Positions 1 through 64,000 of a stretch of DNA of 64,000 nucleotides are shown here, one piece after another; positions within the stretch are counted from its first letter, which is position 1; every line of letters begins with the position of its first letter. Source of the DNA: Gammaproteobacteria bacterium (GTDB lineage Bacteria; Pseudomonadota; Gammaproteobacteria; HK1); contig JAJFJU010000012.1 in NCBI GenBank assembly GCA_021773645.1, positions 248,001-312,000 on the forward strand. The letters are read 5' to 3'. The notes beneath the pieces are model-generated. The model was not told the DNA's origin. It worked only from the letters and a program-made list of their open reading frames with translations, and ran no database searches. The translations under genes were made by a program, and so were the position numbers.

Positions 1-2
1 GA

Positions 3-113
3 ATTGCCCTGATGGGCAGTACCGGGCGCTCTACCGGGCCTCATCTGCATTTTGAAGTACTACGTAATGGCAAGGCCATCAACCCGGCCCGCTTCATCCG
101 TTCCCGGAGTTGA
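3..113 (+). CDS. M23 family metallopeptidase, C-terminal end (partial)
   Basis: The first 37 codons of the window are the end of a gene that begins before it. The translation contains GPHLHFEV, the HxH zinc-ligand motif of M23 (LytM/lysostaphin-type) peptidases, followed by a typical tail ([12 protein letters not shown]). Such enzymes cut peptidoglycan cross-bridges, or act as EnvC/NlpD-like amidase activators. The remaining domains are outside the window, so catalytic competence cannot be judged. The gene runs the same way as secA and ends 154 bases before it. Confidence 0.85.
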
Positions 114-167
114 GTTATTTCCGAAAGACGGCTTAACCCCAAATTGCTGTGAGCCGTTTAATCGTTG

Positions 168-185
168 TTGAGGAGTTTGCCTCAA
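168..185 (+). promoter_or_regulatory. Small hairpin over a GAGGAG ribosome-binding site
   Basis: TTGAGG (168-173) and CCTCAA (180-185) form a six-base-pair stem with a six-base loop. The stem covers GAGGAG, the only good Shine-Dalgarno sequence between the M23 gene and secA. Pairing could modulate translation of the short ORF that follows. The stem is short and may be chance. Confidence 0.3.
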
Positions 186-188
186 GCA

Positions 189-287
189 ATGGTTAACCTG
201 GGTTTTCGTCAACAGCCTTTAAATTCTCGCGCCAGATGGCGTCATTCACCTATTATTTCCTATCAATATGATCGCAAATTTCATTAA
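189..287 (+). CDS. Possible 32-codon leader ORF overlapping the secA start
   Basis: An ATG-initiated reading frame of 32 codons begins 13 bases after a GAGGAG sequence and ends at TAA (285-287), inside secA and in another frame. secA itself has no evident Shine-Dalgarno before its ATG at 268 (the preceding bases are CTATTATTTCCTATCAAT), so translational coupling is possible. The peptide is basic and shows neither a signal sequence nor the SecM arrest motif, so it is not SecM. It could equally be a fortuitous ORF. Confidence 0.25.
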
Positions 288-2973
288 GAAGATCGTTGGC
301 ACGCGCAATGACCGACAGTTAAAACGTATGGGCCGTACAGTGGTCCAGATTAACGCCCTGGAAGCGGAGATCTCCGCGCTCAGTGATGAGGAGTTGGCGG
401 CACGAACTCCTGCGCTTCGCGAGCGCCATGCGGCGGGCGAAGACTTGGACGCCTTGTTGCCAGAGGCCTTTGCGGTGGTTAGAGAGGCCGCACGTCGGGC
501 ACTGGATATGCGCCATTTCGATGTTCAGCTCATTGGCGGCATGGTGCTTCACGAGGGTCGGATCGCGGAGATGCGTACCGGTGAAGGCAAGACTTTGGTA
601 GCTACCCTAGCGGCCTATCTCAATGCCTTCGCGGGCAGCGTGCATGTGGTCACGGTGAACGATTACCTGGCTCACCGTGATGCCGCGTGGATGGGTGAAA
701 TCTTCAAATTCCTGGGAATGCGTACCGGCGTGGTGGTGGCAGGTATGAGCCCCGAGGATAAACAAGCCGCCTATGCTGCTGACATCGTTTACGGCACAAA
801 CAACGAGTTCGGCTTTGATTATCTGCGCGACAACATGGCTTTCACCCGTGACGAAAAAATGCAGGCCGATCTCGGCTTTGCCATCGTCGATGAAGTGGAC
901 TCGATTCTTATCGATGAGGCACGCACTCCGCTGATTATTTCCGGGCCCACCGATGACAACTCGGATCTCTATACCCAGGTTGATCGGCTGATTCCTACGC
1001 TGGAGAAACAGCAGGAAGAGGAGGGGCCCGGGGATTATTCGGTAGACGAAAAGTCCCGCCAAGTACATCTCACCGAGGACGGCCACGAACGTGTAGAGGC
1101 GATGCTGGAAGAGGCAGGACTGCTCGCTGCCGGTGAGAGTCTTTATGGTGCAGCCAATATTGGCTTGATGCACCATGTGTATGCCAGCCTGCGGGCCCAT
1201 GCGTTATTTCAGCGCGATGTGGATTATATGGTCAAGGATGGCCAAGTGGTTATTGTCGACGAGTTTACCGGCCGCACTATGCCAGGCCGGCGCTGGTCTG
1301 AAGGGCTGCATCAGGCGGTGGAGGCCAAGGAGGGAGTGGCCATCCAGAATGAGAATCAGACGCTGGCGTCCATTACCTTTCAGAATTATTTTCGACTGTA
1401 TGGAAATCTTTCAGGCATGACCGGTACGGCGGATACTGAGGCGGCAGAATTTCAGCAGATTTACGGTTTGGAAGTGGTGATTATTCCCACTCATAAACCG
1501 ATGACTCGCGAGGACAATAGCGATCTCGTTTACCTTTCTAAGGCTGAAAAATTCGCGGCTATCAGTGAGGATATTAAAGACTGCCAGCAGCGTGGGCAGC
1601 CGGTGCTGGTGGGTACCGCCTCCATTGAAACCTCGGAATATCTCTCGGGACTGCTCAGAAAGCAGCACATAGAGCACCAGGTGCTCAACGCAAAGCACCA
1701 TGCCAGTGAGGCGGAGATCATCGCTCAGGCAGGCCAGTCCGGAACGGTGACCATTGCCACGAATATGGCGGGTCGTGGTACCGACATCGTGTTGGGTGGC
1801 AATCTCAAGGTCGAGCTGGAGACGCTGGGGGAAGATGCCGACGAGGTACAGATTGCAGCGGTAAAGGCCGATTGGCAGCAGCGTCACGAGGCAGTACTCG
1901 CCAGTGGTGGTCTGCACATCGTTGGCTCCGAGCGGCACGAATCTAGGCGTATCGATAATCAATTACGTGGACGCGCTGGTCGTCAGGGTGATGCGGGTTC
2001 CAGCCGTTTTTATCTCTCGCTGGAAGATGATCTGATGCGCATCTTCGCCTCTGAGCGAATGGCGGCGATTATGCAAAAACTCGGCATGGAAGAGGGCGAG
2101 GCCATTGAACATCCATGGGTGACCAAGGCCATCGAAAATGCCCAGCGCAAGGTGGAAGGGCGTAACTTCGATATCCGCAAGCAATTGCTGGAATACGATG
2201 ATGTGGCAAACGATCAGCGGCGCGAGATCTATGCCCTGCGTAACGAATTGATGGCTACCGATGACGTCTCGGAAAATCTCTCTACCATGCGTGAGGAGGT
2301 GGCGGGCGGTATTGTGGATGGGTATATCCCCCCGCAAAGCCTTGAGGAACAGTGGGATGTGCCAGGTCTGGAGCAGGCGCTGGAGCACGAGTTTGCCCAG
2401 AAGCTCGATATCAGCGGATGGCTGGAAGCCGATGACAGTCTGCATCAGGAAACGCTCAGTGCGCGCGTACTCGAGAGCCTCGATGAGGCCTATGCCCAGA
2501 AGGTTGAGGCGGCGGGTGCGGAGCTCATGCGCTCCATTGAAAAGGCGGTAATGTTGCAGGTGCTTGATACCACCTGGAAGGAGCATCTCGCGGCCATGGA
2601 TTATCTGCGTCAGGGCATTCATCTGCGCGGATATGCGCAGAAAAACCCCAAACAGGAATTTAAACGCGAGGCCTTTGAGATGTTCCAGGGGCTGGTGGAA
2701 CACTTCAAGAGTGAAGTGGTCGGCGTGCTTTTCAAGGGGCAGGTTTGGGCCGAAGAGGATGTGGCCGCGGTGGAAGCACAGCGTCGGCAAAGCGCAGCCA
2801 TGGAGTTCCAGCATGAATCCGTGAACTTGGCCGAAGGCGAGGTTGAAGATGATGCCGAGCCCGAAGATGAGCATAGTCCCTTTGTACGCGAGGGTCGCAA
2901 GGTGGGTCGCAACGAGCCTTGCCCCTGTGGTTCGGGAAAAAAATACAAGCGATGCCACGGCCGTCTGAGTTAA
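268..2973 (+). CDS. secA: Preprotein translocase ATPase SecA
   Basis: This is the 901-residue motor ATPase that drives unfolded preproteins through SecYEG at the inner membrane. Walker A (TGEGKT) lies near residue 104, Walker B ([14 protein letters not shown]) near 209, and the preprotein cross-linking, second nucleotide-binding and helical scaffold regions follow in normal order. The C-terminus carries the SEC-C zinc motif [14 protein letters not shown], which binds SecB and lipids. Length is normal for gammaproteobacterial SecA. The start at 268 gives the conserved N-terminus but has no clear ribosome-binding site. argJ follows after 19 bases. Confidence 0.98.
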
Positions 2974-2992
2974 TTCGGCAGGAGATACTGTC

Positions 2993-4213
2993 ATGGCGGT
3001 AGGATTGCATTCACCCGCACGTTTACCCCCCATTGCCGGCCTGCGCATCGGCACCGCTGAGGCGGGCATCAAATATAGTGATCGGCCGGATCTGGTGGTT
3101 TTCGAGCTTGCCGATACCACCCAGTGTGCCGCGATGTTCACCCGTAACCGTTTCTGTGCTGCGCCGGTCATTTTGGCCCGGAAACATCTGCGACAAGGGG
3201 CACCACGCTACCTCGTTATCAACTCTGGCAATGCCAATGCTGGCACCGGTGAAGCGGGTCTGCGGGATGCCTCCAAGGTGTGCGCCACTCTGGCCGCGTT
3301 GGGGGGCTGTGCTACCGAGACGGTATTGCCTTTCTCCACCGGAGTTATTGGTGAGCCTCTGCCGGTAGCACGACTGTGCAAGGCCTTGCCCGGCGTGCTG
3401 AAAAGCCTGGATGAGGATGCTTGGCTGCATGCCGCCCATGCCATCATGACCACCGATACGGTGGCCAAGGGCGCCTATCGAAAAATTCCCTGCACCAACG
3501 GCAAGGCGCACGTGGTGGGGATCGCCAAAGGCTCCGGCATGATCCGTCCGGACATGGCCACCATGCTGGTATTTATCGCTACGGATCTGGCGGTAACGTC
3601 GAAGCTGCTCCAGCGTGCGTTACAAGAGGCGGTGGCGACGAGCTTTCATCGTATTACCGTGGATGGTGATACCTCTACCAATGATGCCTGTGTGCTGGTG
3701 GCAACGGGTGCTGCTGGGACTGCTGTCATCAACAGTACCGACGATCCCGCTTATGCCGAACTGTGCCAAGCACTGGGTGAGGTCTGTCAGGAGCTAGCCC
3801 AGGCCATCGTGCGTGATGGTGAGGGTGCCACCAAGTTCATTACTATCGAGGTGTGTGAGGGGGGCAGTGAGCAAGAATGCCTCGACATCGCCTTTACTAT
3901 TGCCCATTCGCCGCTGGTTAAATCGGCCTTTTTCGCCAGCGATCCCAACTGGGGCCGGATACTTGCAGCGATAGGACGCGCTCCATTGCCTAATCTCAGC
4001 ATAGAAAAAATCCGTGTCCATCTGGGCGAGGTTTGCATTGTCGAGGACGGGGGACGGGCGGTGAGCTATCGCGAGGAATTGGGGCAGGCGGTAATGGATG
4101 AGCCGGAAATAGCGGTGCGCGTTGCCCTCGGACGTGGCACCAGCCAGGCCACGGTGTGGACCAGCGATCTTTCCTACGATTATGTGCGTATCAATGCTGA
4201 GTACCGCACCTGA
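2993..4213 (+). CDS. argJ: Bifunctional glutamate N-acetyltransferase / amino-acid acetyltransferase
   Basis: ArgJ (406 aa) transfers the acetyl group of N-acetylornithine to glutamate, giving ornithine and N-acetylglutamate in the cyclic arginine pathway. The autoproteolysis site is visible as KGSGMIRPDMATML; Thr190 is the expected nucleophile and new N-terminus of the beta chain. The conserved NSGNANAGTG segment lies near residue 77 and the substrate-binding region SDPNWGR near 316. The ATG at 2993 is preceded by GGCAGGAGATACTGTC, a good ribosome-binding site. The gene overlaps or abuts the Nudix-ThiE gene downstream, suggesting one transcript with secA. Confidence 0.97.
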   Translation: MAVGLHSPARLPPIAGLRIGTAEAGIKYSDRPDLVVFELADTTQCAAMFTRNRFCAAPVILARKHLRQGAPRYLVINSGNANAGTGEAGLRDASKVCATLAALGGCATETVLPFSTGVIGEPLPVARLCKALPGVLKSLDEDAWLHAAHAIMTTDTVAKGAYRKIPCTNGKAHVVGIAKGSGMIRPDMATMLVFIATDLAVTSKLLQRALQEAVATSFHRITVDGDTSTNDACVLVATGAAGTAVINSTDDPAYAELCQALGEVCQELAQAIVRDGEGATKFITIEVCEGGSEQECLDIAFTIAHSPLVKSAFFASDPNWGRILAAIGRAPLPNLSIEKIRVHLGEVCIVEDGGRAVSYREELGQAVMDEPEIAVRVALGRGTSQATVWTSDLSYDYVRINAEYRT

Positions 4214-5183
4214 GCCTATGCCTGGCGGCACCTGGTCAGGGGAGCTCCACGTGGTGGCTGCGGCCTTGATAGACCAGCGCGGGCGCGTATTGCTTGCACG
4301 ACGTCATGAGCACCTTCATCAGGGTGGGCTGTGGGAATTTCCCGGTGGCAAGTTGGAGGTTGGGGAGAGCGTATCCACAGCGTTGACACGCGAGCTCAAA
4401 GAAGAGCTTGGTATTGAAGCTAGCTCTGGTCGCCCCCTGATTCGTGTGCATCACCACTATCCTGAAGGCGCAGTGCTATTGGATGTCTGGCGGATTGAGC
4501 AGTGGCAAGGCATTCCTCACGGATGTGAAAATCAGGCTGTAGAATGGGTGGCTCTTGATGACCTCCCTAAGCGTTCTTTTCCGGCAGCCGATGCCCCGGT
4601 GATCTCTGCTTTGCGGCTACCCTCCCGCTATCTCATCACCCCTGAACCTGAAGGTGATACAGCGTATTTCCTGCAACAATTACGCCGCAGCCTTGAAGCT
4701 GGCCTGCAGCTTGTTCAGTTACGCGCCAAAGGCTGTGAGCGGATGGATTATAGAGAGCTAGCTCAGGCCGCGAGCCATTTATGCGCGGAATTCGGAGCAA
4801 AATTATTATTAAATACTGGCCCCCAATGGGTCTCTGAACTCGGGGCCCAAGGTGTCCATCTGGATTCCCGGCGACTGCATGCCTTGCATGAACGCCCGCT
4901 GGGTCCGGAATATTGGGTGGGGGCCTCCTGTCATAATCCCGAGGATCTGCAACAGGCTCATGCTATCAATGCGGACTTTGCCGTGCTTTCGCCGGTGCAG
5001 CCTACCGCCAGTCATCCGGGGGCAAAGGCCATTGGCTGGGAATGTTTTTCCCAGTGGGTAGATGAAGCGAAGCTGCCGGTGTATGCCCTGGGTGGCATGG
5101 CAGAGGCTAATATAGAGACTGCCTGGCATCACGGTGCCCAGGGAATCGCGGCCATACGCAGTTTATGGGGAGGATTGGAATGA
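4194..5183 (+). CDS. Nudix (MutT-like) hydrolase fused to a ThiE/TenI-like domain
   Basis: The N-terminal half has a complete Nudix box (GGKLEVGESVSTALTRELKE followed by ELGI), as in MutT, which removes 8-oxo-dGTP. The C-terminal half (about residues 145-329) is a thiamine-phosphate-synthase/TenI-type barrel with QLVQLRAKG, LLLNTG, GVHLDSR and YALGGM segments. This two-domain arrangement is a known gammaproteobacterial family. Whether the second domain makes thiamine phosphate is unsettled. The start may be ATG 4194, which overlaps argJ, or ATG 4218 just after the argJ stop. The stop overlaps the next gene as ATGA. Confidence 0.9.
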   Translation: MLSTAPEPMPGGTWSGELHVVAAALIDQRGRVLLARRHEHLHQGGLWEFPGGKLEVGESVSTALTRELKEELGIEASSGRPLIRVHHHYPEGAVLLDVWRIEQWQGIPHGCENQAVEWVALDDLPKRSFPAADAPVISALRLPSRYLITPEPEGDTAYFLQQLRRSLEAGLQLVQLRAKGCERMDYRELAQAASHLCAEFGAKLLLNTGPQWVSELGAQGVHLDSRRLHALHERPLGPEYWVGASCHNPEDLQQAHAINADFAVLSPVQPTASHPGAKAIGWECFSQWVDEAKLPVYALGGMAEANIETAWHHGAQGIAAIRSLWGGLE

Positions 5184-5815
5184 ACCTGGATGCAATGCTT
5201 GGTTTTGCCGTAGTCAGCCTAGTGATCGCCATCTCGCCGGGAGCCAGCTGGCTATATGTCATTACCTCCACCATTCAACAAGGGCGTGCTGCCGGTACCA
5301 TGGCGATTGCCGGCAATGCGACGGGCATCCTTTGTCACACCGCTTTTGCGGTAGTTGGTTTGTCTGCCCTGCTCTATTACTCGGCCAGCCTGTATACCGT
5401 GATCAAGTGGCTGGGAGCTATTTATTTGATGTATCTGGCCTTTCAGATCATCCGTTCGAAAACCCAGAAAGCAGGGGGCAATGGCGTCGCATCGAATCGC
5501 TCTTCCGTACAGATCTATCGCCAGGGTGTGCTGATTAACGTCCTTAACCCGAAAGTATCGTTACTGATGTTTGCCCTGTTGCCGCAGTTTGTCGATCCGG
5601 AGGCTGGAAATGCGGCGGGCCAGATCGCGGTTTTTGGCATTCAGCATGCGTTGATAGCGAGTTGCGTGTTGACTGCGATTATGGGGACGGTGAGTCGAGC
5701 GGCAAGCTGGCTGTTGGCATCAGCGGAGCGAGAACGAGGATTTCGCTGGCTATGTGGCAGTGTGCTTTTTGGTCTGGGCGCCTATTTGGCTGTGGGTGAA
5801 CGGCCACAGATTTAG
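5180..5815 (+). CDS. LysE/RhtB family amino-acid exporter
   Basis: The product is a 211-residue inner-membrane protein with about six hydrophobic segments. It has the LysE-family N-terminus (VSLVIAISPGASWLYV), the central GAIYLMYLAFQIIRS segment and LINVLNPKVSLLMFALLPQF. Members export amino acids such as homoserine, threonine or lysine; the substrate here is unknown. The ATG at 5180 overlaps the upstream stop (ATGA) and has GGAGG six bases before it, so it is preferred over ATG 5165. A strong terminator follows. Confidence 0.9.
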   Translation: MNLDAMLGFAVVSLVIAISPGASWLYVITSTIQQGRAAGTMAIAGNATGILCHTAFAVVGLSALLYYSASLYTVIKWLGAIYLMYLAFQIIRSKTQKAGGNGVASNRSSVQIYRQGVLINVLNPKVSLLMFALLPQFVDPEAGNAAGQIAVFGIQHALIASCVLTAIMGTVSRAASWLLASAERERGFRWLCGSVLFGLGAYLAVGERPQI

Positions 5816-5822
5816 GCTGCCT

Positions 5823-5858
5823 AAAAAAAAGCCAGCCCGGTATGGGGCTGGCTTTTTT
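5823..5858. terminator. Bidirectional rho-independent terminator
   Basis: GCCAGCCC (5831-5838) pairs with GGGCTGGC (5845-5852). The stem has an eight-A run on its left and a six-T run on its right, so it can end both the rightward LysE transcript and the leftward ferredoxin transcript. Confidence 0.9.
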
Positions 5859-5877
5859 CCCTTACGCCGGGCAAATG

Positions 5878-5900
5878 CTGATGGAGCTAAGCTCCATCAG
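5878..5900. repeat. Near-perfect palindrome after the ferredoxin gene
   Basis: Eleven bases, CTGATGGAGCT, are repeated in inverted orientation around a single central A, 14 bases past the ferredoxin stop. There is no adjacent T run. It may be a 3'-end stabilising hairpin or a protein-binding dyad. Confidence 0.55.
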
Positions 5901-5914
5901 AGGCATGTTGCTGT

Positions 5915-6238
5915 TTAGCGTTCCAGATACTGCAGTTTGTCTGTTTTGCCGTCCCACTCCTCGGCATCATCCGGAGCGTCTTTCTGCTCGGTAATCACCG
6001 GCCATTCCCGCGAGAGCTCTTCATTGAGCTCAATGTACTGCTCTTGCTCATCGGAAAGATCGTCTTCGGAAAGGATCGCCTCCGCCGGGCATTCCGGCTC
6101 ACACAGGGTGCAATCAATGCACTCGTCCGGGTCGATGACCAGGAAGTTGGGGCCTTCGTGGAAGCAGTCCACCGGGCAGACCTCTACGCAGTCCGTGTAT
6201 TTACACTTGATACAGTTTTCGGTAACGACAAAAGTCAT
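5915..6238 (-). CDS. fdxA: 7Fe ferredoxin (FdxA family)
   Basis: This 107-residue electron carrier has a [3Fe-4S] plus a [4Fe-4S] cluster. The N-terminal cysteine pattern (CIKCKYTDC then CPVDC) and the second motif [12 protein letters not shown] match the Azotobacter/Pseudomonas FdxA type. It also has the acidic C-terminal extension ([21 protein letters not shown]) typical of that group. It probably donates electrons to cytoplasmic redox enzymes; the partner is not shown by context. It lies between mutS and the LysE gene and is read leftward into the shared terminator. Confidence 0.95.
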
Positions 6239-6333
6239 CGTAGTTCCTCGGTCATTCGTCCCGCCATACGCAGGAGCCAGTGGGTTTTTCTTAATCGCGC
6301 GATTCTATCGAGCTTTTGGCCCTCTGGCGAGTC

Positions 6334-8892
6334 CTAGCGGTCGTTATTTTGTAGTTTTTTCAGGGCGTAGAGAGTTTCGAGCGCTTGGCGCGGGCTGAGT
6401 TGATCCGGCTCCAGTTGCTGCACTGCATCGTGCAATGCATCCCGTGAGGGCGGTATAAATAGATCAGCTTGTGCGCTGGGTTGACGGGCGTGGCGCGTTT
6501 GACCTGTTTGTTCCAGCTCCGAGAGAAAGTTGCGGGCCGCGCTGATTACCTCAGATGGCATTCCGGCCAATGCCGCCACCTGGAGGCCGTAACTCTGGTT
6601 TGCGGCCCCCTCACGCAATTGATGGAGAAAGACGATGCGATGCTCATGCTCCACCGCATCAAGATGTACGTTTCGCGTTCCCGGCAGTTCATCGGCCAAC
6701 GCCGTAAGCTCGAAATAATGGGTGGAGAATAGAGTAAATGCCTGTAAGCGCGTGGCAATCCAGGCGGCGCTGGCCCAAGCCAGAGCAAGGCCATCGTAGG
6801 TGCTGGTGCCACGCCCCATCTCATCCATCAATACCAGGCTTTGCGGGCTGGCGTTGTGGAGAATGTTTGCGGCCTCGGTCATTTCCACCATGAAGGTGGA
6901 GCGCCCCCCGGCCAGATCATCGGCTGCGCCAATACGGGTGAAGATGCGGTCGATAGGTCCGATGATTGCTTCTTCTGCCGGTACAAAACTGCCGATGCAG
7001 GCGAGCAAGACTATAAGCGCAGATTGGCGCATATAGGTGGATTTTCCACCCATATTGGGTCCGGTAATGATCAGCAGGCGGCGCTCGGAATCCATCTCCA
7101 GATCATTGGCTACGAAGGGTGCCTCCAGGGCCTGTTCTACCACTGGATGGCGCCCACCACGGATGTGTATGCCCGATTCCTCACTTAATTCTGGGCGGCT
7201 GAAGTCCAGGCTCAGTGCGCGTTCAGCTAAGCAGGCCAGCACGTCGAGCTCGGAAATCGCCGCTGCAGCTTGCTGCAAGGCGGGCAGGTGTTGTCGACAT
7301 TCCTCAATGAGTGCCTCGTAGAGCGCCTTCTCCCGAGCCAAGGCACGTTCCCGGGCACTCAATACCTGGTCCTCAAAGGTCTTTAGCTCGGCGGTGATGT
7401 AACGCTCCACTGCCTTTAGGGTCTGTCGCCTAGTCCACTCTGCGGGGGCCTTGTCCACGTGGGCACGGCTGATCTCGATGAAGTAGCCATGCACCCGGTT
7501 ATAGCCCACCTTGAGATTGGCAATCCCGCTGCGCTCACGCTCACGTACTTCCAGTTGCTGCAGATAGCCGGTGGTTTCCCGGCTCAGGCCGCGCAGTTGA
7601 TCCAGGTTTTCGTCATAGCCATCGTTAATGACCCCGCCATCACGGATGAGTACCGGTGGGTTGTCGATGATGGCGCGGGCCAGCAGTGCCTGGAGCTCTG
7701 AAAAGGTGCCGATCTCTCTGCTTTTCGCGGTGATTAAGGGGCTATCCAGTTTTTCCAGGCAGCCTGCCAGCGCCGGTAATAGGCCCAGTGCCCGTCCCAA
7801 TTGTTCGAGGTCCCGCGGTCGTGCCGAGCCTAGTGCCACACGGGCGAGGATGCGTTCGATATCACCAATGCCGTGAAGTATTTCTCGCAAGCCCTCACTA
7901 GCCTGATCCACCAGTAGGGTTTCGATGCAGTGATGGCGTAGACGCAGGCGTGCCTGGTCGCGTAGCGGCTTCCCTAGCCAGCGCCCCAACAGGCGACCCC
8001 CCATCGCGGTCACGGTGCTGTCGAGGAGGCCCTGCAAGGTGTGTTCTGGTCGGCCCGCCAGGCTGTCACTAATCTCCAGATTCCGTCGGGTCACTGGGTC
8101 AAGAATGACGCTGTCTTCGAGCTTGTCTACCCGCAGGGCGTTGATATGGGGCAGGGCGGTGCGCTGGGTATCACGGACATAGTGCAACAGGCAGCCAGCG
8201 GCACCGATGGCGAGCGTCATGCCCTCGCAACCAAAGCCCGTGAGTTCGTGGGTTTGGAATTGCTCGCACAACAGGCGTTCGGCGGTATCGTGGCTAAAAT
8301 GCCAGGGGGCCATGCGTACCGTGGGTGGCAGATCGGGTCTTGCGGGTGGTGCGGCCAAGTCTTCCGATAATAGCCATTCCGAGGGCTTCAGGCGTTCCAG
8401 TTCGGCATTCAGTGCCGCTAGGCCTGCTACCTCCATCACACGAAAGTCACCACGACCGAGATCCAGGCTGGCAATGCCCCAGTGCTCGCCGTTTCCATTG
8501 ATTGCCACTAGTAAGTTATCGCGCCTAGCCTCTAGCAGTGCATCATCGGTGACCGTGCCGGGAGTGATGATACGGCTGACCGCGCGCTCCACTGGGCCTT
8601 TGCTAGTGGCTGGATCACCCACCTGTTCGCAGATAACGGCGCTTTCACCCAGGCGGATTAGCTTGGCCAGATAGGGCTCGATGGCGTGGAAGGGCACCCC
8701 GGCCATGGGAATGGGTTCGCCGTTTGAGCGACCGCGGGCGGTGAGGGTGATATCCAGCAGCTTGGCGGCACGGCGGGCATCCTCAAAAAACAGCTCGTAG
8801 AAATCCCCCATGCGGTAAAGCAGGAGCTGGTCTGGGAATTGGGCCTTGAAGCCAAGATATTGCTGTATGACGGGTGAATGCTGGGCTGCCAT
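6334..8892 (-). CDS. mutS: DNA mismatch repair protein MutS
   Basis: MutS (852 aa) recognises mismatches and recruits MutL. The mismatch-binding motif [11 protein letters not shown] is near the N-terminus, Walker [14 protein letters not shown] and the Walker B/ABC region [18 protein letters not shown] in the C-terminal ATPase domain. ATG 8892 starts the conserved sequence [19 protein letters not shown]. The frame stays open another 77 codons upstream, but that stretch overlaps htpG and its promoter and is not MutS-like. The gene is divergent from htpG. Confidence 0.98.
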
Positions 8893-8934
8893 CAGTGCAA
8901 GTTTAACCAAAGCCTCCTGCCCCGGCCACGGGGG

Positions 8935-8962
8935 CTTGAAACCCTGACTTTGAACCCCATAT
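8935..8962 (+). promoter_or_regulatory. Heat-shock (sigma-32) promoter of htpG
   Basis: CTTGAAA (8935-8941), then 13 bases, then CCCCATAT (8955-8962) matches the sigma-32 consensus (CTTGAAA, 13-15 bases, CCCCATnT) almost exactly. It points at htpG, whose start codon is 39 bases further on. Confidence 0.9.
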
Positions 8963-9001
8963 GGATCTACCTCAGTGTTTAATTTCAGGAGCCGATGTGC
9001 C

Positions 9002-10954
9002 ATGAGTGTAGATGCAAAGAAAGAGACCCTTGGATTCCAGACAGAGGTAAAGCAGCTGCTGGACCTGATGGTCCACTCCCTATACAGCAATAAGGAGATC
9101 TTTCTCCGCGAGCTGATTTCCAATGCCGCTGATGCGGCGGATAAGCTGCGTTTTGAGGCGCTGTCGGATGGCGAGCTTTACGAGGGCGATGGCGAGCTCT
9201 CGGTGCACGTGGATTTCGACGAAAAGGCACGCACCATCACGGTGCGGGATAACGGCATCGGCATGAGCCGTGAGGACCTGATCGAGCATCTTGGCACCAT
9301 CGCCAAATCCGGTACCCGCCAGTTTTTTGATTCTCTTACCGGCGATCAGTCCAAGGACGCGCAGCTCATTGGCCAGTTTGGCGTGGGTTTTTATTCCGTA
9401 TTCATCATCGCCGACAAGGTTTCGGTAACCACCCGCCGCGCCGGTCTGGAATCTACCCACGGTGCTTGCTGGGTGTCGTCGGGTGATGGCGAGTACACCA
9501 TAGAGAATGTCGATGTAGCTCAGCGTGGCACCGAGGTGGTGCTGCATTTACGCGAAGATGAGGACGAATTTCTCAACGGCTTTCGCCTGCGCAATATCAT
9601 TCACACCTATTCCGAGCACATCACTTTGCCCATTAACATGCCCGCCGAAGAGGCACCGGTGGCGGAAGGGGAAGAGGAGCCCACGGAGCCCAAGGGCGAT
9701 GAGCGGGTCAACAGCGCCACCGCGTTGTGGGCACGTAGCAAGAACGACATCAAGGATGATGAATACGATGAATTCTACAAGCATGTCTCCCACGACTTTG
9801 AGGCACCACTGGCCCGTATACACAGCCAGGTAGAGGGAAAGCTCGAATATACCTCGCTGCTGTTCATCCCAGCGCGTGCGCCCTTTGACCTGTGGGATCG
9901 CCAGAAACGCCACGGGGTCAAACTCTACGTGCGTCGCGTATTCATCATGGACGATGCCGAGCAGCTCATGCCCTCCTATCTTCGCTTTGTGCGCGGGATA
10001 GTGGATTCCAATGATCTGCCACTTAACGTCTCGCGCGAGATCTTGCAGAAAAATCGCCAGATCGATTCTATTCGTGCCGGTTCGGTGAAAAAGGTGCTGG
10101 GTTTGTTGAAAAACCTCGCCAATAACGAGGCCGAGAAATACGCCAGTTTCTGGGAGGAGTTTGGACGGGCGATGAAAGAGGGCATCATTGAGGATCAGAA
10201 AAATCAGGAGGTCTTGGCCAAACTACTGCGCTTTGCCTCCACTCATAACGATTCCGACGAGCAAAATGTCTCTCTGGATGCCTATCTAGAACGTATGCCC
10301 GAGGGTCAGGACAAGATTTATTTTCTCACTGCTGACAACTGGGCAGCGGCCAAGGACAGCCCGCATCTGGAAGTATTCCGTGATAAGGGCGTCGAGGTGC
10401 TACTGCTCACCGATGAGATCGACGAATGGCTGGTTTCTCACCTCACCAACTATCAGGACAAGGCGCTGAAATCCATCACCAAGGGTGAGTTGGATCTCGA
10501 TGATCTGAAGGGCGAAAAGGACAAAGCCGAAGATAAGTCCGAGGACAAGGAGGAAAGTGCCGGTGAGATGGATGCATTGGCCAAGCGCCTCAAAGAGGCT
10601 CTGGGTGACAAGGTAGAAGCGGTGCGTGCCAGCAAGCGTCTGACGACCTCACCAGCCTGTCTGGTGAGCAGCGACCATGATATGGGCGCACATATGGAGC
10701 GCATCCTGCGTTCCGCGGGACAAGCGGTACCCACGAGTAAGCCAATCCTGGAATTCAATCCGACCCATCCCTTGATCGTGCGGATGGATGTCGAGAGTGA
10801 TGAGGAGGGTTTCGCAAACTGGGGTCATCTGCTACTGGACCAGGCGGTGCTGCAAGACGGTGGACGTCTCGATGATGCTGCGGGCTTCGTGTCACGGCTT
10901 AATGAGACCTTGCTCACACTTTTGGAGCCCGAGGAAGCGACTACGGCGGAATAG
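9002..10954 (+). CDS. htpG: Molecular chaperone HtpG (Hsp90)
   Basis: HtpG (650 aa) is the bacterial Hsp90, a dimeric ATP-dependent chaperone. GHKL ATPase motifs are present: [18 protein letters not shown], and [10 protein letters not shown] short acidic linker ([20 protein letters not shown]) separates the N-terminal and middle domains. The catalytic-loop region [12 protein letters not shown] and a charged segment rich in Lys, Glu and Asp before the C-terminal dimerisation domain follow. ATG 9002 has AGGAG nine bases upstream and lies just after a sigma-32 promoter, so it is preferred over ATG 8975. Confidence 0.98.
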
Positions 10955-11033
10955 GGGGCGAAGCTGTCAACCAACCGCTAGGGATGGCGTTATTCCGTTA
11001 TGAAAGCGGCAGAAACCCACAGGAGTAGACAGC

Positions 11034-11417
11034 ATGAAAACCCCAATCTTGATCGCAGGTATTCTGGTAACGCTTAGCCACACCGGCTGGGTGATGGCGG
11101 ATGATGAGCGCGGGCAACGCATTGAAGAGCGCTTTGATCGCCGCGGCGATCGTATCGAAGAGCGCTTTGACAAAAAGGCGGAACGGGCGCGGGAAGCGGG
11201 GCACGATAAACGGGCAGATCGCCTGGAATACAAAGGTGATCGCGTTGATGCTCGTCTGGATCGCCGTGGTGAGCGAACACACAAGCATATGGACCGTCGT
11301 GGTGAGCACGCGGATCGTCAGCATGATCGCGCCGGTAAACGCCGCCATGATCAAATGGCAAAACGTATCGATCGAGATGGCAGAGGTGCCCATCACAGGC
11401 ACCACCGCCGTAAGTAG
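11034..11417 (+). CDS. Small exported protein of charged 11-residue repeats
   Basis: I do not recognise a named family. A signal peptide (MKTPILIAGILVTLSHTGWVMA, apparent cleavage before DDE) is followed by about eight imperfect repeats of roughly 11 residues with core R-(I/L/F)-x-x-R-(F/L/M)-D-R-R-G-(D/E). The C-terminus is rich in His and Arg (GAHHRHHRRK). The mature protein has almost no hydrophobic residues, so it is probably an extended or helical periplasmic polypeptide, perhaps binding metals or polyanions. CAGGAGTAGACAGC precedes the ATG. A terminator follows, making it a separate unit downstream of htpG. Confidence 0.75.
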   Translation: MKTPILIAGILVTLSHTGWVMADDERGQRIEERFDRRGDRIEERFDKKAERAREAGHDKRADRLEYKGDRVDARLDRRGERTHKHMDRRGEHADRQHDRAGKRRHDQMAKRIDRDGRGAHHRHHRRK

Positions 11418-11437
11418 GATTGTACGAGCAGAGTAAG

Positions 11438-11466
11438 CGGCCGGCAGGGGAACCTGCCGGCCGTTT
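11438..11466 (+). terminator. Rho-independent terminator
   Basis: CGGCCGGCAGG (11438-11448) pairs with CCTGCCGGCCG (11453-11463) around a GGAA loop, followed by TTTCTGTTTT. It closes the charged-repeat gene. Confidence 0.9.
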
Positions 11467-11608
11467 CTGTTTTAGCAAAATGCTGCTTTATTCGGGGGTA
11501 GGATACGGATTCAGGTATAGCTCAGAGCTCCCTCGGGTAGCAACACTGGTTGGACCGAACATCTGTGGTATATCTGTCGACCAAATCTATTCAATAAAGG
11601 GGACGGGC

Positions 11609-11833
11609 ATGGGAAAGCTGAAATATCTGGTGTTTGCGGGCGTAGTGGCTCTGGCAGGTTGTGACTACAGCCTGGAGCGCTTGGTGGAAGATAAGCAACT
11701 GCGTCGTGAAGTACTGAAGGAATGTGCGGAGATGGGTCTGGCGGCCAAGGATGATGCACAGTGCCGGCTGGCGGCAGAGGCCGAGGTTGAGGCGGCAAAG
11801 CGTGGGGTTAAGTCGCTGCTGGGAGGGAAGTAG
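11609..11833 (+). CDS. EexN-like small lipoprotein
   Basis: This 74-residue protein has a lipoprotein signal (MGKLKYLVFAGVVALAGC; lipobox LAGC). The mature part (YSLERLVEDKQLRREVLKEC, then a second Cys in DDAQC and an Ala/Glu-rich helix) resembles the EexN entry-exclusion lipoprotein family. EexN proteins block redundant plasmid transfer, but chromosomal homologues are common and their function is unclear. No conjugation genes are nearby. ATG 11609 is preceded by AAAGGGGACGGGC, a purine-rich ribosome-binding site. The frame is open further upstream but without any start that gives a signal peptide. Confidence 0.7.
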   Translation: MGKLKYLVFAGVVALAGCDYSLERLVEDKQLRREVLKECAEMGLAAKDDAQCRLAAEAEVEAAKRGVKSLLGGK

Positions 11834-11869
11834 GTTGCAGATAATCTAGCGAAAAATACCCGGCGTATC

Positions 11870-11934
11870 GTAGGGCGGACCGTGTCCGCCAAGTGATGGT
11901 ACCGCGAAGCTGCGGCGGACACGGTCCGCCCTAC
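11870..11934. repeat. Perfect 21-bp inverted repeat (REP/MITE-like)
   Basis: Arms 11870-11890 and 11914-11934 are exact reverse complements over 21 bases, starting GTAGGGCGGACC, around a 23-base spacer. The outer GTAGGGCGG end resembles dispersed palindromic repeats known from many gammaproteobacteria. It lies between the convergent EexN-like and fdhD genes and could act as a bidirectional hairpin. No second copy was noticed in this window. Confidence 0.8.
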
Positions 11935-11989
11935 CATTCCGCTTGCTTCTAGCACTTATTTAACGCCGTAGTGTGCCGTAAAAGGATTT

Positions 11990-12829
11990 TTAAACTGTGG
12001 CATCCCACCGCATATGCTCCGCGCCGTTATAGACCAGAAAATGTCGCCCTTTGGCGCGGGCTATAAGGGTGAGGTTGATGGCTTGGGCCAGTTCCAGCCC
12101 CATGTGGGTGATGCCGGAGCGTGACAGCAGCACCGGAATGCCCATTTGCCCCGCCTTCATCACCATCTCTGAAGTGAGTCGCCCGGTGGTATAGAAGATG
12201 GTGCCCTCACCGGGGATATCGTCCAGCCACATATGGCCGGCGATAGCGTCGGCTGCGTTGTGCCGGCCTACATCTTCCACAAACAGCAAGACATCGGAGC
12301 CCCGACAAAGCGCACAGCCATGCACGGCACCAGCGCTGCGGTAGATCTGGTTGTGACGGGAAAGCGCCGCGAGCAGCTCATAAATGACCGATTGCTGAAT
12401 CGGTATGCTCGGCAGCTGGATATCGTAGAGATCGTTGAGGGTGCAACTGAAGATCGTGCCCTGGCCACAGCCGGTGGTGACGATGCGCCGTCCGAGTTCC
12501 CGTTCGCGGTCTAAAACGCCGCTGCCCTCACGGGTTTCGACAAAGACCGTTTCACGTTCCCAATCCACCTGCACGGAGCGAATATCTGCAATATCTTGTA
12601 TCAGTTTCTGGTTACGCAGATAGCCAATCGCAAGCGCCTCGGGCTGGTTGCCCAGGGTCATGAGGGTGACGATCTCGCGATTGTCCACCTTGAGTGTCAG
12701 TGGTGCCTCACCGGCTATTTCCACCGTCCGTTGCTGTCCATTTTCATCGGTCGCAGTGACGGTATGGGTCGGGCTCAGCCCGGCCTGTGACATTTCAGGT
12801 GTTTTGCGCTTTGTGTCCACGAATGGCAT
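11990..12829 (-). CDS. fdhD: Formate dehydrogenase accessory sulfurtransferase FdhD
   Basis: FdhD passes sulfur from IscS to the molybdenum cofactor of formate dehydrogenase, making the Mo=S ligand. The conserved order is EAPLTLKVDN, MTLGNQPEALAIGYL, IVTTGCGQG (Cys121 counting from ATG 12829), GAVHGCAL, EDVGRHNAADAI, and TTGRLTSEMVMKA. The classical CxxC is CGQG here, so only the first cysteine is kept. The likely client, fdhA, is 50 kb away in this window. The start is uncertain: ATG 12829 or ATG 12793; neither has a clear ribosome-binding site. Confidence 0.95.
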   Translation of the reverse strand: MPFVDTKRKTPEMSQAGLSPTHTVTATDENGQQRTVEIAGEAPLTLKVDNREIVTLMTLGNQPEALAIGYLRNQKLIQDIADIRSVQVDWERETVFVETREGSGVLDRERELGRRIVTTGCGQGTIFSCTLNDLYDIQLPSIPIQQSVIYELLAALSRHNQIYRSAGAVHGCALCRGSDVLLFVEDVGRHNAADAIAGHMWLDDIPGEGTIFYTTGRLTSEMVMKAGQMGIPVLLSRSGITHMGLELAQAINLTLIARAKGRHFLVYNGAEHMRWDATV

Positions 12830-12880
12830 TTTGGTGTATCGGCGGCAGGATCGGAAGCCCTGAAACGATGGCGGGTGAGA

Positions 12881-13540
12881 ATGAAAACGGACCAACAACG
12901 CTGGGATAAAAAATACCGGGGCTTGCCGGCGGACTGGGTAGCCGCTCCGGATGCTTTGCTAGCGCGCTGTACGCATCTGTTACCAGGCTATGGAGAGGCC
13001 CTGGATCTAGCCTGTGGCACTGGTGGCGATCTGCTTTGGCTGGCGGCGAGGAAATATCATGTCACTGGCATTGATAGCAGCCCAGTAGCCCTAGAACATT
13101 GTCGGCGAATCCTTGCTCGGGCGAACCTTGAGGCCGCGCTGGTGAAGGCTGATCTTGATGATTACGCCTTGCCACGTGCGCATTTCGACCTGATGTTGAT
13201 GATCCGTTATCTAAGTCGTCGGCTGATCCCGGCCATTAGGGCCGCACTGCGCCCGGGGGGGCTGGTGATCATCAAGACCTTTAATCGCAATCATCTGCGT
13301 CGAGCCCCGCGTTTTAACCCGGACTACCTGCTCACTCCCGGGGAACTTCATGACTGGTTCCCGGGTATCACTTGTCTTGCCAGCAATGATGATCCGGCTA
13401 TGGCCGCGGCCACGAGTTATTGGGTGGGGCGTAAGCCGTTAAATGTCCAGGAATGCATGAAAATAGGGGATGAAGATGAGGAGATTCATTTTAGGTCTGA
13501 TGGCCCTGTTGGCCTTTTCCAACGCGGTTCTTGCTGCTGA
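12881..13540 (+). CDS. Class I SAM-dependent methyltransferase
   Basis: The 219-residue product has motif I ALDLACGTGGDLLWLA, a second-strand acidic loop VTGIDSSPVAL, motif LVKADLDDYALP and the post-motif ALRPGGLVIIKTFNRNHLR. This is the fold of small tellurite-resistance/SmtA-like methyltransferases; the substrate is unknown. The gene is divergent from fdhD. Its last 71 bases overlap the next gene in another frame. The C-terminal tail after SYWVGRKP looks unlike the family, so a frameshift or an unusually late stop is possible. Confidence 0.85.
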   Translation: MKTDQQRWDKKYRGLPADWVAAPDALLARCTHLLPGYGEALDLACGTGGDLLWLAARKYHVTGIDSSPVALEHCRRILARANLEAALVKADLDDYALPRAHFDLMLMIRYLSRRLIPAIRAALRPGGLVIIKTFNRNHLRRAPRFNPDYLLTPGELHDWFPGITCLASNDDPAMAAATSYWVGRKPLNVQECMKIGDEDEEIHFRSDGPVGLFQRGSCC

Positions 13541-13931
13541 CGGCCTGGTAACTCTGGCGAGCGCCCATTCCGTAAAAACAACCGTGGATCGTTTGGAAAA
13601 CACACTAAAAAAGAAAGGCCTCACGGTATTCGCGCGCATTGACCATGCTGCGGGTGCCCGCAAAGTGGACAAGCCGCTACCTCCCACCGAGTTACTGATA
13701 TTTGGCAATCCAAAGGTGGGTACGCCACTGGTGCAGTGTGCGCGCACCATGGCTATCGACTTGCCGCAAAAGGCACTGGTGTGGGAGGACAAGGCAGGCA
13801 AGGTCTGGCTTGCCTATAACGATCCGCTCTATCTGGCGGCACGCCACGGCATGCCCGGTTGCGACAAGGTACTGAATAAGGTCGCTAAGGTTCTGGGAAA
13901 ATTCTCACGGCTCGCGGTATCTGCCGACTAA
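13470..13931 (+). CDS. Exported DUF302 domain protein
   Basis: A signal peptide (MKMRRFILGLMALLAFSNAVLA) precedes a DUF302 domain with the characteristic TVDRLENTLKKKGLTVFARIDH, LLIFGNPKVGTPL and AIDLPQKALVWED segments. The fold is a small alpha/beta domain, probably periplasmic here; its biochemical role is unknown. The ATG at 13470 lies inside the end of the methyltransferase gene. ATG 13476 is an equally good start. The YbaK gene follows after 22 bases. Confidence 0.88.
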   Translation: MKMRRFILGLMALLAFSNAVLAADGLVTLASAHSVKTTVDRLENTLKKKGLTVFARIDHAAGARKVDKPLPPTELLIFGNPKVGTPLVQCARTMAIDLPQKALVWEDKAGKVWLAYNDPLYLAARHGMPGCDKVLNKVAKVLGKFSRLAVSAD

Positions 13932-13953
13932 AGCATCAGCAGGCTGAAAACCC

Positions 13954-14427
13954 GTGACACCAGCGATCATCATGGTGAAAAAAGCGGGTATCGAGTATTC
14001 GATCCATGCCTATACCCACGCGGCCAATGCCAAATCCTATGGTCTTGAGGCGGCGGAGATCCTGGGGCTGGACTCGCAGCAGGTGTTCAAAACCCTGTTG
14101 GTGAGCCTGAGTGGTGGCAGCAACAAATTGGCAGTAGCCATAGTGTCGGTAGCGAATCAGCTCGACCTCAAGGCGATGGCAAAGGAGAGTGGGGCAAAGA
14201 AGGCCATGATGGCCGCGCCGCAGCTAGCAGAGCGGGTAACGGGTTATGTGGTCGGAGGCATCAGCCCGCTGGCGCAAAAGACCAGGCTCTCCGCTATTAT
14301 CGACAGCTCAGCCATGGGCTACGATTGGATCTACGTAAGCGCAGGGAAACGGGGCTTGGAAATTCAGCTCAGTCCGGAGGATCTGGTGAATCTTTGTAAG
14401 GCCAAAGTCAGGAGTATCAAAAGGTGA
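13954..14427 (+). CDS. ybaK: Cys-tRNA(Pro)/Cys-tRNA(Cys) deacylase YbaK
   Basis: YbaK (157 aa) is a trans-editing enzyme that hydrolyses Cys mischarged onto tRNA-Pro. Family segments include YTHAANAKSYGLEAAEIL, VFKTLLVS, LDLKAMAKESGAKKAMMA, GYVVGGISPLAQK and ISPxG-like VSAGKRGLEIQLSPEDL. The start is GTG 13954 as read here. Its stop overlaps the GTG of the MEKHLA gene (GTGA), so these genes are probably co-translated. Confidence 0.93.
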   Translation: MTPAIIMVKKAGIEYSIHAYTHAANAKSYGLEAAEILGLDSQQVFKTLLVSLSGGSNKLAVAIVSVANQLDLKAMAKESGAKKAMMAAPQLAERVTGYVVGGISPLAQKTRLSAIIDSSAMGYDWIYVSAGKRGLEIQLSPEDLVNLCKAKVRSIKR

Positions 14428-14921
14428 GCGGAACGCCGTGCTCTTCAACCCCAGCAGTAGGGAATTTCTGGCATTTTGAGCATATCGCGCTGGTGTTAGA
14501 GAGTTTGCGCAAGCTCACCGGCCGTACCTTGGTGAGTCCCGAGCTAAACGGCGTAGAGGCGGCGCGGGCCGTGTTCAAAGGAGGCTTTGTGCTGGTTTCC
14601 CACGGCACCGAGGCCGACCCGCTGTTCAATTATGGCAACCGCATGGCGCTGGAGTTGTTCGAGATGTCTTGGGACGAGTTCATCGCATTGCCCTCCCGCA
14701 GATCAACGGAATCGCCAGGTCGTACAGAGCGCGCGCGATTGCTGCGAGAGGTGGCTGACAAGGGCTTTATCGATAATTATTCAGGTACGCGAATTTCCAG
14801 TAGTGGGCGGCGATTTCTGGTGGAGCATGCGCTGGTCTGGAATGTGCGGGATCGGGATGGCCGGCCTTACGGGCAGGCAGCCACCTTCGAGCATTGGCGC
14901 AATGCCGGCTCACGTCGATGA
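14424..14921 (+). CDS. Stand-alone MEKHLA domain protein
   Basis: The 165-residue product matches the MEKHLA domain, a PAS-related module best known from plant HD-ZIP III regulators and also found alone in bacteria. Diagnostic stretches are LVSHGTEADPLFNYGNRMAL, ELFEMSWDEFIALPSRRSTE and GFIDNYSGTRISSSGRRF. A ligand or light/redox sensing role is possible but unproven. It starts at GTG 14424, overlapping ybaK, and ends overlapping the asparaginase-like gene (ATGA). Confidence 0.85.
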   Translation: MSGTPCSSTPAVGNFWHFEHIALVLESLRKLTGRTLVSPELNGVEAARAVFKGGFVLVSHGTEADPLFNYGNRMALELFEMSWDEFIALPSRRSTESPGRTERARLLREVADKGFIDNYSGTRISSSGRRFLVEHALVWNVRDRDGRPYGQAATFEHWRNAGSRR

Positions 14922-15406
14922 AGATTCGCATATTGACCACTGGCGGCACCTTCGACAAAGTTTATTTTGATGCCAAGAGTGAGTTTCAGGTAGGGGCGAC
15001 CCTGGTGGAAGAGTTGTTGCAGGAAGCCAACACCGATATTGAGTATGAGATTTCATCGCTCCTGCGCAAGGATAGCCTGGATCTGGGCGATGAAGACCGG
15101 GCCTTGATTCGTGGGGCGGTTGAGCGCGATCCCGCCGAGCGAATCATCGTAATTCACGGTACCGATACCATGGTAGAAACGGGGGTCTGGCTGCAAGGCA
15201 TTGAGGGCAAGACGATCGTGCTCACTGGCTCTATGCAGCCCGCGAGGCTACGGAAAAGTGATGCGATGTTTAATCTCGGTTGTGCCGTTTCTGCGGTTCA
15301 GTTACTCAATGTCGGTGTGTATATCGTGATGAACGGTCGCGTCTTCGATCCTGCTTCGACGCGTAAGAACGTCAAGGCACATCGCTTTGAACTGAAGAAT
15401 CTATAG
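14918..15406 (+). CDS. Short asparaginase-domain protein (N-terminal domain only)
   Basis: At 162 residues this is half the length of L-asparaginase and corresponds only to its N-terminal domain. The two active-site motifs are present: ILTTGGTFDK (first Thr) and IIVIHGTDTMVETG (Thr-Asp pair), followed by TIVLTGSMQPA. Single-domain relatives occur widely in proteobacteria, so it need not be a pseudogene. Substrate and activity are unknown. It overlaps the MEKHLA stop by four bases and ends the ybaK operon. Confidence 0.87.
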   Translation: MKIRILTTGGTFDKVYFDAKSEFQVGATLVEELLQEANTDIEYEISSLLRKDSLDLGDEDRALIRGAVERDPAERIIVIHGTDTMVETGVWLQGIEGKTIVLTGSMQPARLRKSDAMFNLGCAVSAVQLLNVGVYIVMNGRVFDPASTRKNVKAHRFELKNL

Positions 15407-15503
15407 AGTTATAACCTTCGTTTATGCAGTACTTCTTAACGGAAACGTTGTGCTGCTCTGCTTGACCACTAAATAAAAATGTCACACACAAGGGAGACAA
15501 AAA

Positions 15504-16334
15504 ATGGAAAGCATTTCAACCGAAAAAATTATTGAATTGGTACAACAATATGGCCTGCCTATCGTCTGGGCCATAGTTGTTTTCGTGGTAGGTCGAATCG
15601 TCGCGCGAACCGTCACCAATATGATCGGCAAAATGATGCGCAAAGGCCGAGTTGACGAAACTCTGGTTAAGTTCTCCCAGAACATGATCTACATTGGCTT
15701 GATGGCCTTTGTGATTATCGCTGCACTGGAAAAGCTCGGTGTAGAGACCACCTCATTCGCAGCCCTGATCGCCGCCGCTGGCTTGGCTATCGGTCTCGCA
15801 CTGCAGGGCTCATTATCCAACTTTGCCTCCGGCGTGCTTTTAATCATCTTCCGGCCCTTCAAGGTGGGTGATTTCGTCGAAGCGGGTGGAATCGCAGGTA
15901 CCGTAGAGGAAGTCCAAATATTCACCACGCAACTGCGTACCGGCGATAACAAAACCATCATTATCCCCAATGGTCAGGTAACCGGCAGCAGCATCACCAA
16001 CTTCTCCACCAAGCCGACTCGACGCGTGGACATGGTGATTGGCGTGGGTTACGACGACGACCTGAAAAAAGTGCGCTCGGTGATTGAAGAGGTTCTCAAT
16101 GCCGATGAGCGGGTACTAAAAGACCCGGCCGTGACCATTGGCTTGCTGGAACTGGGCGACAACAGTGTGAACTTCGCCGTCCGTCCCTGGGTAAAGAGCG
16201 GGGATTACTGGGGCGTACTATTTGATTTCCAGGAAACCATCAAAAATCGCTTTGATGCAGAATCCATCTCTTTTCCCTATCCACAGCGGGATATCCACGT
16301 TATTGGGCAAAACAAGCTGGAAGAGGTGGCCTGA
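15504..16334 (+). CDS. mscS: Small-conductance mechanosensitive channel (MscS family)
   Basis: The 276-residue inner-membrane protein has three transmembrane segments and a cytoplasmic beta domain. TM3 has the Ala/Gly packing pattern (FAALIAAAGLAIGLALQGSL, then SNFASGVLLI), followed by FRPFKVGDFVEAGG and GTVEEVQIFTTQLRTGDNK. This is the standard MscS core, opening under hypo-osmotic tension. AAGGGAGACAAAAA precedes the ATG. The 97-base gap before it separates it from the ybaK group. No terminator is evident behind it. Confidence 0.96.
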   Translation: MESISTEKIIELVQQYGLPIVWAIVVFVVGRIVARTVTNMIGKMMRKGRVDETLVKFSQNMIYIGLMAFVIIAALEKLGVETTSFAALIAAAGLAIGLALQGSLSNFASGVLLIIFRPFKVGDFVEAGGIAGTVEEVQIFTTQLRTGDNKTIIIPNGQVTGSSITNFSTKPTRRVDMVIGVGYDDDLKKVRSVIEEVLNADERVLKDPAVTIGLLELGDNSVNFAVRPWVKSGDYWGVLFDFQETIKNRFDAESISFPYPQRDIHVIGQNKLEEVA

Positions 16335-16570
16335 TAGTGCTTTGGGAGGCGTAAGAGGTTGAGGTTAGCGCAAATATCGGAGCGGGAAGAAGACCAATCG
16401 AGTTTTCCTTCATTGATTGTATCCGCAGCGGGATACCGATATTAGCGGACAGAATGATATAAAGGATTTTGCCTGATGGTGTCATCTAAGGGGTTGCCGG
16501 TGCCCGGCACTCGTTGCGAGGAAAAGCCATTATGTGCAGGGATGTATTTTAGGCTATATGGAATATCGAA

Positions 16571-17395
16571 ATGACAACAATTCTGCTGCTTGTCGCAACC
16601 GGGATTACTTATGGGTTTTGGTTGGGCATTCCAATACTCACCGCTTATATTGCATTGAAAGTAGGGCGGCTGGTTGATGGTAAGGATGGTGCTTTTATTT
16701 TCCAATGGATCGTCCCAGTTGTTGTCATTGGCGTTCCAGCGGTATGGACGTTTGCAGGTTATATGACCTTTCAAACGGAGTGTAAAAATGTTCCAAGCCC
16801 ATCATTCAAGTTTTTTCCTGAATCGCAACCGGATAGCTTTTATTTGGACCAATCGGGTATCAAACAATCTCCATATCACCGATCTAGTTCCATATATAAA
16901 CAACTGACTTTTTGGTTTTATGAAGAGGGTTATCGTGGGGGTGATGGGCCTAGGGGCACAGGTTTTCAATACCTTCGCCGCACCTACTCAGATGGACAAA
17001 GACAGTACTGGGATGGAAGAATCGAGTATGTTCCGGAGCCTTTAAGTAAGTATGCGTTCGTATTGTCGCGTCCGAATCGTATTGACTATTGGTGGCGGCC
17101 TCCGATCTATATTTCGGAAAGTATTGTGATCGAGCGTAGCTCCAACAAGGAGCTTGCAAAGGCATCTGATCTCATTTTTGGGGGCGGAATTATTGGTATA
17201 TATTTCAGCATTATAAAAAATAGTGTTGAGTATAGTTACTTGAGTTGTGGTTTTGCATCGGAAGATATTGGCACTTGGCGCCCCAAAAATGGCCGTGACC
17301 CTAGACGCAATCAATATCTTCAAGCAGATCTCAATTTTTTATCCACTGCTCTAGGGCCTTCACTCCAGGAGGGGGCTGTCCATTCAACAAAATGA
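16571..17395 (+). CDS. Unrecognised membrane protein in an AT-rich pocket
   Basis: I do not recognise this 274-residue protein. Two N-terminal hydrophobic segments (about residues 3-30 and 44-68) precede a mainly soluble region rich in aromatic residues (RSSSIYKQLTFWFYEEGY, WWRPPIYIS). The coding sequence is visibly richer in A/T and in rare codons than its neighbours, which suggests horizontal acquisition. The preceding 236 bases hold no other gene, and no clear ribosome-binding site precedes the ATG. Expression and start are therefore uncertain. Confidence 0.6.
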   Translation: MTTILLLVATGITYGFWLGIPILTAYIALKVGRLVDGKDGAFIFQWIVPVVVIGVPAVWTFAGYMTFQTECKNVPSPSFKFFPESQPDSFYLDQSGIKQSPYHRSSSIYKQLTFWFYEEGYRGGDGPRGTGFQYLRRTYSDGQRQYWDGRIEYVPEPLSKYAFVLSRPNRIDYWWRPPIYISESIVIERSSNKELAKASDLIFGGGIIGIYFSIIKNSVEYSYLSCGFASEDIGTWRPKNGRDPRRNQYLQADLNFLSTALGPSLQEGAVHSTK

Positions 17396-17497
17396 TTTGT
17401 TCAACGAATAAACGGGGACAGGTCTTTCGTTATGCCTTTGACGCAGACAAGTAAGCAAGATGGCCTGGGCTACCTGTTGTGAACATGAGATCGCTCC

Positions 17498-18718
17498 TTA
17501 GCGGCTTGCCTCTTCCAGTAATTCCACCCAATGACGAACTGGCACACTGGTGTCGGCGGCTAGGTGATTGATGCAGCCGATATTAGCGCTCACGATCTGT
17601 TGCGGACTGCCTGATTCCAAGGCGCCTAGGCGCTCCTTTCTAAGCCTCCGGGAGAGTTTGCCCTGGAGAATGGAGTAGGTGCCGGCGGAGCCGCAGCATT
17701 GGCCTGAGTCTGGCACCGGGGTGAGTTCAAATCCCGCTTTTTTCAGGATGGATTCCACCAGGCCCTGAACCCCCAATGCATGGGTCAGTGTGCAGGGGGT
17801 GTGAAAGGCTACTTTGCCCCGCATTTCAGGCTTGAAATGGAGTGTGTCCAGATTCTCTTGCGCCAGTATCTCGGCGATATCCCTGGCGGATTTTGAGATC
17901 TTGGCGGCACGCACTGCGTATTTGGAATCGTGGCGTAGCAGATGACCATATTCCTTCACCATGGCGCCGCAACCGCTCGCGGTCATGATGATGCCCTCCA
18001 CACCTCCCTCCAGCAGCGGCCACCACGTATCGATGCAGTGCCGGGCGAAGTCGAGGCCATCTTGCTGGGCGTTTAGGTGATAGCTCACGGCACCGCAACA
18101 CTCTGCTTCCGAAATCTTTATAAGCGAAATACCAAGACGGTCCAGCAAGCGCGCTGCAGCTAGGTTGATGTTGGGTGCCAGCGCGGGTTGGACACAACCG
18201 TCGAGCACCAGCCAGCGGCGGCTATGGCGTGCTGGTGGCCAGCTTTTGCTGCGCTGGCGAGGTGGAACGCTCGCTGTCCATGCTCTGGGGAACAAACCTT
18301 GGCAAGCACGTGCCAGTGTTAGGGCGAGAGCAAAGCGAGTGGTGTGGGGAAGGACCACGCGTAGGCCCATGCGTATCAGGCGATCCCATACGCCGCGTTT
18401 TACCCGCGTTTCCACGTGCTCACGGCCAATGTCCAGCAAGCGCCCATAGCGAACTCCCGAAGGGCAAGTGGTCTCGCAGTTGAGGCAGGTGAGACAGCGA
18501 TCCAGATGGAGCTGGGTTTCGGTGGAAACCGGTTTTCCTTCCAACGCTTGTTTGATGAGATAGATGCGGCCACGGGGACTGTCTAGCTCGTTTCCCAGTA
18601 GCCGGTAGGTGGGGCAGGTGGCGAGACAGAAGCCGCAATGGACACAGCTGCGCAGGATGGAGTCCGCCTCCTGGCCAACGGTGCTTTGTTTGATCAGATC
18701 GGTGAGTGCGGTTTGCAT
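17498..18718 (-). CDS. glcF: Glycolate oxidase iron-sulfur subunit GlcF
   Basis: GlcF (406 aa) carries two [4Fe-4S] clusters, CVHCGFCLATCP and CLTCLNCETTCP, and two CCG domains (ECCGAVSYHL and QCCGSAGTYSI). It passes electrons from glycolate, oxidised to glyoxylate by GlcD/GlcE, towards the quinone pool. ATG 18718 begins the family N-terminus MQTALTDL; the open frame upstream would overlap glcE. It is the last gene of glcDEF, ten bases after glcE. Confidence 0.95.
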   Translation of the reverse strand: MQTALTDLIKQSTVGQEADSILRSCVHCGFCLATCPTYRLLGNELDSPRGRIYLIKQALEGKPVSTETQLHLDRCLTCLNCETTCPSGVRYGRLLDIGREHVETRVKRGVWDRLIRMGLRVVLPHTTRFALALTLARACQGLFPRAWTASVPPRQRSKSWPPARHSRRWLVLDGCVQPALAPNINLAAARLLDRLGISLIKISEAECCGAVSYHLNAQQDGLDFARHCIDTWWPLLEGGVEGIIMTASGCGAMVKEYGHLLRHDSKYAVRAAKISKSARDIAEILAQENLDTLHFKPEMRGKVAFHTPCTLTHALGVQGLVESILKKAGFELTPVPDSGQCCGSAGTYSILQGKLSRRLRKERLGALESGSPQQIVSANIGCINHLAADTSVPVRHWVELLEEASR

Positions 18719-18728
18719 GGGGGCTGGC

Positions 18729-19802
18729 TTATGACTGGGGGAACAGGCGGCCAGGATTGAGAATGCCAGCTGGGTCAAAGGCCTGTTTGAGTCGGCGATG
18801 AATTGCTAGCATCGGTTCGGAAAGCGGTGGGGGTCCAACGGCTTCAGTGGCCGCTGACCCGGCACGGAAAAGCTGGGCGTGCCCCCCGGCTTTGGCAACG
18901 ATCTGGCAAATGCGGGCACCGTCTTCGTCGCTGCGTAGCCAGCGCTGGGCGCCACCCCATTCGGTGAGCCATGCGCCGGTGAGCGCCAGGGGTGGTGTTC
19001 CCGAGGGAAGGGAGATGCGCCACAAGTTTTTCGGAGTGTTGAAATACGCAAGTGTGTGTTCACGCAATTTGGGCCAGAAATCGTTGCTGATTTCTTCCAT
19101 CTGATCGCCGGCTAGGCGCCGTTTTGCTTCACTTGTCGCGGCCACTGGCCCGGAGAGGCGCAGGGTCAGGCGATCATCCTGATGACAGGTGGCTGACAGT
19201 GGAATGGGTTGTCCTGCCCAGCTGTTCATCAGTTCAATGGCTTCACTGGCAGAGGCCTCGCGAGCAAGGGTGAGCTCTTGCTCAGGCATTGGCAGTACCT
19301 TGAGGGAAATTTCCAGCAATACGCCCAGGGTGCCAAAGGCACCTGCCATCAGACGTGAGACATCGTAGCCAGCGACGTTCTTCATCACCTCGCCACCAAA
19401 ACGGAGGTATTCCCCACGCCCGTTGAGTATGCGCGTGCCTAGCACAAAGTCCCGTGCGGTGCCGCAATAAGGTGCCCGTGGCCCAGAGAGGCCGCAGGCA
19501 ATAGTGCCGCCCAAGGTGGCCCCGGGACCGAAATGGGGTGGTTCGAAGGCGAGCATTTGGTGCTTTTCCGCCAACAGCGTCTCCAATTCCGCGAGCGGTG
19601 TGCCGGCCCGCGCAGTGAGTACTAACTCTTCGGCGTGATACGACACTACGCCGCGATGCCCTGAAATGTTTAGGGCCGTGTCGGCAGACGAAGTGCCAAG
19701 AAAGGATTTGCTGTTGCCAGCACTAATGCTCAGCGGAGTCCCGGATTCAAAGGCCGTCTGGACCTGTTTCTCTAACGCCAGGAGGCTGTCGGTATCGCTC
19801 AT
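18729..19802 (-). CDS. glcE: Glycolate oxidase FAD-binding subunit GlcE
   Basis: The 357-residue product is a PCMH/VAO-type FAD-binding protein: PLSISAGNSKSFLG, the FAD loop FGPGATLGGTIACGLSGPRA, and the second FAD segment MKNVAGYDVSRLMAGAFGTL. It ends with the family signature FDPAGILNPGRLFP. It acts with GlcD and GlcF as the membrane-associated glycolate dehydrogenase. Spacing to glcD is 12 bases and to glcF 10 bases, so the three are one operon. Confidence 0.95.
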   Translation of the reverse strand: MSDTDSLLALEKQVQTAFESGTPLSISAGNSKSFLGTSSADTALNISGHRGVVSYHAEELVLTARAGTPLAELETLLAEKHQMLAFEPPHFGPGATLGGTIACGLSGPRAPYCGTARDFVLGTRILNGRGEYLRFGGEVMKNVAGYDVSRLMAGAFGTLGVLLEISLKVLPMPEQELTLAREASASEAIELMNSWAGQPIPLSATCHQDDRLTLRLSGPVAATSEAKRRLAGDQMEEISNDFWPKLREHTLAYFNTPKNLWRISLPSGTPPLALTGAWLTEWGGAQRWLRSDEDGARICQIVAKAGGHAQLFRAGSAATEAVGPPPLSEPMLAIHRRLKQAFDPAGILNPGRLFPQS

Positions 19803-19814
19803 CTCAAGTAGGCC

Positions 19815-21314
19815 TCAAAAGCGTTCCAGTTCCGGGAAGGGCAGCTTGCCACGGTGGATGTGCATAGCGCCGAATTCTGCGCAGCGGTGCAGCGTGGGCA
19901 CCGCCTTGCCCGGGTTGAGGATGCTGTTGGCGTCAAAGGCATTTTTAACGGCGTGGAACTGGCGCAGCTCAGGCTCCGGAAATTGCACGCACATCTGATT
20001 TAATTTTTCGATGCCGACACCGTGCTCGCCGGTGATGGTGCCGCCCATCTCTACGCAGACTTCGAGGATTTCCCCACCCAGGGCCTCGGCCTGCGCGAGC
20101 TCTCCTTCACGATTGGCATCGAAGAGGATTAACGGATGCAGATTGCCATCGCCGGCATGAAAGACGTTGACTACAGGCAGGCTGTATTTCTCTGATAATC
20201 GGGAGATTCTTTCCAATACCTCGGCAAGATGGCGGCGGGGAATGGTGCCGTCCATGCAGTAGTAATCCGGGCTGATGCGTCCCACCGCGGGAAAGGCCGC
20301 CTTGCGCCCGGCCCACAGGCGCATGCGCTCGGCTTCGTCCACGGCCGTTTGTAGATGATTGGCGCCACAGCTTTCCAGTATCTCCCGCACGGTGCCTGTT
20401 TGGGCGTTGACCTCCGCCTCTACGCCGTCCAGTTCACACAGCAAGATGGCGACGGCGTCTGTAGGGTAGCCTGCGTGAACAAAATCCTCCGCCGCTTGAG
20501 TCGCCGCCTGATCCATCATCTCTAGGCCCGCGGGAATGATCCCCTGGGCGATAATGCGCCCCACTGCGGTACCTGCTGCGCCCAGACTGGGGAAGCCTGC
20601 AAGTAGTACTTGGGCGTACTCCGGCTTTGGCAGCAGCTTGACGGTGACATCGATGATAATGCCGAGCATGCCCTCGGAGCCAGTGAACAGTGCGAGCAAA
20701 TCATAGCCCGGACTATTGGGTGCCAGGCCACCGATGCTGATGTGCTCACCCTCTGCAGTGATGATGCCGATAGCGAGGATGTTGTGCACCGTGAGGCCAT
20801 ATTTCAGGCAATGCACGCCGCCGGAGTTTTCCGCTACGTTGCCGCCGATGGTGCAGGCGATCTGGGAAGAAGGATCTGGCGCATAGTACAGGCCGTGTGC
20901 TGCCACCGCTTCGGAGATGGCAATATTGCGTACCCCGGGTTCCACGCGGGCCCAGCGCTCTAGCGGGTTTAGCTCCAGGATGTGGGTAAATTTGGCTAGG
21001 CTGAGCAGTATTCCATCGGCCAGTGGCAGGGCGCCACCAGAAAGCCCGGTGCCGGCGCCACGGGCTACTACTGGAACCTTGAGTCGGGCACAAAGACGCA
21101 TGATCGCCTGAATTTGTTCCACCGTCTCCGGCAGCACCACCGCAAGCGGTAAGCGGCGGTAGACAGAAAGCCCGTCACATTCGTAGGGCGCCAGGGTCTC
21201 GGGGTCGCTAAGCACCGAGTCAGCAGGAAGGAGCTGGCCGAGTTCAGTCAGGAAATGTTGGCGATCGGCAGCAGTTGGATTCCAGGTGCAGTTTTTTTCG
21301 GCTGTCAGATTCAC
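19815..21314 (-). CDS. glcD: Glycolate oxidase FAD-linked catalytic subunit GlcD
   Basis: GlcD (499 aa) oxidises glycolate to glyoxylate. FAD-binding motifs VVARGAGTGLSGGALPLADG, DPSSQIACTIGGNVAENSGG and GSEGMLGIIIDVTVKL are intact, with NVFHAGDGNLHPLILFD and TITGEHGVGIEKL at the active-site end. I place the start at GTG 21314 because GGAGG lies eight bases upstream; the open frame extends to 21344 but without a comparable site. It is divergent from the cNMP-rhodanese gene. In an autotroph this complex would recycle 2-phosphoglycolate carbon. Confidence 0.95.
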   Translation of the reverse strand: MNLTAEKNCTWNPTAADRQHFLTELGQLLPADSVLSDPETLAPYECDGLSVYRRLPLAVVLPETVEQIQAIMRLCARLKVPVVARGAGTGLSGGALPLADGILLSLAKFTHILELNPLERWARVEPGVRNIAISEAVAAHGLYYAPDPSSQIACTIGGNVAENSGGVHCLKYGLTVHNILAIGIITAEGEHISIGGLAPNSPGYDLLALFTGSEGMLGIIIDVTVKLLPKPEYAQVLLAGFPSLGAAGTAVGRIIAQGIIPAGLEMMDQAATQAAEDFVHAGYPTDAVAILLCELDGVEAEVNAQTGTVREILESCGANHLQTAVDEAERMRLWAGRKAAFPAVGRISPDYYCMDGTIPRRHLAEVLERISRLSEKYSLPVVNVFHAGDGNLHPLILFDANREGELAQAEALGGEILEVCVEMGGTITGEHGVGIEKLNQMCVQFPEPELRQFHAVKNAFDANSILNPGKAVPTLHRCAEFGAMHIHRGKLPFPELERF

Positions 21315-21578
21315 GGAATTTTCCTCCAACAAAAGGTTATACACCGGGCGGCGAGGCTTGCGCTATACCCTGGGGTGGGGGTATTCAAAGTGCCGGTGGC
21401 ACCTTACAATGCCCGCTGTGAAAAGGTGGCTTTTATTCCCTGCGTGGAGATGCTCCCTTTGCTCAATAATTACGCAGGCGATATCAGTTAAGGTAACGAG
21501 CATTCCGTTGCCATTCCCCTCTCGGTAGATGATAGAGCGAGGGATATCGTCGGTAGACCGATAGCTTAGAGGTTTAGC

Positions 21579-22655
21579 ATGGCGCCGGCTCAGAAACTAG
21601 TCGACAAACAAATCCTGAAGACACTGGTTCCGGCCAACGCCCTGAATGCGGAGAATTTTCAGGAGCTTGCGGGCAAAACCTTTGTGGAAGAAATTTCTGC
21701 TGGGCGATTGATCTTCAATAAGGGTGACACCGACCGGAAGTCGGTTTATGTGCTTTCCGGTGATGCGGAGCTATTTACTGAGGAAGGTACCCAGGGAAAT
21801 ATTCGTGGCGGTACTCCAGAGTCCCGTCACCCCATCGCCAACAAGCAACCTCGCCAGATGGCGGCAAAGGCCAAGAATGCCGTCACCGTCATCCGTATCG
21901 ATACGGATTTGCTGGATATTCTGCTGACTTGGGATCAGCTTTCCGGCATTGAGGTCAGCGATATCTCGGTGGAAGAGGAAGATGAGGATGACGAGGAAGG
22001 TGGCGATTGGATGACCCGCATTCTCCAATCTAAGGCATTCCTGCGTATACCCCCGGCCAATATTCAGCAGATGTTCATGCGCCTGCAGGAAGTGGCTATG
22101 AAAACGGGACAAACGGTAATCAAGCAGGGGGATGATGGTGATTTTTACTACATCATCAGCCGTGGCAAGGCCAAGGTGACTCGTGAGTCAGCCACAGGTT
22201 CTAGTGTGACGCTGGCCCACTTGAATGATGGTGATGCCTTTGGTGAGGAGGCATTGCTTTCCCAGAGCAAGCGTAATGCCAGCATTACCATGGAAAGCGA
22301 TGGCCTGCTTATGCGCTTGTCCAAGGAGGATTTTGAAGAGCTCCTTAAGGCCCCGATGATGAATGAGGTATCCATCGAGGAGGCCCGTGAGATGGTTAAG
22401 AGTGGTGCCGTACTTCTGGATGTCCGTCTGGAAGCCGAACACAAGGCCGGGGGCATAAAAGGCAGCCTCAATATCCCACTATTTATGTTGCGTCTGAAGG
22501 CAGAAAGCCTCGACACGGCAAAGAAGTATATCTGCTATTGCGCCACTGGCCGCCGCTCTTCTGCTGCGGCCTTCCTCTTGAGTGAGCGTGGTTTCGATGG
22601 CTCGGTGCTTAAGGGTGGGCTGGAGGCCCTTCCGCAGCAGGCTGCGTCGGGTTAA
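21579..22655 (+). CDS. Double cyclic-nucleotide-binding domain protein fused to rhodanese
   Basis: The 358-residue soluble protein contains a degenerate cNMP-binding fold (about residues 30-115), an acidic linker (VEEEDEDDEEGGD, 131-143), a second cNMP-binding domain (about 150-260, with DGDAFGEEALLSQSKR) and a C-terminal rhodanese domain (about 265-352). The rhodanese loop CATGRRS (321-327) keeps the catalytic cysteine. No DNA-binding domain is seen. It may couple a nucleotide or redox signal to sulfur transfer. It is divergent from glcD and is followed by aroE. Confidence 0.9.
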   Translation: MAPAQKLVDKQILKTLVPANALNAENFQELAGKTFVEEISAGRLIFNKGDTDRKSVYVLSGDAELFTEEGTQGNIRGGTPESRHPIANKQPRQMAAKAKNAVTVIRIDTDLLDILLTWDQLSGIEVSDISVEEEDEDDEEGGDWMTRILQSKAFLRIPPANIQQMFMRLQEVAMKTGQTVIKQGDDGDFYYIISRGKAKVTRESATGSSVTLAHLNDGDAFGEEALLSQSKRNASITMESDGLLMRLSKEDFEELLKAPMMNEVSIEEAREMVKSGAVLLDVRLEAEHKAGGIKGSLNIPLFMLRLKAESLDTAKKYICYCATGRRSSAAAFLLSERGFDGSVLKGGLEALPQQAASG

Positions 22656-22733
22656 TTTGTTGCCAGCTTGCTGCTTACGTGCGGGTGCATATCGTTGCGC
22701 TGGCAAGCAGCGGTTTAATTTTATGTTTCAACC

Positions 22734-23561
22734 ATGACCGAACACTATGCGGTGATGGGTAACCCCATTACCCACAGTAAATCTCCCTTTATCCATGCGC
22801 GTTTCGCTGCCCAGACCGGGAAGCGTCTGCATTATTCAAAAATTCTTGTGCCCACCGGGGCATTTCCTGCGGCAGTGGAAAAATTTCACACTAAGGGTGG
22901 AAAGGGGTTGAATATCACCCTTCCCTTTAAGCGTGAGGCGTGGGAACTGGCGGATATGAGAACGCCACGAGCAGAGCGTGCCGGGGCATTAAATACGCTG
23001 TGGTTCGATCCAGATGTCGGATTGTGTGGTGATAATACCGATGGTTGTGGGTTGGTTCGTGATCTAGCCCAAAACCTGGGTGTACAGCTAGCCGGACGGG
23101 ATGTTTTGATACTCGGCGCTGGCGGAGCGGCACGCGGGGCCTTAGGCCCGTTGCTGGATGAGACGCCAGCGCGACTGATGATCGTCAATCGTACCGAATC
23201 GCGTGGGCGGGAACTGGCTGCCCTGTTTCATGAACAGGGGCGGGTGGAGGCATGTGGCTATGCCGATCTCGCTAACACGGCCTTTGATCTCATTATCAAT
23301 GCAACCGCTGCGAGCCTGGATAGTGTTTTGCCACCTCTACCGGAAACCTTATTGAAACCCGGCGGAATCTGCTACGACATGATGTACAGCCAGGATGAGA
23401 CCGTCTTTGTGCGTTGGGGGCGAGACCACGATGCCAGCATTTCCGTGGATGGACTGGGGATGCTGGTGGAACAGGCGGCCGAATCCTTTCGGATTTGGCA
23501 CGGTGTTTGCCCACAAACGGATGCGGTTATAGTCGCCTTGAGAAACCTAGAAGCAAGCTAG
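22734..23561 (+). CDS. aroE: Shikimate dehydrogenase (NADP+)
   Basis: AroE (275 aa) reduces 3-dehydroshikimate to shikimate in chorismate synthesis. Substrate motifs VMGNPITHSKSP and GLNITLPFK (catalytic Lys), GDNTDGCGLVRDL (catalytic Asp) and the NADP-binding loop ILGAGGAARGAL with NRTESRGREL are all present. A clear ribosome-binding site is not visible before ATG 22734, but the N-terminus is conserved from there. Confidence 0.97.
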   Translation: MTEHYAVMGNPITHSKSPFIHARFAAQTGKRLHYSKILVPTGAFPAAVEKFHTKGGKGLNITLPFKREAWELADMRTPRAERAGALNTLWFDPDVGLCGDNTDGCGLVRDLAQNLGVQLAGRDVLILGAGGAARGALGPLLDETPARLMIVNRTESRGRELAALFHEQGRVEACGYADLANTAFDLIINATAASLDSVLPPLPETLLKPGGICYDMMYSQDETVFVRWGRDHDASISVDGLGMLVEQAAESFRIWHGVCPQTDAVIVALRNLEAS

Positions 23562-23796
23562 AAAAAGCCTGTATCTTCAGCAGTTTGGAGGCCTTCCATC
23601 TCCCCGCCCCATGAATTATGCACAGTGTCAAGAAGGCTGACATAAAAACTTTTAGCTTAGCGTCGAAAAGCATGAGAGCGCTTCTTGTTATTGTCGTAAG
23701 TTATTGATTGTTATTCTAATAACTCACAGCGGTCAATTTCTGCCCAATCTGATGAAAGGCTAGCTATACAGGGCCTGAAAGGCTGTTTACCCCATA

Positions 23797-23831
23797 TTAT
23801 CCACTTAGTTATCCACAGTCTTTGTGGGTAA
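23797..23831. promoter_or_regulatory. Cluster of three DnaA-box-like 9-mers
   Basis: TTATCCACT (23797-23805), TTATCCACA (23809-23817, the exact R1-type consensus) and TGTGGGTAA (23823-23831, reverse complement TTACCCACA) lie within 35 bases, between the convergent aroE and rsmA genes. An A/T-rich tract (23690-23730) lies just to the left. No dnaA, dnaN, gidA or parAB gene is near, so this may be a titration or regulatory site rather than the origin. Confidence 0.5.
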
Positions 23832-23835
23832 CTTT

Positions 23836-24636
23836 TCAGGCATCTACTTGCTTGGATGCTAAGGTTGATAGCGCCGCAAATTGAGCCACTCCCAACTGCT
23901 CTGCACGGATTTTTGGATCGATGCCAGCCGCACGGATTTGAGCTTCATCCACGAGTCCACGCAGGCTGTTACGCAGCGTCTTGCGGCGTTTGGAAAAGGC
24001 GGTATTAACAACCAGGGCAAAGGTCTCCCGATCTAAAATCTCTACCGATGCCTGATGATGGGGCTCAATGCGAACGATAGCGGAGGTCACCTTGGGAACC
24101 GGGTGGAAGGCCTCAGGGGGGACGGTGAACAGGGGCTGGACCCGGCATTCACTTTGTAGCATCACACTCAGCCTGCCCCAGTCGCGGTTTCCAGGTGTCG
24201 CCGCCATGCGCGTTACCACCTCCTGTTGCAGCATGAAATGCATGTCACGGATGGCAGTTTTGTGTTTTAAAAGGTGAAACAGCAACGGGGTAGAAATGTT
24301 ATAGGGCAGGTTGCCGACTATGCGCAGCTTGCCTAGAGACGAGGTTAGGGCGGAGAAATCGAAGCGTAGCGCATCAGCAGAATGGAGGCGGAAGCATGGT
24401 TGCTCGCCCCAGCGTTCCTCCAGCCGATGGGCGAGGTCCCGATCCAGTTCCACCACATCAAGTTGGCCGCTACGATTGAGCAAGGATTCGGTTAGGGCGC
24501 CTAGGCCGGGGCCAATTTCCACCAGGTGTTCATCGTTTGCCGGGGCAATGGCGCTGATAATGTGATGGATGACGGTTTTATCGCGCAGAAAATTCTGCCC
24601 CATGCGCCGTCGTGGGCGGTGGCCGGCCGGGCTCAT
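23836..24636 (-). CDS. rsmA: 16S rRNA dimethyladenosine transferase RsmA (KsgA)
   Basis: RsmA (266 aa) dimethylates two adjacent adenosines in the 3' hairpin of 16S rRNA late in 30S assembly. Visible are GQNFLRD, SAM motif I LVEIGPGLGALTESL, ELDRDLAHRLEE, and the catalytic motif IVGNLPYNISTPL. Length is normal. Its ATG overlaps the pdxA stop by four bases (ATGA), the usual gammaproteobacterial lptD-surA-pdxA-rsmA arrangement. No apaG or apaH follows; instead the DnaA-box-like cluster lies directly downstream. Confidence 0.97.
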   Translation of the reverse strand: MSPAGHRPRRRMGQNFLRDKTVIHHIISAIAPANDEHLVEIGPGLGALTESLLNRSGQLDVVELDRDLAHRLEERWGEQPCFRLHSADALRFDFSALTSSLGKLRIVGNLPYNISTPLLFHLLKHKTAIRDMHFMLQQEVVTRMAATPGNRDWGRLSVMLQSECRVQPLFTVPPEAFHPVPKVTSAIVRIEPHHQASVEILDRETFALVVNTAFSKRRKTLRNSLRGLVDEAQIRAAGIDPKIRAEQLGVAQFAALSTLASKQVDA

Positions 24637-25607
24637 GATCGGCTTGCCATGGCGATGGCCGTATTCAGTGCGGCCTTTAGACTACCGTCGTTAAATTGCC
24701 CAGTGCCGGCCAGTTCAAGCGCCGTGCCGTGATCCACCGAGGTGCGGATAAAGGGCAGGCCTAGAGTGACGTTGACCGCACGGCCAAACCCCATGTGCTT
24801 TAAAACCGGCAGTCCCTGATCGTGATACATGGCCAGTACGGCATCGGTCTCTTTAAGGCGTGCGGGGGTGAAACTGGTATCAGCGGGCAAGGGGCCTAGC
24901 AATTCGGCATTAAGCGCTCTAAGTGATTCAATGACTGGTCCAATGATCTCAATTTCCTCACGTCCCATATGCCCATCTTCTCCGGCATGGGGATTAAGGC
25001 CACAGATCAGGATGCGTGGCTGTGGAATGCCAAAGTGCCCCTGTAGTTCAGCGATGAGAATGCGCAGCGTGTGTTCCAGGCTATCGTGGGTAATAGCGGC
25101 GCTAACGGCTGTTAGTGGCAGATGGGTAGTGGCGAGCGCAACCCTGAGCCCGGGAACCATCAGCATCATTACCGGGTGGACACCCCCAGCATGGCTCGCC
25201 AGAAATTCCGTATGACCACTGAAGGGGATGCCCGCTTTGTTAATTACGGCCTTGTGTATCGGCCCCGTGACCAGTGCCGAGAGCTCTCCTTTCAGGCAGC
25301 TATCAGCGGCGGCTTTCAGGCAGGCCAGTACATAGGGGGAATTTGTCGGATCGGTTCTCCCACAATGTACGGCATTGGTGATCGAGTGGGGAACAATTTC
25401 AAGGGTATCCGGGCCAGTGGGGGCGGTTTTGTTCGGGTCGTAAGGGATGAGCCGAAGGTGGGTGCCTAGGGTACGGGCACGCTGCCCAAGCAGATCTGGG
25501 TCGGCAAACACCACCACGCGGGCGTTAAGCGCTAAGCCGGGTATACGCAACGCCAGATCCGGGCCTATGCCGGCGGGTTCGCCTGGAGTGAAAGCCACTG
25601 TGAGCAT
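24633..25607 (-). CDS. pdxA: 4-hydroxythreonine-4-phosphate dehydrogenase
   Basis: PdxA (324 aa) performs an NAD-dependent oxidation in the DXP-dependent pyridoxal phosphate pathway. The family landmarks are present: FTPGEPAGIGPDLAL, GPIHKAVINKAGIPFSGHTE (metal-ligand His), CGLNPHAGEDGHMGREE, and YHDQGLPVLKHMGFGRAVN. It sits three bases after surA and overlaps rsmA, so it is a middle gene of the outer-membrane/B6 operon. Confidence 0.97.
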   Translation of the reverse strand: MLTVAFTPGEPAGIGPDLALRIPGLALNARVVVFADPDLLGQRARTLGTHLRLIPYDPNKTAPTGPDTLEIVPHSITNAVHCGRTDPTNSPYVLACLKAAADSCLKGELSALVTGPIHKAVINKAGIPFSGHTEFLASHAGGVHPVMMLMVPGLRVALATTHLPLTAVSAAITHDSLEHTLRILIAELQGHFGIPQPRILICGLNPHAGEDGHMGREEIEIIGPVIESLRALNAELLGPLPADTSFTPARLKETDAVLAMYHDQGLPVLKHMGFGRAVNVTLGLPFIRTSVDHGTALELAGTGQFNDGSLKAALNTAIAMASRS

Positions 25608-25610
25608 GGG

Positions 25611-26966
25611 CTACTCCTCCAGGCGGTACTCGATGTGAGCCTCATCCCTTAATCGGCGGACCCAACTTTGTAGCTCTTCATCCAGTTTGCGCTCGCGGAT
25701 CTGGGCGACTGCCTGGGTGCGCCGTACCGTTTCCGTGTTGTCATGATTCCGTCGTTCCATCACTTGCAAAATGTGCCATCCAAAACTGCTTTTGAAGGGA
25801 GCGCTAATCTCCTTTAGCGAGATGGTGTCCATGACTTCAGCGAAAGCCGGGACTACATCCGCCGTGCTTACCCAGCCGATATCCCCTCCCTTGATGGCGG
25901 AGCCACGGTCATCAGAGCCAGAGCGTGCCAGGTTGGCAAAATCAGCACCCTCCTGCAGACGCTGTTTTAGTTGCAGCAGTCGGCTCTTTGCATCCTCTTC
26001 AGAGGTGAGTTCATTGGGGCGGATAAGAATATGTCGCACCCGTACCTGAGCAATCACATGTCGTTGGCTGGCCCCACCTCGTGTCGCCAGTAGTCTGACG
26101 ATGTGAAAACCGCTAGCACTGCGAATGAGCTCGCTATGTGTCCCAGCTTGCAGCTTAGGAACGACCTCCAAAAAGGCGGTCGGTAGCTGGCCACGCTTTC
26201 GCCAGCCGAGATCACCGCCCTGGAGCGCCTGCTGACCATCCGATAGCTGCACGGCAAGTTGGGAAAAATCGGCGTCGTTATCCAGTTTTTTCAGTATATT
26301 CAGCCCCTTGTTGCGGGAGATTTGAATCTGCTCTGGGGAGGCTCCCTCGGGGATGGCAATGAGGATATGCGACAGTTGGTATTGGGCATTCTGGTTTCCA
26401 CGCGATGCCTGATTAGTCAGGAAGTTATCGATCTCACGTTCCGAAATACGGATGCGCCCGGCGACCTGCTGTTGTCGCACTCGAGCAAGCAGCATTTGTT
26501 GGCGGATATCTTCTCGAAAGCGCGAAAATTTGTAGCCATCGCGCTGTAGGATGTCACGAAAATCTCGCAGGGAATAACCGTTTTTTCGGGCCATCTCCTG
26601 CAGGCTGCGGTTCAGATTGTCCTCGTTGACCCGTACCCCGGTTTGTTCCGCCACCTGAAGCTGTAGCCGGTCAATGATCAAACGGTCCAGCACTTGTTTT
26701 TGCAGCGCTTCATCGGGAGGTAAGCGAGTACCGGCATTGCGCAATTGGCTGCGTATCAGGCGCAGTCGGTTTGCCAGTTCACTAGCAACGATGACGTCGT
26801 CATTAACTATGGCGACGATGCGATCGAGGGCGAGTGGCTGCACATAGTTTGCAGTTTGTGCCGTGGTTGATTGCCAGGGTATCGTGGCCAGTAGGCAAGC
26901 AAACAGGATGCGGCTGAGTCCACGGATGACGGTGTCCGTGAATCGGGTTGTTCCCATGCAGCTCAT
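25611..26966 (-). CDS. surA: Periplasmic chaperone / peptidyl-prolyl isomerase SurA
   Basis: SurA (451 aa) escorts outer-membrane proteins such as LptD to the BAM complex. It has a signal peptide (ILFACLLATIPWQSTTAQ), an N-terminal chaperone domain (LDRIVAIVNDDVIVASEL), two parvulin domains (around QYQLSHILIAIPEGA and VRVRHILIRPNELTSEE) and a C-terminal helix. The ATG at 26966 overlaps the lptD stop (TGATG); ATG 26957 is an alternative start. Its coupling with lptD matches their functional link. Confidence 0.97.
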   Translation of the reverse strand: MSCMGTTRFTDTVIRGLSRILFACLLATIPWQSTTAQTANYVQPLALDRIVAIVNDDVIVASELANRLRLIRSQLRNAGTRLPPDEALQKQVLDRLIIDRLQLQVAEQTGVRVNEDNLNRSLQEMARKNGYSLRDFRDILQRDGYKFSRFREDIRQQMLLARVRQQQVAGRIRISEREIDNFLTNQASRGNQNAQYQLSHILIAIPEGASPEQIQISRNKGLNILKKLDNDADFSQLAVQLSDGQQALQGGDLGWRKRGQLPTAFLEVVPKLQAGTHSELIRSASGFHIVRLLATRGGASQRHVIAQVRVRHILIRPNELTSEEDAKSRLLQLKQRLQEGADFANLARSGSDDRGSAIKGGDIGWVSTADVVPAFAEVMDTISLKEISAPFKSSFGWHILQVMERRNHDNTETVRRTQAVAQIRERKLDEELQSWVRRLRDEAHIEYRLEE

Positions 26967-29170
26967 CAGAAGGAGTTATGGAATCCCGGAATGCTCCGTT
27001 CCAGTAATTGCTCGGTTTTTTTGCCGAGGCCTGCCAGTCCCTTGAGTTCCAGCTGGAAGAAGATGGCGTTGGTATAGTCACCTGCCGTATTGGTGAGATA
27101 GCGGCGGCCAACGGCCCGGAAGGCCCAGCAGCAGCTGTCATATTCAACGCCGCCAAAGGTCTCCAGAGAGCGTCCTTTGGCGAGGGCGTAGTTCCAGCGC
27201 CCCACGGCATTCCAGTTACCACTAATTGGCCAGTGCAGTGACAGATCGGTTTGCTCAGTGGCTCCACGTACGAAGCGGTAGGACAGGTTAAGCACCCGTG
27301 CGGAATCCGGCTGGTAGCGCACACTAATGGTGTTTTTGTCGGTACGTCCCTCATGGGGGTCATACTGCATGCCGGCCTGCAGCCGCCAACCATTTCCGAT
27401 TTTCCCCGCTAGCTCAGCAACCAAGGCAGAGCCATTGTTGGTGTCTACGGTTTCTCCCGGCAAGCCTACTTTGCGATCGCGAAGAAATCGGATCTGGCCG
27501 ATGCTGGCACGTAGCAATTCATCGCCATTGTCTTGCAGCACCCGGGAGGTCAGTGCCAGGGTGATTTGATGGGCATCGCCTAGGCGGTCGGCACCGCTGA
27601 AGCGGTTTTCCCGGAACAACTGGGAGAAATTAAAGCTGTGGGCACCGGTGTCGAAAACCGGCAGATCGCTTTGGTCGTCAAAGGGCACCATCAGATAGTA
27701 GATCCGTGGTTCCAGGGTCTGCACATAGGTTCCACCGCCCAAGGCAAAATCCCGTTCTAGGAACAGGCCGCTGTCGAGGCTGACTACGGGCAGGGTGCGT
27801 GTGGGGCTGTCGTCCGTGCCCACTGTCTGATCATCGAGTGAATAGACGGTGTGATGTAGGCTGATGCGAGGTTCGACAAAGTAGGCGCTGCCACGTACCG
27901 GATAACTCACCGTGGGGCGCAGATCAACGCGGGATCCGGTGACGCTGGCTTCGCGGTCAAAGGCGACAAATTCCCCATATAGGTCGAAATTAAGGCGTCG
28001 GTTGTGCTTTGGCAAGTGGGTGCTGAACTGTACTTGGGGTAGGCGTTCGTATGGGCGGTCTGCGCCGGGGATGGTTTTATCTACGGTTTGGTAGCTGTCC
28101 AATCGGCCCGTAACCGAGTAGCGATCACCGCTATAGCTAAGGCTCGCCCGACGCTCCAGAAACTGAGTGCTGGCTACATCAAGACTGGTACCCAGATCCT
28201 CGAAGTAATCCTTATCCGTTACGTGGTTCAGATTAATGTCAGCATTCCAGCGGCTGGCGAAGGAGGCCTTGTGCTGGAAGTTAAAAAGCGCTCGTCCGCC
28301 CCCTCGTTCACGGTCATCGGGCAACCACTCAAGCCCCGCTGCGCCCTGACCCCAGTCCTGGCTGAGGTAGCGATATTTACCACCCAGCACGACACCGCGC
28401 TGGCCCGTGGCTCGGACTCGGAGGGTCGCGTCCCGGTTGGGTGCAATATTCCAGTAATAGGGGATCTGGAATTCCGCACCGGCGTTGCCCGAGAGTCGGA
28501 AGGATGGAGTGAGGAAGCCGGTTTTTCGGGTGTCGCTCAAGGGGAAGGATAAATAGGGGGAATAGAAGATCGGTACACCCTTGAATTCCACCCTGACATG
28601 GCGAGCAACGCCAGTGTCGGTCAGTTTGTTGATGTGCAGATCCTTTGCCTTCAGGACCCACGCTTCCTGGCCTGGATCGCAGGTGGTGTAGCGCGCATTT
28701 TTCAGCAGTACCAAGTCTGAGCCGCTGAGGGTGATTTCCCGTGCCTTACCACGCCCGTGTTCATCGATCAGGCTGAAGTTGGCGTTATCAATGACCGTTT
28801 CATCTGCCTCGAGATCCATATGGGCATGATCGCCTGTGAGGTAGATGCTTTCTTCCCAGTACTGCACGGCACCGCTCGCATCCAACGTGCCGGCGGTTTG
28901 ATCGTAACGGGCGGTATCGGATTGTAGCTGCTGTCCGGTACGGTCGATTTGTACGTTATTACGAAGTACCGAGACCCCCTTCTTTGCCAGATCTGCGTGT
29001 TCGGAGGAGAGATGAATGGCCTCGGCAGCACCACCCTGTGGTACGGGGCCCTGCTCTGGAATTCCAAAGCCGCTACCGCAGTGGGCCCAATCTGTAGGCA
29101 CAGCCTGCACCGGCATAGCCTGTGTGGCGATAATTAGGGCAGCGGAAACCAGGGCGCGTCGGGTGGCGAT
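26966..29170 (-). CDS. lptD: LPS-assembly protein LptD, with apparent non-canonical start
   Basis: LptD is the outer-membrane barrel that inserts lipopolysaccharide with LptE. An OstA/LptA-like N-terminal domain (LSSEHADLAKKGVSVLRNNV) is followed by a beta-barrel with KTGFLTPSF, IPYYWNIAPNRDATL and ending QLELKGLAGLGKK. The first ATG (29116) would give MPVQAVPTDW with no signal peptide, impossible for an exported protein. The same frame upstream encodes ATRRALVSAALIIATQA, a classic signal peptide, but has no ATG, GTG or TTG before the TGA at 29183-29185. The best-placed codon is ATC at 29168-29170. This is either a rare start or a sequence change. Confidence 0.9.
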   Translation of the reverse strand: MATRRALVSAALIIATQAMPVQAVPTDWAHCGSGFGIPEQGPVPQGGAAEAIHLSSEHADLAKKGVSVLRNNVQIDRTGQQLQSDTARYDQTAGTLDASGAVQYWEESIYLTGDHAHMDLEADETVIDNANFSLIDEHGRGKAREITLSGSDLVLLKNARYTTCDPGQEAWVLKAKDLHINKLTDTGVARHVRVEFKGVPIFYSPYLSFPLSDTRKTGFLTPSFRLSGNAGAEFQIPYYWNIAPNRDATLRVRATGQRGVVLGGKYRYLSQDWGQGAAGLEWLPDDRERGGGRALFNFQHKASFASRWNADINLNHVTDKDYFEDLGTSLDVASTQFLERRASLSYSGDRYSVTGRLDSYQTVDKTIPGADRPYERLPQVQFSTHLPKHNRRLNFDLYGEFVAFDREASVTGSRVDLRPTVSYPVRGSAYFVEPRISLHHTVYSLDDQTVGTDDSPTRTLPVVSLDSGLFLERDFALGGGTYVQTLEPRIYYLMVPFDDQSDLPVFDTGAHSFNFSQLFRENRFSGADRLGDAHQITLALTSRVLQDNGDELLRASIGQIRFLRDRKVGLPGETVDTNNGSALVAELAGKIGNGWRLQAGMQYDPHEGRTDKNTISVRYQPDSARVLNLSYRFVRGATEQTDLSLHWPISGNWNAVGRWNYALAKGRSLETFGGVEYDSCCWAFRAVGRRYLTNTAGDYTNAIFFQLELKGLAGLGKKTEQLLERSIPGFHNSF

Positions 29171-29291
29171 GGGGCGTCTCTCTCAGCTTGCGTATTCAGG
29201 GGAATTGCGACGCCGTACCCTCTCACAGATCACGCTTTCCTTCAACAGGATCGACGGCTTTTGGGGGGCTTTTGTGGCCCTGTTAGAGAGG

Positions 29292-30290
29292 TTAAGGGGC
29301 TAGATGTTGGCGCACCACATCCGCAAGTGCGCGGGCGTGATTGGGCTGATCATTGAGGGCCGCTATATAGCGGAAGGAAAGTCCTCCTGCTGCCAGAAAA
29401 TCTCTCTGTGCATCGTGGGCAATTTCGCGCAGCGTCTCTAGGCCATCAACGGCAAAGCCGGGGCACACCACATCCACCTCGCGGACACCGTTTTTGGCCC
29501 AGTTGGTGAGGGTGGCAACGGTCTCTGGGGCAAGCCAAGGCTCGCGGCCAAAGCGGGACTGATAGCTCAGTGCCCAGCGACCTTTTGCCAGCCCCAGTTC
29601 GCGGGCGACTGCTTCCGCTGTAGCGATGCATTCGTCGGCATACGGATCTCCTGCCTGGACATAGCGCTCGGGAATACCATGGAAGGAGAACAATAGGTGG
29701 CGAGTGTTCTCCTCGGGTTTACGCTCAGCGCGGATGTTTTCAACCAGTGTACGCAGATAGGCCGGAGCTGCGTGATAGCGCTGAATAAAGCAGAGCTCAG
29801 GCAATGCCCGCCAGTGGTGTAGTTCTCGATTCACCGCATCGTAGAGGGCCGCCGTGGTGGTGGCCGAGTACTGTGGAAACAAGGGCAGGACTACCAGACG
29901 GCGGATCCCGGTCAGGCGAAAATCTTCCAGTGCGGTAGTGAGCTCCGGTTTGCCGTAGCACATGGCGGGCAGCACTCGTAGATTATGCTCAGTCCTTGCC
30001 AGTTCTGTGGCGATAGCTGCGCTCAAACGGCGCGTGATGGCGGTCAGGGGAGAACCATCTGCAGTCCAGATTTTCGCATATTCACGGGCCACCCGTCGGC
30101 AGCGCAGCGGCAGAATGAGGCCATGCAACAGCAGGCACCAAGGCAGTCGGGGCAGATCCACCACCCGCGGGTCACTGAGAAATTCGCTAAGAAAGCGGCG
30201 GACCCCACTGGCGGTAGGGCTGTCGGGGCTGCCCAAATTACACACCAGCAGACCGGTGGGTATTTCCGATTTGTGGGTACCATGATCCAT
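29292..30290 (-). CDS. hemH: Ferrochelatase
   Basis: HemH (332 aa) inserts Fe2+ into protoporphyrin IX to make protoheme. Family motifs are GLLVCNLGSPDSP, the LSDPRVVDLP region, GIRRLVVLPLFPQYSATTT, LFSFHGIPERYVQAGDPY (catalytic His) and the C-terminal CPGFAVDGLETLREIA segment. The gene lies downstream of and parallel to nothing obvious; it is divergent from the hydroxyacid dehydrogenase at 30389 and followed by lptD on the same strand. Confidence 0.97.
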   Translation of the reverse strand: MDHGTHKSEIPTGLLVCNLGSPDSPTASGVRRFLSEFLSDPRVVDLPRLPWCLLLHGLILPLRCRRVAREYAKIWTADGSPLTAITRRLSAAIATELARTEHNLRVLPAMCYGKPELTTALEDFRLTGIRRLVVLPLFPQYSATTTAALYDAVNRELHHWRALPELCFIQRYHAAPAYLRTLVENIRAERKPEENTRHLLFSFHGIPERYVQAGDPYADECIATAEAVARELGLAKGRWALSYQSRFGREPWLAPETVATLTNWAKNGVREVDVVCPGFAVDGLETLREIAHDAQRDFLAAGGLSFRYIAALNDQPNHARALADVVRQHLAP

Positions 30291-30388
30291 GGAGGCTTCG
30301 TTCCTTAAGGTGGCTTCAGTGCAGAGTATACGCTGCCCCCTGCAGGGCTTTGTTATATCCTCACCTGCAGACTTGGAAGGGGTTTTTC

Positions 30389-31351
30389 ATGCGCGGCGTA
30401 TTTCTTGACGTTAAGACCATGGCGGGAGCGGACCTGGACTACGGGCCGCTCGAAACCGTGCTTGATGCTTGGGATTACCATGAGCTCACATCCCCGTCGC
30501 AGGTAGCGGCACGCATCGCCGGTGCCGAGGTGGTAGTTGTTAACAAAGTAGTACTGGATCGCAAGCTATTGAGCACGGCCGGGAAACTCAAGCTGGTATG
30601 TATCGCCGCCACCGGAACCAACAACGTGGACCTGGAGGCGACGAGTCAGTTAGGCATTACCGTGTGCAATGTTCGTGGCTACGGGATCGCCTCGGTATCC
30701 CAGCATGTTTTCTCCCTGATTCTCGCACTCTCCAATCGCCTGCTTGAATATCACGCCGCAGTACAAGCGGGGCACTGGCAGCAAAGCAGCCAATTTTGCT
30801 TTCTCGACTATCCCATCCGCGAGCTAGCGGGGCGCAAGCTGGGGATTATCGGATACGGCGCCTTGGGCCGAGCCGTGGCGCGTCTGGGTGAGGCCTTTGG
30901 CATGGAAGTGCTGTTGGCCGAGCGGCCCGGTGGACCGCCAACGGCGGGACGTCTGCCCCTGGCCGATTTGCTGGCCAAAGTGGACGTGCTCAGCATTCAT
31001 TGCCCTCTGACGTCCGCTACCGATGGGCTCATCGGCGCACCAGAGCTACGGCAGATGAAGCCCGAGGCCATTCTCATCAATGCGGCGCGCGGCGGTATCG
31101 TTGATGAGGCCGCGTTGGCCGAGGCCTTGCGGGCGGGTATCATCGCCGGCGCGGGGGTTGATGTGCTCAGTAGCGAGCCGCCGTGCGATGGGAATTCGCT
31201 GCTTGCGGACGATATTCCCAATCTCATCGTGACCCCGCACATTGCCTGGGGAAGTCAGGGTGCCCGCCAGCGCATCATTGATGGAATGGCGGACAATATT
31301 CGTGCCTTTCGCGACGGCAAACCGCTGAATGTGGTGGCCGCGCCTATTTGA
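30389..31351 (+). CDS. hprA: D-2-hydroxyacid dehydrogenase (hydroxypyruvate/glycerate dehydrogenase type)
   Basis: The 320-residue NAD-dependent enzyme has the family landmarks: LVCIAATGTNNVDLEA, NAD-binding IIGYGALGRAVARLGEAFG, LINAARGGIVDEAAL (Arg), the GAGVDVLSSEPP loop (Glu) and TPHIAWGSQGAR (catalytic His). Its sequence is most like glycerate dehydrogenases, which interconvert hydroxypyruvate and D-glycerate. With glcDEF it would complete glyoxylate/glycerate salvage. GGAAGGGG precedes ATG 30389. The moaB gene follows after eight bases. Confidence 0.88.
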   Translation: MRGVFLDVKTMAGADLDYGPLETVLDAWDYHELTSPSQVAARIAGAEVVVVNKVVLDRKLLSTAGKLKLVCIAATGTNNVDLEATSQLGITVCNVRGYGIASVSQHVFSLILALSNRLLEYHAAVQAGHWQQSSQFCFLDYPIRELAGRKLGIIGYGALGRAVARLGEAFGMEVLLAERPGGPPTAGRLPLADLLAKVDVLSIHCPLTSATDGLIGAPELRQMKPEAILINAARGGIVDEAALAEALRAGIIAGAGVDVLSSEPPCDGNSLLADDIPNLIVTPHIAWGSQGARQRIIDGMADNIRAFRDGKPLNVVAAPI

Positions 31352-31359
31352 GACCAGCT

Positions 31360-31905
31360 ATGAACGAGAAAACAAAACACGGCGAGCCCGATGGGCGAGC
31401 ATTTATGCCGCTTACCATTGCGGTACTCACGGTGTCGGACAGTCGTAGCGACAAAGACGATACCTCCGGCGACCTGTTGGTAGAGCGCCTCAAGGGCGAG
31501 GGGCACGCGCTGGTAGATAAATGCATTTTACCGGATGACATCTACCGGGTGCGCGCTCAAGTGGCGAATTGGATTGCAGAGTCCGAGGTGCAGGTAGTGA
31601 TTACCACCGGGGGCACCGGGGTGACCGGGCGTGATGGTACCCCGGAGGCGGTGGGGCCCTTGCTGGACAAGGAGCTCCCGGGCTTTGGCGAGTTGTTTCG
31701 CAGCCTTTCTTATGCGGATATTGCAACCTCTACCCTCAACTCACGGCTGCTGGGCGGTGTGGCTAATGCCACCTTGGTTTTCTGTTTGCCGGGTTCAACT
31801 GGGGCCTGTCGTTTGGGCTGGGACGAGATCCTCCGTTACCAGCTGGATCGTCGATATCGGCCCTGCAACCTGGCCGAGTTACTCCCTCGCATGACCGAGC
31901 GATAG
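31360..31905 (+). CDS. moaB: Molybdenum cofactor biosynthesis protein MoaB
   Basis: The 181-residue product belongs to the MoaB/MogA family that adenylylates molybdopterin before molybdenum insertion. It shows [31 protein letters not shown], and the [25 protein letters not shown] region. The start is ATG 31360, shortly after the hprA stop. It is followed by moaE after seven bases, giving a small cofactor cluster that could serve the formate dehydrogenase at the end of the window. Confidence 0.95.
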
Positions 31906-31912
31906 CCTGTCT

Positions 31913-32374
31913 ATGGCGATTAAAGTACAGCAAGCCGACTTTGAGTTGGGTGCTGAGGTGGCGAAGCTGCGCGCCGAGGCGCCGGGTGCTGGTGCGGTGG
32001 TGGCCTTTGTGGGGCTGGTGCGGGATATGGATGGTGAGCGGGCGATTAGCGCGCTGGAGTTGGAACACTACCCGGAGATGACCGAGCACATGCTGGTGGG
32101 GATTGTGGCCGAAGCCAATACACGCTGGGAGCTGGCGGCGGTACATCTTCTTCATCGTGTTGGCCGCCTCGAAGCACAAGAGCAAATCGTGCTGGTAGCG
32201 GTGGCTAGCGCCCATCGCCACGATGCCTTTGCCGCCTGTGAATTCATCATGGATTATCTGAAGACCCGTGCGCCTTTCTGGAAAAAAGAGCATGGCTCCG
32301 AAGCCCCCGATTGGGTGCAACAGCGGTCGGGAGACCGGGCGGCTGCCAGCCGTTGGGAAGACGGCGAGGCATGA
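31913..32374 (+). CDS. moaE: Molybdopterin synthase catalytic subunit MoaE
   Basis: MoaE (153 aa) with MoaD converts cyclic pyranopterin monophosphate to molybdopterin. Diagnostic segments are GAVVAFVGLVRDMDGER, LELEHYPEMTEHML, LLHRVGRLEAQEQIVLVAVA, SAHRHDAFAACEFIMDYLK and the active-site lysines in APFWKKE. No moaD gene is adjacent. Its stop overlaps the waaA start (ATGA). Confidence 0.96.
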   Translation: MAIKVQQADFELGAEVAKLRAEAPGAGAVVAFVGLVRDMDGERAISALELEHYPEMTEHMLVGIVAEANTRWELAAVHLLHRVGRLEAQEQIVLVAVASAHRHDAFAACEFIMDYLKTRAPFWKKEHGSEAPDWVQQRSGDRAAASRWEDGEA

Positions 32375-33660
32375 CAGCTATCACACATTCACGCTTGCCC
32401 GCCAGCCTGTATACCGCCGCTCACTATCTCATTCTGCCCTGGGTCTTTGGGCATTTGCTGTGGCGCGGGCTGCGTAATCACGCCTATTACCACGACTGGG
32501 GGCAACGCCTGGGTTTCGGTGAGGCGCTACCGGAGGAAACTTCGGTTATCTGGGTGCATGCGGTTTCTGTGGGAGAGGTGCAGGCTGCTCTGCCCATACT
32601 GACGCGGCTGCGGGAGCGTTATCCCGGTACGACCCTAGTGGTGACGACTACGACCCCCACCGGCAAAGAACGGCTGATACAGGCCATGGGAAATACCGTC
32701 ATTCATCGTTATCTGCCTTATGACGTCCCCGGCGCGGTGAAGCGCTTTTTGGACGGTGTGCGCCCGGTTCTGGCAATCGTGCTCGAAACTGAAATCTGGC
32801 CCAACCTGTTTGCCCACTGCCGGCACCGTGGTGTCCCACTACTGCTTGCCAATGCCCGGCTCTCGGATCGTTCCGCCGCTGGTTATAGACGCTTTGGCCG
32901 CCTAAGCCGCGATACGCTGCAAGCAATTAGTCTGATCGCTGCCCAGGGCGAGCGGGATGCGGAGAACTATCGCAGTCTTGGGGCCGTAGCGGAAAATATT
33001 CAGGTGACTGGCAGCGTGAAATTCGATATTCGCCTGCCGCCGAGTTTACTGGAGGCCGCTCAAGTGTTGCGACGAGCCTTTGGTGTGGAGCGAGGAATCT
33101 GGATTGCCGCCAGTACCCATGAAGGTGAGGAAGCACAGATCCTGCGGGCCTTTGCCCAAGTACGCGAGCACCTTCCCAAGGCGTTGCTGGTATTGGTGCC
33201 GCGCCATCCAGAGCGTTTTGATCGCGTTTCCACCCTGTGCCAGAAGGCAGGCTGGCGAGTGGCGCGGCGTACCGAGATGCCGGATTCCTGCGAGGCCGTG
33301 GATGTCTTCCTGGGGGATACCATGGGCGAATTGCCGTTGTTTTATGGTGCATCAGATCTAGCTTTTGTGGGCGGCAGCCTGATGCATGTCGGTGGCCACA
33401 ATATGCTGGAGCCAGCGGCACTGGGCCTGCCGGTACTGGTGGGGCCGTGGGTCCATAACTTTGCCGACATTAGTGAACGTCTGGATGCCGCCGGCGCGCT
33501 GGATCGGGTGGCAGATGCCCCGGAATTGGCGGGGCGCGTGATAAACTACCTCGCTGACGCCAACCTGCGTCACAGTACGGGAGAAAAGGGGCGGCAATTC
33601 GTAGAGCAAAACCGCGGTGCCCTGGATCGGCTAGAGACTATCGTGCAGAAACTGCTCTAG
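32371..33660 (+). CDS. waaA: 3-deoxy-D-manno-octulosonic acid (Kdo) transferase
   Basis: WaaA (429 aa) adds Kdo residues to lipid IV-A in LPS core synthesis. An N-terminal membrane anchor (LPWVFGHLLW) precedes IWVHAVSVGEVQAALPIL (catalytic Glu), VTTTTPTGKERL, LETEIWPNL, the GSVKFD hinge and the GT30 donor-binding region GGHNMLEPAALGLPVLVGP. ATG 32371 overlaps moaE by four bases. The intergenic 102 bases to gpmA hold no obvious terminator. Confidence 0.96.
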   Translation: MTAITHSRLPASLYTAAHYLILPWVFGHLLWRGLRNHAYYHDWGQRLGFGEALPEETSVIWVHAVSVGEVQAALPILTRLRERYPGTTLVVTTTTPTGKERLIQAMGNTVIHRYLPYDVPGAVKRFLDGVRPVLAIVLETEIWPNLFAHCRHRGVPLLLANARLSDRSAAGYRRFGRLSRDTLQAISLIAAQGERDAENYRSLGAVAENIQVTGSVKFDIRLPPSLLEAAQVLRRAFGVERGIWIAASTHEGEEAQILRAFAQVREHLPKALLVLVPRHPERFDRVSTLCQKAGWRVARRTEMPDSCEAVDVFLGDTMGELPLFYGASDLAFVGGSLMHVGGHNMLEPAALGLPVLVGPWVHNFADISERLDAAGALDRVADAPELAGRVINYLADANLRHSTGEKGRQFVEQNRGALDRLETIVQKLL

Positions 33661-33762
33661 CTTGCCCGCCAGCCGGCAATTATTTTCAAATTCGACGGAT
33701 GCGCTGTGCTCTATGGCGCTGAAAGTTCTAATTAAACACACACTTTTAAAGGCAGTCTTATT

Positions 33763-34509
33763 ATGTTGAAACTCGTTTTGTTGCGTCACGGTCAGAGCAC
33801 CTGGAACCGCGATAACCGCTTTACCGGTTGGCACGATGTGGATCTTACTGAACTGGGGCGGGGAGAGGCCAAAAAGGGTGGCCAGGCGCTAAAGGAAGCG
33901 GGCTATCAATTTGATATGGCCTTTACCTCGGTGCTCAAGCGCGCCATCCGTACCCTCTGGATCACTCTCGATGAGCTCGATCAGATGTGGCTCCCGGTGA
34001 CTCGTGACTGGCACTTGAACGAGCGTCATTATGGTGGCTTACAGGGGTTGGACAAGGCCGAGACTGCGGCCAAATATGGTGATGAGCAAGTGCTGATCTG
34101 GCGCCGTAGCTACGATATTACCCCTCCGTTGGTGGAAACCTCCGACGAGCGTTTTCCCGCCCATGACCCGCGTTATAAAGGGCTGGACGAGGCCGAGCTA
34201 CCCCGTGGTGAGTGTCTGGAAGAGACCGCAGAGCGCTTTCTGCCTTACTGGCATTCCCATATCGTGCCGGAGTTGAAAGCCGGTAAAAAGCTGTTGATTG
34301 CAGCTCATGGAAATTCACTGCGTGCCTTGGTACAGCATCTGGACCAGATTTCCAATGAGGAAATCGTCAAGCTGAATATCCCCACTGCGGTGCCGCTGGT
34401 TTATGAGCTTGATGACGATCTGAAGCCGTTGAAGAGCTATTACCTGGGCGACGCGGACGAGATCGCCAAGGCGCAGCAGGCGGTGGCCAACCAAGGTAAG
34501 GCTAAATAG
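33763..34509 (+). CDS. gpmA: 2,3-bisphosphoglycerate-dependent phosphoglycerate mutase
   Basis: GpmA (248 aa) interconverts 3- and 2-phosphoglycerate. The phosphohistidine motif LRHGQSTWN (His9), [25 protein letters not shown], and the second catalytic His in [16 protein letters not shown] are intact. It stands 13 bases before the arsenate-type GAPDH gene. Both enzymes handle phosphoglycerates, so co-transcription may be metabolic rather than resistance-related. Confidence 0.97.
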
Positions 34510-34522
34510 GAAAGTCGTTGCT

Positions 34523-35548
34523 ATGGCGATACGCGTTGGTATTAACGGCTTCGGCCGGATGGGGCGGCTGGTGTTACGTGCCGGCTGGGACAATCCAGAG
34601 CTGGAGTTCGTCCATATAAACGAGATTGTGGGTGGGGCGGAGCTTTCGGCCCACCTGCTGAATTTCGATTCTATCCACCGACGCTGGTCGCATGAGGCCA
34701 GCGCGGGTCCCGACCACATTAATATCGAGAGCCAACGTCTAAATTTCAGTGCCGAGGCCACGCCGGGGGCAGTGCCCTGGGCCGATGCTGGAGTCGATAT
34801 CGTACTGGAATGTACCGGTGCCTTTCGCACTTGGGACGATCTGGAGCCCTACTATCAGTGTGGAGTGAAGAAGGTCATCGTTGCCGCGCCGGTGAAAGAG
34901 GGTGGCGCGCTCAACATCGTCATGGGTATCAACGATCACGAGTACCAACCCGAGCGCCATCATCTGCTTACTGCGGCATCGTGCACCACCAACTGCCTGG
35001 CACCGGTGGTGAAGGTGATCCACGAGGGCTTGGGAGTCCGCCATGGTGTGTTCACCACCATCCACGACCTCACCAATACTCAGGTGATCGTGGATAAGCC
35101 TCATAAGGACCCGCGGCGTGCACGTTCATCCTTGCTGTCGATGATTCCCACCAGCTCCGGTTCCGCTACCGCCATTACGATGATTTATCCCGAACTCAAG
35201 GGGCGCTTGAATGGCCTCGCGGTGCGGGTGCCGATCCTCAACTCATCCATTAGCGATTGTGTCTTCGAGGTGGAGCGTTCTACCACCCGGGAGGAGGTCT
35301 GTGCACTTTTGGAAACAGCTGCCGCAGGGCCTCTAAAAGGTATCCTTGGCTTCGAGGAACGGCCATTGGTGTCGGTGGATTACGCCAGTGACCCGCGTTC
35401 CTCCATCGTCGATGGGCCAACGGTGATGGTTAACGATGAAACTCAGGTGAAGTTGCTGGCCTGGTATGACAGCGAGTTTGGCTATGTCCAGCGTATGGCG
35501 GAGCTGGCGGCTAAAGTGGCGCGGGCGATGTCGGAGGCGAAAGCATGA
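34523..35548 (+). CDS. Glyceraldehyde-3-phosphate dehydrogenase, ArsJ-associated type
   Basis: The 341-residue enzyme has the GAPDH landmarks: NAD-binding [15 protein letters not shown], catalytic Cys154 in [17 protein letters not shown] and the [18 protein letters not shown] end. The gene overlaps arsJ by four bases. In that pairing, arsenate is known to replace phosphate, giving unstable 1-arseno-3-phosphoglycerate that ArsJ exports. The sequence at the phosphate site ([20 protein letters not shown]) fits the ArsJ-linked group rather than the main glycolytic GAPDH; that assignment rests mostly on context. Confidence 0.92.
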
Positions 35549-36777
35549 CCGATCTGCGTAACTATGCGCTGGTAACGACTGCCTACTGGGGCTTCACCCT
35601 CACCGATGGCGCGTTGCGCATGCTGGTGTTGCTGCACTTTCACACCCTTGGCTACAGCCCGCTGCAGATCGCCTTCCTGTTTCTGTTCTATGAGTTCTTT
35701 GGCATCGTCACCAATCTCATCGGTGGCTGGATAGGTTCGCGCTTCGGTCTGCGCATCACCCTGTTGGGTGGGCTGGCGATGCAGGTGTTTGCGCTTACCA
35801 TGCTGGCGCAGCTGTCGCCGGAGTGGAGCCAGGGATTCTCAGTGGCCTTTGTCATGATCGCCCAGGCCCTTTCCGGCATCGCCAAGGACCTCACCAAAAT
35901 GAGTTCCAAAAGCGCCATCAAGCTGGTGGTGCCGGGTGATGCCCAGTCCTCGCTATTCAAATGGGTGGCGATTCTCACCGGCTCCAAGAATGCCCTCAAG
36001 GGCGCGGGTTTCTTCCTCGGTGGCTTGCTGCTCGCGACACTGGGTTTTAGCCATGCCCTGTATGCGATGGCGGTCGGGCTTTTTGTCGTCCTGTGCGGTT
36101 CGGTTTTGTTGCTTCCCAGGGAAATGGGCAAGGCCAAGGCCAAGGTAAAGTTCAGCTCCATCCTGTCCAAGAGTTCCGAAATTAACCGCCTGTCGGCCGC
36201 ACGCTTCTTCCTGTTCGGCTCGCGGGATATCTGGTTTGTGGTGGGACTACCGGTCTTTCTGGCGGCATCACTGGGCTGGAGTTCTACCCAAGTGGGAGGC
36301 TTCATGGCTGCCTGGGTAATCGGGTACGGCTTTGTTCAGGCCTCGGTACCCGCGTTGATGCGCCGTGGCAGTGCGCCGCGAGGACGTACCGCGCTGGGCT
36401 GGACTACCGTGCTGGCCTTTTCCCCTGCGGCCATCGCCATAGCACTCCAGGTCGGGATGGACCCGGCGCTGTCGATTATCGTGGGACTGGGGCTCTTCGG
36501 TGCGATCTTCGCAGTCAATTCCGCCATCCATTCCTACCTTGTGCTCGCCTATACCGATGCTGACAAGGTGGCCCTCAACGTTGGCTTCTATTACATGGCC
36601 AACGCCGCTGGCCGCTTGGTGGGCACAGTATTATCGGGCTGGACCTTTCAGGTCTGGGGGTTGGTGGGCTGCTTGTGGGTGTCGACTGCCTTCCTGCTTG
36701 CCGCCGCCGCGCTTTCGATGCTCCTCCCGGACCCGGAAAAAATTGGCGCGCCCGCTGTTAGCCCTGCCGCCGGATAA
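35545..36777 (+). CDS. arsJ: Organoarsenical efflux MFS transporter ArsJ
   Basis: ArsJ (410 aa) is a major facilitator with about 12 hydrophobic segments that exports 1-arseno-3-phosphoglycerate. ArsJ-like features are the N-terminus [27 protein letters not shown], the [20 protein letters not shown] motif after TM4 and [20 protein letters not shown]. It is translationally coupled to the GAPDH gene (ATGA). No arsR, arsC or arsB is nearby, so regulation is not evident. Confidence 0.93.
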
Positions 36778-36815
36778 TTTCATTCCGATAACTATCGGAT
36801 AGAAGCCGCCTTTAC

Positions 36816-39020
36816 TTGCAACAGTCTCCTCACGATATCCTCGGCACGGTCTTTGGTTATGACAGCTTCCGTGGCGAGCAGCAGGCGATCATCGAGCGTT
36901 TGAGCTCGGGTGGTGATGCGCTGGTGGTGATGCCCACCGGGGGCGGCAAATCCCTGTGTTATCAGATCCCGGCCCTGTTGCGCTCTGGTGTTGGTATCGT
37001 TGTCTCGCCGCTAATCGCACTGATGCAGGACCAAGTAGATGCACTCCGCCAACTTGGCGTGCGTGCGGCCTTTCTCAATTCCAGTTTGGAGTATGAGGTG
37101 GCGCGTGAGGTGGAACAGCAGCTCCTCGACGGCACACTGGATCTGCTCTACGTCGCACCGGAACGTCTGTGTACCGAGGGTTTTCTGCAGCGCCTGGCTC
37201 GCGCCCGGATAGCGCTGTTTGCCATTGATGAGGCGCACTGCGTTTCCCAATGGGGGCACGATTTTCGCCCCGAATATCGCCGCCTGAATGTACTGCACGA
37301 GCGTTTCCCCGAGGTGCCCCGGATAGCGCTTACCGCCACTGCCGATGCGCCGACGCGCAATGAAATCATCGAGCGGCTGGCGTTAGACGAGGCCGAGGCA
37401 TTCATCGCTGGATTTGATCGCCCCAATATCCAGTACCGGGTGGTGCATAAGGATAACGGTCGTCGCCAATTACTGAATTTTCTCAATGCTGAGCATCGGC
37501 ATGATGCAGGCATCGTCTACTGTCTGTCGCGCAAACGGGTGGAGGAGACCGCTCGTTTTCTGGCGGAGCAGGACATCAAGGCACTGCCCTATCATGCCGG
37601 GATGCCAGCGGAGACACGGCGAGAGAACCAGGCCCGGTTTCTGCGTGAAGATAGAGTGGTGATGGTGGCTACCATCGCCTTCGGTATGGGCATCGACAAG
37701 CCAGATGTACGCTTTGTCGCGCACCTTGATCTGCCCAAAAGCCTGGAGAGTTACTACCAGGAAACGGGCCGGGCCGGGCGTGATGGCCTGCCTGCCAATG
37801 CTTGGATGGCTTATGGCTTTGGCGATGTGGTGATGATGCGCCAGATGCTGGCCTCTTCTGAGGCGGACGAACAGCGCAAGCGCACCGAGCAGCAAAAACT
37901 CGAGGCTATGCTGGGCTTCTGTGAGACTACCCGATGCCGTCGCCAAGTATTACTGGCTTACTTCGGGGACGAGATGGAGACCCCTTGTGGCAACTGTGAT
38001 GTGTGTTTGCATCCAGTGGAGAGCTGGGACGGCACCGAGGCGGCACGCAAGGCATTGTCCTGTGTTTACCGTACCGGCCAGCGCTTTGGCGTCAGCTACT
38101 TGGTGGACGTGTTGCGCGGCAAGGACAGCGAGCGCATCCAGCGTTTTGGTCATCATCAGACCAGCACTTTTGGTATCGGAGGGGAGCTCACCGAGAAACA
38201 GTGGCGTTCAGTCTATCGGCAGTTGGTAGCCAATGGTCTGATGAGTGTGGATATAGAGGGTTTCGGTGGCCTGCGGCTCACCAGCAATGCCCGCCCAGTA
38301 TTGCGCGGCGAGCAAAGCATTTTTTTCCGTAAAGATCCCAAAGCGCCGGCCAAGCGGCACGGCAAGCGTGGGGCTAAGCGCCCGGTAGAGTTTAAGGAGC
38401 CTAGCGAACAGGTTTTATGGGAGAGCCTGCGAGAGCGCCGGTTGGAACTGGCTCGGGAGCAGGGCGTTCCCCCCTATGTTATTTTTCAGGACGTCACCCT
38501 GTTAGAGATGATCAGCCAGCGTCCTAGGACACCAGAAGAACTGAGCAATCTCACCGGTGTCGGTGTGCGTCGGCTGGAGCGTTACGGTGAGATATTCCTC
38601 AAGGTTCTAGCCGCGCATGAGGCCGATGGCCGACCAGAAAGCATGCACGAGCCGAAGCTGGCAGTTGCAAGTATTTCAAGCGCTGATCTCTCGGATAGCG
38701 TTGCCACCACCGTGGGTTTGCTTGGCGAGGGTATGACGGTTGAGGAAGTTGCGGCGCAACGAAAGCTGAAACCCACCACTGTCTTTGGACATATCGCCGC
38801 CGCTATCGAGGTGGGTGAATTGAGTGTCCGGGAGGTGCTTAATCTCGATATTAGGGAGCTGGAGCATATCGAGGCCGCATTTCGGGATACAGCAGCTGAT
38901 AACTTTGGAGTTTTGAAACCGGTATTCGATGCCTTTGATGGTCTCTACGGCTACGACACCCTGCGCTGTATCAGGGCCGGAATGCAGCACCCCGAGATCA
39001 GTAGCCCGGATGAAGCGTGA
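36816..39020 (+). CDS. recQ: ATP-dependent DNA helicase RecQ
   Basis: RecQ (734 aa) is a 3'-5' helicase in recombination and stalled-fork repair. Walker A MPTGGGKS is at residues 39-46, DEAH near 136 ([18 protein letters not shown]), motif [12 protein letters not shown], the RQC zinc cysteines ([20 protein letters not shown]), a winged helix, an HRDC domain ([20 protein letters not shown]) and an extra C-terminal RecQ-type helix-turn-helix ([20 protein letters not shown]). The start is TTG 36816; no ATG precedes Walker A in frame. Confidence 0.96.
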
Positions 39021-39042
39021 GCTCAATCCGGGGAAATACCTA

Positions 39043-39357
39043 TTAAGGGGACTCTTGCTCCAGTTGCTCCTCGATGACACAAGCCGCGGCAAAATTACCC
39101 TCTTCTTCGCCTAATGAGTAGCCGCGAATGACCTTAACCACGAGTGCGAGTGGTGGGGTCACACTTTTTCCCGGTGCGATAACGATGGAGAGCTGTGTGC
39201 CGGGTTCCACTTCGCGATCCAACCACAGCAGCAGGCCGCCGCCACTCAGATTTTTAACGATGGCACCCGCCGTATCGTCCGACCCTTCAACGCGAAAACG
39301 TGCTGGGCATTCAACATCCATGCGAAAGAAATCTCTATTATCAGCATGTGGCAACAT
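39043..39357 (-). CDS. PilZ domain protein
   Basis: The 104-residue single-domain protein matches PilZ, the cyclic-di-GMP receptor domain. The N-terminal Arg region (FFRMDVECPARFRV) and the NLSGGGLLLWLDREVEPG segment, corresponding to the (D/N)xSxxG motif, are visible. The Arg pattern is weaker than the full RxxxR consensus, so c-di-GMP binding is likely but not certain. It converges on recQ, whose stop lies 22 bases away. Confidence 0.88.
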   Translation of the reverse strand: MLPHADNRDFFRMDVECPARFRVEGSDDTAGAIVKNLSGGGLLLWLDREVEPGTQLSIVIAPGKSVTPPLALVVKVIRGYSLGEEEGNFAAACVIEEQLEQESP

Positions 39358-39500
39358 GGTTATGTTCTCCTCTGTTGTGCTTGATATTCAGTATTTCTAG
39401 CCGTGATAGAACCGGGGTAGAGTGCTTCATCCCCCTCAAAGCCGAAGCTGCTTCACGATGACAGATAGGCCCTGCTTTGTCTGTGTCGGGGTAGCGATTT

Positions 39501-39842
39501 TCAGCGAGAATGACTGGCGTAACTGGCCTTATGGATATTCACAGTTTCGACCGTAATGCTGGCCACATCCTTAACTTGCCTCACTGCATCATCCAACACC
39601 GCATGACTCAGGGCGATCTTCTGTTCTTCCGTGCGTCCATCAAATAGTCTAATGGTGATATGGATAAAAGAGCCCTCCGATGTGGCTGTTTGGTGGTGTG
39701 GGTAGGCAATGGCCCGGGTCTTGATGGCCTTTTCAGAAAACAGGCCTGAAGCCGCTACGCTGCTGTGGACGCACTGAACCAGCGTCTTAATATTCAGGGT
39801 GGATTCCAGGGCCTTTGAGTATTCAATAATGCAGTGGGGCAT
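39501..39842 (-). CDS. 5-carboxymethyl-2-hydroxymuconate delta-isomerase-like protein
   Basis: The 113-residue product begins MPHCIIEYSKALE, exposing Pro2 as the catalytic base after Met removal, as in the tautomerase superfamily. The rest (FIHITIRLFDGRTEEQKIALS and VETVNIHKASY) fits the CHMI family, which isomerises intermediates of homoprotocatechuate degradation. No other hpa gene is nearby, so the physiological substrate is unknown. It stands alone between the PilZ and DUF5062-like genes. Confidence 0.85.
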   Translation of the reverse strand: MPHCIIEYSKALESTLNIKTLVQCVHSSVAASGLFSEKAIKTRAIAYPHHQTATSEGSFIHITIRLFDGRTEEQKIALSHAVLDDAVRQVKDVASITVETVNIHKASYASHSR

Positions 39843-39933
39843 GTCTTAGCCTTTGTCGTATATTAGAAATCATTTAGCGCGAGGGTTCTGCGCTGGAAGG
39901 CTGAAATTATAGGCCCATAATCTCGAGATCCCG

Positions 39934-40167
39934 ATGAAGAAATTAAAGAACGAGAAAGAACTGGTAAAGAAGGCGATTGCGCTAGGCGTTGCGTATGGCG
40001 AAAAACGAGGCGTTGTAGAGTTTGAGGCTACGGATTCGGCTAATGAAAAATTGGAATACATTTATCGGTTGCTTATCCACGACAAGCTGATAGCGCCTAT
40101 TCCGGAAGATCAGATTTCGCAGAAATCGATCAGGCATAAGCTGGCCATTTGGGCATCGAAGCAATAG
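39934..40167 (+). CDS. Small conserved protein, DUF5062-like
   Basis: This 77-residue cytoplasmic protein (starting MKKLKNEKELVKKAIALG; containing EFEATDSANEKLEYIYRLL and IRHKLAIWASKQ) looks like the DUF5062 family of marine gammaproteobacteria, recalled from memory of its consensus. It is probably all-helical. Function is unknown. ATAATCTCGAGATCCCG precedes the ATG, with only a weak GAGAT ribosome-binding site. Confidence 0.65.
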   Translation: MKKLKNEKELVKKAIALGVAYGEKRGVVEFEATDSANEKLEYIYRLLIHDKLIAPIPEDQISQKSIRHKLAIWASKQ

Positions 40168-40333
40168 ATAGAGCGTGTTGTAGTTCATATATTCGCCATA
40201 CTGCTCCAATAGCCTGGCTGAGAGGAACCCTCCCCACCCGCACGGGTCAGTAAAGCTATCGGCCTATCGATACAGCGGGTAGTGAGTGGTGTGGAATGGG
40301 TCGGTACAACCCTGGCAAAAGTGACTCCGGCCC

Positions 40334-41584
40334 ATGGCGATTTCGGTAGCGCAACGCTTCGACGATTCCTTTTCTATTCATATGATCCGGGACTTTTTCC
40401 TGGTGCTGCTAGGCGTCATTCTGATTGAACTGGGGATACGCTTTGCCCTGGTTATTTACGACTTCAATACCGAACAGAAAATTGTTACCCAACGTACGGC
40501 AGAACGTCTGGCTACCGATGTTCAGAGCATTATGCTTAATCGTGGTGGTGCAGTAGCCGCGCGTACCGTCTATCCCATCTTGCATAGAAATCACGACCGG
40601 CTTGGCTTCTCCGTGTCGATCCAGCCGTCAGCTATTACTATCGAGTCGATTCAAAGTGTTTTCAATTTCACTCCGCAGGGCATTCCTCCTAAGTGGCCGG
40701 AAGGGCGCTATCAGGAGGCTCGGGTGGCGATACGGGCGGAACAATTCTGTGTGCAATGCCATGTGACCGCCAAACCGGGAGATGTTCTCGGTGAGGTGAC
40801 GGTGCGGGGTTATCTGGATCGGCAGCTGCAGGATTGGTGGCATGAGGTAAAGCTCACCGGGACCTTGGGGATGGCGAAGATTTTACTGCATACTATCGTG
40901 CTGTTTCTGCTGCTAAAAATACGCATGGAGCCATTGGTTTCGCTGCGGGCCGTGATCGCCTTGCTGGCAAAGGCAGGCTCTGATCTCTCTCATCGTGCAC
41001 CCATCCGATCGCATGACGAATTCGGTGAGCTGGCGCGCGATCTGAATCTGTTTCTCGATCGGCTTTGCCAGATTGTCGAAGATCTCGGTGGGGTGATTAC
41101 CCGGGTGATGGACATTAACGGTCGGCTGATTACTGTGCACGATCAGATGGCGGGTCATTATCGCGACGTTGACTCAAAAGCCCTGGAGATCGTTACGCAG
41201 ACTCACTACGGTGTGCGGATAGACCCAGTGTTATCGGAGGAATGGTTATCCAGCGTAGATGGGTTACTCGCGAGCTTGCAGAAAATCGAGCGGACAGAGG
41301 GCGTAACGACGGAGCAGAGCCAGGCCATAAGAAAATTGATCGCTCCGCTTAAACGCCTTGCCACGGGTGCCGGTGAGGCCTTTGATCAGCAGACACGGAT
41401 TGGACTGGATTTGACTGGTTTGTCTATCAAGGTGCGGGATTTCTCACGTTGGCTGGAGGAAATGGCGGTACTGGAGGAAAAAATGCGCACCATTTCTGAG
41501 CAGGGCCAGACCTTGTTACAGCGATTAACCGATCAGCAAGGTGGGGAAGAGAGTAACGTGGATCTTAAGATCTCGTCGCGTTGA
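40334..41584 (+). CDS. HAMP-domain sensor with a periplasmic c-type heme site and no output domain
   Basis: The 416-residue protein has TM1 (about 20-42), a periplasmic DUF3365/Tll0287-like region with a CVQCH heme-c motif at 139-143, TM2 (about 176-198) and a HAMP domain (199-255; MEPLVSLRAVIALLAKAG, DEFGELARDLNLF). The remaining 160 residues are helical or coiled-coil with no kinase, GGDEF, EAL or chemotaxis motifs. It may be a redox or gas sensor that signals through a partner protein. The preceding 166 bases hold no gene. Confidence 0.85.
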   Translation: MAISVAQRFDDSFSIHMIRDFFLVLLGVILIELGIRFALVIYDFNTEQKIVTQRTAERLATDVQSIMLNRGGAVAARTVYPILHRNHDRLGFSVSIQPSAITIESIQSVFNFTPQGIPPKWPEGRYQEARVAIRAEQFCVQCHVTAKPGDVLGEVTVRGYLDRQLQDWWHEVKLTGTLGMAKILLHTIVLFLLLKIRMEPLVSLRAVIALLAKAGSDLSHRAPIRSHDEFGELARDLNLFLDRLCQIVEDLGGVITRVMDINGRLITVHDQMAGHYRDVDSKALEIVTQTHYGVRIDPVLSEEWLSSVDGLLASLQKIERTEGVTTEQSQAIRKLIAPLKRLATGAGEAFDQQTRIGLDLTGLSIKVRDFSRWLEEMAVLEEKMRTISEQGQTLLQRLTDQQGGEESNVDLKISSR

Positions 41585-41586
41585 AC

Positions 41587-42171
41587 CTATTGCCTGCCAT
41601 TATCTTTTTTGACCAATTGCATACCCCAATGGTAGGGCTCAAGAATTTTACTGTTGCCTTGATAATCTAAATCGAGTCCATCTGAGGCGCTGAGTATCTG
41701 AATTTTTTCAGGTCGAGTATTCACGGTGGGACCACGCGGGGTTGGTATGTCCTTTCGCCAATGAATAATGGCAAGCCTGCCGCCAACTTTTAGAATTCGT
41801 GAAGCTTCTTGAAGAAATATTCTTTTCTCAGCAAGGTGAAGAATATTAAAAAGTAACACCCTATCGGCACTGTTAGATTCAAGCCCCGTGCCTTGTTCAA
41901 GCACATCTCGAAATTCAAAGGTGATGTTCGATAGCCCAGCCCTTCCAGCATTTGTCTGTGCTACTTCAATCATCGAAGGCTCAATATCAAAGGTATAGAT
42001 CTCACCGCTTGATTGCTGTGCGAGTGGCACCGTAAAGGTGCCATAACCGCAGCCAATTTCGACTATTTTGGCCGCTGCTTTCGGGAGTGCTAGCCATTCA
42101 ATAATGCCTGCTATATCGAATAGGCTGTTCCAGTAGCTTTCCTCTGGCATGCCACTGTTTTCAATCTTCAT
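41587..42171 (-). CDS. Class I SAM-dependent methyltransferase
   Basis: The 194-residue protein has motif I KIVEIGCGYGTFTVPLA, motif II IYTFDIEPSMIEVAQ, ITFEFRDVLEQGTG and the post-motif RILKVGGRLAIIHWRKD. This resembles UbiE/arsenite-methyltransferase-like enzymes, but the Cys residues of ArsM are missing. Its substrate is unknown. The ATG overlaps the stop of the sorbosone-dehydrogenase-like gene by four bases, so they are co-transcribed. Confidence 0.85.
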   Translation of the reverse strand: MKIENSGMPEESYWNSLFDIAGIIEWLALPKAAAKIVEIGCGYGTFTVPLAQQSSGEIYTFDIEPSMIEVAQTNAGRAGLSNITFEFRDVLEQGTGLESNSADRVLLFNILHLAEKRIFLQEASRILKVGGRLAIIHWRKDIPTPRGPTVNTRPEKIQILSASDGLDLDYQGNSKILEPYHWGMQLVKKDNGRQ

Positions 42172-43415
42172 CTCGTTTCCCGATAGAGGCGAAAGAGGGC
42201 ATTGGCGCCCGCATCACTGGTGAAATAGATTGTTCCGTCGGGTCCGGCCGCAACCCCCGCGGGGCGCGCCCAACGTGAGCCATTGGAGAGTTGGAAGCCG
42301 GTCACCAGCCCATCTACCCGCCACGCTTCTCCTCCCACAAAGCGTACTAGCACCAATTTTGGCGGGCGCCGGGAGGCGCGGGAGCCTAGATAGGAACCTT
42401 TTGGACGGGTTCCCCAGGAGCCGTGCAGGGCCACCACGGCATCCCCGGACCATGGTTGTTTGGGTGTGATTGGCAGAAAGGCCATGCCGAGCGGTGCGTT
42501 ACGCGCGGGAAAGGTAAGGACGGGTGGTGAGACCTCATCAAGCGGGCGAGGTGGCGGAGTGGAGATACAGGGGTCGCGCCGAATCAGCCGGCCATCGAAC
42601 TGAAACCAGGGCATGCCATGGAAGGAACCTGGTGTTATCCGGCTGAAGTACTCCGGAGGTTGCTTGAATCCCAGATGATCAGGGCCGTTGTTGGTGGCGT
42701 AGAGATCGCCGGTTCGCGGCTGCCAATCAAAGCCTACCGGGTTTCGCAGGCCCGATCCGTAGGCCTGCCATTGCGGTGGGTCAATGCTTTCGTTTAGCAC
42801 TAGGATGCCGCCTCGCCGTGCGGCAACGGGATAGCTTGGGTGTAGATATTGATTGGAGCAATTGCCACTTAGACCGAGGCTTAGGTAGATGCGGCCATCG
42901 GGCCCAATGCCGAGGGTACGGCTGTTATGCCCCCGGCCACCGGGCAGGGGTGCTAGCAGTTGCAGGTCGAGGGCATGCAGTTTTTCCCCACGGGCCGGGC
43001 GGGGGCCGTGCCAGAGCCCCTCTGTGCGAGCGATGAGAATCTCTTTTCCACGGATCGCAGGGCTATGGGGGTAACCCGACAACTCGGCGACTACCTCGGC
43101 GGCTCGGTATGGAGGATAGAGGCGATAGAGTTTTCCCGAGTGCGAACCTATCCAGAGCACGCCTTGTTTGTCGAAATGCATCATACGGGGGCTATCGAGT
43201 TTCGCCGTGAGTAGTTCCAGCCGGTAACCCGTTGGCACTCGCACACGATGTATTCGTCCCGCCACTACCAAGTTGTGTTCCCGGTACTGCAAGGCTGATG
43301 GTGCTGACGTCTGCCGTATATGAGTATCAATGGCAAAGGCCGCGTTGATAAGGGTGGTGGCTGCCATGACCGATAAGGCGGTAAGGATGAGGTCAGAGAT
43401 TTTCTTGGCACTCAT
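42168..43415 (-). CDS. PQQ-type sugar/L-sorbosone dehydrogenase-like exported protein
   Basis: A signal peptide (KKISDLILTALSVMAATTLINAAFA in short: Lys-Lys then a hydrophobic run) precedes a six-bladed propeller of the glucose/sorbosone dehydrogenase family: IGSHSGKLYRLYP, GIGPDGRIYLSLG, AYGSGLRNPVGFDWQPRTG, ATNNGPDHLG and HGSWGTRPKGSYLG. Such proteins oxidise sugars with PQQ in the periplasm. Cofactor use is not shown here. ATG 43415 overlaps the esterase stop (ATGA); the longer frame upstream lies inside the esterase gene. Confidence 0.82.
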   Translation of the reverse strand: MSAKKISDLILTALSVMAATTLINAAFAIDTHIRQTSAPSALQYREHNLVVAGRIHRVRVPTGYRLELLTAKLDSPRMMHFDKQGVLWIGSHSGKLYRLYPPYRAAEVVAELSGYPHSPAIRGKEILIARTEGLWHGPRPARGEKLHALDLQLLAPLPGGRGHNSRTLGIGPDGRIYLSLGLSGNCSNQYLHPSYPVAARRGGILVLNESIDPPQWQAYGSGLRNPVGFDWQPRTGDLYATNNGPDHLGFKQPPEYFSRITPGSFHGMPWFQFDGRLIRRDPCISTPPPRPLDEVSPPVLTFPARNAPLGMAFLPITPKQPWSGDAVVALHGSWGTRPKGSYLGSRASRRPPKLVLVRFVGGEAWRVDGLVTGFQLSNGSRWARPAGVAAGPDGTIYFTSDAGANALFRLYRETR

Positions 43416-44338
43416 GCGATGCCTGCCTGGAAATGTGCGCGCGCATAGGCGCCGGATTCCTGGATGCACTGCTTTGCCTCGGGCAATAACGGGGCGAAGA
43501 GTGGAACTACATGAGGCGTGTGATCCCATATCTTTAATGTTGTATTGACCCCCGCTGCTTGTGCTTTGATTACAAAGCGCTCGGCATCACTCAACAGAAT
43601 TTCAGTATTGCCGGCATGAATGAGTAGGGGTGGCAGGCCATCGAGATTGCCATAGAGAGGGGATACTCTGGGAACCTGGGGATCGGTGTTGGCATAATAG
43701 AGCTGTGCCACTGGCGAAAGCAAAGAGGCGAGTAGCAGGGGGTCTGCTTCGGCATTGCGGCGCAGTGATTCGCCCTCTCCCGCCAGATCGGTCCACGGTG
43801 AAAAAGTGATTACTGCCGCTGGAAGTGGCCCATTTTTGTCACGCAGTTCGAGTAGGGCAGCGAGGGCAAGGCCGCCGCCGGCGGAGTCTCCGGCAATGAT
43901 TAGCTGCTGGCTCGCGTAACCCTGTGCCAGCAGCCCGTGCCAGCAGTGGCATACATCTTCCAGTGCAGCGGGCCAAGGGTGCTCCGGGGCGAGCCGATAG
44001 GCTGGTACGAACACCGCCGCATGGGCAGCAGCGGAGAGTCGTGCCGCCAGTGCGCGGTACAGGCGTGGCGAGCCCATGATATAGGCACCGCCGTGGACGT
44101 ACAGGATGGCGCGATTTGGGCGAGCACCCGTAGCCAGGACCCGTTCCGCACAAACGCCGTTCATATCAATGTGCTCAATGGCGACACCGAAGGCGGCAGG
44201 CGGGATGCAGCGGGCGATTATTTCCAGTCGTGCTCGGGCACTGAATGCGATGGAGGGATTGACGGTCTCGATAAGGGCGAGGCGCCGCTTTACCGTGGCG
44301 CGGAGGAAGTTGTTTAGGAGAGTGCCCTGCCAACTCAT
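43412..44338 (-). CDS. Alpha/beta hydrolase, hormone-sensitive-lipase type esterase
   Basis: The 308-residue enzyme has the oxyanion motif YVHGGAYIMGSPRLYR, nucleophile elbow GDSAGGGLALA, the acid region DAERFVIKAQAAG and the catalytic-His segment WDHTPHVVPLFAP. This is the HSL/family IV carboxylesterase architecture. It acts on short acyl esters; the natural substrate is unknown. It forms a three-gene unit with the sorbosone-dehydrogenase-like and methyltransferase genes. Confidence 0.9.
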   Translation of the reverse strand: MSWQGTLLNNFLRATVKRRLALIETVNPSIAFSARARLEIIARCIPPAAFGVAIEHIDMNGVCAERVLATGARPNRAILYVHGGAYIMGSPRLYRALAARLSAAAHAAVFVPAYRLAPEHPWPAALEDVCHCWHGLLAQGYASQQLIIAGDSAGGGLALAALLELRDKNGPLPAAVITFSPWTDLAGEGESLRRNAEADPLLLASLLSPVAQLYYANTDPQVPRVSPLYGNLDGLPPLLIHAGNTEILLSDAERFVIKAQAAGVNTTLKIWDHTPHVVPLFAPLLPEAKQCIQESGAYARAHFQAGIA

Positions 44339-44378
44339 CAGTTATACGGGGGGGCGTACTATCCCGCCTTTCCAGGTG

Positions 44379-45746
44379 TCAGGGAGCCAGTGCGAGCCAG
44401 CCATTAATTTGCCCCAGATCGTCTTCGGACAGGGTCCCTGCTGCCTGTTTCAGGCTTAGGATGTTGAGCAGGTAACCATAGCGGGCACCGGCATAGTCTC
44501 GTTTGGCGCGGAAACGCGCTCGCTGGGCGACCAATACATCCACTGAGGTGCGGGTGCCGACGCGAAAACCTGCCTCCACTGCCTGCAGCGCAGATCGGGT
44601 AGAAATCAGCGCCTGCTTTAGCGCCTTGACCCGTGAGATGCCGGACACGACGCCACGAAAGGCGTTGCGGGCCTGTCTTTGTGTCGCTCGTTTCTGACGT
44701 TCCAGATCATCCAGGCTTTGCTGATAAAGATGACGTGCCTGACGCGTCTGGGAAAGGACCAAACCGCCTGCATAAAGTGGCACATTTAATTGTAGGCCGA
44801 TGGTTGCCAGACGGGTATCACTGCCACCGGAGAAACCACCGTTAGCGGTGCTATGGCCATAGCTGCCTTGTAGGGCAAGCGTTGGCACGTGCCCGGAGGC
44901 AATACGACGGATTTCTTCTTCGGCATTTTGGGCTACCAGGCGGGCCGCGCTGAGTTGCAGGTTTTGATCGAGCGCGGTGGCATTCCATTGATTGATATCG
45001 TTGGGTTCTGGTCGTACCAGGGCCATGTTGTTTCCGAGCGGAGTCAGGCCGCGTGGAAATGCACCGGTAATTTCGCGTAATGCCTCCCGCGCATTGGAAA
45101 GGGCATTTTCAGCATCGATTTCCTCGGCGATGGCCAGATCATATCCAGCCTGCGCTTCTTCCACGTCAGTGATGGCGATGAGGCCTACCTCGAAACGCTG
45201 TCGGCTTTGTTCCAGTTGTTGGCCGATGGCTTCCTTGGAGGCACGGGCGAATTCCAGATCATCAATGGCTCCAAGCACGGCAAAATAGTGTTGGGCGGTG
45301 CGCAACATGAGATCCTGCCGAGCAAAGCCAAACTCCGTATTGGCCTGTTGGATACGGGTATTAGCCTGGGAAAGCTGAATTTCCAGGTCTTTTCGGTAGA
45401 TCGCCTGATTGATGTTGAGGCCGATGCTACTGCTGTTGAAGCGCTTTACCCCCAAACTGGAAGCAGTGAAATTTCCGCCACGGATGTCCAGGCGGTTAGC
45501 GGTGCTGTTGCCCTCAAAGTTTATGTTAGGCAGCCAAGCGGCCACGGCTTGGGGGCGAAGTTCCTGTGCGGCACGGTTGGTGGCTCCTGCGCTGCGATAG
45601 GTCGGGTCGCTTTCGAGGGCGAGGCGGTAGACTTCCAGTAAATCAGTGGCAGCGGATAGCCCGGGCAGGGTGATACTGAGGACGAGCAACGCCAGCCTTA
45701 GGTAGGAAGTGCTGTTAAGATACGCTTTGTTGAGAGCCATTCTCAT
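44379..45746 (-). CDS. tolC: TolC family outer-membrane channel protein
   Basis: The 455-residue protein begins with a signal peptide (LRLALLVLSITLPGLSAA) and DLLEVYRLALESDPTYRSA, the TolC-repeat entry. Two outer-membrane efflux domains follow, with LPNINFEGNS, YRKDLEIQLSQANTRI, the second-repeat PLYAGGLVLSQTRQA and VEAGFRVGTRTSVDVLVAQ. It would be the exit duct for tripartite pumps or type I secretion. No inner-membrane pump lies beside it, as is usual for TolC. It is divergent from thiC. Confidence 0.94.
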   Translation of the reverse strand: MRMALNKAYLNSTSYLRLALLVLSITLPGLSAATDLLEVYRLALESDPTYRSAGATNRAAQELRPQAVAAWLPNINFEGNSTANRLDIRGGNFTASSLGVKRFNSSSIGLNINQAIYRKDLEIQLSQANTRIQQANTEFGFARQDLMLRTAQHYFAVLGAIDDLEFARASKEAIGQQLEQSRQRFEVGLIAITDVEEAQAGYDLAIAEEIDAENALSNAREALREITGAFPRGLTPLGNNMALVRPEPNDINQWNATALDQNLQLSAARLVAQNAEEEIRRIASGHVPTLALQGSYGHSTANGGFSGGSDTRLATIGLQLNVPLYAGGLVLSQTRQARHLYQQSLDDLERQKRATQRQARNAFRGVVSGISRVKALKQALISTRSALQAVEAGFRVGTRTSVDVLVAQRARFRAKRDYAGARYGYLLNILSLKQAAGTLSEDDLGQINGWLALAP

Positions 45747-45965
45747 GTCCGTTGAGGCCTAGTGGGCCGTAAGCAAAGTGCTGAAAATATAGAAAAAGGG
45801 ATGGCGACCTGCAATTTATCGAGCGCCTTGCACCCCAGATCAGGTATTATATCGCTCCGTTTCAGCGTTCAGCTAGCCAATATACCTGAAAGCCTGTTCT
45901 GACCGTTGCGCAAAGCTTTCTCCAGGAACCGGGTAATTCCGACATCCTGTTTTTTACTGTTGTAG

Positions 45966-47861
<1,896 letters not shown>

Positions 47862-47878
47862 GCTTTTACTGTCTCCGA

Positions 47879-47909
47879 AAAAAACCCGCCGTGACGGCGG
47901 GTTTTTTTT
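47879..47909. terminator. Bidirectional rho-independent terminator after thiC
   Basis: CCCGCC (47885-47890) pairs with GGCGGG (47896-47901). It has an A run to the left and eight Ts to the right, so it can end both thiC and the leftward SCO1 transcript. Confidence 0.92.
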
Positions 47910-47928
47910 GCCCGGAGCAAACGTTTGC

Positions 47929-48561
47929 TTACCGGTAGTAGTTGATAATCGCCTGCAGATCCATGGCCATGCCCTCGCCGTCGTGCGGCGCTGGAAACAC
48001 CCCGACAAAGCGTCCGTCCGGGTCGATGAGCACCACCACGGTGCTGTGATCCATGAAGTAATTGTCCCCACCTTTGGGATCCGGCACCTTCATGGAGAGG
48101 ATACCAATGGCCGTACCCAGGCGCTCTAATTCAGCTGGATCCCCGCTGACTCCGAGAAAGGAGGGGTGAAAATGCGGGGTGTATTGGGATAGCACTTCCG
48201 GGGTATCACGCTCCGGATCGACACTGACGAAGACTACTTGTGGCTTGGTATCAGCGTTGAGATGGGGAAGTATCTGGCTGAGTGCAAGCAGGGTGGTCGG
48301 ACAGACGTCCGGGCAGTGGGTATAACCGAAAAAGAGCAAGCTCCAGTTTCCCTGCAATCGACTGTTATTAAAATCCTCGCCGTGATGATCTTTCAGTTGG
48401 AACGCTGGCAAGGAGCGTTCCTGACCAAAGAACCCGGTGGCATGGGACAATACGGGCGCTACCGTGGGGCTGAAGTACCAATTACCTGCAAACAGGCCGA
48501 GGCCTGCTGAGATAGTGGTAAGCAGGACTAATGCCAATAATAGGCGGGCTTTTTTCGGCAT
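47929..48561 (-). CDS. SCO1/SenC family copper protein
   Basis: The 210-residue protein has one N-terminal membrane anchor and a thioredoxin-like domain with the copper-binding CPDVC motif (Cys83, Cys87) and His172 (DHSTVVVLID). SCO proteins deliver copper to the CuA site of cytochrome c oxidase or maintain its thiols. It lies 15 bases after an orphan metal-binding protein gene on the same strand, which suggests a shared metal-handling role. No cytochrome oxidase gene is present here. Confidence 0.93.
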   Translation of the reverse strand: MPKKARLLLALVLLTTISAGLGLFAGNWYFSPTVAPVLSHATGFFGQERSLPAFQLKDHHGEDFNNSRLQGNWSLLFFGYTHCPDVCPTTLLALSQILPHLNADTKPQVVFVSVDPERDTPEVLSQYTPHFHPSFLGVSGDPAELERLGTAIGILSMKVPDPKGGDNYFMDHSTVVVLIDPDGRFVGVFPAPHDGEGMAMDLQAIINYYR

Positions 48562-48576
48562 GCTTTCCTTTCCCTT

Positions 48577-49506
48577 TTATTGGGGAGTGTTCATCAGACA
48601 ACGGCGCAGATCCTTAGCTAATCCGCGCATGAGTTGGAAGTAGAATTCTGTTCCGGCATCAATGTTTCGTCCCTGTAAATCCAGGGCGATGGCCCGTGCC
48701 GGCCCCCCATTCGTCAGTGTTTGGGCGAGCCGTTTTTCATCGAGGCCATCGTAAAAAACACAGCCGATCTGTTGCTCCGTGATTAGGCCACGCATTTCTC
48801 GCAGTCCCTTGGCTCCAACTGGTGCATCACTATCAGCCACCAGCGCCCCCACAGCGCGGAGATTATAGCGTTGTTCCAGATAGCGAAAGGCGTCGTGGAT
48901 GACGATGTAGGGGGTGCCTGAGTGTGGGATAAGCTCAGTGGAAAGCGCTAGTTCCAGGGCCGTCAGTTTGTCTTTCAAGTGTTTGCCATTTAGCTGGTAA
49001 CGGGCCTGATTGGCGGGGTCGACGCTTGCCAACATCAATTCTACGCGGTCGACAAAAGCACGCATATTGCGTGGGTCAAACCAGATATGGGGATCGGTAC
49101 GCTCAGTTTCGGTATAGGCCTTGAATATTGTCCCATTGGGCCAGATCCCAACGGCTCGTTTACCTAACCGGGTGATGCCGGGGGTATCGGCTAGGGCAAT
49201 TACCCGTTCTTTTGGCAGCCATTGGGCAAGGGGTGCCTTGAGTCCGGCCTCAAGCTCAGGACCCACCCAGAAAACCATATCAGCCTGATGCAGGGTGCGG
49301 GAGGCTGAAGGGCGTAAATGAAAGTGATGGTGCGAGCCCTGTCCTGAAAGGAGCAATATCGGCGTACCGACTCCAGCCATTATCGCGGCCACGATGGAAT
49401 GCAGCGGCTTAATGGTGGTAACCACCTTGGGGGTTGCGCCAACGGAGTGTGTCGCCACTAGCAGGCAGACAAGGATTAGCCATGACGGCCATTTTTGAAT
49501 TTTCAC
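48577..49506 (-). CDS. ZnuA-like metal-binding periplasmic protein
   Basis: The 309-residue product has a signal peptide and the A-1 cluster fold of zinc/manganese binding proteins: VVTTIKPLHSIVAAIMAGVG, metal ligand region GSHHHFHLRPS, HIWFDPRNM, and VIHDAFRYLEQRYN. No ABC permease or ATPase gene (znuB/znuC) lies beside it. It precedes SCO1, so it may deliver metal in the periplasm or serve a distant transporter. The metal is not determinable from the sequence. Confidence 0.88.
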   Translation of the reverse strand: MKIQKWPSWLILVCLLVATHSVGATPKVVTTIKPLHSIVAAIMAGVGTPILLLSGQGSHHHFHLRPSASRTLHQADMVFWVGPELEAGLKAPLAQWLPKERVIALADTPGITRLGKRAVGIWPNGTIFKAYTETERTDPHIWFDPRNMRAFVDRVELMLASVDPANQARYQLNGKHLKDKLTALELALSTELIPHSGTPYIVIHDAFRYLEQRYNLRAVGALVADSDAPVGAKGLREMRGLITEQQIGCVFYDGLDEKRLAQTLTNGGPARAIALDLQGRNIDAGTEFYFQLMRGLAKDLRRCLMNTPQ

Positions 49507-49560
49507 AATAGTCTTGGGGTTATTGCAGGCACGGAGCCAAGTCCGCGCGGGAGGAACAAG

Positions 49561-49842
49561 CTACATCCGGATACCCATGGTAGCCGTTTGGGAGATGTAT
49601 CGCACCGGGTCCGGACCTTTAGTCAGGATGACGCCGCTGAGATGGCGGAGGGAATTACGTAGCCACAGAGCACGTGCCTGAGTGGCGGATGAATGCGCTA
49701 GGGAGGCACTCTGGAAGGCTGTGGTATTCAGCGGGACCGGATCAGAAACACCCATTTCGGTTCCCGCAACCAGACAGCACAGCGCCAGGCCAGTGATGCA
49801 GGCAGGTGTTGTAATGGCAGATAGCAACGTTTTTCGAGTCAC
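49561..49842 (-). CDS. Small hypothetical exported protein
   Basis: This 93-codon GTG-initiated frame encodes an N-terminal hydrophobic stretch (ITGLALCCLVAG) that could be a signal peptide, then a Ser/Ala-rich tail ending ISQTATMGIRM. I do not recognise a family. It lies 54 bases upstream of the ZnuA-like gene on the same strand, so it could be the first gene of that operon. The ribosome-binding site (GGGAAACGC) is weak. Confidence 0.4.
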   Translation of the reverse strand: MTRKTLLSAITTPACITGLALCCLVAGTEMGVSDPVPLNTTAFQSASLAHSSATQARALWLRNSLRHLSGVILTKGPDPVRYISQTATMGIRM

Positions 49843-50197
49843 GCGTTTCCCGGCCCGCGAACGAGCAGATCATGGTTTAAGTAGTGATTCCGGGAAGAGG
49901 AAGGGGCGCCAAGAGGTGGGGCTTAACCTTCCTGTCGGGAGCAAGCTGTCATTGCCAATGGGTGCTGCACTTGTCCCTAGAGAGTCACGAGGAGATAAAC
50001 CGGAGACTCCGATTTGTCGGCAGCTAGAAAACGACTGCACCTCTCCACGAATCCTTAACTCCATTATTGTTACCGCCTTATTATTGTCCCTTGGCGGTTT
50101 TGTGATACGCGTCACAAATTAGCGTATCTGCGGTGTGAGTACAAGTTCAAACAGGTGGGTTGAGAGGGCTCCTTTCATGCATGTATTGTGGTGATTC
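49843..50197. other. Gene-poor intergenic region, 355 bases
   Basis: No convincing coding sequence is present. Short open frames exist on both strands but look like chance. The region holds a CRP-type dyad at 50099-50118 and a small CGGAGACTCCG palindrome near 50001-50011. It separates the start of the small exported/ZnuA-like/SCO1 unit from the end of the antiporter operon. A small RNA or long leader of the metal operon is possible; I could not recognise a known riboswitch. Confidence 0.5.
50099..50118. promoter_or_regulatory. Perfect CRP/Vfr-type operator
   Basis: TTTGTGA-N6-TCACAAA is an exact inverted repeat with seven-base arms and the six-base spacing of cAMP receptor protein sites (TGTGA-N6-TCACA). 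It is about 257 bases before the GTG of the leftward exported protein gene. It is the only such dyad I noticed in this intergenic region. Confidence 0.65.
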
Positions 50198-50647
50198 TTA
50201 GTCACAATGCTTGCCTATTGTGTCTTCAAGTTCTCGAGTGGCCGCTTGGCGCTGGCTGTCGGTAAAGATCTTACGTTCCCCGTCCTTGCCTTTCTGGTAG
50301 AGGTAGCGGGCATTACGAATGTCGCGTAGTTCCTTGCGAGCCCTGGCACAATCACGCTCAAGGTGCTGTTTTTCCTTCCGTACTCGCCGTTGTTTTTGCT
50401 GTTTCTGCTTGCGTTCGATTTCGAAGGCCTTTAACAGGCGCTGTTGTTTCTGTCTTCGCTGCCCATCAATGGCTTTGGTGGGCTCTCGGGTAGGGTGGGC
50501 TATTTCAACTTTTTGCGCTGCCGACCTCCCTGGGCGATCGCCATAGTGCACCTTGCCGTGTGCATCTACCCAGCGATAGATCTCCCCTGCTGCAATTGAT
50601 GTGACACACAGTAGTGAGGCGAGTAACGCCACAACCCCTCGCCTCAC
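50198..50647 (-). CDS. DUF4124 exported protein
   Basis: The 149-residue protein has a signal peptide (VVALLASLLCVTSIAA) and the DUF4124 motif GEIYRWVDAHGKVHYGDRP directly after cleavage. A long Lys/Arg/Gln/Glu-rich coiled helix (QQRLLKAFEIERKQKQQKQR) follows, with two cysteines (ERDCARA and KHCD). Function of the family is unknown; many members sit at the envelope. Its start overlaps the PII-like gene stop by four bases, so it ends the antiporter operon. Confidence 0.85.
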   Translation of the reverse strand: MRRGVVALLASLLCVTSIAAGEIYRWVDAHGKVHYGDRPGRSAAQKVEIAHPTREPTKAIDGQRRQKQQRLLKAFEIERKQKQQKQRRVRKEKQHLERDCARARKELRDIRNARYLYQKGKDGERKIFTDSQRQAATRELEDTIGKHCD

Positions 50648-50976
50648 GCCTCCTCCTCGATCTCGGGGAGCTGGTAGGGGGTCGCTTTGAGTAGCGCCTG
50701 CATATACATCAGTCCGCCGTGGGGCTGGTCGATTTCTGCCGCTTGATAGAGAAACTCGAAGATCTCATCGGCCCTGCTAGCATTCACTACAACGTCTAGC
50801 ACTTCCTTCTCTGTGGTCTCGCCCATGCCGCGGTAGTTCAGCGGGGTCAGGCGTCCGGCACCGCGGGCGCTGTGGATGTTGGCACTTACAATGTCTCTGT
50901 CTTCCTTCAATGCTTTCATGACGGGCATGGCCTTGCCCTTCGGAAGGATGCAGCTAATAAGTTTTTCAGTACTCAT
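50644..50976 (-). CDS. PII-like signalling protein (second of two)
   Basis: The 110-residue protein has the ferredoxin-like fold pattern of the PII family: LISCILPKGKAMPVMKALKE, a T-loop-like region (GRLTPLNYRGMG) and DEIFEFLYQAAEIDQPHGGLMYM (B-loop position). It is diverged from GlnB/GlnK, and the uridylylation context is not intact. PII proteins bind ATP, ADP or other nucleotides and control transporters. It lies six bases after the first PII-like gene and overlaps the DUF4124 gene. Confidence 0.82.
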   Translation of the reverse strand: MSTEKLISCILPKGKAMPVMKALKEDRDIVSANIHSARGAGRLTPLNYRGMGETTEKEVLDVVVNASRADEIFEFLYQAAEIDQPHGGLMYMQALLKATPYQLPEIEEEA

Positions 50977-50982
50977 CGTGCC

Positions 50983-51372
50983 TTACCTTATCCCAGAGCT
51001 GTTGCGCGCTTGCCGTTGGGTCAAGCGTTCGACGATCTCGTGGGGAATATAGGTAGCGGCCTTTTCCAGACGGGTGACGTACATCATGCCCATGCCTGGG
51101 GTACCGAGCTTTCCGGCGTGGTACATGCGCTCGAAGACGCGATCGAGTTGGTCATCCGCAACGACAATGGTGATCACCTCTTTTTCTACCTCGATGGCGA
51201 GGCCAACGACACCGAGCCGCTCTCGTACTCCGCTGCCTTTTCCATAATGAATGGTCGCACCCTGGGCACCGACTTCCTGGGCGGCACGGACTATATCGTC
51301 AGCGACACCGCGCTGGACGATGCAGGTGATGAGCGCGGCATCGGTGAGGACAGGGATTTCTTTATCACTCAT
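50983..51372 (-). CDS. PII-like signalling protein (first of two)
   Basis: The 129-residue protein fits the PII fold: ALITCIVQRGVADDIVRAAQ, GATIHYGKGSGVRERLG, EVEKEVITIVVADDQLDRVFERMYHAGKLGTP and GMGMMYVTRLEKAATYIP. The T-loop is short and lacks the uridylylated tyrosine of GlnB. Its start overlaps the DUF1538 gene stop by four bases, so it is very likely made with that membrane protein and may bind it, as SbtB and GlnK do with their transporters. Confidence 0.84.
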   Translation of the reverse strand: MSDKEIPVLTDAALITCIVQRGVADDIVRAAQEVGAQGATIHYGKGSGVRERLGVVGLAIEVEKEVITIVVADDQLDRVFERMYHAGKLGTPGMGMMYVTRLEKAATYIPHEIVERLTQRQARNSSGIR

Positions 51373-53144
51373 GTCACAGTCTCCGGTGTGGCGATAACTT
51401 GCTGTTCAGATTGTTCATGGCGGCGGCGGATCTTCCATTGGATCCACAGCCCGGTGCCCAGCACCGCGAGGATTGGTCCGATGGAGGCCATGGAAAGGAT
51501 GCCGAAGCCCTCGACGGCACCTACGGCATTGCCAAAGCCGATCCCCATAGAGAGCACCAGTGGCACAGTGACCGGGCCGGTGGTTACGCCAGCACTGTCC
51601 CAGGCGATGTTGACGTATTCCTCGGTGGACAGCGCGGTCATGATTACCGCCAGTAAATAACCTGGCAGTAGCAGATAGATAATGGGGATGGAGAAGATGA
51701 TTTTCAGTATCCCCAGGGCGATACCACAGCCGACCCCGAAGGCCACGGCTCGCATCAGCATGCGTTTGGGAAAAGCGCCGTTGGTGAGGTTTTCCACGGT
51801 CAGTCCGAGGGCATTGAGGGCGGGTTCGGCGAGAGTTGCCCCAAAGCCGAGAAACCAGGCAAATAGCAGCGCCACGAGGATCCCGAAGCCAAAGGAATAG
51901 AGCGGTGAATTAGCCACTATTTCGATCTGGGTAAAGGCGGCGGGTACTAGGCCACCGGATTGGCCGCCCAGCTTGGCAAGGCCATAGCTCAGCCCGATGT
52001 TGAAGATGATCATACCGAGTAATGCGAGGCTGATGCCGTAGGTGATTTCGCCGGGCTTACTGAGTTTTTCCCGTAGCACCATGCTCAGTACTAACAGCAG
52101 GAAAATGACTAACGGCACTATGGCGCGAATACCGCCGATTACTTCCAGCCACGGGGTGCGCGCATGCCAGGCCAGTGTGCCGGTATCTACTGCAGCGCTA
52201 GCGGCGGCGGTGGCAATGAGTTCGGCCGGCGAGCTTATATTTGCCACATATAGGGCCAGTAGCATGACGGTCATGATAGGAAACAACGAGGCTAGGGTGA
52301 CGATGCCAAAGCCAGACAGGGAGGAGTCTCCCTTGCCAGCGGCTGCCGCGATGCCAATGCCGAGGGAGAGCATTAAAGGTACCGTAATCGGCCCGGTGGT
52401 GACCGCGCCGCAATCCCACGCTAGACCGAGGATTTCCCGTAGTTGCGGGTCGGCGGAGATATAGAGGCTGAGACCGATGGTGGGGATGAGGGTGAGATAG
52501 ACCAGTGGTTTAAGGCTCCACCCGTAGAGAAAACGCAGGGTGCCAACCACCGCCGCCAGCCCAACCCCGGCACCCACACCCAGTACCAGTACGTCGGCCC
52601 ACTGATTGAGCAGGGCGTACAGGTAGGGGGCGTCTTCTGCGCGTACGTTGGAGCCAGCGGTCTTAAGGGCGCCGATGGCGGGTTCGGCGAAGGTTACGCC
52701 GATACCCAGCAGCAGGGTGATGGTCAGTACCGTGGGCAGGGCTGAACGTGAGGGCAGGATGGTGCCAATAATTTGGCCAAAGGGCATCAGGCCCACCTTG
52801 AGGCCCTCCATGAAAAGCACCAATCCTACGATGACGGAAAGCAGTCCGGCAGTGATAACCGTGGAATCCGTTACATTCTGGCGCAGGACCAACAGTTGGA
52901 AGAGCATCAGATACAGCGCCAGCGGTACCACTGCGCGGAGTTGTTCCAGCAGGCGTACGCCCACATAGGGCTGGATGACCGCATACACCTCTGCGGGTCG
53001 AAGTTGTAGCCGGTCCGGGCGATAAGGCAGTGCCTCACCCCCGGCATCCGTTTGTAGCTCGGGAACTAGCTCATTGTAGCTAAGCGGTCGCTCGCGCCCG
53101 GCGATCTCCTGGATAAAGGTTCCAAAACGTATTTTGATGCTCAT
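51369..53144 (-). CDS. DUF1538 integral membrane protein with internal duplication
   Basis: The 591-residue protein has many transmembrane segments and two copies of the DUF1538 unit. Copy one includes AEPAIGALKTAG (153-164) and AWDCGAVTTGPITVPLMLSL (242-261); copy two has AEPALNALGL (439-448) and AWDSAGVTTGPVTVPLVLSM (514-533). The repeats run in the same direction. The family is uncharacterised but looks like a transporter, the conserved TTGP(I/V)TVPL re-entrant-like segment being a candidate substrate site. It is coupled to the antiporter upstream and to two PII-like genes downstream. Confidence 0.9.
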   Translation of the reverse strand: MSIKIRFGTFIQEIAGRERPLSYNELVPELQTDAGGEALPYRPDRLQLRPAEVYAVIQPYVGVRLLEQLRAVVPLALYLMLFQLLVLRQNVTDSTVITAGLLSVIVGLVLFMEGLKVGLMPFGQIIGTILPSRSALPTVLTITLLLGIGVTFAEPAIGALKTAGSNVRAEDAPYLYALLNQWADVLVLGVGAGVGLAAVVGTLRFLYGWSLKPLVYLTLIPTIGLSLYISADPQLREILGLAWDCGAVTTGPITVPLMLSLGIGIAAAAGKGDSSLSGFGIVTLASLFPIMTVMLLALYVANISSPAELIATAAASAAVDTGTLAWHARTPWLEVIGGIRAIVPLVIFLLLVLSMVLREKLSKPGEITYGISLALLGMIIFNIGLSYGLAKLGGQSGGLVPAAFTQIEIVANSPLYSFGFGILVALLFAWFLGFGATLAEPALNALGLTVENLTNGAFPKRMLMRAVAFGVGCGIALGILKIIFSIPIIYLLLPGYLLAVIMTALSTEEYVNIAWDSAGVTTGPVTVPLVLSMGIGFGNAVGAVEGFGILSMASIGPILAVLGTGLWIQWKIRRRHEQSEQQVIATPETVT

Positions 53145-55591
53145 GGGGATTCCTGTTCCGGGTTTTCCTGGCGCTGTTTACTGGCCTTTATAAGTCGCTG
53201 CTTTACCTCTGGATGCTGTTTGGCAAGATGCAGCACATCTTTGCGAACCAGGCGTAACAATGTGGCCGGGGTTTCGGCGCGTACCGTGGCGGAACGCAGC
53301 GAGTGGCCCAGCAAAGCGGTTTCTCCGAAAAAGGCGCCCTCGGTGAGGCAACCAAGCCGGGTTTTACCGCCTTGTGTCTGATTGCGTAACACCGCCACCT
53401 CGCCGCGAATGAGGATATATAGGGCGTCCCCTTTTTCCCCTTCACCGATGATTTCGTCGCCCATTAAAAAGGTCACCTGGCGGGCATGCTGAGCGAGGGC
53501 AGTGAGGGCATTGACCGACAAGCCGGCAAATAGCGGCACCATCTGGATTAGCTCCTCGGGCGTGGGCTGTGGCAATGGCACCGTAATGGGTGGTAGTGCT
53601 TCCAGCGCCTGGCGTATGCGCTCAGCGATGCGGGTATAGGCCTTTGCTCCTACGCTACCGTGATGATGCGCCTCGGCAGTATTTTGCAGCGCCGAGCTTA
53701 GCGCAACGCGGCTGAATAGGCGGGACTCAAAGCGCCGGTAAAAGTTGGGAAATTCACGCCGGATGGTTTCCAATCTCTGTTGGCGGTGTTGCAGCCGTTC
53801 CGTGTAGGTTGCCATGATTGGCACACAAGCCTTAGTGGGAAATTCCGTGTGTGCTCGCAAAGCCCTAAGCACTGTATCGGCCATCAGTATGCCGGCGATG
53901 GTTCGTTCTAGGCGTTGCGACAGGCGTAGATTCTGGTAGCGAGCCAAAAAACCACTGGCCCAGTCGCGTTCTCGCAGGCGACGTAACAAGGCGCTCTCCA
54001 AACGCAAAAACAGGCTTTTTCGATGTGCTGGTCCAGTGATTGCGCTGGGGTCTAGGCGGCCGCGTTGATCCCGGTCTCGTTGCAACAGATTGCGCAGATC
54101 GATGTAGCTGTATTGGGTGATGAGATGCAGATCGTATAGCCGGGCTAGCTCCTCCTGTTCCATGCGTAGGGCAAACAGGTAGACATCCCGGCTCGCATCT
54201 CCTGCTTTGCCATCGCTTAGCAGCACCGTTGCGAGATCCTTGCGAAAGCGATGCACGCCTGCCTTCGAAATGACACCGGAATCGTGCATCTCATCGATGC
54301 TTTGCTCTACCTGATGACGGGCCTCCAGCATCCCTTGTCTGAGTTCGGCCCGATCCTCTCGGGTCATGCGGTCGAGTCCCAGCCAGCGCATCAGTGGGCG
54401 AATCGTGGGTGCATTGATCAGCAGGGTGAAGAGCACCACCCCAAGGGTAAGGTCGAGCAGCAAGGGGCGGGCGGGAAAATCCTCGGGGATGGAGAGCACG
54501 ATGGCGATGGCAAGTCCGCCCTTGAGCCCACCCCACCACATGATGTGTTGTTCGCCGCTGCTGATTTTTGGCAAGGAGAAAAACCGGGTGGTGAGTGGTA
54601 CCAAGCTGTAGAGAGTGGCGGCCCGCGCCGCCATTACCAGGGCGACCACCAGGAGAATGACATCAAGGCGCGAGGCCAGCTCTGCCGGGTGGATGGCCAG
54701 GCCTACTAATAAAAAGAGCAGGGAATTAGCAATCAGAGCGAGAAACTCCCAAGTCTCGCCAAGGCTGTCTGTGGCCTCCTGATGGAGGCGGGCGACGCCG
54801 TAGATTCCCAAGGCAAGGGCCGCACTAACCGCCGCCATCACCCCGGAGACATGCCATACGTGCTCTGCGAGGATGAAGCTGCCGTAGGCGAGTACCAGGG
54901 ACATTGTGAGGATGGCGCTTAAGCCACTTTTCAGGCGGTAGAGCAGTTCGGAAACGATCAGTCCAAGTATGGCACCCACCAGTGCACCACCGAGAAAAAT
55001 GCGCAGGAAGTCGAGCACTGCCGCGCCGAATAGGGTCCAGTCATGTCGACCACCTTCGACACTGATAGCGAGCAGAATACTAAATAGCACGATAGCGGTG
55101 GCGTCGTTGAGCAGGGACTCGCCTTCTACGAGGACGGTAAGTCGCTGGGGTGCGCCCAGTTCCCGGAATAGCGCTACCACCGCTACCGGATCAGTCGCGG
55201 ATATCAGGGCCCCGAAGAGCAGTGCCGTGACGGGTGCCAGGCCGATGAGCAGATGGAGACCGCTACCGACGAGAAAAGTGGAGATCAGTAGTGCCGGGAT
55301 TGCCAGCATCAGCACTGGCACCAGGTCACGAAGTAGCAGGCGTGCGTTGAGATTGAAACCGGATTCAAATATCAGTGCTGGCAGGAAGATAAAGAACACG
55401 ATTTCCGGGCTCAGGCGAAAAGTCTGCAGCGAGGAGAGCGGCTGCCAGACATCTGCCAAACTGCCGAGCACTATACCGATGAGTACCAGCAGCACGGTGA
55501 AGGGAATGGGGAGATTGCGGCACAGCCCAGCGGCGATGATGGCCACCGCCAGCAGGCCCATGATAACCAGTACGGTTTCCGAGATTGGCAC
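53141..55591 (-). CDS. CPA1-family Na+/H+ antiporter with C-terminal cNMP-binding domain
   Basis: The 816-residue protein has about 12 transmembrane segments with the CPA1 ion site (SATDPVAVVALFRELG, then GESLLNDATAIVLF, residues 131-170). A long cytoplasmic helical region (about 415-690) and a cyclic-nucleotide-binding fold (about 690-800; VPLFAGLSVNALTALAQHAR, GAFFGETALLG) follow. Layout resembles plant SOS1/NhaP antiporters. It is the first gene of the five-gene operon and overlaps DUF1538 by four bases. Na+ versus K+ specificity is not decidable here. Confidence 0.94.
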   Translation of the reverse strand: MPISETVLVIMGLLAVAIIAAGLCRNLPIPFTVLLVLIGIVLGSLADVWQPLSSLQTFRLSPEIVFFIFLPALIFESGFNLNARLLLRDLVPVLMLAIPALLISTFLVGSGLHLLIGLAPVTALLFGALISATDPVAVVALFRELGAPQRLTVLVEGESLLNDATAIVLFSILLAISVEGGRHDWTLFGAAVLDFLRIFLGGALVGAILGLIVSELLYRLKSGLSAILTMSLVLAYGSFILAEHVWHVSGVMAAVSAALALGIYGVARLHQEATDSLGETWEFLALIANSLLFLLVGLAIHPAELASRLDVILLVVALVMAARAATLYSLVPLTTRFFSLPKISSGEQHIMWWGGLKGGLAIAIVLSIPEDFPARPLLLDLTLGVVLFTLLINAPTIRPLMRWLGLDRMTREDRAELRQGMLEARHQVEQSIDEMHDSGVISKAGVHRFRKDLATVLLSDGKAGDASRDVYLFALRMEQEELARLYDLHLITQYSYIDLRNLLQRDRDQRGRLDPSAITGPAHRKSLFLRLESALLRRLRERDWASGFLARYQNLRLSQRLERTIAGILMADTVLRALRAHTEFPTKACVPIMATYTERLQHRQQRLETIRREFPNFYRRFESRLFSRVALSSALQNTAEAHHHGSVGAKAYTRIAERIRQALEALPPITVPLPQPTPEELIQMVPLFAGLSVNALTALAQHARQVTFLMGDEIIGEGEKGDALYILIRGEVAVLRNQTQGGKTRLGCLTEGAFFGETALLGHSLRSATVRAETPATLLRLVRKDVLHLAKQHPEVKQRLIKASKQRQENPEQESP

Positions 55592-55875
55592 GCCTTGTCA
55601 CCTGTGTGTGGACTGCTTTTCAGCGGGGTGATTATGGCCTAGGCGCTTCCCCTACGTTCCCTCCAGATTAGAACGTGACGCCTGATTCAGAGTGTAGCAG
55701 TCTGTTTGAGTATAAGGACTATGCAGAAACAGGGTGTTAGGTGATTTTCGTAGGGTGGGTCACCCTCGCACTGTTTGTACAAGGGCGTACTTATTGACGC
55801 GGGGGCATGGAAGCCCAAGAGCGGCCCTGTGCTTCACGACATAAGGCCATCCATGGCCAAAGCCACCCGTTCACC

Positions 55876-57021
55876 CTATGCGTCTCGGGGAAATTCAGCG
55901 CTAGGGGGGCGCTGTTGCCCAAGGGCGTAGTCTTCCGGCGGCAGGATGGGGGGACGCTCCAGCATAAGGTCCAGCAGCAGATGTACCGCGGCCGGGGCCA
56001 GGCCGAGGCCGTTGCGATAGTGGCCGGTGTTGATGTAGAAGCCGGAAATTTCCGGGTGTTCGCCGATATAGGGGACTCCGTTGGGGGAGCCCGGACGTAG
56101 CCCGGCCCAGTGGTGCTCTATCTCGCAATTGGCTAGTGCCGGGATTAATTCGATAGCTGCGGCTTGCAGATCTTCCCGGGCACTTTCTGTGGTGTTTTTG
56201 TTGAAGCCGACAAATTCCACCGTGCTGCCAGCCAGCACACGGCCGTCGAGGCGTGGAATGACATAGCGTGGGCCATCGAGGACGATACGGGTTACCAGAT
56301 CTTCGGGGGCACGAAACACCAGCATCTGGCCGCGTACGGGTAGTACCTTGAGGGTGGTTTGCAGGCCGTTGGTGAGCTGCGGACTCCACGCGCCCGCTGC
56401 CAGAATGACCCGATCGGCGCGTAGTATGCCCTCGGCGGTGCGCACACCGCGAATATGGCCATCGGCAATTTCCAAGCCGGTTACAGCGCAATTTTCACGG
56501 ATATCGACTCGTCGCCGATGCAGGCTTTCGGTCAGCGCGCGGCCCATGCGTGGGTTACGTGCCTGGGCAAGTTTTGGTAGCCACACGGCGTTGCCCTTGC
56601 GTGGGGCCATTGCTGGTTCACGGATTGCCGCTTCATCGGCGGACAGTAATTCGATTTGAGTCTGCCATTTCTTGCCCCAAGCCAGCGCGCCGTCAATGTC
56701 CTCCGGGTCAAGCACTAGCACGCCGCTTTGCACCCATTCCGGGTCAACACCGGTCTCAGTTTTTAGTGCCTCAGCAAATTCCGGATAACGGGCCTGGCTC
56801 CAACGCGCCATGGCCGATACCGCGTCCGGGTAACGCCAGGGGTGTAGTGGCGAGAGGATGCCGCCGCCGGCCCAGGTGGATTCCTGTCCAGTCTGGCCCT
56901 TGTCTAACAGGGTCACTTTCAGGCCCTCGCCAGCCAGTTCGCGGGCACAGAGCATGCCGATGACGCCGCCGCCAATGATGATGCAGTCGGGCGCGTCGTA
57001 TTTTATTTGGGGGTCGGACAT
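55876..57021 (-). CDS. thiO: Glycine oxidase ThiO
   Basis: ThiO (381 aa) is an FAD-dependent D-amino-acid-oxidase-type enzyme that makes iminoglycine for the thiamine thiazole ring. The dinucleotide fold IIGGGVIGMLCARELAGEG, the GQESTWAGGGILSP segment, VILAAGAWSPQL, and the C-terminal IGEHPEISGFYINTGHYRNG are intact. No thiG, thiS or thiF lies beside it. It is divergent from the oligopeptide-binding protein at 57141. The 284 bases between it and the antiporter hold no gene. Confidence 0.95.
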   Translation of the reverse strand: MSDPQIKYDAPDCIIIGGGVIGMLCARELAGEGLKVTLLDKGQTGQESTWAGGGILSPLHPWRYPDAVSAMARWSQARYPEFAEALKTETGVDPEWVQSGVLVLDPEDIDGALAWGKKWQTQIELLSADEAAIREPAMAPRKGNAVWLPKLAQARNPRMGRALTESLHRRRVDIRENCAVTGLEIADGHIRGVRTAEGILRADRVILAAGAWSPQLTNGLQTTLKVLPVRGQMLVFRAPEDLVTRIVLDGPRYVIPRLDGRVLAGSTVEFVGFNKNTTESAREDLQAAAIELIPALANCEIEHHWAGLRPGSPNGVPYIGEHPEISGFYINTGHYRNGLGLAPAAVHLLLDLMLERPPILPPEDYALGQQRPPSAEFPRDA

Positions 57022-57140
57022 GAGTGCTTTGCTTTATGTGGATGTGCTTGAGTGACAGGGCAGCCAGTTTATCGGAGCCGGTAGGCGCCCGCTACGGTAG
57101 CGCTCGTGTTGATTTGGATGCTGGGAGATAATACAGGTCG

Positions 57141-58622
57141 ATGTTTTCCTCCATGCGCATATTCATTCTAATTGGCATCTTGCTGCTTGCCGCCTGTGGA
57201 GAAGCATCGCGAGAGGGGCTGCGTTTTGGTCTCTCATCCCGCCCGGTCACCCTCGATCCGCGCTACGCGACCGATGCCGCTTCTACCCGCATCAATCGAT
57301 TGCTCTACCGTCGGCTGGTGGATTTTGATGACGGCTTCAAGGCCATTCCTTCACTGGCTACTTGGCAACGCCTAACCCCTATCCACTATCGCTTTAGCCT
57401 GGGCAGTGAAGGCCGAATCTTCCATGACGGCAGCCCGCTGGGCGCTAGTGATGTAAAAGCCACTTACGACTCGCTGTTGGCTCCAAAAACGGCCTCGCCT
57501 CACCGCGCTTCGTTGGAGCACATTGAGCATATAGAGGTGCTTGATGAAGACACCGTGGATTTTCATTTGCGGCATGCCGACGTGCTTTTTCCAGGGCGCT
57601 TGGTGGTGGGCATTTTGCCGGCAGCGGCAATGGCCTCCGGGCACCCCTTTCATTCCCGACCCTTGGGCAGCGGAGCATTCCGTTTTCTTGCCTGGCCAGA
57701 GGAGGGGGTGCTGCGTTTGCATCGTCTTGCCGATGGCCAGATGCTGGAATTTGTTCATGTGCCAGAACCAACGGTACGCGCGCTGAAATTACTGCGTGGT
57801 GAGATCGATATGTTACAGGGGGACCTGCCGGCGGAACTGGTGGTTTGGCTGGCTGAGCGTCCGGAGCTCGATCTGCAGCGAGGTCGGGGCAGTGGTTTTG
57901 CCTATCTCGGTTTCAATCTTAAGGATTCACTAACAGGGCAGCTGCCGGTACGCAGCGCCATCGCCCACGCCCTCGATCGGCCCGCCATCATCCGTTATCT
58001 ATTGCGCGGCGCAGCACGACCTGCCAGCGCCTTGTTACCGCCCGATCATTGGGCTGGACACCCCAATTTACCTACTTTAGCGCATGACCCAGAACGTGCC
58101 CGCAGATTGCTGAAATCTGCTGGTTTTGATGCTACCCACCCACCGCGTATCACCTATAAAACCTCGAGTGATTCCTTTCGCATTCGCTTGGCTACTGTGA
58201 TCCAGCATCAGCTCGCTGCAGTGGGCATTGACGTGCGTCTGCAAAGCTACGATTGGGGCACTTTCTATGGCGATATCAAGGGCGGGCGCTTTCAGATGTA
58301 CAGCCTGGCGTGGATCGGAATCCAGATGCCGGACATTTTTCGCTATGCCTTTCACAGCGGAGCTATGCCCCCTGATGGTGCCAATCGAGGACGTTTGAAA
58401 AATGCCCGCGTGGACCAATTGATCGAGGCCGCCGAGGCATCGCAATCGCTGGAACAGCAGGCGGGTTATTACCGGGAGTTGCAGTACTTATTATTGCAAC
58501 AGTTACCTTATGTGCCGCTGTGGTACGAGGACAATGTGTATGTTGCACGCCGGGAAATACAGGGCTATCGGCTAGCGCGGGATGGGAATTACGATGGTTT
58601 GAAGCAGGTAGTGCGGCGGTGA
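57141..58622 (+). CDS. Orphan oligopeptide ABC-transporter substrate-binding lipoprotein
   Basis: The 493-residue product has a lipoprotein signal (ILIGILLLAAC, Cys19) and the SBP_bac_5 fold: LDPRYATDAASTRINRLLYR, RIFHDGSPLGASDVKATYDSL, GSGAFRFL, DLPAELVVWL, and YVPLWYEDNVYV at the end. The family binds peptides or related molecules such as murein tripeptide. No permease or ATPase gene is near. It overlaps an L,D-transpeptidase gene (GTGA), hinting at cell-wall peptides as ligand. ATG 57153 is an alternative start. Confidence 0.9.
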   Translation: MFSSMRIFILIGILLLAACGEASREGLRFGLSSRPVTLDPRYATDAASTRINRLLYRRLVDFDDGFKAIPSLATWQRLTPIHYRFSLGSEGRIFHDGSPLGASDVKATYDSLLAPKTASPHRASLEHIEHIEVLDEDTVDFHLRHADVLFPGRLVVGILPAAAMASGHPFHSRPLGSGAFRFLAWPEEGVLRLHRLADGQMLEFVHVPEPTVRALKLLRGEIDMLQGDLPAELVVWLAERPELDLQRGRGSGFAYLGFNLKDSLTGQLPVRSAIAHALDRPAIIRYLLRGAARPASALLPPDHWAGHPNLPTLAHDPERARRLLKSAGFDATHPPRITYKTSSDSFRIRLATVIQHQLAAVGIDVRLQSYDWGTFYGDIKGGRFQMYSLAWIGIQMPDIFRYAFHSGAMPPDGANRGRLKNARVDQLIEAAEASQSLEQQAGYYRELQYLLLQQLPYVPLWYEDNVYVARREIQGYRLARDGNYDGLKQVVRR

Positions 58623-59095
58623 GGATCGAGATCGATTTGGGCCGCCAGCGCCTGCTGCTTTTGGAAGATATCAAGGTGATGGCGGAGTATTCAATTTCTA
58701 CCGCCAGTCGGGGAGCGGGTGAACTGCGTGGCAGTGAATGCACCCCGCGGGGACGGCACCGGATTTGTGCGCGTATTGGGGAGGGCTGTCCGGAAAACAC
58801 GGTGTTTCGTGGTCGCTGCCCCACCGGTGAGACCTATGCGCCGGAGCTGGCTGAAAGAGAGCTCGAACGGGACTGGATCCTGACCCGCATCCTCTGGCTG
58901 AGTGGGCTGGAAGCGGGAAAAAATCGCCACGGTGAGGTGGATACCCGGCAGCGCTACATCTATATCCACGGCACGCCCGATGAGGTGCCCATGGGAACTC
59001 CCGGTTCACATGGGTGTATTCGTATGCGTAATGCTGATTTGCTGACGCTGTTCCCGCAGGTGCTGGTTGGGGATGAGGTGCTTATTCGGGAGTAG
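58619..59095 (+). CDS. L,D-transpeptidase (YkuD domain) protein without signal peptide
   Basis: The 158-residue protein carries the YkuD catalytic motif IYIHGTPDEVPMGTPGSHGC followed by IRM, with Cys133 as nucleophile. Such enzymes make 3-3 cross-links or attach lipoproteins to peptidoglycan. GTG 58619 overlaps the upstream stop and gives no signal peptide; it starts directly with the YkuD strand RIEIDLGRQRLLLLE. Cytoplasmic or soluble L,D-transpeptidase-like members have been linked to murein recycling (L,D-carboxypeptidases), so activity in that route is possible. It converges with mltF. Confidence 0.9.
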   Translation: MRIEIDLGRQRLLLLEDIKVMAEYSISTASRGAGELRGSECTPRGRHRICARIGEGCPENTVFRGRCPTGETYAPELAERELERDWILTRILWLSGLEAGKNRHGEVDTRQRYIYIHGTPDEVPMGTPGSHGCIRMRNADLLTLFPQVLVGDEVLIRE

Positions 59096-60464
59096 CTTGT
59101 GAGGCTTTGGTAGCCAAGGGTGAATCTGGCTGCTGCTCGTGCCAAGTGAGCAAATCGTAGTAGCGGCGGATATTTTCCACGTAACGCACAGGCTCATAAC
59201 CACGGGCGTAGCCGTAGCGAGTCTGGCGATACCATTTCTTCTGACTTAGCAGCGGTAGGTAGCGCTTTAAATCGACCCAGCGATCCGGGTTGGCACCGTC
59301 CTTCTCGGCCAGAATACGCGCATCCTCTAGGTGTCCAAAGCCGACGTTATAGGCTGCCAGTGCAAACCAGGTGCGATCAGGCTCCGGGATACGCGCCGGA
59401 ATTTTTTTCTGCACGCTGAAAAAATAACGTGCTCCTCCCATGATGCTTTGACGCGGATCGATACGGTTTTTTACCCCTACCTGTGCCGCCGTATTGCGGG
59501 TCAGCATCATGATGCCGCGCACCCCGGTGGGTGATTTTGCCCGTGGGTTCCAATGGGATTCCTGGTAGCCCATGGCGGCGAGCAGCTTCCAGTCCAGTGC
59601 CTGCTGTACCCCAGCCTCGTGAAAATGGGCCAATAGCGGCGGTAAACGCTTACCGATATGTTGTAGTAGCTTACGGGTGGCAACGTAATCAAAGCGACTC
59701 ACATGCCCGTAGTGGCGCTCGATAAGCTGCGCCAGTTTGCCGTTGCTGCGTAGCTGGTGGAAATAATGGATGGCAGCTATATAGAGCGAGTCATCACTAT
59801 CCAGCGGAAAGGCCCAGGCCAGGGATTGCTGCTGTTTGAAATCAAAGGCGACCCCGAGTTCTGGGTATATCTGGCGCACCAAGGCAAATTCATTGGTGTG
59901 GGCGATGGTGTATCGGGCTATTTGCAGGCGCACCAGATTCAGCATTTCATCGCTGTAGGCGGCCGAATTTCTCATCCATTGAATGCCGGGATAACGTGCT
60001 TCTAAGCGTTTAAGCATACTGATGTGAAGGCTATCGCTACCTACCTCTAAACCCTTGCGCCGAAGATCTGCAGCAGAGCGTGGGCGCCAGTCACCGCGGC
60101 GATAGATTAGTTGGGTGCCTACCTGTTGGTAGATAGGGCCAAAACGCACCCGCCGTTTACGCTCCGGGGTGATGGCCAGCCCGGCAGCAGCCAGATGAGC
60201 CTCCCCACGGCGCAGCTCTTCCATAGCCTGCAACGGAGTCTGGGTGGTGCTGATCTCAAGCCGTACTCCGAGGCTATCGGCAAAACCCTTGGCTAGATCG
60301 TATTCAAACCCGGTAGGGCCATTGGCGCCAAGGTAATAGCTGGTGGGATTATTACGGGTGACCACCCGCAACACACCGGCTTTTCGAACCCCATCCAGCG
60401 AATCCTCTTGCGGTGAGCAGAAGGTGACAAATAGGCCGGTGAGGAAAATGAAAAGTGTCTTCAA
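59082..60464 (-). CDS. mltF: Membrane-bound lytic murein transglycosylase F
   Basis: MltF (460 aa) has an N-terminal lipoprotein-like signal (LFIFLTGLFVTFC), an SBP_bac_3 domain (VLRVVTRNNPTSYYLG, GFEYDLAKGFADSLGV) and a C-terminal SLT domain with catalytic Glu in GYQESHWNPRAKSPTG and the GIMMLTRNTA segment. It cleaves glycan strands to 1,6-anhydro-muropeptides. Its end overlaps the convergent L,D-transpeptidase gene by 14 bases. The lipobox VTFC is atypical. Confidence 0.96.
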   Translation of the reverse strand: MKTLFIFLTGLFVTFCSPQEDSLDGVRKAGVLRVVTRNNPTSYYLGANGPTGFEYDLAKGFADSLGVRLEISTTQTPLQAMEELRRGEAHLAAAGLAITPERKRRVRFGPIYQQVGTQLIYRRGDWRPRSAADLRRKGLEVGSDSLHISMLKRLEARYPGIQWMRNSAAYSDEMLNLVRLQIARYTIAHTNEFALVRQIYPELGVAFDFKQQQSLAWAFPLDSDDSLYIAAIHYFHQLRSNGKLAQLIERHYGHVSRFDYVATRKLLQHIGKRLPPLLAHFHEAGVQQALDWKLLAAMGYQESHWNPRAKSPTGVRGIMMLTRNTAAQVGVKNRIDPRQSIMGGARYFFSVQKKIPARIPEPDRTWFALAAYNVGFGHLEDARILAEKDGANPDRWVDLKRYLPLLSQKKWYRQTRYGYARGYEPVRYVENIRRYYDLLTWHEQQPDSPLATKASQATPE

Positions 60465-60588
60465 GGGCAGTTTCCAGATGGGAGCGGCGGCAGTCTAACA
60501 GGAGAGGCGGGGCTATTGTTGCCCGTCGCCCGGACGCGTATCCTTGCGCCCCCTATATAGGCCCAAGTAGCAGGATGTACCGAAAGGA

Positions 60589-60615
60589 CCCCCACGCATG
60601 GCAAGGCCGTGGGGG
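60589..60615. repeat. Inverted repeat upstream of tRNA-Ser
   Basis: CCCCCACG (60589-60596) and CGTGGGGG (60608-60615) are exact inverted repeats around an 11-base loop, 30 bases before the tRNA. No T run adjoins either side, so it is not a standard terminator. Confidence 0.5.
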
Positions 60616-60645
60616 CATGTATAAAGGATTGTAAAAAGTTTTACA

Positions 60646-60736
60646 GGAGAGGTACCGAAGTGGTCATAACGGCACCGACTCGAAATCGGTTGGGGGCTTA
60701 CGCCCCACGTGGGTTCGAACCCCACCCTCTCCGCCA
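60646..60736 (+). tRNA. tRNA-Ser (anticodon CGA)
   Basis: The 91-base sequence folds as a class II tRNA. Acceptor stem GGAGAGG (60646-60652) pairs with CCTCTCC (60726-60732), then discriminator G and an encoded CCA. The anticodon arm ACCGA-CTCGAAA-TCGGT reads CGA, which decodes UCG. The long variable arm (TGGGGGCTTACGCCCCA) and T arm GTGGG-TTCGAAC-CCCAC are clear. Confidence 0.97.
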
Positions 60737-60975
60737 TATAACCCTATAAAACAAGGGGTTAAATAAGGTTTTCCCGCGTAGAATCTCCTCAGTTTCTCTT
60801 AGTTTTTCACGCTGATATCACCAATCCCCCAACACGGGGAGGACGGCGCGAAAACCGAACGAAAGCGGAAAGTTCCCTCCTCTCTACATGCATCGACCTT
60901 TACATTCAAAGAAAAGCAGCTAGGTTTAATAGTTGGGTGGTGGGGTAGTTCCATTTCTCTCAAGGAGGTAGGAGA

Positions 60976-61587
60976 GTGGTTTCTGTAGCAGTCCCAAAGC
61001 ACGAAATTTCCGAAGAAGAGCTTCTTCGCGCCCACTTCTATGGTCTGCTCTCACGACTCCTCGCGGCACCCGCTTCAACGAAAACCCTCGCCTCTCTCCG
61101 CGATTTGAAAGGGGATGAAACCGTCATCGGCCAGGCACTGGCAGCCTTTGCGAATGCCGCCAAAATAGCCACTGTGGAAAGTGCGGAAGAGGAATACAAC
61201 GTCCTGTTCCAGGGCTCCGGTACAGGTGGTGAGTTGTCTCCATATGCATCCCATTACCTGACAGGTTTCGTTTACGAGAAGCCGTTAGCAGCTGTCCGTT
61301 GCGACATGAAAACATTGGGGGTCGAGCGAGCGGGCACATCCAATGAGCCCGAAGACCACATTGCTACCCTCTGTGAAATTATGCATGGCCTGATTCATGG
61401 GAATTTTGGCGGTGACTGTCCATTGGGGAATCAGAAGAAATTTTTTAGTGAACATATGCAAACGTGGGCAGCGCAATTTTTTATGGATCTGGAAGATGCG
61501 AGTTCTGCCAGCCTGTACAAACCACTTGGAACTATTGGTCGTGAGTTTATGTCGATCGAGACTAAGGCCTTCGAGATGGTGGCGTAA
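60976..61587 (+). CDS. TorD/DmsD-family molybdoenzyme chaperone
   Basis: The 203-residue cytoplasmic protein has the helical TorD fold: AHFYGLLSRLLAAP at the N-terminus, the EYNVLFQGSGTGGELSPYAS region (matching the family's Pro-Tyr motif) and EDHIATLCEIMHGLI (the conserved Glu-Pro/Asp-His motif, EPEDH). It is expected to bind the Tat signal of the formate dehydrogenase during cofactor insertion. Start is GTG 60976 with AAGGAGG seven bases upstream. The gene begins the fdh cluster after a 239-base gap. Confidence 0.92.
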   Translation: MVSVAVPKHEISEEELLRAHFYGLLSRLLAAPASTKTLASLRDLKGDETVIGQALAAFANAAKIATVESAEEEYNVLFQGSGTGGELSPYASHYLTGFVYEKPLAAVRCDMKTLGVERAGTSNEPEDHIATLCEIMHGLIHGNFGGDCPLGNQKKFFSEHMQTWAAQFFMDLEDASSASLYKPLGTIGREFMSIETKAFEMVA

Positions 61588-61634
61588 CGCTGAGTTGAGT
61601 TTTTTCAACTATTACACTGGACGGAAGAAATCCT

Positions 61635-61841
61635 ATGCCTAGCAAAAAAGAACCTAAATCACTTCCCCGAAGGGGATTTCTGAAAATGGCTGGTTTGGTG
61701 CCTGGTAGCTTGGGAGTCGCTGCCATCAGCTTGTCGGCACAGCCCGCAAAAGCGGAGGTTGCGACATTTGGTGGCCACAAGGCGGCTGGCTATCAGGAAA
61801 CGGAACACGTTCGTACCTATTACCAATTGGCCAGGTCTTAA
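61635..61841 (+). CDS. Small Tat-signal protein of formate dehydrogenase loci
   Basis: The 68-residue product has a twin-arginine signal (PRRGFLKMAGLVPGSLGVAA; cleavage near AKAEV) and a short mature part ending HVRTYYQLARS. It matches the known formate-dehydrogenase-region Tat-target family, which always lies between a TorD-type chaperone and the catalytic subunit. It may be a small subunit or assembly factor; its function is not established. GGAAG precedes the ATG. Confidence 0.9.
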   Translation: MPSKKEPKSLPRRGFLKMAGLVPGSLGVAAISLSAQPAKAEVATFGGHKAAGYQETEHVRTYYQLARS

Positions 61842-61861
61842 CTTTTCAAGAGGGGAACCCA

Positions 61862-64000
61862 ATGCTTACTAAAACGGGCAATTCATCTACCAACAGTACC
61901 CGCTTGAAAAAGGCCTTGTCCGGTAGCATTGGCGGTGCCATGAACCGTCGATCCTTCCTCAAGCACTCTGGTCTCACAGCGGGCGGTGTCGCGTTGGCGT
62001 CCACCTTGCCTCCAGGTGCAGTGAAACAGGCTGAGGCAAAGCCCGGTGCGGCGCGAAACATCAAGAAAGTGGTTTCCGTTTGCACCCACTGTTCCGTTGG
62101 CTGCGGCATTGTCGGTGAGGTAGATAACGGCGTGTGGGTGGGTCAGGAGCCTGATTTCGACAACCCCTTTAACCTTGGCTCCCATTGCGCCAAGGGTGCC
62201 AGTGTTCGCGAACATGCCATCGGTGAACGCCGCCTCAGGTATCCGATGAAGTTGGTGGGTGGCAAGTGGAAGCGGGTCAAATGGGCTACGGCGATCAACG
62301 AGATCGGTGACAAAATGCTTGAGATCCGTAAGAGTTCCGGCCCGGATTCGGTATATTGGCTGGGCTCTGCCAAGTTCAGCAATGAGCAGTCCTATCTGTT
62401 CCGTAAATTTGCCGCGTTCTGGGGTACCAACAACGTCGATCACCAGGCGCGTATCTGCCATTCGACCACCGTTGCCGGCGTTGCCAACACCTGGGGCTAC
62501 GGCGCGATGACCAATTCCTTCAACGATATCCACAACTCCCAGGCCATCCTTTTGATTGGCTCCAATCCGGCCGAGGCGCATCCGGTGGCAGTGCAGCACA
62601 TCCTCAAGGCCAAAGAGGAGAATAATGCGCCGCTGATCGTTTGCGACCCGCGTTTTACGCGTACCGCAGCTCATGCCGATGAATATGTGCGTCTGCGTCC
62701 TGGCACCGATGTGGCGCTGGTCTGGGGCATCCTCTGGCATGTCTTTGAAAATGGCTGGGAGGACAAGGAGTTTATCCGCCAGCGCGTCTACGGGATGGGT
62801 GAGATTAAGGCCGAGGTCAAGAAATGGAACCCGGAGGAGACTGAACGGGTTACTGGAATTCCCGGTGGGCAACTCAAACGTGTCGCTCGACTCATGGCGA
62901 ATAACCGGCCAGGCACAGTGGTGTGGTGCATGGGTGGGACCCAGCACACCAACGGCAACAACAACACTCGCGCTTACTGTATTCTGCAGTTGGCTTTGGG
63001 GAATATGGGGCGTGCCGGCGGTGGAACCAACATCTTCCGTGGCCACGATAACGTCCAGGGGGCGACAGATTTCTGCATCCTGTCCCATAGCCTGCCCGGC
63101 TATTACGGTCTAAAAACCGGGTCATGGAAGCACTGGGCCCGTGTCTGGGATGTGAAACACAGTTACCTCAAGGGACGCTTCGCCTCGCAGAAGATTATGG
63201 AATACAAAGGTATTCCGGTATCCCGCTGGTTCGATGGTGTGCTCACGCCCAAGGAGAAGATGGACCATCAGCCCGATAACGTCCGTGCCATGGTGTTCTG
63301 GGGCCATGCACCTAACTCTCAGACCCGTCTGCCGGATATGAAAAAGGCGATGGAAAAGCTGGACCTCATGGTGATCGTCGATCCCTATCCAACCATGGCT
63401 GCGGTCATGAGTGACCGCAAGGATGGGGTCTACCTGTTACCGGCGGCGACGCAGTTTGAAACCTACGGTTCAGTAACGGCATCCAACCGCTCGCTGCAGT
63501 GGCGTGAGAAGGTCATTGAGCCGATGTTCGAATGCAAGCCTGATCACACCATCATGAGCTTGTTCGCCAGTAAACTTGGTTTTTCCAAGGAGCTCTTCAA
63601 AAACATCGAGGTGGTGGATGAGGAACCGCTGATCGAGGACATCACCCGTGAATTCAATAAGGGCATGTGGACCATCGGTTATACCGGGCAGTCGCCCGAA
63701 CGCTTACGCAAACACATGCAAAATCGGCACACTTTCGACAGGACTACGTTGGTGGCCAATGGCGGCCCCTGTGATGGTGAATATTTTGGTCTGCCGTGGC
63801 CCTGCTGGGGGACCGCCGAGTTCGCCCATCCAGGTACACCGATCCTTTACGACACATCAAAGCCGGTGGCTGAAGGTGGGCTTAATTTCCGTGCCCGTTT
63901 CGGTATCGAGCGTAACGGCGTGAACCTGCTCTCCGAGGGCTCCTATCCAGTTGGCAATGAACTCAAGGATGGTCATCCCGAGTTCTCTATGGCCATGCTC
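61862..64000 (+). CDS. fdhA: Formate dehydrogenase catalytic (alpha) subunit, 5' part
   Basis: The first 713 codons of the gene run off the window. A Tat signal (MNRRSFLKHSG, Arg29-Arg30) is followed by the [4Fe-4S] motif CTHCSVGC...C (Cys74, 77, 81, 109) and the molybdopterin guanine dinucleotide domains (GSNPAEAHPV, MGGTQHTNGN, GRAGGGTNIFRGHDNVQGATD). The active-site residue is Cys199 (TGC 62456-62458) in QARICHSTTVAG, not selenocysteine as in E. coli FdnG. The product is a periplasmic Mo/W formate dehydrogenase, probably quinone-linked. Electron-transfer subunits would lie beyond the window. AGAGGGGAA precedes ATG 61862. Confidence 0.96.
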   Translation, partial: MLTKTGNSSTNSTRLKKALSGSIGGAMNRRSFLKHSGLTAGGVALASTLPPGAVKQAEAKPGAARNIKKVVSVCTHCSVGCGIVGEVDNGVWVGQEPDFDNPFNLGSHCAKGASVREHAIGERRLRYPMKLVGGKWKRVKWATAINEIGDKMLEIRKSSGPDSVYWLGSAKFSNEQSYLFRKFAAFWGTNNVDHQARICHSTTVAGVANTWGYGAMTNSFNDIHNSQAILLIGSNPAEAHPVAVQHILKAKEENNAPLIVCDPRFTRTAAHADEYVRLRPGTDVALVWGILWHVFENGWEDKEFIRQRVYGMGEIKAEVKKWNPEETERVTGIPGGQLKRVARLMANNRPGTVVWCMGGTQHTNGNNNTRAYCILQLALGNMGRAGGGTNIFRGHDNVQGATDFCILSHSLPGYYGLKTGSWKHWARVWDVKHSYLKGRFASQKIMEYKGIPVSRWFDGVLTPKEKMDHQPDNVRAMVFWGHAPNSQTRLPDMKKAMEKLDLMVIVDPYPTMAAVMSDRKDGVYLLPAATQFETYGSVTASNRSLQWREKVIEPMFECKPDHTIMSLFASKLGFSKELFKNIEVVDEEPLIEDITREFNKGMWTIGYTGQSPERLRKHMQNRHTFDRTTLVANGGPCDGEYFGLPWPCWGTAEFAHPGTPILYDTSKPVAEGGLNFRARFGIERNGVNLLSEGSYPVGNELKDGHPEFSMAML

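Follow-up and report, generated by a model that had tools for sequence, protein, structure and literature searches.

DUF1538 genes were found to be accompanied near-obligately by genes for PII-like proteins, and the locus described here is read, at a probability of about 0.6, as an operon for monovalent cation/proton antiport that includes dedicated soluble regulators of PII type. The locus lies in a window, meaning the whole stretch of 64,000 nucleotides that was analysed (G000:C4:248001-312000), in a 2.49-Mb draft genome (28 contigs, 99.9% complete). It consists of five open reading frames at positions 50198-55591, all on the minus strand, listed here in gene order.

53141..55591, minus strand: CPA1 Na+/H+ antiporter with a C-terminal cyclic-nucleotide-binding domain, SOS1/sperm-NHE-like by its domains; 816 aa; PF00999, PF00027.
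51369..53144, minus strand: fused DUF1538 membrane protein, candidate cation/proton antiporter; 591 aa; PF07556 twice.
50983..51372, minus strand: PII-like a; 129 aa; P-II 33.4 bits, AlphaFold model.
50644..50976, minus strand: PII-like b, a diverged paralogue of PII-like a; 110 aa; P-II 19.1 bits, family profile.
50198..50647, minus strand: DUF4124 protein; 149 aa; PF13511, E 1e-12.

The junctions, in gene order, are -4, -4, +6 and -4 bases. An earlier sequence-only reading had given these five reading frames with the same 4-base overlaps and 6-base gap, and its coordinates and junctions agreed exactly with ours; the genes form a single co-directional cluster with overlaps, which supports that part of the reading. 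Two further genomes of the genus have the same five-gene order, at a protein identity of 59-90%, indicating that the arrangement is not due to chance. Promoter-like and terminator-like sites in 49500-56200 were no commoner than in shuffled sequence, and no similar DNA was found in E. coli genomes. The DUF4124 protein, with a probable N-terminal signal peptide (judged by eye), had been counted as part of the module. Among the fused loci surveyed, a DUF4124 gene followed PII-like b at this operon position in the genus's three genomes and nowhere else, so it is no conserved component and was treated as a passenger or local addition.

A single scan yielded 80 loci with a fused DUF1538 gene, mostly in Pseudomonadota and also, by record title, in Nitrospinota, Gemmatimonadota, Elusimicrobia, Opitutales, Bdellovibrionales and Campylobacterota. 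Two PII-like genes lay directly behind the fused gene in 74/74 loci with enough downstream sequence; a single PII-like gene lay directly behind split or short-fused DUF1538 in 40/40 loci of a separate gammaproteobacterial sample, and a PII-like gene did so in 12/12 split loci of the same order and in 6/6 extra DUF1538 loci, all of these being loci that share ancestry and are not independent trials. Five of the remaining fused loci had one PII-like gene before or near a contig end, and the last contig ended 92 bases after DUF1538. A P-II gene was also annotated beside DUF1538 in the four plasmid records inspected, from Methylocystis and three clostridia. The clostridial proteins have 222-224 residues each (L171:4483-5151, L172:4611-5279 and L173:4991-5665); the Pfam P-II model matched two stretches in those of Paraclostridium and Peptoclostridium and a single stretch in that of Vescimonas. 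In a Candidatus Lindowbacteria metagenome-assembled genome (MAG; L118:3-4572), two fused DUF1538 genes were found in tandem, the first followed by one PII-like gene and the second by two.

DUF1538 was present in 127/370 sampled gammaproteobacterial genomes, about a third, and in 21 of the 75 gammaproteobacterial genomes used for co-occurrence. The partner-PII profile matched in 20/21 genomes with DUF1538 compared to 0/54 without it (Fisher p 2.6e-17, uncorrected for shared ancestry). The 21st, profile-negative genome has both PII-like genes in place behind DUF1538. The sequence-only reading had assigned the PII-like genes to DUF1538 and had named a rarity of such neighbours as the outcome that would speak against it. 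The result was strongly opposite to that outcome, and in the fused as well as the gammaproteobacterial loci the link is far stronger than had been proposed. In the open-licence literature DUF1538 is named in five papers, and no paper on the DUF1538-PII pairing was found.

The fused DUF1538 protein contains two PF07556 repeats (349.5 bits against a Pfam cut-off of 22.6, E 6.7e-105), and has a UmpA-like N half at about residues 65-297 and a UmpB-like C half at about 339-577. In Halomonas zhaodongensis, UmpA and UmpB are two DUF1538 proteins that jointly act as a Na+(Li+,K+)/H+ antiporter; the pair confers Na+/Li+ tolerance, and the exchange was measured in E. coli vesicles (PMC5484666). The membrane protein, which had been described as a transporter of unknown function, thus belongs to a family with a characterised cation/proton antiporter member, and because of that member cation/proton homeostasis is considered more likely than solute uptake. 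No DUF1538 biochemistry was found beyond this one heterologous study, in which PII is never mentioned. The construct assayed there carried umpA and umpB alone, indicating that antiport is possible in the absence of a PII partner; the PII protein may be a regulator, a subunit required in other settings, or something else. Elsewhere, DUF1538 is among the Pfam features that predict growth pH, alongside Mrp, Trk and Kdp (PMC13255231), and UmpAB of brackish and salt-water cable bacteria has been reported as a salinity adaptation (PMC10030654).

Against the NCBIfam equivalog models for UmpA and UmpB (NF041627 and NF041628, curated cut-offs 490/500), the fused protein scored 197.3 and 165.5 bits, both below cut-off. 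A second DUF1538 locus of the same genome (L001:1450-3323; G000:C7:12907-14726) encodes a UmpA-UmpB-like pair as two separate genes with one PII-like gene behind them, and this pair, at 365 and 353 bits, was likewise under the equivalog cut-offs. Compared with the UmpA and UmpB encoded in its own genome, the fused protein shows identities of 37% and 30%, respectively, and both of its halves fell into separate clades with full support in the tree. As judged from these comparisons, the protein is a UmpAB relative in a distinct clade and no UmpAB equivalog, and for the same reasons its substrate may differ from that of UmpAB. Four acidic positions, E154, D244, E440 and D516, were invariant across 45 fused relatives, and in the split and short-fused halves that were inspected they line up with conserved acidic residues; E154 and E440 are the AEP glutamates and D244 and D516 the aspartates, and all four may take part in transport. 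Sequence searches found no solved relatives of DUF1538, and a model of the protein (pLDDT 81) gave no fold match to solved structures (best Foldseek E 0.017 with TM about 0.15; best Z 5.0), the comparison with the NCX_Mj exchanger being a weak match (Z 4.2). Since the model was built from 45 sequences for 591 residues, the absent match is no sign of a new fold. In a Rhodobacteraceae MAG (L076:789-3209), a hemerythrin domain is fused in frame to the DUF1538 N-terminus (Pfam E 7.8e-13), which hints at a connection to iron or oxygen there.

Of the two small proteins, PII-like a scored above the Pfam P-II cut-off of 25 and PII-like b under it. The AlphaFold model of PII-like a (pLDDT 85) has a PII fold, with Z about 12 to GlnZ and other solved PII chains, on which it superposes at 2-4 Å over 90-100 residues. 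The profile of the PII-like b family (A4, 43 members) matched solved PII proteins with E down to 2e-7, and the two proteins are 34% identical in the alignment; given its sub-threshold score, the identity of PII-like b as a PII protein depends on this profile and alignment. In an unrooted tree PII-like b formed its own supported group, and the grouping of PII-like a was weak. At the place of the B-loop GDGK, the alignment showed GMGM in PII-like a and HGGL in PII-like b. The C-loop RxR (RIR) and the T-loop tyrosine were absent in both, and the T-loop was shorter. The GDGK B-loop, C-loop RxR and T-loop tyrosine are all retained in the genome's own GlnB and GlnK. With these residues missing, ATP/2-oxoglutarate sensing and uridylylation cannot be assumed for PII-like a and b, and the energy-charge control through PII that had been suggested for the operon loses its basis.

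Conserved G and R residues nevertheless persist at the base of the T-loop, and 94-95% of the relatives of PII-like a keep its R50 and R52. In SbtB the R43xxR46 motif holds the ATP phosphates (PMC10117731), and by analogy the RER sequence at the base of the PII-like a T-loop is a candidate for binding phosphate. As for other ligands and relatives, c-di-AMP made by a DAC enzyme is an unlikely ligand, as no DAC domain was found in the genome, and the Borrelia PII-like protein is unrelated, being DUF2179.

The loss of the canonical ligand residues could also mean that sensing itself was lost, in which case the PII-like proteins would serve the DUF1538 antiporter as structural or assembly subunits and sense no ligand. 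The near-obligate linkage, the tight spacing of the genes and the clostridial plasmid partners, two of them with two PII domains per chain, are all compatible with such a role. UmpAB was, however, active in E. coli with no PII gene in the expressed construct, and the T-loop base has kept its conserved G and R, and we regard a purely structural role as unlikely.

The first gene of the operon encodes a protein with PF00999 at residues 15-403 (E 2.9e-61) and PF00027 at 706-793 (E 4.8e-19). Its best solved relatives were sperm NHE (E 4.2e-48) and plant SOS1 (E 8.3e-48), which are antiporters with a cyclic-nucleotide domain. The PF00999 core, the 'ND' motif (GESLLNDATAIVL) and the C-terminal PF00027 place it with the SOS1/SLC9C1 type, and the motif of the phosphate-binding cassette (FFGETALLGHSLRSA) is intact. 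Four class III cyclase domains are present in the genome, which makes a cyclic nucleotide a plausible ligand and control of CPA1 by it plausible on these sequence grounds. A CPA1 of this kind adjoined the DUF1538-PII-PII triad in 12/80 fused loci, placed upstream on the same strand, upstream and divergent, or downstream; apart from the window, Pfam confirmed the domains at seven loci, the others resting on the CPA1 profile. At a thirteenth locus (L096), which is partial, the cyclic-nucleotide domain alone was visible. The genome has three PF00999 proteins, so chance adjacency of CPA1 and the triad should be rare, and the varied placements suggest repeated recruitment. CPA1 is a recurrent yet optional neighbour of DUF1538-PII: its joining to the module, as first proposed, does recur, but it is not a fixed part.

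Two further arrangements were observed. A CPA1 with TrkA-C and CorC/HlyC domains lies directly upstream of a divergent UmpA-UmpB-PII locus (L189:3770-7440), another antiporter type recruited beside DUF1538. In a Nitrospirae MAG, CPA1-type matches flank one fused DUF1538-PII-PII triad on both sides (L090:7770-15030).

The earlier proposal for the operon was a Na+-coupled uptake module for inorganic carbon, ammonium or an osmolyte, in which CPA1 would recycle Na+ and the PII proteins would gate uptake in the manner of SbtA-SbtB. PII-transporter pairs of known substrate are indeed mostly uptake systems (GlnK-AmtB, SbtB-SbtA), the fused DUF1538 clade is separate from UmpAB, and several carriers belong, by name, to groups with autotrophs (Nitrospinaceae, Mariprofundus, Thiobacillus). 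Bdellovibrionales and Opitutales are among the carriers as well, however, and beyond the PII genes and CPA1 no recurring neighbour stood out in the fused loci. The sole DUF1538 biochemistry found is antiport (PMC5484666), and the genome contains a separate, canonical GlnK-AmtB pair. No evidence for uptake of any of these solutes was found, and such a module appears quite unlikely. That the PII pair acts elsewhere, on an enzyme or a transcription regulator, and has no more than an operon in common with the antiporters would fit the many soluble targets of PII proteins, but is highly improbable given its near-perfect co-inheritance with DUF1538 in gammaproteobacterial genomes and CPA1 as the only other recurring neighbour.

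In the cation/proton antiport operon that we favour, the fused DUF1538 protein would exchange H+ against Na+ and/or K+, with the invariant carboxylate pairs E154/D244 and E440/D516 as the probable route. PII-like a and b would assemble as PII-type trimers, either homo- or heteromeric, and dock on the cytoplasmic face of DUF1538, where the ligand-bound proteins would turn it on or off, as in GlnK-AmtB and SbtB-SbtA. The ligand would not be sensed through the canonical ATP/2-oxoglutarate residues. CPA1 would be a second, co-transcribed antiporter, gated by a cyclic nucleotide through its C-terminal domain. Extended to the family, and put forward tentatively at somewhat short of even odds, DUF1538/UmpAB antiporters may almost universally consist of three parts, with a non-canonical PII-type protein gating monovalent-cation/proton exchange in response to a ligand other than ATP/2-oxoglutarate. 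With the same reservation, the PII partner would be one protein for split and short-fused DUF1538, a diverged pair for long fused DUF1538, and a tandem double-PII chain in some clostridia.

The window protein shares with UmpAB (PMC5484666) the DUF1538 repeats, the order of a UmpA-like and then a UmpB-like half, and the carboxylate positions. It differs in being a single chain (591 aa) with added segments at the N-terminus and in the linker, in its separate clade and scores below the equivalog cut-offs, and in having two PII partners, not one. As in AmtB-GlnK and in SbtA-SbtB, the cyanobacterial Na+/bicarbonate transporter with its PII-like regulator, a membrane transporter is encoded with a small PII-fold protein, and the basal T-loop arginines of PII-like a are comparable in place to R43xxR46 of SbtB (PMC10117731). 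In contrast to those systems, DUF1538 is unrelated by sequence to their transporters, and the window has two diverged PII paralogues that are without the canonical B-loop, C-loop and uridylylation residues. According to Sant'Anna 2009, as far as it is cited in PMC7726332, PII-NG proteins are encoded beside CzcABC cation/proton antiporters. On that account a diverged PII protein is likewise encoded with a cation/proton antiporter, but CzcABC is an RND heavy-metal pump and DUF1538 is a monovalent-cation antiporter family. The window CPA1 combines a CPA1 core and a cyclic-nucleotide-binding domain as SOS1 and sperm NHE (SLC9C1) do, but is bacterial, is 816 aa long and has no voltage-sensor family among its Pfam matches.

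PII proteins are regulators of nitrogen and carbon. If the antiport reading is true, PII control would extend to salt and pH homeostasis through a branch linked to a family of monovalent-cation/proton antiporters, a PII branch dedicated to ion and pH homeostasis. The UmpAB measurements (PMC5484666) were interpreted without this likely PII regulator, and the little-studied DUF1538 family would gain its missing regulatory component. The DUF1538-PII pairing makes a dedicated regulator of the salt and pH balance of the cell directly testable.
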